A DNA stretch of 41,167 nucleotides, from contig JAITWZ010000053.1 of assembly GCA_031284985.1 (NCBI GenBank), positions 1 through 41,167 of the forward strand, in the 5' to 3' direction. The DNA comes from Mycoplasmataceae bacterium (GTDB taxonomy: Bacteria > Bacillota_I > Bacilli_A > Mycoplasmatales > Mycoplasmoidaceae). The notes beneath the pieces were generated by a model. The model did not search any database. It saw nothing but the letters and a program-made list of their open reading frames with translations, and was not told the DNA's origin. Both the position numbers and the translations under genes were made by a program. Below, in pieces: positions 1-41,167 of the stretch (the stretch's first letter is position 1; every line of letters begins with the position of its first letter).

Positions 1-118
1 AAAAGTCATTCAATTTTGCGGTTTAAAGCTAATGTTATCCTTTATAACTAAGTAATGTGAATCTACTTAAAGAGTAACAAACGCTAAAACACTTAAAGCA
101 TTACAACTATTTAAATGA

Positions 119-141
119 ATGGAAATTGAACCCATTTCCAT
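119..141. terminator. hairpin downstream of the 4-TM protein gene
   Basis: A perfect 8-bp inverted repeat (ATGGAAAT / ATTTCCAT) with a 7-nt loop lies 10 bp past the stop of the minus-strand gene ending at 151. It could end that transcript. No strong T-tract follows on either strand (only TATTTT on +), so termination is an inference from position. The rest of 1-150 shows no gene or other feature I can support. Confidence 0.35.
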
Positions 142-150
142 ATTTTAGAA

Positions 151-795
151 CTATTTCTTTTCTTGGCGCTTTTTTAAGTAATGTATTCCAGCTTTAGAAG
201 GAATGGTCATTTCTTTTTGTTTTTTTAAAATTCACATTTTTATGAACACATATAAAATCGTTATTAATCAAAAAAGTATAAACAAAGAAGAAAAGAATAT
301 ATTCATATTTTTGGTCTGTAAAATATTCTCATCAGCCGGATGTTCAGTTATACATAGTGAAAAAATTAACATCACTACTGCAGATAAAAGATAAATAACT
401 GATTTTATCATCTTTTTCCGAAGTTCTTTGCCAAGACGCTCCGGAAAGCGATAAACTAATGGTGAAGCTGAAAGTTTAGCCTTTGGACCATAATAAAGTA
501 CTCCATCACTGTCACATCTTTGCTGTTCGCAACACGCACGATAATTTTCAATGGAAGGTAAAATATATAGTTCGAACACAAAAATAGGAGCGATTAAAAA
601 AAGAAGATATTGCTCACCAAATATAAAATAAATTATGCAAAGTATAGAGATTAATGGGATTGCAATTAGCATAACAACCAAATAACCCTTTGTAAACCCT
701 GGATTTAAATACCTATCGTTAAAAGTGTCTTCATCTTGCCAGATTTCAACTGTTTCATATTCTTTTTTCTCTATACTCTCTAATTGTTTTTTCAT
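151..795 (-). CDS. hypothetical 4-TM membrane protein
   Basis: This 214-aa protein has no family I recognise. It runs through an in-frame TGA (Trp) at 268-270 and stops at TAG 151-153. The N-terminus is charged (Lys/Glu-rich, about residues 1-30). Hydrophobic stretches follow at roughly 37-59, 62-82, 130-150 and 168-187, separated by a cytoplasm-like loop containing a CCEQQRC cluster. The C-terminus is basic (KKRQEKK). It lies about 105 bp downstream of rnr on the same strand and may be transcribed with it. I see no clear promoter or ribosome-binding site before the ATG at 795. Confidence 0.7.
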
Positions 796-901
796 TCTAC
801 GTCAGTGTTTTTAATTGTTTAACATGTTGTTAGCTGATATGACGTCAATATCGTTTTTTGCATAATTTTTTGTCCCATGTATTATGTGATAACAGTACTT
901 A

Positions 902-3118
902 TTATTTACTAAGAAATTCTAAAATTTTAAATTCAATTTTTCTAGTATTTTTATCAACATTAGACACTTCAATTTTAACCTTTGAACCTAAATGAATGCG
1001 TTGACCAGTTTTGCCAACAGCTTCATTGGTTGTAGCACTAAACTGAAAAGTATCACTTGTAATAGAACGCATTGCACAAAAACCTTCTACTAAATTTTCT
1101 AATTGGATAAAGATACCAAAATTTGAAAGCGAAGTAACAAAACCATTAAATTTCTCACCCAAGTGTTTCTCCATATATTCAGCGAATTTCATCTTATTAA
1201 CTTCTCGTTCACATTTAACTGCTGTTAATTCATTTTTAGAAGATAGTTCAGCATCACTTTGTAATTGGCCAGCAAATTGTTTTTTGACAGCATCAGGAGT
1301 ATCTTTTAAAAAGTCGTGTTGTCAAAATATTCGATGTACCATTAAATCTGGATAACGACGGATTGGACTAGTGAAGTGTGTATAATTTTTAGAACCTAAA
1401 CCAAAGTGTCCAATATTTTTTGTGTCATATTTAGCTTTTGCCATACTACGTAACAACAACATACGTGCTAATTCAATGTTAGGGTTATCTTTATTTTCTT
1501 CTAATCATCTAGAAATATCAGTACCGTGTATATCGTCCATCTTAGAACTGATTTTAAAATTCATTTTTTTCGCTTCTAAAGCAAACGTTTTCATACGATC
1601 TTCGCTTGGCTTGTCATGGATTCGGTACACAAAAGGCAGGTTCTTCTTGTCAGCATAAATAGTCACTGCTTCATTAGCAGCCACCATGAAATCTTCAATC
1701 ATTTTTTGTGCACGTCCATGTGTTCGCACTTTTATTTCAGTGGGAATACACTTATCATCAACAATAATTTGTGCTTCAGGGATTTCGAAATCAACATAAC
1801 CACGCTTTTGTTTCATTTTAGTAAGTATGTCACTTAATTCTAAACCAACATCTACAGACTGTTTAACTGCTTGTTCTTCCTTTGAAAAGTCAGTTTTTTT
1901 TGCAAAGTATTCATTAACTTCTTCATAAGCAAAACGGCGATGAGATTTAATGATACAAGGATAAACCTTAATATCTTTGAATTCGCCTTTTTGGTCAATA
2001 ATCATATCACAAGCTAAAGCAAAACGTTCTACATTTGGATTGATTGAACATAAATCATCGGATAGATTATGAGGTAACATTGGAATTACACGGTCAACTA
2101 GGTATATTGAACAACCTCTTTTTAAAGCTTCTTCATCTAAAATTGAATTGTATTTAACATAATGACTAACATCTGCAATTTGCACGGCTAATAAAAATGT
2201 ACCATCTGGATTTTTTTCACAATAAAATGCGTCGTCAAAATCTTTAGAAGTAGCAGGGTCAATTGTAATAATTGGTTTATCACATAAATTTTTACGAACT
2301 TTTTTAGCTTGTTCATCAAAGTCTAATGTTAGTTTTTTTGCATAATCAATTACCGGGTCTGGAAAATCTGGTTCAACTCCATTGTCATACACGATTGACA
2401 ATATGTCAGATCCTACATCAGACTTATGTCCAATAACACGGCTAACAGTTGCGTGTGCTGTTTCGCTCTCATATTGATTAATTTTAAATAAAATTTTAGA
2501 ACCATTTACCAAACCATTGATATCATCCAAAGTTATTTTTAATGTAAATTTTTCATCATCTGGTTTTACTGAATAGCTACCATCTTTCTCAAGAATGAAT
2601 TCACCAACATAAAATCCCTTAGCATGTTCTGTAACACTACTAACAACAGCATCAATCAAATCACCTTTAGTTGCAAAATCAGTGGGATTAAAAACAACTG
2701 TATCGCCGTTTTGCGCATGGTTTAAATTGCTTTTATGAACATAATATTTTGATTCTTTCTCACCAACCAATGTAATAAAACCATTTCCAGCACTGTTAAT
2801 GTTGATGGTACCAGTTAATGTTTTTGTCATGTCAATGTTAGGTTTTGGACGATTTTTAAAATCACGATTCTTGTCATAATTTTTTTTACCACCGTTTTGT
2901 TCTAACACTATACAACCAGATTTTAAAACAAAAAGCTTTTTTTGTGAACTTAATTCACCAACCACACTAGTTACATCTTTGCTATCGATAAAACCTTGAT
3001 CGCGATAATTAGCAATTAATTTCTTTAATAAAACAAATTGTGGTAACGGACGTCCACCTTCATCTTTTACAACTTGTAAGATTGCATCACTTAATTTACT
3101 TCTATCAAAATTTGGCAT
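902..3118 (-). CDS. rnr: ribonuclease R (RNB-family 3'-5' exoribonuclease)
   Basis: This is a 738-aa, full-length RNase R that degrades structured RNA 3' to 5' in the cytoplasm, and in mollicutes it is often the only such processive exonuclease. Order of domains: N-terminal winged-helix region (about 1-70), cold-shock/OB domains (about 90-240), RNB catalytic domain with the Asp cluster [12 protein letters not shown] near residues 286-297, and a C-terminal S1 domain (about 656-738). Two in-frame TGA codons (near 1505 and 1320) encode Trp; with the standard code the gene would look split in two. The ATG at 3118 lies inside the 3' end of secG (17-bp overlap), the classic secG-rnr pairing of Firmicutes, so translation is probably coupled. 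Confidence 0.96.
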
Positions 3119-3446
3119 CTAGTATATGGAAGGCAGAAGGAATTTGGTCGATAATGTCATCACCACCACCTTCTCCACCTGCAGGAGGAGCTGGAGGGGC
3201 AGGTAATGAAACTGATCAACCTAATATACTATTCAAAACAACTAACACTGTTAGTAACAATAAAATAATTAACATAATAATTTGTAAAATCTTCACCAGA
3301 CCACGATCTTTGGTTTTTTTAAATAATTCAAGATCTTGTCCACGTAAGGCTGTTAAACCTGCTGTTGAACCACTCGAAGATAACAATAGCCCTAAAACAA
3401 TAGCTATGCCACTTAATACAATAACTAAAACTATAACTCAGTTCAT
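3102..3446 (-). CDS. secG: preprotein translocase subunit SecG
   Basis: A 114-aa SecG, the small subunit of the SecYEG channel in the cell membrane. Two hydrophobic helices (about residues 2-22 and 54-76) flank the conserved cytoplasmic loop with the family motif ELFKKTKDRG. The Gly/Ala-rich segment SSSGSTAGLT before it is also typical. The C-terminal tail is Pro/Gly-rich and ends in Trp encoded by TGA. The ATG at 3446 is chosen because it gives the first TM directly and sits 7 bp after a TATAAT box. The gene is hidden if TGA is read as stop. It overlaps rnr by 17 bp. Confidence 0.9.
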
Positions 3447-3453
3447 TACTCAT

Positions 3454-3463
3454 ATTATATAAT
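3454..3463. promoter_or_regulatory. palindromic -10 region shared by secG (-) and the YneF-like gene (+)
   Basis: ATTATATAAT is its own reverse complement and provides a TATAAT hexamer on each strand: minus at 3454-3459 and plus at 3458-3463. The minus hexamer ends 7 bp before the secG ATG (a leaderless transcript is predicted). The plus hexamer would start a roughly 20-nt leader before the ATG at 3491. Confidence 0.6.
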
Positions 3464-3490
3464 ATCTATATGCCGATTTGAATTTGAATA

Positions 3491-3685
3491 ATGTTTTTAG
3501 TGTTAGTGCTAGTAATGGGAATAGTGATAGGTTTTATCATTGCTCAAAAAATCATTAAAAAACAAATGGCTGAAAATCCACCAATTAACGCTAACCAAAT
3601 TCGTACTTTATATCGAGAAATGGGGCGTCCAGTTTCTGAAGCACAAGTTCAACAAATAATGCGAAAAATCAAGAGTCAGGCGTAG
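3491..3685 (+). CDS. UPF0154 / YneF family membrane protein
   Basis: A 64-aa protein of the YneF (UPF0154) family, known from Firmicutes and mollicutes; its function is unknown. One N-terminal TM helix (about residues 2-22, ending in IIAQK) is followed by the conserved cytoplasmic part NPPINANQIRTLYREMGR and a short basic tail. Length matches the family. It lies 5 bp upstream of engB in the same direction, so the two are likely cotranscribed. Confidence 0.85.
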   Translation: MFLVLVLVMGIVIGFIIAQKIIKKQMAENPPINANQIRTLYREMGRPVSEAQVQQIMRKIKSQA

Positions 3686-3690
3686 TTATA

Positions 3691-4266
3691 ATGCCTAATT
3701 TCATTAAATCGGCCCTATTACCAAGTGATTGAATCCATGATCAAGTTACCGAATTTTGCTTAATTGGTCGTTCAAATGTTGGCAAATCAACATTAATTAA
3801 TGCATTGGCAAAGACAAAAATTGCTGTTACTTCTAAAACACCTGGGCGAACCCATACAGTCAATTTTTATGATTTTGATCGTTTCCGATTAGTTGATTTA
3901 CCGGGATATGGTTATGCTGATTATTCGAATGAAAAAAAAGACGAAATGCGTTATACGATTGATACTTACTTGTCAAAAAGAATTAATCTTTATGGCGTTT
4001 TTCATGTCATTGATGCTGGTGTAATCACAAAATTAGATCAAGAAATGAGTGTGTATTTCAAATCTAAATTTGTTAACCATTTTATCATTGTTAACAAAAT
4101 TGATAAATTAAATCAAAGTGAAAAAAGTAATTTAGTGAAAAAAGTTAGTTCGTATACAAAAGTCCCAAATGAAAAAATTATTGTCATCAGCGCTAAGAAA
4201 AGCATTGGTATTAACCAAATATGAACTACAATTAATTCTTGTTTAAAAAGTATAAAAATTAATTAA
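3691..4266 (+). CDS. engB: ribosome-biogenesis GTP-binding protein EngB (YsxC/YihA)
   Basis: A 191-aa TRAFAC GTPase needed for large-subunit assembly. G1 is GRSNVGKS (residues 26-33), the switch region contains TPGRT, G3 is DLPGYGYA (from residue 69), G4 is NKID near 135, and G5 is ISAKK near 167. The true start is the ATG at 3691: the TGA codon (Trp14) soon after hides it under the standard code. A second TGA near the C-terminus also encodes Trp. Its end overlaps the convergent ftsZ stop by 4 bp within AATTAATT. Confidence 0.95.
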
Positions 4267-5510
4267 TCTTCATTAAAATCTAAAATAGTTTTCTTAATTC
4301 CTTTTGTATTATGACGTGAAGATTTACGCTTGCTACTACTTTCGTTATCAGTTGTATCTTTATCAGAGTATTCCACATAATTTATTGGTTGAGATCCGAT
4401 TTCAACATTTTTTTCTTCATTTGAAATAAAAAGCGAAATTATATTCATTTCACCATCAATTGTATCTTTTCCTCATAAAATATTTACATGATCTGTTTGG
4501 GAAATTTCTGTCAAGGCATTTTTTACATCATTAATGATTGAAGCTGGAGAATTAGCAGAAAATCTTGCATTAAGTAATATATTAACATGTTTGGTAGAAA
4601 AATTATTCTTTAAACTTGCTGTTTTAATACGAATATCAATAATCTCTGTAACATGGTCAGCACTATAATCTTCGTTTGGAATTTTAATGGTAATGTGATT
4701 TAATAGTTTGTTACTTTTAAGGAAATTTTTCAGATCAGCCAAATCAATGTTAACTTGCGAACCAGTTGCGACAATATCAACGATATCTTTGACAATTTCA
4801 CCAACTTCTTCATTCGATTTAGTGAATTCTTCCTCTAATGTTAAAGTATGTTTTGCACCACCAATCAATTTTTCATTATCAACAACACATATACTATCAG
4901 CATACTTTTTATAGTTTTCATAACTTTTTAGCGCATTTTCATAAGCAGCTTCACCTTCAATGTTAACAGCAGGGAATGTAACAACCGCCACAGTCGTAAT
5001 ACCTTTTTCTTTAGCCATACGCAAAACTTCAGGACCACCACCACTACCAGTACCTTTACCTAAACCTGCAACTACGATGACAATGTCACACTCGTTGACA
5101 ATTGTTTTAATTCTAGCTTCATCGCGCTTTGCAGCTGTGGCACCAATTGATGAATCACCACCAGAACCATTGCCTCTTAATTTCTCACGATCAAGTAGAT
5201 GCCAATTTAACTTGGTAGTTAAGTTTTTTTTGATTGATTTAGCATCAGTATTTAAAGCTCAAATTGTTACATTATCTGGTCATTCATGGTGTTTTAATAA
5301 ATGATGAGTAATATTTGTTCCAGCACCACCTACTCCAATAATTTTTATTTTTCAACTGTCTTCATATAAATCTAAAATACTTAAATCATCACTTTCCTCT
5401 GTTGTTTCCATTGGTGGTTGTTGTTGTTCAGCACTATTGTCATTTGCATTACTAAAAGTATTGATTTGTTTAGTATTCTGACGGTTATCTTGGTTATCGA
5501 AATCTTCCAT
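4263..5510 (-). CDS. ftsZ: cell division protein FtsZ, divergent
   Basis: A 415-aa tubulin homologue forming the cytokinetic ring. The GTPase core starts near residue 52 (IKIIGVGGAGTN), followed by ALNTDAK (T3-like), and a diverged tubulin signature GLGKGTGSGGGP near 147-158 in place of the usual GGGTGTG. The T7 catalytic loop is NIDLADL. A roughly 50-residue acidic, Gln-rich N-terminal extension precedes the core. The C-terminus carries a Ser/Lys-rich linker and the tail KKTILDFNED, in the place of the FtsA/SepF-binding peptide. Its ATG overlaps the stop of the upstream FtsA-like gene (TAATG). TGA encodes Trp at several sites. Confidence 0.93.
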
Positions 5511-6709
5511 TATTGTTTACCTCCCAACACATTTACGATTACAGTACGCTCAGGAGTAGGTGTACTAGATTTAATTTTGTGAGTATTACCAACTACAATT
5601 GACTTCTCACTACTGACTAAATAATTTTCATTTTCAACAAGTGTATACACCTGAGAAATTAAGTGATAATTCTGTGCCCCTAAAAATGGCATTTCACTTC
5701 TTGGCAAAAAATTATATAAATAATATTCTAACATATGGACTTTAAATAACTTATACCCCTTATCATTTATATTTATTATAACATTTTTGTTTATGTTTAT
5801 ATTTTCTTTCAGCTTATTTTTTATTAAACCAATGAAATTACTTAATACGTTGTTCATACAGTTTTTAAAATTATTACCATTAACAACTGTGGCTTCTAGG
5901 TAGGAACCTGTGTAGTGATTAATGATTGTACATTCCTTATATTCCTTGTGGATTAAGCTATAAGTATTGATAACGTGCGACAATTGCTCATCACTTTCTA
6001 ACTTAAGTTTACTCGCTAAAGCTTTAACAATATCATCATACCCTGTTTCTAATTTGAATTTGTTTGTGCCGCAATAGATATATGTATGCTTGCCATTAAT
6101 ATCGTAAAAAGCATCATTATTTTCTGAACTTAAGATATCAAAAATCATATTATTATTTAAGATTGTGATGATGCTTAGACCAAACTTACTTAAGATATTT
6201 GTAATTGCATTATAAATTTTTAAATCAATTCAATATTTATCATATGATACTTTGATGTTTTCATATTTGTTAAGATCTTTTGAAAGATGTGAGTTTTTTT
6301 TATTTTTATAACTTCAGTTAGTAATTCTTGTAGCGATTAATTTTTGTCGATTTTTTTCAGTCTCTTTGAAAACACCATGCTGTACTTGTGCCATGATATC
6401 CTCATAGTCACTACCACTAATATCTTCTAATTGTTCTGATATTTTTGATAAAGTTACTTTTGAAATATTAATAATATATCGGTCAATATCATACTCGATA
6501 TAATCATTAACATGTTTTAATAATGCACGTAAGGAACTGATAATTTCATCGCGTTTAATTTTCTCCACTTTTCTAAAGTCAACTTCATAATCAATTTTAC
6601 ATTCATCATAATAAACACAATTAACCTTATTGTTAAATTTATTTAAAATAGCCACTTTAATGACGTTATTTTCAAAAGAGAGAATTGGATAGATATTTTG
6701 CTTAGTCAT
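5510..6709 (-). CDS. FtsA-like division protein (MG_223-type position)
   Basis: A 399-aa protein lying exactly between rsmH and ftsZ, where M. genitalium has its poorly conserved MG_223 and other bacteria have ftsA. The N-terminus (YPILSFENNVIKVAILN) looks like the first phosphate-binding hairpin of actin-fold proteins, and GYKLFKVHMLEYYLYNF resembles the SHS2-type part of FtsA. These are weak resemblances; the assignment rests mostly on synteny. I see no amphipathic C-terminal membrane anchor: the protein ends NVLGGKQ. An in-frame TGA (Trp) at 6314-6316 joins the two halves. It overlaps rsmH by 8 bp and ftsZ by 1 bp. Confidence 0.65.
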
Positions 6710-7622
6710 TTTTAATCACCCCCCTTAAAATTGCTGATCTGGCACGCTTGTTTTCTTGTACTTCTGTGATTGAAGCTTTGATTGGTTGTTTATTAATTAA
6801 TTTAAATGGAGGGGTATGCATAATTGGTAATTCTTTTGGTGATGAATCAACGCATCACTTACGCATTACATGTTTTACAATTCTATCTTCTAGTGAATGA
6901 AAAGTAATGATAACAAGTGTACCATTTTTATTTAAAATATGTGGAACTTTTTCAAGTAATGTATTTAATTCACCTAATTCATCATTTACACAAATGCGTA
7001 GTGCTTGAAAATATTTACGTGCAGGGTGTTGTGTTTTATTCAATTCCTTGAAAGGTACACATTGTTTAATGATTTCAACAAGTTGCTTGGTTGTAGTAAT
7101 TGGTGCAACGTGACGTGTTTCAACTATCTTTTTTGATACATAGTAGGGCTTAGCAATATCACCATATTTGCTAAATAATTCATTTAGTTGTTCTAAATCA
7201 TAATTGTTAACAATGTATTTTGCGTCAATTTTTTGTTTTTGATTCATACGCATATCTAGAGGGCCATCCAAATGATAACTAAAACCACGTTCTAGATCAT
7301 CAAACATTGGACTACTAACTCCTAAATCTAATAAAATACCATCCACTTTTTTAATTTCTAATTTTTTTAAAATTTTGTCAATATTACTAAATTTATCATT
7401 AACAATAGTAATTTTTTCAAAGTCATTAAACTTTGTTTTGAGAAACTCAATAGCTTGTGGATCAGTATCAACACAAATTAATTTGCCATTTTTAAGTCTA
7501 GCTAAAATAGCTGCACTATGTCCACCTCTACCTGCTGTGCAATCCACATATGTACCATTAGCATTTATTTGAAGACTTTCGATTGCTTCATGCAATAAAA
7601 CAGGAATATGTAAATTATTCAT
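6702..7622 (-). CDS. rsmH: 16S rRNA m4C1402 N4-methyltransferase RsmH (MraW)
   Basis: A 306-aa SAM-dependent methyltransferase that modifies C1402 of 16S rRNA in the ribosomal P site. Motif I is VDCTAGRGGHS (residues 26-36). The family signature LLDLGVSSPMFDD, the ERGFSY segment and the C-terminal ITFHSLEDRIVKHVMRK are all present. The ATG at 7622 is chosen over an in-frame TTG at 7637 because GGAGG (7628-7632) sits 5 nt before the ATG and would lie inside the coding region otherwise. It overlaps mraZ by 8 bp and the FtsA-like gene by 8 bp, so the whole division operon is translationally interlocked. Confidence 0.96.
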
Positions 7623-8067
7623 TAGCACCTCCAACAATATTCTTGCTAACTAAAGTATCAGCTGCGTCATCGTAAGTTTTTTCTGAATTAGCAATATATT
7701 CCTCATATTGAGATTTATTTCATACCTCGATTAAATTACCTACACCACTGACAACAACTTCTTTTTTAATACCAACAAGTTCAATTAACTCAGTTGGTAA
7801 TAATATTCTTTTAGCGCTATCTATGTCAACATTAATACTGCTTCCTAAAAAAACTCGTTGTACTTGTCTAACAGTTTTTGAACTATTAGAAAATTTTAAA
7901 AGATTGTTAGCGTATTCATTAAATTCTTTTTCGCTACGAATTTCTAAGCAGCCTTCAAATCCACGAGAAACATAGACAGTTTTAGAAAGTAACGTAGTAA
8001 AACGCGTTGGCAAACATAGACGATTTTTCTCATCTAAATTATGTGTTGATTTTCCAAGGAATAACAT
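7615..8067 (-). CDS. mraZ: transcriptional regulator MraZ
   Basis: A 150-aa AbrB-fold DNA-binding protein heading the dcw (division) operon; members form rings and bind repeats in their own promoter. Two MraZ half-repeats are visible: residues 1-25 (MLFLGKSTHNLDEKNRLCLP, with the DxxxR motif) and about 75-100 (DIDSAKRILLPTEL). The ATG at 8067 matches the family N-terminus. An in-frame TGA at 7720 is Trp, after which about 35 extra residues extend to 7615. It overlaps rsmH by 8 bp. The operator described at 8071-8097 suggests autoregulation. Confidence 0.95.
7628..7632 (-). promoter_or_regulatory. Shine-Dalgarno GGAGG of rsmH
   Basis: GGAGG lies 5 nt upstream of the ATG at 7622, within the last codons of mraZ. 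It decides the rsmH start and is one of few strong ribosome-binding sites here; it serves an internal operon gene, unlike the leaderless operon heads. Confidence 0.75.
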
Positions 8068-8070
8068 TAT

Positions 8071-8097
8071 CCCACTTCCTCCCACTTCATGACACTT
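8071..8097 (-). promoter_or_regulatory. MraZ operator: three 10-bp-spaced AAGTG repeats
   Basis: On the minus strand, reading toward mraZ, AAGTGTC, AAGTGGG and AAGTGGG are separated by exactly 3 nt, one repeat per helical turn, and the last ends 3 nt before the ATG. MraZ proteins are known to bind such tandem repeats; in mollicutes the consensus contains AAAGTG. The array covers the predicted transcription start and the GGAGG ribosome-binding site, so MraZ could block both initiation and loading. The site is seen directly; function is inferred from the family. Confidence 0.75.
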
Positions 8098-8099
8098 AT

Positions 8100-8105
8100 A
8101 TTATA
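8100..8105 (-). promoter_or_regulatory. -10 box of the mraZ operon
   Basis: TATAAT on the minus strand, immediately upstream of the MraZ repeat array. It predicts a start near 8093 and a leader of about 25 nt that consists almost wholly of the operator. Confidence 0.6.
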
Positions 8106-8165
8106 TATAAAATATCAATATTTTGCAAAATATATTTTAAAATTATTACTTCTCTTACTATAATA

Positions 8166-8171
8166 TATAAT
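8166..8171 (+). promoter_or_regulatory. -10 box of holA
   Basis: TATAAT ends 6 bp before the holA ATG at 8178, placing the expected transcription start at or within a base or two of the start codon (leaderless). A second TATAAT lies about 10 bp upstream. Confidence 0.55.
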
Positions 8172-8177
8172 ACAAAT

Positions 8178-9095
8178 ATGACATTCTATGTTAGTAATGA
8201 TGATATTTTGTTATCATACAATCGCCAAAAAATTATTAGTCAATATCAATCTACCATACAATTTATTGATGCTAAAGATCTGACTGCTAATGAAATATTG
8301 GTAAATATCAACCAACTTTCCATATTTGATAATAAAACGACCGTAATTATCAATAATGGAAATATTTTAAATAAAGTTAATGCTGATACAGTACTAAAAT
8401 TTAACAGTATCGAAAAAAATATTTTTATATTCATTAATCTAGGTGCGAGAGAGAAAATCAATAGCACGCTTTGAAATGGCCATCAAATTAACATTTTAAA
8501 AAAACCAAGTCAGTTAGAAAATAAAAAAATAATTCAAGAATTATTAATAAAGCATGGATTAACCTTTGCAGATAAAGAAGCTTCTGATAGTTTTTTTAAT
8601 GCCATGAATCGCACAAGTTTGATGAATAACCCATTCAATATCGAAAACGAATTAAAAAAGATTGGGACATATTGCGGATGAAAACCAATCACAACTGATG
8701 CCATAGTAATGTTGGATATGGGGAGTGATAATATAGTTTTTGATGTGGTTAACCATCTATTGTTATCACGGGTAACACCTTTGTTGACATTGTTTGAAAA
8801 TTTAATTGTCACAAAGCATAGTCCAAATGATATCATCAATGCAATGGTATCGCAATTATTTAACCTAAAAATAACAAAAACTGCTATTGATAGTGGGTTA
8901 AATCCCTATCGAATTATGGGAGAATTAGGGTTAAATGAAAACTTTTATATTTATAATCGAATGGTTCTAGAAAACATTACATTAAGAAAAATTGACACAT
9001 TATTAGAAAATTTATATACATTAGACTATAATATATTAGTAGGTATAGTCCACAACTCGTATGGGCTTAAAACATTCCTATTAGAAAATGTATAA
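8178..9095 (+). CDS. holA: DNA polymerase III delta subunit (HolA-like)
   Basis: A 305-aa protein with the layout of the clamp-loader delta subunit: a degenerate AAA+ fold without P-loop (about 1-130), the segment NPFNIENELKKIGTYCG where delta proteins carry their N-x-x-x-EL-KL motif, then the helical domain (LFENLIV, AMVSQLFNLK, LNPYRIMGELG) ending in a short FLLENV tail. Delta opens the beta clamp for loading. Two TGA codons (near 8474 and 8678) encode Trp. The start ATG follows a TATAAT by 6 bp. It overlaps the next gene by 8 bp. The sequence is diverged, as usual in mollicutes. Confidence 0.85.
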
Positions 9096-10209
9096 AGTTT
9101 CACACGACGAAATAAAAGTAAAAATTAAAACAGTCCTAACCCATCTCTTTAAAAGTACAAAGATTTGTGGTTCAATGGCAGAAGATCAAGAACTTCACCG
9201 TATTCTACAAGTTGTTTTAGCTATTTACTTAACAATCGAATCAAAAGGTGAAACTACTTTATCAGCTAAAGAATTCATTCACAAGTTTAATGAAACTGCT
9301 AAAACCAATTATGTTATTGCTTCTGATGTGGATGTAAGTGACAGTAATAAAATTATTGATGAATTAAATTGATTAAATACATACTGTAAAAATCGTTATA
9401 GTATTGATTTAATCACTAACAGTCCTTTCGCTAATGCTAATAGTGAAATTTCAACTACTGATGAAAAGAAAGGTGATGATCCAGAAAAATTTGGTGGTAT
9501 CATGAATTTCATTAACGAAAATCAAGATAAACTTAATGACTTATATGTTACTTCTATTGCTGCAAATAAGAATTTTCAAAACGATGTAAAAAGCGGTAAA
9601 ATTTATTTGAACGAAACAAAACCAAAAATTATTCCTATAATCAAGAAAATTTTTACTTTTAGTAGTTTTCTTTTAGGTGTATTATTTATCGGTTACATCA
9701 TTAGTCGTCTTATTGGATACATAAAAATGGGTTATACTAGTGCTGATTGAGTAGGATTTGGCTTATTAGTTTTAATTTATTCTATGTGAGCATACTTATC
9801 TATTTTTAGTGCTAACCGTTTGCTAAAATCTTGAACAAAAGACAATAAAAACAATCTAACTGAATACTATTTATTTGATAATATCTATTCAATCCTTTGA
9901 TTTTATATATTAATGATTGCTACATTTATTTGCACATCTTTCCAACTTGATAATTCTAATGCAGCATCTTTCATCGTAGCAGACTGAATATCTTCTGGTT
10001 CAACAATTACTACTTTTTGTTTTGTATTATGAATTGCCATAGCTTTTGTTATTGTTGTAAATACTGCATTATTGGTTGCTGGTTTAATAAACAATCCACA
10101 CCGTGATAGTGAACGTGTTGGTAAATTAGCAAAGAAATACTATGAAGAAGTTAACAATTTAGGAAAAAGTAGCGAAACTATGGGTGAAACAAACACTAAA
10201 GTAGACTAA
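9088..10209 (+). CDS. hypothetical multi-pass membrane protein
   Basis: A 373-aa protein with no family I recognise. The first 180 or so residues are soluble, helical and charged. Four hydrophobic segments follow, at about 193-211 (FSSFLLGVLFIGYIISRLI), 223-242, 271-288 and 305-333. The soluble tail is short and charged (ending ETNTKVD). Five TGA codons encode Trp, mostly in or near the membrane segments. It begins inside the last codons of holA and lies 7 bp before the ATP-grasp gene, so it belongs to the holA-mnmE operon. No catalytic motif is visible. Confidence 0.8.
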
Positions 10210-10216
10210 TATTCTT

Positions 10217-11116
10217 ATGTCAAAATACCCCATAAGACAATTAGAAAATATTGTCTCAGCTATTTGTAAAAAGCACCATTATAAATGTGTTTTTTATTGC
10301 GAGGGATGAATAATTAACATTCAGTCAAAGTCGAAGTCAATTTTTATCTATGGTTACAGTTTTAGTTGTAATAATGCTGTGGTTAGTAATATTTGTTGTG
10401 ATAAAAGTGCCACCAGCGCTATACTAAGCGCTAACAAGATTGCATGTTTTGAACACATATATTTCACTAAAGATTTTTATACAGAGAAAGAACTATTAGC
10501 GACTTTCCATAGCAATAAAAATAATGTTGTAATCAAACCAAATACTGGAACTAGTGGCATAGATGTTTATCATTGTACCAAACAGGATGATTTTTTAAAG
10601 AAAAGTATGCACATTATAAAGCATTATCCAGGCTTAGCAATTTCACCTTTCTACAACTATAATATCGAATATCGAGTTGTTGTCAATAACGGCAAGATTA
10701 TATTATCATTATGCAAGGAAAAAAGTCATATTATTGGTGATGGTATAAATAATGTTGAATCGCTTTCGAAGCAAAAAAATATTAACCCAACCACAATCTT
10801 AGGTGTTGATAAAAATTACTTACCAGCACAACATGAAAAAGTATATATCAACTGAAAGCATAATTTATCACAAGGTGGTGTAATCGCAGAAATGAGTCCA
10901 AGCATTGAAAAGCAATTAGCTAAAATAGTTGTTAGAATTTGTAAAATTATTGACATTAAATTTTTTTCAATAGATTTTGCAATCATTGATGATAAACCAA
11001 TTGTAGTGGAAATCAATAGTGGTGTTATGCTAGAAAAATATAGTAGTTTTGATCAACAGCATTATCAAAGAGCATACAAAATATATGAAGACATAATTAC
11101 TGAATTACTAAAATAA
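10217..11116 (+). CDS. stand-alone ATP-grasp ligase (cyanophycin synthetase / GshF C-terminal type)
   Basis: A 299-aa ATP-grasp enzyme; the fold joins a carboxylate to an amine through an acyl-phosphate. Visible parts: VVIKPNTGTSGIDVYHC (about 111-127, ATP-binding lysine strand), NIEYRVVVNNGKIILSL, the loop HIIGDGINNVESL, NLSQGG (corresponding to NLSTGG of CphA-like proteins), and the metal-binding end FAIIDDKPIVVEINSG. Cyanophycin synthetase and the bifunctional glutathione synthetase GshF share this arrangement, but their partner domains are absent, so the substrate is unknown. TGA at 10307 and 10855 encodes Trp. It lies 1 bp before mnmE. Glutathione or amino-acid ligation is possible but unproven. 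Confidence 0.75.
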
Positions 11117-11117
11117 A

Positions 11118-12443
11118 ATGTCCACTATCGTCGCTTTAGCTACAGCTCCCATCAATTGCGCCATTCACATTATTCGTGTTTCAGGGGAAGAGACATACAA
11201 AATTATTAATCAGATTGTTGATAAACAAATCACTAGAAGTGGGTATAGCATTCAGCGGGTAAATATCCTTGATAAGCACAAACACATTGATGATGTATTA
11301 ATAATGAAGTTTGTTGCTCCAAAAAGCTTTACTGGGGAAGATTTAATTGAAATTAATTGTCATGGAGGAATTTTCTTAGCTAAAAAAATTATCAGTTTAT
11401 TAATCCGGAATGGTGCTAAGATGGCATTGCCTGGTGATTTCTCCAAACGTGCTTTTTTAAATAAAAAAATAAATATTAACCAGGCACAAGCAATCAACAA
11501 CTTGATTAATGCCAATAGCGATTATGCCATTGACATTGCCAATAATGGTCTTAATCAACAAATTAATGACAACTTTATTAAAATTACTGAATCACTATTT
11601 AAAATAATTGGTCAATTAGAAGTCAATATAGATTATCCAGAGTATGATGATGTGCCACAATTAACAACTAAAAAAATCATTGAATTGCTCCTACAAATTA
11701 AAACACAATTACAGCATAATATCGAAAATTCTAACGCATCATTAAAATTTCTAAAAGGGATAAATTTAGCTATCGTTGGAAAACCAAACGTGGGGAAATC
11801 ATCACTGTTAAATGCCTTAGTTAATGAAGAAAAAGCAATTGTTTCAAATATCCCAGGAACAACTAGAGATCTTGTTGAAGCGTCTTTTAAGTTGAATGAT
11901 TTAACTTTTAATGTAATCGATACTGCTGGAATTCGTGACAAAAGCGATAATAAAATTGAAAAAATCGGTATTGAGAGATCATTAGCATCAATTGATAAGG
12001 CTGATTTTATACTATTAGTAGTTGATGGTAGTAAACAATTAGATAGTGCTGATAAAAAATTAATGAGCCTTCTAAAAAATAAAAAACATCTAATTATTGC
12101 AAATAAATCAGATTTGAAAAAGCAGCAAAAAACTGCAGCTATTCAAATAAGTGCTAAAAATAATAATATTAGTAATTTACTAACAGCTCTAACGAAGGAA
12201 TTTAAGAATATTACCATCAATACTAACCAACTTATTCTACAGTCTATTGATTGTATTGAGATTGTATCACAAACATGCTTGTTAATTCAACAATGTATCG
12301 ATGCAATGAACACCAAACAAACAATTGACATACAGATGAGCAAACTACATAATGCCTATGAAAATTTGCTATTAATAACAGGGGCAACGACCAATTATAA
12401 TTTCATCACGGAATTATTTAAGAAATTTTGTTTAGGCAAATAA
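11118..12443 (+). CDS. mnmE: tRNA modification GTPase MnmE (TrmE)
   Basis: A 441-aa GTPase which, with MnmG, installs the cmnm5 group on U34 of certain tRNAs. The N-terminal THF-binding domain opens with the typical MSTIVALATAP; the inserted G domain begins with GKPNVGKSS near residues 221-229, followed by PGTTRD, DTAG and NKSD; the helical domain ends in the conserved FCLGK, whose Cys is catalytically important. Length is normal. There are no Trp codons. It follows the ATP-grasp gene by 1 bp and closes the holA operon. Confidence 0.97.
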   Translation: MSTIVALATAPINCAIHIIRVSGEETYKIINQIVDKQITRSGYSIQRVNILDKHKHIDDVLIMKFVAPKSFTGEDLIEINCHGGIFLAKKIISLLIRNGAKMALPGDFSKRAFLNKKININQAQAINNLINANSDYAIDIANNGLNQQINDNFIKITESLFKIIGQLEVNIDYPEYDDVPQLTTKKIIELLLQIKTQLQHNIENSNASLKFLKGINLAIVGKPNVGKSSLLNALVNEEKAIVSNIPGTTRDLVEASFKLNDLTFNVIDTAGIRDKSDNKIEKIGIERSLASIDKADFILLVVDGSKQLDSADKKLMSLLKNKKHLIIANKSDLKKQQKTAAIQISAKNNNISNLLTALTKEFKNITINTNQLILQSIDCIEIVSQTCLLIQQCIDAMNTKQTIDIQMSKLHNAYENLLLITGATTNYNFITELFKKFCLGK

Positions 12444-12487
12444 TTTAATGGTGTTGCCTACTAAACATTTGCTGTAGATGAAAGTTA

Positions 12488-12493
12488 TATAAT
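12488..12493 (+). promoter_or_regulatory. -10 box of the 578-aa lipoprotein gene
   Basis: TATAAT ending 8 bp before the ATG at 12502; predicts a leader of no more than a few nucleotides. Confidence 0.5.
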
Positions 12494-12501
12494 ATATACA
12501 T

Positions 12502-14238
12502 ATGTATCATAAAAAAAGATGATGATGTTTATTAGTGCCAGCAGCGTTACTTATTTTATTACTACCAATCGTCTTAACATCTTGTAGTGATGTTAAGAAA
12601 ACTAGTGGTAGTTTTTCCACAACTAGCACTAGCAGAATTACCCCTTCATATAATGGTTTTAGTGTTGAATCAAGCGAAAATGATGCTTTTAGAACTTTAG
12701 GTGACATAACAACTAATTACATCCCTTCAAGTGGGATTGATTGTTTCCCAATGATCAAAAAAAATCAACAACTTACCAACCGTTGTGCAGAAGCTATTCG
12801 TGCTAAAATGGGAGCAATTGGCATTGCTGATGTTGATTATTCATTGAATATTTATCCTAGTGGTGATGCTAATTGAACCGATACTGCAAAACCTTACATG
12901 ATTTGAAACATTGATGTATATTTAAATGAAGATCGATATCAAACAACTAATGGTAAGTTAAACTTTACGGTTAAACAAATTGTTACTAATCCAACTAATG
13001 ATATCAAAAAAACAGTTAATGTCTTTAAAGTTGATAAATTAACAAAAGGTGTGGGCTTTAGCGATAGTAAATTTTTAATAACGAATGAAAAGGGTAAATT
13101 ACTAACCGCTGTGGCTAATTCAACAGCCATTGATGGTCTAAGGTTTGAATATAGCACCCAACTTAAATTTGGCGCATCTGATGACACTTATCGTTTTAAT
13201 GTTTCTAGTAGTGGAATTATTATTAGTAGTATGGACGGAGCATTTGATAATTTCGATACTTCAAGCATCAATAACGGAATGATTGGTTTGACTCTAGAGC
13301 GTGAAAATGTCTACGAATCTAATGGCAATTACAACATTTGTTTTGATGTTGCTGTTAAAAACGGTACTACTTGAGGATATGTTCCTGGTCTTTCAGACAA
13401 CAATGGTGCTGCAATTTTTGAGAAATATATATTTAATGCTAATCTATACCGAGACATTGAAGTAGATGGTGTGAATAATTTTCTCTTAAGCCCTGAACCA
13501 TACCTTCCGCGTGCTATTGGCACTACAATCGCACCAGACTACCGTTATTGAATGTCTAATCACCCAGATTTCCAAGCTCCAATTTTTTTTGATGATTTAG
13601 TTTTATATGGTGTATTAAATAATTCGCATGTTGATATGCCAGTTATTATTTTAAGAGCATTCTGAAATACTTATTGAAATTTAGCATATGGTTTGAAACT
13701 TTCAGGCGTTAATGTCACTAAAATTACCCTAAGTGTTGATCGCATCAATGCTTATCGAAATGGACATCTACCAAACGGTTTACCAATGACTGGTGGTGAT
13801 TGAAATTTTAATTTTGATATTAAAAACTTACAGATAACTATTTATTATGATAATGAAAAGGTTTATTTGAAAGATGTTATAAACACAACAAATAAAATGC
13901 GTTTCTTTATGACTGGAATAAGCGCCAACAGTGGTAGTGATGTATACACAATGTTAACACATAATTACACACCATTTACCATTGCTGATAATCCATTTAC
14001 AGCACAAAATTTAAAACTTCCGCTATTATATTTAGGTGTTACACGCAATGGTGTGAATTCTCCTAATGGGGTTGACCAATGCTTCACTTTTAATCGTAGT
14101 GGTGAATGTGCTACATTAATTAACAATTCTACTCGCAGCAATATCATACTAATTGCACATCGCGACGACACTTTCATACGTGACGAAAATGTTTGTTTGT
14201 ATAATTATCCTAATAACCCGAACTTGAATGCGGCATAA
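12502..14238 (+). CDS. hypothetical lipoprotein, 578 aa
   Basis: A secreted lipoprotein anchored on the outer face of the membrane. The signal peptide is basic at the start (MYHKKRWW, where the WW pair is encoded by TGA TGA), then a hydrophobic core, then lipobox LTSC with Cys28 as the lipidation site. The mature part is Ser/Thr/Asn-rich, beta-like and contains many TGA-coded Trp. I recognise no enzymatic motif or named family; it may be a surface antigen or adhesin. The start is set by the lipobox and by the TATAAT box just upstream. It lies 2 bp before aspS, which may depend on its promoter. Confidence 0.85.
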
Positions 14239-14240
14239 TT

Positions 14241-15536
14241 ATGGTTTACACTAATATTGATAAATTAAAATTTGATAAAACCTCTACAGTCCAAGGTTTT
14301 GTTACCTCAATTCGTAATAAACAAAATATCGCTTTTCTAGTAATCAAAGATATTAGTGGTCTATTACAAATCACTATTGTAAAAAGTAATAATGATAAAT
14401 TTAATCAAATATTGGATCAGATTACTGCCCAATCACTTTTGACAATTACAGGTACTTTAAAATCCAACCCAGTGGTTAAATTAAATCAGAGAGAGTTTAT
14501 CCCATCAGAGATTAAAATCGAAACAATCTCTGCATCACCATTACCGCTTGATGATACTTCTTTAATAGATACACGTCTAGATTATCGTTGAGTTGATCTA
14601 CGTAGCGAACGAAATCAATTAATCTTTAAAGTGCAAACATGCTTAGCAAATGCATTACGAACTTTTTTATTAAAAAAAGATTTTATTGAAATCCACACCC
14701 CTAAATTAATTGCAACCGCTAGTGAATCTGGAAGTGAAGTGTTTGAAATTTCCAATTATTTTGACAAAAAGGCATATTTGGCTCAATCGCCACAATTTTA
14801 CAAACAAATGGCGATTACAGGTGGTTTGGAAAGGGTATTTGAAGTCGGACCAGTTTTCCGTGCAGAAAAATCACGTTCTAATCGTCATGCTACAGAATTT
14901 ACAGGATTTGATTTGGAATTTACTAATGTTAGAAATGTCACTGATGTGATGAAATTCGAGGAAGCTTTCCTTAAATATGGACTTGGGGCTGTAGAAAAAA
15001 AATATGGTAAGGATATTGAGCGATTATTCAATATTCCAGTCAATGCACCAAAGAAGAAAATGCCAATTATGCAACTTAGTGAGATCTTTAAAGAACTAGC
15101 AGAAAGATATAATTTCCACGTCCCACCAGCTGAACAAACAGACCTAAATGCTGAAGGTGAAAAATTAGCAGCACAATTAGCTAAAGAAAAATTTGATAGT
15201 GAATTTTTATTTGTAGTTGGATATGATAAGTCTACTCGACCATTTTACCACCAACGTGATAAAAAAGGAGTTCCTCAAGGCTTTGATTTAATATATCGTG
15301 GTGTGGAGATTACTTCTGGTGCTGTACGAGAACATCGTTACGATATATTAAAACAACAAGCTGATGAAAAATCATTAGCTAAAGATGTTGAATTCTATTT
15401 ACAATTTTTTAAATATGGTGCTCCACCACATGGTGGTTTTGGCATTGGACTTGACCGTGTGACAATGTTATTATTAGGTTTAACATTAAAAGAAGCCACA
15501 CTATGTTTCCGTGGTCCAGATCGCTTGTTACCATAG
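14241..15536 (+). CDS. aspS: aspartyl-tRNA synthetase, archaeal/eukaryotic type
   Basis: A 431-aa class IIb synthetase. The OB-fold anticodon domain (about 1-110) is followed by the catalytic core: HTPKLIATASESGSEVF, YLAQSPQFYKQM, motif 2 VFRAEKSRSNRHATEF near 207-222, and motif 3 GGFGIGLDRVTMLLLG near 395-410. Length and motifs match the archaeal/eukaryotic AspRS: it lacks the large GAD insertion domain of the roughly 560-600-aa bacterial form. The EITSGAVREHRYDIL segment argues against AsnRS, which has IIGGSQRE there. The usual FPRDPKRL end is changed to CFRGPDRL. Whether it also charges tRNA-Asn cannot be told. TGA (Trp) at 14589 continues the frame. Confidence 0.9.
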
Positions 15537-15571
15537 TTAAATTGGATATTAACTACTAAAAAACTCTTATA

Positions 15572-17332
15572 TTATTGTTTTTCTTGCTGGTGTTCCATCT
15601 TTTTAGTTGGTGTAATTCCCAGTAGCACAAGTCCGTTTGCAAGTACTTGCTTAATTGCTTTACATAATAAAATACGTTGCGCAGATATGGCACGTGTTTT
15701 TTGATTCTGATCATCAACTATCTTAGTTGTTTCATAATAGTTATGAAAAGAACTAGCTAAATTATATAAATATGTTGTAATGGCATTAACTTGATATTTA
15801 GTAGCACAGAATTGTATTAAGCTTCGATAGTATAGCAACATATTCATCAATAGTCGTTCCTCATTTGTCTTAATCTGGTTTACACGATATTCAGTTTTAA
15901 ATTTATTTTTAAATTTTGTAAAAAAACCAACATTATTTATTTCGTTATATTTTTTGATTAAACTAACTATTCGTGAATGAGCATATTGCACATAAAACAA
16001 CGGATTGGAAGAATTTTTATTAAGTACCTTATCAACATCAATATCAAGGTGAGATGATTCAAATGAAGTTGCAACTAAAAATCATCTAGCTGCATCTTTA
16101 CCAATTGTATCTAATAAAAAATCAATTGTGATAGAATCTCCAGACCTCTTAGACATTTTAAATTCCTTACCATTTTTTGTTAAATGCACCATCTGTTGGA
16201 CAAATACATGCATTTTCTCTTTAGCAAATCCTAACATTTGCATCGCAATACTCATTCGCTCAATATAACTTTTGTGGTCAGCACCCCAAATATTAAATAT
16301 CATATCATAATTTCTTAATAATTTAATTTTATGATAAGCAATATCTGGTAAAAAATAAGTATATGTGCCATCTGTTTTAATTAATACTCGATCCTTTTCA
16401 TCGCTAAATTGAGTAGTTTTCAAAAATGTAGCTCCATCTTTTTGATAAGTATATTCACGTAAATCATATAGCACCTGGTCAATTAAATTAGTCTTATAAA
16501 TACTTGATTCACTTGTAAAAATATCAAATTTAACACTAAAACTTGCTAATGATTTTCTAATCATATTTAACATATTACCAACGGCAAATACACGGAAAAA
16601 ATTATTAGTTTCAGGATCGGTAATTTTTTCATCATCATACACGGTATTTAGATATTTTGTTCCGTATATTTTATTAACTTCCTTAGCAATTGTGACGATT
16701 TCATCACCATTGTAACCGTCTTTTGGTATTTTAACAACTTTGTTATTTTCTTGTAAGTAACGGATTAAAACAGACAAGGCAAGTTTATCAATTTGGTTTC
16801 CAGCATCATTAATATAATATTCACGATTGACTTTAATTCCATAAGTTTTCCAAATATTTACAAGAGCATCACCATAAGCAGCATTACGTGCATGACCAAT
16901 ATGGAGTAATCCAGTTGGATTTGCTGAAACAAACTCGATATTATAAAACAATTTTTTCTTATTAAAACGACCATAACTTTTTTTCATAGTAAGAATTTGT
17001 TTCATATTTTTTAATAACCACTTGGTGCTAATAAAGAAATTGATAAAACCTGGTTTAGTGAATGTAACAACACTAAAGAAATTACGGTAATTTGATAATT
17101 TATTAATTATGTAATGTGCATATTGTTCAATTTTATTAGGTTGGGCATCAATTGTTAATAAGAAATTTGTAGAATAATCACCAAATACTAGATTACGAGA
17201 CCTTTCAACTGAAATTTTAATAGTATTCACATTTAAATTAGTTTCACCTAAAAACGTTGAATAATTACTTATAACCCTTTTTAAGATTTTTTCAATTATT
17301 TCAATAACTGTATAGTCTTGTCTGTTAGTCAT
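15572..17332 (-). CDS. argS: arginyl-tRNA synthetase
   Basis: A 586-aa class I synthetase. The N-terminal additional domain comes first, then the signature SANPTGLLHIGHARNAAYGD, which includes the HIGH motif (about residues 142-146). KMSKRSGD near 392 is the KMSKS region, and the C-terminal DALR anticodon-binding domain ends with LLGITPTKKM. The ATG at 17332 is preferred over an upstream in-frame GTG at 17377 because the family N-terminus fits and a TATAAT ends only 6 bp before it. One TGA (Trp) at 16081 joins the catalytic and anticodon parts. It converges with aspS across a 35-bp gap. Confidence 0.96.
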
Positions 17333-17338
17333 ATATAA

Positions 17339-17344
17339 ATTATA
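17339..17344 (-). promoter_or_regulatory. -10 box of argS
   Basis: TATAAT on the minus strand, 6 bp before the argS ATG at 17332; a leaderless mRNA is predicted. Confidence 0.55.
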
Positions 17345-17387
17345 GAATATGGCACAAGCATTTGGTTTTTTCTTCACTAAAATATAC

Positions 17388-17393
17388 TATAAT
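17388..17393 (+). promoter_or_regulatory. -10 box of the 616-aa membrane protein gene
   Basis: TATAAT on the plus strand, 26 bp before the ATG at 17420. It is divergent from the argS promoter and would give a leader of about 20 nt. Confidence 0.5.
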
Positions 17394-17419
17394 ATAGTTA
17401 TATATTCATTTAAAACGAT

Positions 17420-19270
17420 ATGAAAGTTGATAAAAATTACACCAATGACTCACTACATGTAGTATCCTACTTTGAAGACACCTTAAGGGGAAAACATCAC
17501 GAAAACGTTAAAAACTTTTTTGAACGAGAAATTCAAAAAAAATCAAAAATCAACATAGGCGAGAATAAGGATACCATTGAAAAACTTCATGCAAGCGAGG
17601 AAAATGCTAAAAAAATTAAAGAAAAGATGAATAGTCTTAGTATTTTTAGGGGTTTATCTATTGCTGGTCTCATTTTATTCGTACTTGGTGGTATCGTACT
17701 GTTGGTTGCCCAAAGTGAGATCACTGAATTAGATTTTTGACTAAAAATTACTCTAGGGGTTCTTAGTATAGTTATTGGTTTGAGTGCAATTATCCCGATA
17801 GTTCAATTATCTAGACGATTAAAAGAAGAAGCTGTAGTTTTAAAAAAATATAATGATGAAATTGATAATTATACTGCTGAAAGCTGAAAACAAACTGAAT
17901 GTGTTAATGAGCTCTTTGATGCAAAACATACTTTTAGGCTTATTGAACAAACAATGCCAACATTTAAAATAAATGATTTTTTAGACTCGAAAAGTTTTTA
18001 CCCATGACTCAAATATACAAGTACTGATGATGATGAAAGTATAATTGATGTACGTAGTGGTTCAATAAGAAATAATCCTTTTATTGTCTTAAAAAGAAAA
18101 CGGTGCCAAATCACATCTCAAGCGTATAGTGGTAGTATTACTGTTTCATGACAAGTGACTACTGGCTCTGGCGAAAACAAACAAACTTACACGCACACAG
18201 AAGTTGTATCAGCAACAATCTATAAACCTATGCCAATTTATACTATTGGTATGCACGCCACGTTTCTCCATGATGTTGCTGAAGAATTAAATTTTAGTGG
18301 TGGAAAATCAGCAAGGCTCTTGATTGACAAAAAGAAGGATAAGCACAAGCAATTTGCTATGGAAAATGATGAATTCAATGATTTATTCCCTACGGTACGT
18401 AATAGTGAACAGCACTATCGTGTATTGTTTACACCACTAGCTCAAGAAGAAATGGTAAAATTGTTGAAACATCGTAATGATTATGCATTTGCAAAGGATG
18501 GAAAACTAAATATTGTACATTCAAATAGTTTTAATCAAATAAGCATGAATGCTGACCCTAGTTGTTATTTTCATAATGACTTTGAAGTTATTAAAAATAC
18601 TTTTATAAATTTTAATATTGATTATTTATACAACCTTTATTTTTCTTTAGCGCCAATATTAACCATACCGTTATATCAACAAATGGAAGGTAAGAAAACG
18701 AAAGCGCCAGCGAGCCAAAAAGGAAAATTTAGTTACTTTGAGCATGAATCTGTTGCCAACAATATGCATGGTGAGAAGAAATTTGCCCACATCGACTGTG
18801 CCACAGACAGTATTTTAAAAACAAAGTTAATAGAAAGTGGTGATACGCATGACTTAGTCGAAGTTACTGCTTATGGTTACAGGGCAGTTCCACGTATTGA
18901 ATATGTTCATAAAAGTGACTCACGTGGTGTTCCCCACACTATTCCAGTCCACTGAACTGAATATATCGCAGTACAGAATAAAGGCATATTCATTGTACAA
19001 GAATCACCAAAGGCTTTAAGTCAAAAACAATTCAATCGTGTTGGTGATACAAATAAAAAGATTGCTGACTTAATTGAAACACCATATAAAATTGGTTCAT
19101 TATTAAGTTACGTGCCAAAGAAATCATTTACAAAAAAACACACACAAGAAATTATTGAATTATTATTAGCTGAAGAAAAAAATGAGGCCGAGAAAAAAAC
19201 ACCTATTGCAAAAACTCCTATCAAGAAAAATGTTGCTAAAAAAAGAAAACCTAAACCTAAAGATAAGTAA
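17420..19270 (+). CDS. hypothetical two-TM protein with large C-terminal domain
   Basis: A 616-aa protein. A charged, coiled-coil-like N-terminus (about 1-70) leads to two TM helices at about 77-98 and 108-128, then another charged helical stretch. A large soluble domain of roughly 430 residues follows; the closely spaced pair of helices makes it cytoplasmic with the N-terminus. The tail is Lys/Pro-rich with near-repeats (KKTPIAKTPIKK). The overall layout recalls DUF3137-type proteins, but I cannot confirm that and recognise no active site. TGA (Trp) occurs at several sites. It ends 8 bp before the convergent obg stop. Confidence 0.8.
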
Positions 19271-19278
19271 TTAAGTAT

Positions 19279-20568
19279 TTAATCAATCAAGAATTCTTGT
19301 CCACAGATAACCATTGTATCTCCATGTTTAGCACCCATGCCAATGGCTTTTGTCTCTGCACCACTAGACTCTATTTTTTGGTTAAAACGAATAACATTAT
19401 CAGCTGTTGTTAACGGAATCTTATGAAACCAGTATTGCAAGTAAGGACTTTCAACCATATATTTTCCATCTTCAATTTTAGAGATTACAACAGCTTTTTC
19501 AATGTCCGGTTCTCGATTACGTTTCTCGCGTACAACTGGTTCAGAAATTACTGGCTCTGGAATTGGTTTAATTTTTTTGATAATTTTTTCATATTTAGAA
19601 AATACATCATTTAGTAGTTGATTTACATTATCTTGCTTCAAGCCACTAATACCATATATCTTTTTATCAACTTTACTCTGTAAAAGTTTTAGATTCTTTT
19701 CACTACCAATTGCATCAATTTTATTACCGATAGTAAGAATTGGTTTATCAGCTAATGCCGAATTATATGAAGACAATTCATTTTTAATTACATTGTAGTC
19801 ATTTAAAACATCATCAGTATCTTCGGGATTTAATGAAATTAAATGAATTAAAATATGACATCGCTCAATATGCTTTAAAAATTCATGCCCTAAGCCTTTA
19901 CCTTGTGAAGCACCTTCAATTAACCCAGGAATATCAGCAAAAACCAATTTTTGTTTACCTTTTAAAACCGTACCCAATACTGGTGTTAAAGTTGTAAATT
20001 GATAATTAGCAGTCTTGGGGTGGGCATTAGATATAGTGCCAATTAGAGTAGATTTTCCAGCATTTGGTAAACCAACCAATCCTACATCAGCAACATATTT
20101 TAATTCCAATGAAACTTCTTTTTCTTCTCCTAAATCACCATTTTCATATAGAGATGGAATACGATTATGAGAGTTTTTAAAGTATGCATTACCGTGTCCA
20201 CCCTTTCCTCCGTGACAACATATGTAATGTTGTTCGTTTTGTAAAATGTCACATAATATTTCACCAGTATTACGATCATATATTGTTGTGCCGATTGGTA
20301 CATATATTAAAGTATTCTCACCACCTTTGCCAGATGACATTTGTACTCCACCCTTGCCACCATTAGCTGCACAAATCATTTTTTTATTACGAAAATCAAA
20401 TAAAGTATTGATATTATGGCTACCTACGAAAATAATATCACCACCTTTACCGCCTTCACCACCTCATGGACCACCTTCATCTACGTGTGCTTCACGGCGT
20501 CAAGCAACAATTCCAGCACCACCGTTGCCTGCTTTAAGTTTTATAGTCGCGGAATCAACAAACTGCAT
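19279..20568 (-). CDS. obg: GTPase Obg (ObgE/CgtA)
   Basis: A 429-aa Obg GTPase involved in 50S assembly and stress signalling. The Gly-rich Obg fold (about 1-158) is followed by the G domain with GLPNAGKST, the switch TTLTP, DIPGLIEGA and NKID, and a C-terminal OCT domain (about 360-429), found only in some Obg proteins including those of mollicutes. Two TGA codons (Trp) lie in the N-terminal domain, so the true start at 20568 is upstream of what a standard-code reading shows. Its promoter overlaps that of the divergent DivIVA-like gene. Confidence 0.96.
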
Positions 20569-20577
20569 ATCAACCTT

Positions 20578-20589
20578 ATTATATATAAT
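20578..20589. promoter_or_regulatory. palindromic divergent -10 region, obg (-) / DivIVA-like (+)
   Basis: ATTATATATAAT is perfectly palindromic and gives TATAAT on the minus strand (20578-20583, 9 bp before the obg ATG) and on the plus strand (20584-20589). Polymerase could bind in only one orientation at a time, which would couple the two genes inversely. Confidence 0.55.
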
Positions 20590-20607
20590 ATTTATGTGGT
20601 GCAAACC

Positions 20608-20922
20608 ATGGTTACTATGGAAAAGGAAATAGAAGATTTTTTAATAAAGGTAGAAAACAAGGAATTTCACCGTCCTGGAAGAGATGGTCGAGCATATGAT
20701 GCTGATGAAGTTGATGAATATTTTGACAAAATTATTAGTGCAGTTTCACGTTTATTAACGCATGTGAATGAGCTTGAACAACACAATGCTGGTTTAAAAG
20801 AAGTTAATAATGAAAATCGTAAAAATATTGAAACAGCTAACCAATGTATTAGTGCTTTAAAAGAAGAATTAAACTTGTACAAGAGTGAAGGTTATACTGT
20901 TGACCGTAAATCCACTAAGTAA
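20608..20922 (+). CDS. DivIVA/GpsB-like coiled-coil protein
   Basis: A 104-aa protein with a DivIVA-type N-terminal motif: a short helix, then FHRPGRDGRAYDADEVDEYF (about 18-37), matching the membrane-binding region before the coiled coil. A heptad-like coiled coil continues to about residue 92. In Firmicutes such proteins mark curved membrane at division sites; with ftsZ and mraZ in the window a division role is reasonable. The start is uncertain: in-frame GTG 20599, ATG 20608 and ATG 20617 all follow the -10 box. I chose 20608. Confidence 0.75.
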   Translation: MVTMEKEIEDFLIKVENKEFHRPGRDGRAYDADEVDEYFDKIISAVSRLLTHVNELEQHNAGLKEVNNENRKNIETANQCISALKEELNLYKSEGYTVDRKSTK

Positions 20923-20930
20923 GTACAATT

Positions 20931-22013
20931 TTAATAATTTAAATTTTCATATCGAGAAATAAAATATTTAGTTAATGCGTAAATAAAAATTGTTTCATAT
21001 ATAATCTCGACAAAAATTGGGAAATTATTTATGATAATTGTAGCATTGATGGTGCTAAAACATTGAAATATAAAATCATAAAATTGCAAAACAATTACAT
21101 GAATTGGTTCTAGTCAAATAATTCATCACGTAAAAAAATAATAAACAAAAGTAGCTGAATATATTCCACTCATGATTGGAGATAAACAAAGCACTATTAC
21201 ACTAAATACACCATTCATGCGGATTACAAATGGCAAAGAAACTAGCATGCACACGATATTGATAATTACTAATTGTAATAGTTTGTTGCTGATTTTTAAA
21301 TCATAAATGGTCATAACTGCTAAAGTACATAAATAGCTGAGTAGAAAGCCAATTTCCATACCACTACTAGGAACTAATATCAGAGTGATTAACCCAGATA
21401 CACCTCATACATTGTACCGGTGCATTTTTTTACACACCATCTTTATTAACATCATTAACATTACTCGTGTAATACCAAAACTAAAACTTAAAATATATGT
21501 ATAAAAAAGTATAAAAATAAAAGTTAAAACATTACGGAATTTAAATTTTTTAAAGATAAAATTGATAATATTTTTTAGTATAACGGCTTGAAATCCACCA
21601 ATACTAAGTAAATATGCGATTGATAATTCTTGTGAATTATGATATATCTGTCAGGCAAATTGATCAGTTTTTTCACTAAAAATCAGTAATTTGATTAGGC
21701 TGCTAACTCGTGTATCATCATACCGGTTAATGAAATTTGTGATTTGTGTATTAATGAAATTGTTATTAATGAGGTCAAAGATACAATATTCACGCACCAC
21801 AAAATACAATAATGCTGGGATTGCTGCTATGCATATATCTCATTTCATTTGCTTGATATATGTTTTTTGATAAATAAGAATATACCAAAACACAACAGCT
21901 AATAATGCTACATACCAAATATTACTTACAATATTAATTAAAATGATTGCAAAAATCAATATTAGACAAAAACGGTATAACTTAGGCTGGTATCCCACAT
22001 ACAATAATAACAA
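20931..22013 (-). CDS. comEC: ComEC/Rec2-type competence membrane protein (short form)
   Basis: About 360 aa, polytopic (roughly ten hydrophobic stretches). The segment SGMEIGFLLSYLCTLAVM matches the competence-domain signature of ComEC (GF-LS-L), preceded by FGITRVMLMMLIKM, also typical. Full-length ComEC has extra N-terminal OB-fold and C-terminal nuclease domains; only the membrane competence core is present, as in M. genitalium MG_316. The start is uncertain: the frame opens just after the stop of the upstream gene and offers TTG 22013, TTG 22004 and GTG 21998 but no early ATG. Several TGA codons encode Trp. No other DNA-uptake gene is in view. Confidence 0.75.
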
Positions 22014-22022
22014 AAATAAATT

Positions 22023-23003
22023 TTATTTCTCTAAATTCTTATCTAAATTTTTATTATAAGGAAGATTTTCATCCAAATACTTTCAACCTGGTTTATCATA
22101 TTTAGCATCATCAATAGTTTCAATAACTTGTCTGCTTTTAATACGGTGAAAGCGATTTCACTCAAAAACTAAACGGTTTTCAGGGATATGATATAGTGAA
22201 CTTTTCTGAATATGAGAGAACATGCAAAGAGATAAGAATAGACCAATCACAAGCGCAGCAAAATAAAATAACATTGATACAATCCAGTATTCATATCCTC
22301 CAGTAATCAATATTGAAATTCATGAAAAGAAATAGAATGAACCACCTACTATATATTCACCATTTGAAATTCCTGAAACATATCCATTAATATCGAATGT
22401 ATTGCTAATTAGTACGATATATAAATAGTAGAAAATAAGAATTAGCATATTAACTATAAAGTAATTCAAAATAGCTACACGATGACTAAAAGTATATCAA
22501 GCACCAATCATTATGTTGCAGAATGTTGTAAAATATAATAAATATGATTGATCAAATCCAACAAATAAATATTGTCAAGAAAAAGCTGCATTTGTTGCTG
22601 CTTCACTTGAATTAAGGAATAAAACATTTGATACTAAAGCAATAATACCCACAAAGAATGTTAATGGTGCAAATAGTGGTAAGACTTTATTTTTTCTGTC
22701 AAAAACCATCATAATCACTGATATTAATAATAAAAAATCAGGCAAGTGCAATACAAAAATTTGTGACATAACTGAATCATCAATCTCGGGGGTGCTAGCA
22801 AATAACTCGGGGATATGGATTCATGCTGTACAAGTTTTAAAAATTAAGATGTATAGTAATAGGGTAATAGCTATTGCATAACGTACTCACTTACGATAAT
22901 TTAAGTATGTTGTTCTTAAAAAAAATGGAATAAGGACAATAATGCTAATAGCTAGCACAAATGGAATAATCGCTAAAAGTACACTAATTAACGTGACCGT
23001 CAT
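22023..23003 (-). CDS. hypothetical polytopic membrane protein
   Basis: A 326-aa protein with about seven TM helices and a hydrophilic C-terminal tail of about 75 residues. The pattern QIFVLHLPDFLLLISVIMM followed by a charged turn and another helix faintly resembles YwaF/TIGR02206-type membrane proteins, but I cannot assign it. The ATG at 23003 lies 7 bp after a TATAAT that itself lies in the last codons of metG. Its stop is in the same frame as, and about 10 bp before, the comEC-like reading frame. Many TGA codons encode Trp. Confidence 0.8.
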
Positions 23004-23004
23004 A

Positions 23005-28691
<5,687 letters not shown>

Positions 28692-28699
28692 ATACCTAT

Positions 28700-28705
28700 A
28701 TTATA
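28700..28705 (-). promoter_or_regulatory. -10 box of the 1371-aa lipoprotein gene
   Basis: TATAAT on the minus strand ending 8 bp before the ATG at 28691. It also drives metG if no other promoter exists. A further TATAAT on the plus strand nearby (about 28713-28718) could serve sufC. Confidence 0.5.
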
Positions 28706-28747
28706 ACATAATATAATAATATTGATGAGCATTTTAATAAAAACTCA

Positions 28748-29527
28748 ATGTCTACACTAAAAATTAAAAATTTATCTGTCTCAAGTCAAGACGGGCAAGA
28801 ATTGCTAAAAAGTATCGATTTTACAGTTGAACAAGGGGAGTTAATTGTTGTTTATGGACCGAATGGTGCTGGTAAATCATCATTATTAAAGGCAATTATG
28901 CATCATTTTAACACTAAAATCAATAAAGGTGACATTATTTTTAATAATAAGTCAATTAAAAATCTTGATACTTGTACCATTGCTAAATTAGGCTTTTTTC
29001 ACATGCAACAAAATCCGCTTGAGCTAAATGGGGTACAAACTTTAGGTTTTTTACGACTAATTAATGGTCAAAGTCAAAATAAACTTAATTTTGCAGACCT
29101 GTTTGCACAAATACAGCATGATGTGAAGGAATTATCACTTCCAGACGAAATATTGTCGCGTGAGTTAAATGTTGACTTTAGTGGTGGCCAAAAAAAGAAA
29201 ACGGAAATTTTACAAGCCCGTGTTTTTCAACCAACTGTTTTATTAATTGATGAAATTGATAGTGGCCTAGATGTTGAAGCTATTAAAAAAATTAGTGATT
29301 TTATTAACACAAAAAGAAAAGATGTTATTTCCATTGTTGTTAGTCATAATAATAATTTTATAAAATTAATCAAACCTAGTAGGGTTTTAGTACTGAATGA
29401 TAAAAAAATTGTTCACACAGGCACAGCTGAGGTAATTAATAAAATTGAGACCAATGGATTTGGTTATTACATAAAAAATGAAGTTAAATCAAAACGACCA
29501 CAAGTAACGTGCTTAATTAAAAAATAA
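28748..29527 (+). CDS. sufC: SUF ATPase SufC
   Basis: A 259-aa ABC-type ATPase of Fe-S cluster assembly. Walker A GPNGAGKSS (residues 37-45), signature FSGGQKKKTEILQ (near 144-156, matching the SufC form FSGGEKKRNEILQ), Walker B plus D-loop LLIDEIDSGLDVEA, and H-loop VVSHNNN. These separate SufC from transport ATPases. In known systems SufC binds SufB and SufD and drives scaffold rearrangement. The next gene, 1 bp downstream, is a shortened SufB/D-like protein. No sufS or sufU is in the window. Confidence 0.92.
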   Translation: MSTLKIKNLSVSSQDGQELLKSIDFTVEQGELIVVYGPNGAGKSSLLKAIMHHFNTKINKGDIIFNNKSIKNLDTCTIAKLGFFHMQQNPLELNGVQTLGFLRLINGQSQNKLNFADLFAQIQHDVKELSLPDEILSRELNVDFSGGQKKKTEILQARVFQPTVLLIDEIDSGLDVEAIKKISDFINTKRKDVISIVVSHNNNFIKLIKPSRVLVLNDKKIVHTGTAEVINKIETNGFGYYIKNEVKSKRPQVTCLIKK

Positions 29528-29528
29528 A

Positions 29529-30050
29529 ATGAAAGACCAAAAATTAATTATTTTGTTTGAGCAAAATAATATTGATAAAAATATTGACATACTATTAAAA
29601 CCAAGAGAAAATATCACATATAATGTTTATATTATCGCCAATAATCAAAACAAAAAAATCAATATAAATGTTAAACATCAAGCATATTCACAAGCCACTA
29701 TTAATGTCAATTCGATCTGTTTAAAGCAAGGTCACATTGATATTAAAATTAATAACTCAGTAAAAGCAAACATGACCAACTGTGTCATTCGACAAAACAT
29801 TACTGGATTGATATTGGATGATGATAGTTATATTGAGGCTTTTCCGACAATGCAGGTTGAAAATAGTCTCATTGATGCGCAACATAGCGTCAATATTGGA
29901 AACATTAATCAAGAACAGTTATATTATTTAATGAGTCGTAAATTATCTAAACAACAAGCAGTAATCTTACTAATCAAAAATATGTTCAACTTGGTTGAAG
30001 AAAAACAGTATCAATTTATTTTAGATAATTTAGAAGAAAAACAATTATAA
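29529..30050 (+). CDS. truncated-size SufB/SufD-like scaffold protein
   Basis: A 173-aa protein. Its C-terminal half lines up with the conserved end of SufB/SufD: ANMTNCVIRQN, a Pro at 106, then QHSVNIGNINQEQLYYLMSR (119 is the conserved His region) and KLSKQQAVILLI, matching the family's HGATVG...Q-FYL-SRG pattern. Normal SufB/D proteins are about 400-480 aa, and single archaeal SmsB-like forms over 300, so most of the beta-helix is missing. The N-terminal half looks like a few beta-strand repeats. One Cys lies at 64 and one at 85. It follows sufC by 1 bp. There is no sign of frameshift: start, spacing and promoter are intact. Confidence 0.7.
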   Translation: MKDQKLIILFEQNNIDKNIDILLKPRENITYNVYIIANNQNKKININVKHQAYSQATINVNSICLKQGHIDIKINNSVKANMTNCVIRQNITGLILDDDSYIEAFPTMQVENSLIDAQHSVNIGNINQEQLYYLMSRKLSKQQAVILLIKNMFNLVEEKQYQFILDNLEEKQL

Positions 30051-30128
30051 TTTTTTGTTATTATTAATTGTTATATCACACATCCAGTTATCCATTATCG
30101 TTTAATCACATTTTTTCTTCATGAATGT

Positions 30129-30134
30129 TATAAT
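30129..30134 (+). promoter_or_regulatory. -10 box of the yloU-fakA unit
   Basis: TATAAT ending 6 bp before the ATG at 30141. The 90-bp gap after the SufB/D-like gene otherwise holds no feature I can name. Confidence 0.55.
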
Positions 30135-30140
30135 TAAAGT

Positions 30141-30431
30141 ATGGCATATTCATCCATAATCTTTGAAGAAACAATCATTAAAGATATTGTTAATTCAAGT
30201 ATTTTAAAAACACCAGGAGTTGATAAAAATAAAGAAATATGGATCGATATCGAACATGAAAAATGTCTAATTAACATCATCTACTCACCATTAGCTGAAA
30301 TCATCAATGTTTTTGATGTTTCTAAACGTATTTTAAATACTGTATACGATGCACTAATAAAAATTTTAGAGTTGCATCATAATTTATTAACGATAAATGT
30401 TAAAGTCATATATAATAATAATATAGATTAA
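30141..30431 (+). CDS. Asp23/Gls24-family (YloU-like) protein
   Basis: A 96-aa protein. The order of secondary elements (helix with IIKDIVNSSILKTPGV, then two strands, then a helix and a final strand ending INVKVIYNN) fits the Asp23/Gls24 (DUF322) fold, and in Firmicutes yloU sits directly before the DAK-domain gene yloV/fakA, as here (11 bp apart). The sequence is divergent and shorter than the typical 120 aa. Its molecular role is not established in the family beyond association with the membrane and envelope stress. Confidence 0.7.
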   Translation: MAYSSIIFEETIIKDIVNSSILKTPGVDKNKEIWIDIEHEKCLINIIYSPLAEIINVFDVSKRILNTVYDALIKILELHHNLLTINVKVIYNNNID

Positions 30432-30442
30432 ACATATAGATT

Positions 30443-32224
30443 ATGCCTAATATAAATGATACAAATGCCGAGTTAAAAGAAAGTGTGGATTCTAAAGAAA
30501 TTCACACTCCAACTAATAACATTATCACAACAATTAACATAAATTTGCTTAAAAAGATGTTTTTATCTGGAACTAAGGAATTAGCAAGTCACTACCAATT
30601 TATTGATGAATTAAATGTTTTCCCTGTACCTGATGGTGATACTGGTACCAACATGAAAATTACATTCGAAGGTGCTAGTCAAACAATTGAAAAAGAAGAA
30701 TATCATGATTTGTTTTCATTAGGTAAACAATTTTCGCGTGGTTTGTTAATGAATGCTCGAGGAAATTCGGGAGTTATTTCTTCCCAAATATTTAAAGGTT
30801 TTGTGTTTGATTTTAAAGAAGGGCAAACAGAAATAACTATTGACCAATTTGTTGATGCTTTTCTTAATGCGAAACGAGTTGCATATAACGCAGTTAGCAC
30901 CCCAGTTGAAGGTACGATATTAACAATTGTCCGTGTAATTAGTGAACAACTTGACCTTAATCGTGCTAATTTTAAATCAATTAATGCTGTTTTTGAAATG
31001 GCTCTAGCAGTTGGTGAAGAAACATTAGCTCGCACTCCTGATATGCTACCAGAATTAAAAGAAGTTGGAGTGGTTGATTCAGGTGGATATGGGATATGTA
31101 AATTTTTATTAGGAATGTATGCTGCTTTTGATATTAAGGATGAAAAAGAAATTGCTAAGAAAAATGTGGCAGATAAATCTATCGCTCGTAAGTCTTTTAT
31201 TCCTGGATATAACGATAATAACGAAGGATTTGGTTACTGTAATGAGTTTATTATGACTATTGGATCAAAAGTTGAATACAATCAACCAAACAAAACACCT
31301 TTTAATTTTAATGAATTTAAAGCTACATTAGAAAAGATGGGTGATTCATTAGTAACAGTTGTTGATGAGAACCTTGTTAAAGTACATATTCACTCAACTA
31401 AGCCATATGAAATTTTACAGTATGCTGCTAACTTCGGAGAATTTGATAAGATTAAAATTGAAAATATGACGCAACAATTTTTATCAAGAAATCCTGGTAC
31501 TACTTTAGAATTAATTCATAATAAAAATAAATCGACAACTAATAATTTTGAAAATTTAACAACTGATCAATTCATTATTGCAACTGTTCCTAGTGCTAAG
31601 TTTGTTGATATTTATAAACAAAAATTCAATATTGAAAATACTATTAATACTGATGCTTTAGGTAATCCATCAATCCAAAACTTTATGGATGAAATCAAAA
31701 AAACATGCTCATCACAAATTTTCATCATTGTTGATGATAATAATTACGTTTTAGCTGCTAACGAGACTATAAAATTATTACCGAAACATGTTAATGTTAA
31801 ATTAATTAACGCTAAAGATATTGCTACTTCATACAACATCTGTTTAGCATTTATCCCATCTAATGATTACAATGATAATTTTAAAGTATTTAACAAGGTT
31901 ATTAATAAAGCGAAGGTTGTCCGTATTAGTCGTAGCGTGAAAGATGTCTCATACTCACACATTAAAATCCTAAAGAATGAATATATTGGTGTAATTGACC
32001 GCAAAATTGTTTCAAGTAGCAAAAATATTGTTGAAGCTGCTAAGAAATTATTTGAAAACATCAATACTAAAAAATTAAGCAAAGCAACAATTTTTTATGG
32101 TAAAACAATGGTAGCAAGCGATGCACAAGAAATTGCTAAAGTTTTAAAAGAGAGTTATTTAATTGAAAGTGAAATCATCAATGGTGGACAAAGCGTATAT
32201 TATTTTGTAATTGGTTTAGATTAA
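30443..32224 (+). CDS. fakA: fatty acid kinase, DAK/DegV protein FakA (YloV)
   Basis: A 593-aa protein. The DhaK-like DAK ATP-binding domain carries NVFPVPDGDTGTNM (about 56-69) and NARGNSGVISSQIF, then a central domain and a C-terminal DegV-like part. FakA phosphorylates fatty acids held by FakB proteins, feeding exogenous fatty acids into phospholipid synthesis, which suits an organism dependent on host lipids. No FakB is in the window. There are no Trp codons. An acidic, low-complexity N-terminal 30 residues precede the conserved core. Confidence 0.9.
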   Translation: MPNINDTNAELKESVDSKEIHTPTNNIITTININLLKKMFLSGTKELASHYQFIDELNVFPVPDGDTGTNMKITFEGASQTIEKEEYHDLFSLGKQFSRGLLMNARGNSGVISSQIFKGFVFDFKEGQTEITIDQFVDAFLNAKRVAYNAVSTPVEGTILTIVRVISEQLDLNRANFKSINAVFEMALAVGEETLARTPDMLPELKEVGVVDSGGYGICKFLLGMYAAFDIKDEKEIAKKNVADKSIARKSFIPGYNDNNEGFGYCNEFIMTIGSKVEYNQPNKTPFNFNEFKATLEKMGDSLVTVVDENLVKVHIHSTKPYEILQYAANFGEFDKIKIENMTQQFLSRNPGTTLELIHNKNKSTTNNFENLTTDQFIIATVPSAKFVDIYKQKFNIENTINTDALGNPSIQNFMDEIKKTCSSQIFIIVDDNNYVLAANETIKLLPKHVNVKLINAKDIATSYNICLAFIPSNDYNDNFKVFNKVINKAKVVRISRSVKDVSYSHIKILKNEYIGVIDRKIVSSSKNIVEAAKKLFENINTKKLSKATIFYGKTMVASDAQEIAKVLKESYLIESEIINGGQSVYYFVIGLD

Positions 32225-32244
32225 TTATTAGTTTAAGATATTTA

Positions 32245-32694
32245 TTAAACAATTGTGACAGAAAATGTCATATTTGATTCTAAATATGTGTTAGAAAGAA
32301 TTAATATTTTAACACACAAAACATATGTACTATCCTTACTATTTGTAGCGCATTTTAAGTTTCCGAGATTATCTAAACTGAATTTATCGTCTGAAGAATC
32401 AACGCTAAGGGCTCAAAATACGATTTCGTTGTCAATCTTGGTATTTTGTCCATCAAGCACATAAAAAGTCGTTATTTGGCCGTTCTGCATGCTTAAAAAG
32501 CCTTTTTCATCAACATCATCATTACGCAAAGCGATATTTCTAATGCCAATGACTTCTTGTTTGTCAAAAAAACACACAAAACGATAGGTACTGAAAGAAA
32601 AAAATCCTAATATAGCAATTGCAGCAATTACATACCAAGTTTTAGCGGCTCGGCCTTTTCTAATTGAACTACGTCAAACACTTTCAAATTTCAT
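32245..32694 (-). CDS. hypothetical single-TM protein
   Basis: A 149-aa protein with no family recognised. A basic N-terminus (WRSSIRKGRAAK) precedes one TM helix at about 21-41; the rest would lie outside the cell by the positive-inside rule. It contains three Cys in the exported part. It is read only with code 4 (two TGA-coded Trp). The ATG at 32694 is 2 bp downstream of the infA stop, so it is the third gene of the rpsD operon. It converges with fakA across 20 bp. Confidence 0.75.
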
Positions 32695-32696
32695 AA

Positions 32697-32912
32697 CTAT
32701 TTTCGTTCAATTATACGCCCCTTAGTAAGATCATATGTGGAAACTTCTACAACTACTTTATCACCGGGTAAAATCTGTGTATGACGCAATTTCATCTTAC
32801 CACTAAGTGTGCCAATAATTTCTAAATCATTTTCTAATTTTATTTTTGCTGTAAATGAATTAACAATTAGCGTAACTTTTCCCGGTAAGGTAATAATATT
32901 AGAATCAGCCAT
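32697..32912 (-). CDS. infA: translation initiation factor IF-1
   Basis: A 71-aa single S1/OB-fold protein of normal length, with the conserved GKVTLIVNSFTAKIKLEND and LSGKMKLRHTQILPGDKVVVEVS. IF-1 occupies the ribosomal A site during initiation. It overlaps the rpsD stop by 1 bp (TAATG), so it is translated with S4. infA is usually in the spc operon beside rpmJ; the pairing with rpsD is a rearrangement. Confidence 0.96.
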   Translation of the reverse strand: MADSNIITLPGKVTLIVNSFTAKIKLENDLEIIGTLSGKMKLRHTQILPGDKVVVEVSTYDLTKGRIIERK

Positions 32913-33526
32913 TAAATAATACGGTTATAGTATTCAATTACGAATGATTCCTTTAATTCTGGGTTAAGTTCAGAACGTTCAGGAAGACGAATATATTTTC
33001 CAGATTTATTAGAAACATCAACTGTCACAAAAGCAATACGAGTAGCATTTGCATCAATAGCATTAACAACTGGTAATTTTTTTGATTTCTCTTTAATTGT
33101 AATTTCACTATTAACATCAACAATGAATGAAGGGATTGAAATTTTCTTACCATTAACTAATACATGTCCATGAGTAACTAATTGTCGAGAAGCACGACGA
33201 GTAGGAGCAAAACCCATACGGTATACTAAATTATCAATGCGTGACTCTAAAAGAATTAATAAATTCAAAGAGTTAGAACCTTTCATTTTACGAGCCATTA
33301 AAATGAAACGTTTCATTTGTGTATCGTTCAAACCATACATTAAAGCTACTTTCTGTTTCTCAGTTAGTTGTAATTTATATTCAGAAGGAGTCTTAGCACG
33401 AGCACCACCATGCTGTCCAGGAACAGTTGTTCTTTTTTTACCTTTTGAGAATTCTTTATTGTTTTCTAGTAAAGAAAATTTAAGTCTTCTTGATTTACGA
33501 TTAATACTACCTGTATAACGTGACAT
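32912..33526 (-). CDS. rpsD: 30S ribosomal protein S4
   Basis: A 204-aa S4, a primary 16S rRNA-binding assembly protein. The N-terminus MSRYTGSINRKSRRLKFSL, PGQHG and the S4 RNA-binding domain (RLDNLVY-like SRIDNLVYRMGFAPTRRASR) are typical. The four-Cys zinc motif of some S4 proteins is absent. Its TATAAT box ends 6 bp before the ATG, so even this highly expressed gene appears leaderless. Confidence 0.98.
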   Translation of the reverse strand: MSRYTGSINRKSRRLKFSLLENNKEFSKGKKRTTVPGQHGGARAKTPSEYKLQLTEKQKVALMYGLNDTQMKRFILMARKMKGSNSLNLLILLESRIDNLVYRMGFAPTRRASRQLVTHGHVLVNGKKISIPSFIVDVNSEITIKEKSKKLPVVNAIDANATRIAFVTVDVSNKSGKYIRLPERSELNPELKESFVIEYYNRII

Positions 33527-33532
33527 ATTTAT

Positions 33533-33538
33533 ATTATA
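33533..33538 (-). promoter_or_regulatory. -10 box of rpsD-infA
   Basis: TATAAT on the minus strand, 6 bp before the rpsD ATG at 33526. Confidence 0.6.
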
Positions 33539-33559
33539 ACTTATCTATCCTCATTGTGT

Positions 33560-35989
33560 CTATTTATCTTTTAATTGAATGACTTTACGGTCACTTCCCT
33601 TAGTAATAACTTCAGCTGAAGCATATAGTTGCTTGGCAATATATTTAGGTAAATCAAACATACTGATCTCTGTTTTGTCAGGAATAAACTTTGATAAAGC
33701 TTCATCAATATGAATTAGTTTTTTATTTTTTTTGTCTTGTAAATCATTTTTATGAATGTGTTTTCATACTTTTTTAACAGCATCAGAACGTGTAGTTACC
33801 TCAGTTCCAACTAAGTGTGAAATCTTTTCAGTGGGGATGACTGGTTGGTTAAATACATGCTTTGCAGAGTATTTCTCATCAGTTGTAGGAATATCTTCAG
33901 CAAGCGCTTTCATTTTCTTCGTATCAGCGTTTTTATCAATAATAATTTTTTTAGTAATATATTTAGTGATTACTTTAGTCTTATTTTGGTGTGTAGCTAA
34001 TTCTTGTTCAGGACCATCATAATTAACTTTATTTTTAAGCTCATTAGATAAATATTTAGGTAATGTAGTCATTGTAATCATCTCTTCAGGAATAAAATTC
34101 TTTAATAAGCCTTCAACATGAATCATTTTCTTTTGTTTACTATCTTGTAGGTTTTGTTTGTGAATATACTCTCATACTAATTTAGTCGCTTCAGCACGAG
34201 TAACAGGTTCTGTTCCCACGATTGGTGATAAACGGTCAGTTGGCAGCAATAATGGATTAAATTCACGTCGTGATTTAAATGATATTTTCTTGTCAGTTAC
34301 TAATTTATCAGCATATTTAGAAGGTGTTTCTTCAACAAAATCAACATTATCGGTAGAAGCTGTATCGATTGTAGTAACAGGACTACTTACTGGAGCATCA
34401 TGATAATGGTGAATATCTTGTACTTTCTCAACAGAAATAAGGTCTTCTTTAGAATTTACAAAACGCTTACTTGCATGAATTATTTTTTTATCACGTAAAG
34501 CATCTGGATCAACTAAATGTTTTGAACCACCTGATGAAGAAGAAGCGCCTTCTTGTTTTTCAGCAGCCTGAGCAGGGTTATGGTGTCCAAAGATACCAAA
34601 TAAACGGTTGTGGTGGTGTTTAGTTGTTGTAATATTTTCAGAGCTAGCATCACTTTCTTCTAAATCTTCTGGTTGATTGCCAACTTCTTGACCAGCATTA
34701 TCAAATCTAGGGTCATAATCATCATTATGAGCTCCACGACGATATTTAGCATAATCACCACGATCATATTCACCGTCTAAACCACTATCATCATAACCTT
34801 CACCCTTCTTATGTCTAATAACATGTCCTTCAGTTTCTTCTTCATTGATAATTTGTTCACCAATAATTGGGTCTTTAGTAGAAATAACTGCCTTAATATC
34901 ATTTTCAAGTTCTGAATCATTCTTATCTAATATTCCATCAAGTTGTGCCTTATCAACCACTGGTAATGGAACAATTGGTTCATTAACTTGTGACTCAATT
35001 TCACCTGTTTTTTCAAAAATATCAACATTTGGTAATTCTTGTTTAAATTTGTTGTCAGAAGTTCGGTGGTTGTAAACTAAGATAGCTGCAATTAAGTTTA
35101 ATGGGAAAAATAATCAAATACCAAATATCGAACCAAGTAATAAACCTTTGTGTGAAGCACTATCATGACAAGCAGCACATATTTTTTTGAAGAATCAAAC
35201 AGCAGCAGCGATTCAAATTGCAAATGCAGCAAGTGAAACAATGATAAATATTACGTTACCAGTGAATATATTAGCAACTTTGTCATATAATTCATCCGTC
35301 TTAAGAATATTTCACTTAAAGTTTTTACTTAAAATTCAAACAATCATTGCCAAACCACCTGCAGAAATCAATACTAATCAAATAAAACTTAACCATTTTG
35401 CCAAACTACGTCATAAAGAAATTGAATGTACTGAGAAATTCAAATGATCAGAAACTTCACCTTCTTTTTGTTTTGCAAATTTTTCGCTGTGAGCATTTGG
35501 AGACAATAGATATAGAATTACACCAATTAATAAAACAACGTTTATTGCGAAAACTGAAGCTGCTAAAAATATTGCACCTAAAATGTAATAAGTACGGCAT
35601 GTATGCATACTATGTGCGATTGCGTGATAAATAATAAGTGCTATAGAAAAAGAAATAACAAAGTAACCAATGATGTAAACAATGGGTGTAATAGTGCCAT
35701 CAAACACAAACTTAACCACATTTACCAAAAGGTCTGATAAAAAACGCGTTTTTAGTTCATCAACAAGAAAACGATACACTGTACCGGTGTTGCTATCTTT
35801 TGAATACAAGAAGTCACGTACTAACTTTCAGTTATTGCTCTGAATTGAACATACAACAACTAGTACAATGGCTCCAATAGTGAATAAAAGTGAGATAAAT
35901 AAACCAATAAGTGAAACTTTTGTTGCTGCAAAACGTACCCCAGTTGGACGAATTGTATATGTGTCAACAGATAAAGCCTTATCGCTCAT
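33560..35989 (-). CDS. six-TM membrane protein with two C-terminal SWIB domains
   Basis: An 809-aa protein. About six TM helices occupy residues 20-280 (a first pair around 22-45 and 85-108, then about 120-145, 182-202, 222-245, 258-280). A long polar linker (about 290-570) follows, acidic with a His-rich patch and many Lys. Two SWIB-type domains lie at about 575-650 and 710-793. Copy 1 has LSPIVGTEPVTRAEATKLVW, YIHKQNLQDSKQKKMIH and a final LPKYLSNEL; copy 2 has HLVGTEVTTRSDAVKKVW, NDLQDKKNKKLIH and DLPKYIAKQL. These match the SWIB core (LLG...R...W.YI..NLQD...I...LS..L), known from SWI/SNF BAF60 proteins, MDM2 and Chlamydiae. Eight or more TGA codons encode Trp. Function is unknown. Confidence 0.85.
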
Positions 35990-35996
35990 ACTATAT

Positions 35997-36002
35997 ATTA
36001 TA
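35997..36002 (-). promoter_or_regulatory. -10 box of the SWIB membrane protein gene
   Basis: TATAAT ending 7 bp before the ATG at 35989; the 16 bases through the ATG equal those at the gene starting at 23003. Confidence 0.55.
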
Positions 36003-36092
36003 TACTATATGGACTAACGAAAGCTAATTAATCTGCTTAACTATTAGTTAATATCTTAAAAAATGGCATAATTTTTAAAAAAAGTTAAAATT

Positions 36093-36647
36093 TTAAGGTT
36101 TGGAAATTACGGCAATTCCATCGTCTAAATCAATAATCTCAGCATTATACTTTTGTTGGTTTTTAAGATAATCTTCAAACTTTTTTACTTTTTCCATTAA
36201 TTTTATCTGATTTTTTGTTAGTGTTTTATCTGTAAATTTTTTTAAATAAATATTATCAATAATAATCGTACCCTTAGTGTTTAGAAACTGATAAAATTTA
36301 TTCAATAATTCTTCTTGATGCGTCTTGGAACCATCCAAAAAAATTAAATCAAATTTTTTATTTGTTGTGAAATCAATAGCATCCTTATTCACACAAATTA
36401 TGTGGTCATTATTTTGCAAAAAACTCATGGCAATTTGGTAATTTTTTTCGCTTTTTTCGATGGTGGTTACATCAAAATTTGCTTCAAAAAAACAGGCGGC
36501 ACTATACCCATATGCTGTTCCCACTTCTAAAACATTTTTATATGAATTTTCTCTTGCTAGATTTAAAATATATGCGATTGTTTTTTCACGAACAATTGGG
36601 ATATGTTCCTCTAGGGATTTAACTTTAATCTGATCTGAAAGCAACAT
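36093..36647 (-). CDS. class I SAM O-methyltransferase, TrmR/YrrM-like
   Basis: A 184-aa protein of the caffeoyl-CoA-type O-methyltransferase family. Motif I is VLEVGTAYGYSAAC (about 39-52), an acidic residue at VTTIEKS binds SAM ribose, DLIFLDGSKTHQEE follows, and IIIDNIYL is the metal/substrate motif. The closest functional match by layout is TrmR (YrrM), which methylates 5-hydroxyuridine at tRNA position 34; mollicute homologues are slightly shorter. It lies 47 bp downstream of recA on the same strand. Confidence 0.8.
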   Translation of the reverse strand: MLLSDQIKVKSLEEHIPIVREKTIAYILNLARENSYKNVLEVGTAYGYSAACFFEANFDVTTIEKSEKNYQIAMSFLQNNDHIICVNKDAIDFTTNKKFDLIFLDGSKTHQEELLNKFYQFLNTKGTIIIDNIYLKKFTDKTLTKNQIKLMEKVKKFEDYLKNQQKYNAEIIDLDDGIAVISKP

Positions 36648-36694
36648 ATTTTATATAAGCGAATTACTATGATTCAATTATATAAAATTACAAA

Positions 36695-37666
36695 TTACTT
36701 AGGCATAACTGCCATTTTAATAGTATTAAATAATTCTTTATTTTCAGTCAAAGTTTTTATTGTACCATCTCGGCCTTGAGCAATCTTCTGTTCATTGTAG
36801 AAAAATCAAGCACCACGTTTTTCAATAATCCCTTTGTCGATTGCACATGAAATAATTTCACATGTTGGATCAAAACCCTTATTAAAATAAATATCAACTA
36901 AGGCTTTTGTAAGTGGAGGTGCTAGTTTATTTTTGACAATTTTTACCATCGATTTTATTCCCACACAAGTATCACCTTGTTTTATCAAATCATTACGTCG
37001 TACTTCCATTCTAATTGAGGCATAAAATCGCAATGCACGCCCACCTGTTGTTGTTTCTGGATTACCAAACATTATGCCGACTTTTTCACGGATTTGGTTA
37101 ATAAAAATAACAGTTACATTGTTTTTAGAAACGATTGGTTGAATGTTACGTAATCCTTTAGACATAATTCGTGCATGTACTCCAATAGTTTGGTCATTCA
37201 TATCACCATCTAATTCAACTTGCGGCACCATTGCAGCCACACTATCAACGACGATTAGATTAACCATTTCCGTTTTTGCCAGAGCTTCAATCAGGTTGAA
37301 TGTTTGTTCAGCACTATCAGGTTGAGCTAATATTAGTCTTTTTATGTCGACACTATTAAGTTCACAATATTTTGGATCTAAGGCGTGTTCTAAATCGATA
37401 TATGCCACATTTAAGTTTTCTTTTTGTGCTTGTGCTACAGCTTGCAAGGCAATAGTAGTTTTTCCACTAGATTCGTTTCCATATATTTCAATGATGCGAC
37501 CTTTTGGATATCCACCACATCCAAGTGCTTCATTCAAAGTAAAGCTTCCGCTTGAAATTACCTCAACATCTTGTTGAACTGAATCACCCATACGGATAAT
37601 TGAACCTTCAAATTTATCGCTGATGCTATTTATTATGTCTTGTGTTGTGTTTTTTGTATTTGTCAT
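36695..37666 (-). CDS. recA: recombinase RecA
   Basis: A 323-aa strand-exchange ATPase. Walker A GNESSGKTT (residues 63-71; the usual Pro is Asn), catalytic Glu region DLEHALDPKY, Walker B LIVVDSVAA, loop L1 IGVHARIMSKGLR and loop L2 FINQIREKVGIMFGNPETTTGG. The C-terminus is short, ending NTIKMAVMPK, without the acidic tail of E. coli RecA, as in other mollicutes. TGA at the C-terminal AWFFYN encodes Trp. The ATG at 37666 is preferred to an in-frame GTG at 37687. Confidence 0.97.
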
Positions 37667-37707
37667 ATCTACACTACATAATGACACTAAATTTATATAA
37701 ATCGCAT

Positions 37708-38391
37708 TTATTTTTCGATTTCGATATAATTTTTTTCTTCTTCTTTCTTTTTTATTAGTGATTTGAAATCATCATCTTGATACTTAATTTGGTTATTTTC
37801 ATTAATAATATCCTTAGCAAAGTCAAATGCATATTTGCCCTTTATAACGTTTTTGATATAAAACATGTTTAATAAAAGAAATACAACAACTACACCAACC
37901 AGCATTATGGCAATAACTGCCACAATTCTAACAAAATCATTATTATGATCTCATACTGGTATCAGATCAGCAAAAATCGCCAAAACAAAGCCACAATTAG
38001 CACTAAGTGCAAATACACTGACATCTCAATTAGCAATACGCGAGCATTTTAGGACTAAAACTAGCAATATCGTAAATGCAAAACTGATTAATACGATGTA
38101 TAAAACATTAATGCTTACAATTGGTGCACCAATATTACGAACCCCATGAATCATACCATCATTAATCATTGTTTCAACAAAGTCAGCCTGGTAGCGCTCA
38201 TTAAGTCTATTTAGCTGAGCAACACTTGTAATCCTGCCACTTCATAAAGTGGCACCATGAGGCACTATTCAATCAAAATTTAAGAGATCTGTTTGGCAAA
38301 ACAATAAGAATGCAACTATAAACACAATCACTTGAAATAAAATTGAACAAGTTAAAACCCAATTGCGAGTTTTATACTGCGGTTGTAGCAT
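37708..38391 (-). CDS. hypothetical 4-TM membrane protein
   Basis: A 227-aa protein without a recognised family. TM helices at about 12-33, 96-114, 124-145 and 155-178; a polar extracellular loop (about 35-90) and a Lys/Glu-rich cytoplasmic tail of about 45 residues (KKKEEEKNYIEIEK). The ATG at 38391 lies 16 bp after the tuf stop on the same strand, and I see no separate promoter, so it is probably read from tuf transcripts. Trp codons include TGA. Confidence 0.75.
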
Positions 38392-38407
38392 CACAAATAA
38401 TTTTTAA

Positions 38408-39595
38408 TTATTTATCAAGAATTTCAACAACCGTACCAGCACCAACGGTTCTTCCACCCTCACGAACAGAGAATTTAGTATCTTTTTCAATCGCAACTGG
38501 AGCAATCAATTCAATAGTAATTTCAGTATTATCACCTGGCATGATCATTTCTACACCTTGTTTTAAAGTGATAGTACCAGTAACATCAGTTGTACGGAAA
38601 TAGAATTGAGGACGGTATCCATTAAAGAATGGAGTGTGTCGACCACCTTCTTCTTTCTTTAATGCATAGATTTGTGCAGTAAACTTTTTAAATGGTTTAA
38701 TAGTACCAGGTTTACATAAAACTTGTCCACGTTCAACATCAGTTTTTTCAACACCACGTAACAAGATACCAGCATTATCACCAGCCATTGCTGAGTCTAA
38801 TTGTTTACGGAACATCTCAATTCCAGTAACAACAGTTTTACGTGTAGGTTTTAAACCAACGATTTCCACTTCTTCATTTAATTTAATTTGTCCACGTTCA
38901 ACACGACCAGTAACAACTGTACCACGACCTGTAATTGTGAAGATGTCTTCAACTGGTAATAAGAATGGTTTATCAACATTACGAATAGGAGTTGGAATAT
39001 AACTATCAATTGCTTCACATAATTCTTGTAATTTTGCTTCTCAAACTGGATCACCTTCTAGAGCTTTTAATGCAGAACCACGAATGATTGGAGCACCATC
39101 ACCATCAAATTTATATGCATTTAATAAGTCACGTACTTCCATTTCTACTAAACTTTGAATTTCTGGATCAGCACAAACGTCACATTTATTTAAGAATACA
39201 ACAATTTTTGGAACACCAACTTGACCTGCAAGTAAAATATGTTCACGAGTTTGTGGCATAATACCGTCAGTTGCTGAAACAACTAATATTGCACCATCCA
39301 TTTGTGCAGCACCAGTAATCATATTCTTAACGTAGTCAGCATGTCCAGGACAGTCAACGTGAGCATAGTGACGTTTTTCTGTTTCATATTCAACGTGACA
39401 AGTATTAATTGTAATACCACGAGCTTTTTCCTCTGGAGCTTTATCAATTTCATCATATCTCATTGCTTGAGATAAACCTTTTTTAGATAAGTATGTACAT
39501 AGAGCTGCAGTAAGTGTTGTTTTACCGTGGTCAATATGTCCAATAGTTCCAATGTTTACGTGTGGTTTTGAACGGTCGAATTTTTGTTTAGCCAT
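38408..39595 (-). CDS. tuf: elongation factor Tu
   Basis: A 395-aa EF-Tu that delivers aminoacyl-tRNA to the ribosome. G1 GHIDHGKT (18-25), switch I RGITINT, G3 DCPGHADY, G4 NKCD and G5 SALKALEG are intact, followed by domains II and III with the conserved GGRHTPFF and [10 protein letters not shown]. One TGA (Trp) near 39041 joins the N- and C-terminal parts. The ATG at 39595 gives the family start MAKQKFDR; the in-frame extension upstream is spurious. Confidence 0.98.
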
Positions 39596-39618
39596 AATAT
39601 GATGTTGCCTATACATAA

Positions 39619-39624
39619 ATTATA
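39619..39624 (-). promoter_or_regulatory. -10 box of tuf
   Basis: TATAAT on the minus strand, 23 bp before the tuf ATG. It implies a short leader of about 15-18 nt, in contrast to the leaderless genes. No convincing -35 is visible. Confidence 0.5.
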
Positions 39625-39844
39625 ATATATTTTTCAAAAAAATGTTAAAATATCTTACATACATACTATAGTAAAATAAAATTTTACTTTTGTGCATAGT
39701 TGGTGGCCATAATTTAAATATTTTTAAGTTTCATAAATCAGAAAATGCATCGCTATCAAGTTAAATATAAATTTATGATTTATACTATAAAGTTGCAATT
39801 TAATTCATGAACATTGGTAACATGTTGCGAACAAGTTGCACTTA
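39625..39844. other. longest gap: tuf / rubredoxin-fusion intergenic region
   Basis: The divergent gap between the tuf and flavoprotein genes, 269 bp start codon to start codon, holds the two promoters and little else. On the right it has three GTTGC motifs (AAGTTGCA at 39790-39797 and 39833-39840, ATGTTGCG at 39822-39829) in and around an imperfect inverted repeat (AACAT...ATGTT). The left part has an AT-only hairpin at 39670-39688. I see no RNA gene. Confidence 0.4.
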
Positions 39845-39849
39845 TATAA

Positions 39850-39855
39850 TATAAT
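39850..39855 (+). promoter_or_regulatory. -10 box of the flavin-reductase/rubredoxin gene
   Basis: TATAAT ending 9 bp before the ATG at 39865; an overlapping TATAAT lies at 39845-39850. Confidence 0.5.
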
Positions 39856-39864
39856 AAAATATAT

Positions 39865-40518
39865 ATGGCAAAGCCTAAGTTAATCGACTCTGTAGAAAAC
39901 AATGAAACCATATATGATATATTATCCTCTTGGGTTTTCGTCTTAAATACTAAATTTCAAAATCGTCAAAACGCTTGTATTGTTGACTCAATATCAATTG
40001 TGAATAATGTTCCAAAGAAAATTGTTATGAGTATTTCAAAAAAATGTCTATCAGCAGAATTTATTAAGGCAAATCCAATTTTTAACTTAACTGCCATTGG
40101 TCGTGATACACCAATTGATGTATTACTAGATTTAGGTTTTGATACGGGATACAAACACAATAAAATGGATCACTTCCCGCACAAAAAATTAGGTAGAAAC
40201 CAAATATTTTATATTCATAGTGATTATAGTTTGTATTACATGGAATGTAATAGTACAGATTTAATTGAAGAAGATGACCACTACATTTGTATTGCACGTA
40301 TTATGTCAATAACAGAGTTGCATCCTGAAATTAAGCCCTTATCATTTCATTACTATTTAAAAAATATTCAACCAATCATCATCAAGAAATTACCACAAGA
40401 ACAAAGATGTACTGTTTGTGGTTACATTCACCAAGGTTCAACACCTCCAGCTGTTTGTCCAGTTTGTGGACAACCACAAGAATACTTTAAACCACACGTT
40501 GCTTATATAAAAAAATAA
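39865..40518 (+). CDS. flavin reductase-like domain fused to rubredoxin (Hrb-like)
   Basis: A 217-aa protein. The first 165 or so residues match the FMN-binding split barrel of flavin-reductase-like proteins of anaerobes (NACIVDSISIVNN, KKIVMSISKKCLS, FNLTAIGRDTPIDVLLDLGF). The end is a rubredoxin-type iron site: CTVCGY at 182-187 and CPVCGQP at 198-204, with the spacing C-x2-C-x12-C-x2-C. This is the architecture of clostridial high-molecular-weight rubredoxin (Hrb), which passes electrons from NAD(P)H to flavodiiron oxygen/NO reductases or rubrerythrin. The partner is not in this window. It ends abutting the convergent 41-aa gene. Confidence 0.88.
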   Translation: MAKPKLIDSVENNETIYDILSSWVFVLNTKFQNRQNACIVDSISIVNNVPKKIVMSISKKCLSAEFIKANPIFNLTAIGRDTPIDVLLDLGFDTGYKHNKMDHFPHKKLGRNQIFYIHSDYSLYYMECNSTDLIEEDDHYICIARIMSITELHPEIKPLSFHYYLKNIQPIIIKKLPQEQRCTVCGYIHQGSTPPAVCPVCGQPQEYFKPHVAYIKK

Positions 40519-40644
40519 TTATTTATTTTTAGATTTTTTATCAGGTTTAGCTTTTTCTTCTTCTGGTAGTTCTAGAAAGAATGGCTTAAGTACTGGCTTA
40601 ATTTCACCATTCTTAAGAGCTTTTTTAAAATTTTTATTTGTCAT
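40519..40644 (-). CDS. small basic protein, 41 aa
   Basis: A short reading frame of 41 codons plus stop, too short for routine calling. It begins with MTNKNFKKALKNGEIKP and ends in an alternating Glu/Lys tail. AAAGGAG lies 10 nt before the ATG and the start sits within the last codons of the HIT gene (11-bp overlap), suggesting coupled translation. It ends exactly where the convergent gene ends. No homology can be claimed. Confidence 0.5.
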   Translation of the reverse strand: MTNKNFKKALKNGEIKPVLKPFFLELPEEEKAKPDKKSKNK

Positions 40645-41062
40645 ACTTGCCGTTCTCCTTTGTCTTCATGATTATAGCATATGTCTCTTGAACTTCGCCT
40701 GTGAAACGGTTACCAAATTTTGCCTCATAGCCTTCATTTTTCGAATACTTTGGAATGATGTGCATATGAAAATGCATAACTTGTTGGCCAGCAATTTTAC
40801 CTTCATTTGACACAAAATTAAAACCTCATGGGCGTAATTTAGAATCAGAAATGATATGTGTTACTTCACTAACTAGCTTCATAACATCATTTAAAACATC
40901 AATTGGACAGCTACTAAGATCACGGTAATGTTGCTTCGGTATCACTAGAACATGCCCATCACTAACTGGAGTAGCATCTAAAAAAGCAATAGCGTTAGCA
41001 TTAGAGGCAACAATATTAGCCTTAATAGTTCCTTTAATAATTTCACAAAATACACATTCCAT
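40634..41062 (-). CDS. HIT-family nucleotide-binding protein (HinT type)
   Basis: A 142-aa histidine-triad protein that hydrolyses nucleoside phosphoramidates or related adenylates. The N-terminus CVFCEIIKGTIKA, the central VSDGHVLVIPKQHYRDL, and the catalytic triad HFHMH (97-101) are complete. In mycoplasmas HinT can be tied to P60/P80-type membrane lipoproteins; the gene here is not next to such a gene. TGA (Trp) at 40826 joins the halves. The -10 box ends 6 bp before the ATG. Confidence 0.93.
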
Positions 41063-41068
41063 ATTTTA

Positions 41069-41081
41069 ATTATATTATAAT
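41069..41081. promoter_or_regulatory. divergent -10 boxes of the HIT gene (-) and tRNA-Gly (+)
   Basis: TATAAT on the minus strand (41069-41074) is 6 bp from the HIT ATG. TATAAT on the plus strand (41076-41081) would start RNA a few bases before the tRNA at 41091. Confidence 0.6.
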
Positions 41082-41090
41082 TAATTAAGT

Positions 41091-41164
41091 GCAGATGTAG
41101 TTCAATGGTAGAACGCAACCTTGCCAAGGTCGAGACGCGAGTTCGATTCTCGTCATCTGCTCCA
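41091..41164 (+). tRNA. tRNA-Gly, anticodon GCC
   Basis: A 74-nt cloverleaf. Acceptor GCAGATG/CATCTGC, D arm GTTC/GAAC, anticodon loop TTGCCAA (anticodon GCC), T arm with TTCGATT loop, discriminator T and an encoded CCA. The anticodon stem CAACC/GGTCG has one A-C mismatch at 28-42. It reads GGC and GGU codons. Confidence 0.93.
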
Positions 41165-41167
41165 TTA

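What the first reader, a model, noticed from the sequence alone, without database searches (positions are those of the whole stretch)
33560..35989. Membrane-anchored protein with two SWIB domains in a mollicute
The C-terminus carries two copies (about 575-650 and 710-793) of a domain whose pattern of conserved residues (VGT, TR, VW.YI, NLQD or DLQD, I, LPKYL) matches SWIB, which is best known from eukaryotic SWI/SNF complexes, MDM2 and Chlamydiae. Here they sit behind six TM helices and a long acidic/His-rich linker. If the N-terminus and linker face the cytoplasm, the SWIB pair could tether the chromosome, topoisomerase or ribosomes to the membrane. Domain likeness is seen in the sequence; the tether role is my inference.
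Basis: partly seen in the sequence, partly recalled or inferred. Interest (0 to 1): 0.8.

Follow-up and report, generated by a model that had tools for sequence, protein, structure and literature searches.

The report
Membrane-anchored SWIB proteins in a mollicute
A wall-less bacterium carries a chromatin-type protein module (SWIB) on a membrane protein, one of four such genes in its small genome, which probably holds something in the cytoplasm, perhaps the chromosome, against the membrane; I found no earlier description of this arrangement.

Summary
The 809-aa minus-strand ORF (code 4) holds two SWIB/MDM2 domains (Pfam E 2.8e-32; AlphaFold models match BAF60a, plant SWIB and MDM2) behind six hydrophobic segments and an acidic linker (net -25). 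It is not an isolated oddity. The genome has six SWIB domains: a basic stand-alone protein shared with relatives, this gene's pair, and one at the C-terminus of each of three other multi-pass membrane proteins. Membrane SWIBs form one clade (100/96). An ortholog with one SWIB lies before rpsD in a sister genome, as here. Loop charges put the SWIBs in the cytoplasm. None of 82 SWIB proteins from other bacteria and viral contigs is multi-pass; 55 have histone-H1-like tails. Samples of class and phylum gave no convincing SWIB outside the genus. Within it, SWIB is common where HU is missing (Fisher p=0.006, uncorrected for kinship). Best reading: a recent family of membrane adaptors, made by putting a nucleoid-type SWIB on several anchors, that tethers the nucleoid or another SWIB ligand to the membrane. 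The cytoplasmic side is predicted; the partner is inferred. Nothing links it to topoisomerase, and only gene order (rpsD-infA) to ribosomes. New variant of a known kind.

The parts
33560..35989 (-). Whole gene, 809 aa, membrane-anchored double-SWIB protein (code 4)
35075..35908 (-). Membrane part, residues 28-305: six hydrophobic segments, read as two repeats of two TM helices plus a Pro/Asn-centred possible re-entrant hairpin; the same unit occurs about five times in the C60 paralog
   Evidence: hydropathy, loop charges, BLAST between paralogs E 1.7e-6; the hairpin is inferred from charged loops on both sides
34310..35074 (-). Acidic, His-containing linker, residues 306-560, net charge -25
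34565..34615 (-). Short hydrophobic motif in the linker (RLFGIFGHHNP, near residue 463), resembling repeated motifs in the linkers of the paralogs (IWARMFKKHP, SFGEKIKEMFHHE)
   Evidence: similarity by eye and regular expression only
34043..34237 (-). SWIB domain copy 1
33863..34033 (-). Lys-rich linker between the two SWIB copies, residues 653-709
33629..33841 (-). SWIB domain copy 2
   Evidence: sister to the C49 paralog's SWIB
33563..33625 (-). C-terminal tail (AEVITKGSDRKVIQLKDK) shared with the C49 and C60 paralogs
   Evidence: BLAST: alignments run to the last residues
32912..33526 (-). rpsD (uS4), 33 bases downstream; same order in the only genome with an ortholog (G013)
32697..32912 (-). 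infA-like (IF-1) gene following rpsD
   Evidence: identification by sequence, from knowledge of IF-1

Best explanation
The gene makes a multi-pass membrane protein whose two SWIB domains hang in the cytoplasm on a long flexible acidic tether. It belongs to a small, recent family of membrane SWIB adaptors in this mollicute, made by fusing a bacterial nucleoid-type SWIB domain to at least three unrelated membrane anchors and then duplicating it. The most likely job is to bring the ligand of SWIB domains, most probably the nucleoid (DNA directly, or a nucleoid protein), to the inner face of the membrane. In a wall-less cell this would help to place or segregate the chromosome. Shown: SWIB identity and fold, architecture, paralogs, single clade of the membrane forms, conserved gene order. 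Predicted: cytoplasmic side. Inferred: the ligand and the tether role.
For: SWIB by profile and fold. Four membrane SWIB genes in one 0.82 Mb genome: P0001, C49 (8 TM), C60 (about 15 hydrophobic segments and ~11 basic repeats), C13 (4 TM, 740-residue acidic tail), SWIB always at the C-terminus. Loop charges put the C-terminus inside: C49 inside loops 2, 3, 3, 3 K+R against 0, 1, 0, 0 outside. Membrane SWIBs one clade, 100/96. dN below dS between copies, e.g. 0.28 against 0.99 for copy 2 and C49. Ortholog before rpsD in G013. Other bacterial SWIB proteins are small, basic, with H1-like tails in 55 of 82. SWIB proteins bind the whole genome in Waddlia, and chloroplast SWIB-4 compacts nucleoids and complements an hns mutant. 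G000 and G013 have no detectable HU; SWIB and HU tend to exclude each other in the genus.
Against: Membrane SWIBs are less basic (+6 to -6) than stand-alone ones (+4 to +13), and the C13 one is acidic, which argues against direct DNA binding by all of them. The linker here is acidic. No experimental result on a mollicute SWIB was found. The SWIB/HU pattern is confounded by kinship and by incomplete genomes (82% for this one). The fold is also that of MDM2, a peptide binder, so a protein ligand is equally natural.
Confidence: 0.45

Rival explanations
1. Cortical scaffold by peptide binding: the SWIB domains work like MDM2, binding short amphipathic helices, and the ligands are the repeated hydrophobic motifs in the linkers of these same membrane proteins and their SWIB-less relatives, so the proteins cross-link into a submembrane network in place of a cell wall or cytoskeleton.
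For: Models match p53-bound MDM2. Linkers carry repeated motifs such as IWARMFKKHP (about 11 copies in C60), SFGEKIKEMFHHE (C13), RLFGIFGHH (P0001), and SLGQKFKGIFHHG in SWIB-less acidic membrane proteins at C19 and C53. Membrane SWIBs have lost positive charge.
Against: No binding was tested or modelled. The motif resemblance is weak and found by eye; C49 and the G013 ortholog lack it.
Confidence: 0.25
2. Ribosome or translation anchoring: the SWIB pair binds ribosomes or initiation factors and places translation at the membrane, as eIF2D, which holds a SWIB/MDM2 domain, works on the 40S subunit.
For: The gene sits directly before rpsD and infA here, and before rpsD in G013. eIF2D is among the fold matches.
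Against: Operon position alone; the three paralogs are not next to ribosomal genes. The eIF2D match is one of many of the same fold.
Confidence: 0.1
3. Tether of topoisomerase I.
For: In Chlamydia SWIB is fused to topA (PMC12445093); topA lies near the C60 paralog; the NCBIfam hits are topoisomerase-SWIB models.
Against: Those hits cover only the SWIB part of the models. topA is more than 1 kb away on the other strand from the C60 gene, with two unrelated ORFs between, and is not seen near the other paralogs.
Confidence: 0.07
4. Surface-exposed or host-directed protein: the SWIB pair faces outward or acts on the host.
For: Mollicute membrane proteins are often surface antigens (general knowledge); a Waddlia SWIB protein reaches the host nucleus (PMC6426960).
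Against: The positive-inside pattern places the C-terminus in the cytoplasm; no cleavable signal peptide was evident by eye.
Confidence: 0.05

Closest known systems
Bacterial small SWIB proteins with H1-like KA/KP tails (Betaproteobacteria, Bacteroidota, Sphingomonadales, Elusimicrobiota)
   Same: Same SWIB domain, 32-43% identical over the domain in the alignment; the mollicute stand-alone SWIBs group with these
   Different: They are small (mostly 80-190 aa), soluble and basic, with no multi-pass membrane part in 82 examined
Chlamydial SWIB proteins: SWIB-only (Wcw_0377, CT460) and topoisomerase I-SWIB (CT643)
   Same: SWIB at the C-terminus of a larger bacterial protein; unstructured stretch before it
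   Different: Fused to topoisomerase, not to membrane helices; no tandem SWIB reported
Plant organelle SWIB proteins (SWIB-4, SWIB-5, SWIB-6)
   Same: SWIB domain used in bacterial-type nucleoids; SWIB-4 compacts nucleoids and complements an hns mutant
   Different: Small proteins, not multi-pass membrane proteins
BAF60/SMARCD, Rsc6 and UAF30 SWIB; MDM2 N-terminal domain
   Same: Fold
   Different: Eukaryotic nuclear complexes or a ubiquitin ligase; about 20% identity
DNA-membrane tethers of bacteria such as RacA of Bacillus
   Same: Proposed task of linking DNA to the membrane
   Different: No sequence relation known; different domains (own knowledge; only title and abstract start of PMC6593407 seen)

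Membership tests
SWIB/MDM2 domain family (PF02201) | Profile score above Pfam's gathering cut-off for each copy | tested here: met
   53.2 and 60.7 bits against 25; whole protein 2.8e-32
SWIB/MDM2 domain family (PF02201) | SWIB/MDM2 fold | tested here: met
   AlphaFold2 and Foldseek: 1v31, 1uhr, MDM2, probability 1.00
Topoisomerase-SWIB fusion proteins (NF004966 / NF011313) | Topoisomerase catalytic domain | tested here: not met
   Model match only at positions 768-860 of 862 and 900-981 of 988; 85.5 bits against 868 and 83.6 against 1088; no topoisomerase domain in Pfam
Bacterial SWIB nucleoid proteins with H1-like tail | Lys/Ala/Pro-rich basic tail before SWIB | tested here: not met
   Linker is acidic, net -25; tail present in 55 of 82 others
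Bacterial SWIB nucleoid proteins with H1-like tail | DNA binding in vivo or in vitro | not testable with these tools
   Needs EMSA or ChIP
Multi-pass membrane proteins | Several TM helices | tested here: met
   Six hydrophobic segments, window means 2.2-2.9 on the Kyte-Doolittle scale; no dedicated TM predictor was available
Membrane SWIB proteins of this lineage | Common origin of the SWIB domains | tested here: met
   Clade 100/96, but few columns and long branches

The most novel reading that the evidence does not exclude
In one mollicute lineage that has lost HU, SWIB proteins have become the nucleoid proteins, and the SWIB module has been copied onto several unrelated membrane anchors to build a membrane-to-nucleoid (or submembrane) attachment system not known in other bacteria.
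Probability: 0.3. Interest if true: 0.8.

Novelty: new variant of a known kind. Interest (0 to 1): 0.6.

Why it matters
How wall-less bacteria with very few DNA-binding proteins place and segregate their chromosome is poorly understood. A lineage-specific set of membrane proteins ending in a nucleoid-type domain gives a concrete, testable candidate. It also shows the SWIB domain used as a mobile C-terminal module on membrane anchors, beyond the known bacterial forms (stand-alone, H1-tailed, topoisomerase-fused).

Tried and rejected
A eukaryotic origin: mollicute SWIBs are nearer to bacterial ones; the eukaryotic rows have very long branches and cannot be placed. Phage origin: no match in phage records, none in PHROGs for P0001, two viral contigs only. 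Known family for the membrane part: none in Pfam; a resemblance of the Pro-Asn hairpin unit to CD225/dispanin was considered from memory but is not supported by any Pfam hit. SHOCT end domains in the SWIB-less relatives: suspected by eye, not supported. Linker motif shared across relatives: the C13 linker repeat matched in this genome only; the C60 and C19 repeats were sought only here. Promoter and terminator scans were at chance level. The taxon could not be named; no call gave the organism.

Full report
WHAT WAS CLAIMED. A mollicute ORF at 33560-35989 with six TM helices, an acidic/His-rich linker and two C-terminal SWIB domains, perhaps a membrane tether.

CHECK. The ORF is there, on the minus strand, 809 aa under code 4. 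Ten of eleven Trp codons are TGA, including the conserved Trp of each SWIB copy. Pfam gives SWIB at 2.8e-32 as the only family with E below 1; both copies pass the cut-off alone. phmmer against the PDB finds UAF30, another DM2 protein and, weakly, BAF60a. AlphaFold2 on alignments with 27 or more other rows gives confident cores, and Foldseek returns SWIB and MDM2 structures first. The linker 306-560 has net charge -25 and 5.5% His.

NOT ALONE. The genome (824 kb in 61 contigs, 82% complete) holds six SWIB domains. One is a stand-alone basic protein of up to 97 aa beside the trigger factor gene (trigger factor named from its sequence). Three more are C-terminal on other membrane proteins: C49, 429 aa with 8 TM segments; C60, about 1300 aa with 15 hydrophobic segments and about 11 repeats of a basic unit containing KKEGIWARMFKKHPKPKKEEP; C13, about 870 aa with 4 TM segments and a 740-residue acidic tail. 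Apart from chance-level matches, Pfam sees only SWIB in them. The membrane parts of P0001 and C60 are related (E 1.7e-6); no relation was found among the other anchors. SWIB, with its flanking stretch and C-terminal tail, is the shared part: 63% identity between copy 2 and C49 over 121 residues, 46% with C60. The tree puts all membrane SWIBs in one clade (100/96), copy 2 sister to C49 (99/87), with the tool's warning that columns are few and the C13 and copy 1 branches long. dN is below dS for all pairs tested, though the margin is small for the G013 comparison of the membrane part.

DISTRIBUTION. In the genus 14 of 36 genomes have SWIB, mostly as one stand-alone protein. Membrane forms were seen only here and in G013, whose 565-aa ortholog has one SWIB and lies directly before rpsD, as here. 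In the rpsD loci of the other relatives that could be read no such gene precedes rpsD. Samples of the class (395 genomes) and phylum (392) gave nothing outside the genus except one weak match, which in the extracted frame looks like a Fic-type protein rather than a SWIB protein. [quoted passage not shown] Of 82 such proteins (80 from genomes, 2 from viral contigs) none is a multi-pass membrane protein (one has a single borderline hydrophobic window), and 55 carry a K/A/P-rich H1-like tail. No paper held was found that treats SWIB in Mollicutes or a membrane SWIB protein in bacteria (judged by titles and abstract starts).

TOPOLOGY. Only hydropathy and the positive-inside rule were available. 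C49 is clear: 2, 3, 3, 3 Lys+Arg in inside loops, 0, 1, 0, 0 outside, C-terminus inside. C13 also ends inside. In C60 and P0001 the third hydrophobic segment of each unit has positive loops on both sides and a central Pro-Asn, so it may be a hairpin; with 6 TM, or 4 TM plus 2 hairpins, P0001 ends inside either way. For C60 a cytoplasmic end depends on the hairpin reading, since 15 is odd. This is prediction, not proof.

HOW IT MIGHT WORK. A SWIB-only protein gives ChIP peaks all along the genome in Waddlia (PMC6426960), and chloroplast SWIB-4 compacts nucleoids and complements an E. coli hns mutant (PMC7209962). This genome and G013 have no detectable HU, and in the genus SWIB and HU tend to exclude each other: 4 with both, 10 SWIB only, 17 HU only, 5 neither, Fisher p=0.006. 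That p-value ignores kinship; SWIB clusters on the rpsD tree, and genomes are incomplete. Together these favour a nucleoid tether. Against it, membrane SWIBs have lost positive charge, and the MDM2 fold binds short helices. The linkers of these proteins and of SWIB-less acidic membrane proteins on C19 and C53 carry repeated short hydrophobic motifs, which could be SWIB ligands. I put the tether at about 0.45 and the peptide-linked scaffold at 0.25.

VERDICT. Real, correctly identified, and richer than described: a recent family of membrane SWIB adaptors. The role is inferred. New variant of a known kind, interest 0.6.

Noticed in passing
Genus-wide, G000-G035: SWIB and the nucleoid protein HU tend to exclude each other across 36 genomes of the genus (Fisher p=0.006, not corrected for kinship).
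   Followed up: partly
L025 843-1778 and 6723-10474 (contig C13): Microvirus-like genes (major head protein, replication initiation, pilot protein, virion structural protein) and a separate phage-type integrase lie on the chromosomal contig of the C13 SWIB gene: probably an integrated microvirus in a mollicute.
   Followed up: partly
L127 (contig C19) and L128 (contig C53): Membrane proteins with very acidic linkers and repeated KKSLGQKFKGIFHHGKSDK motifs but no SWIB; the two contig ends share the repeat and may join there.
   Followed up: partly
L024 6227-7621 (contig C60): Tandem repeat of about 123 bases coding for basic units with an IWARMFKKHP core, about 11 copies, in a membrane SWIB protein.
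   Followed up: yes
L121 and L122 (IMG/VR contigs): Two contigs labelled viral encode small SWIB proteins; L121 is very close to sphingomonad chromosomal copies, so it may be a mislabelled or host-flanked contig.
   Followed up: no
L022 2871-3164 and L130 3934-4224: The stand-alone SWIB gene lies next to the trigger factor gene in both G000 and G013, although their SWIB proteins fall in different parts of the tree.
   Followed up: no
window 39865-40518: Protein with a rubredoxin-like C-terminus (CTVCGYIHQGSTPPAVCPVCGQP) in a mollicute; a similar end occurs at L022 5854-6360.
   Followed up: no
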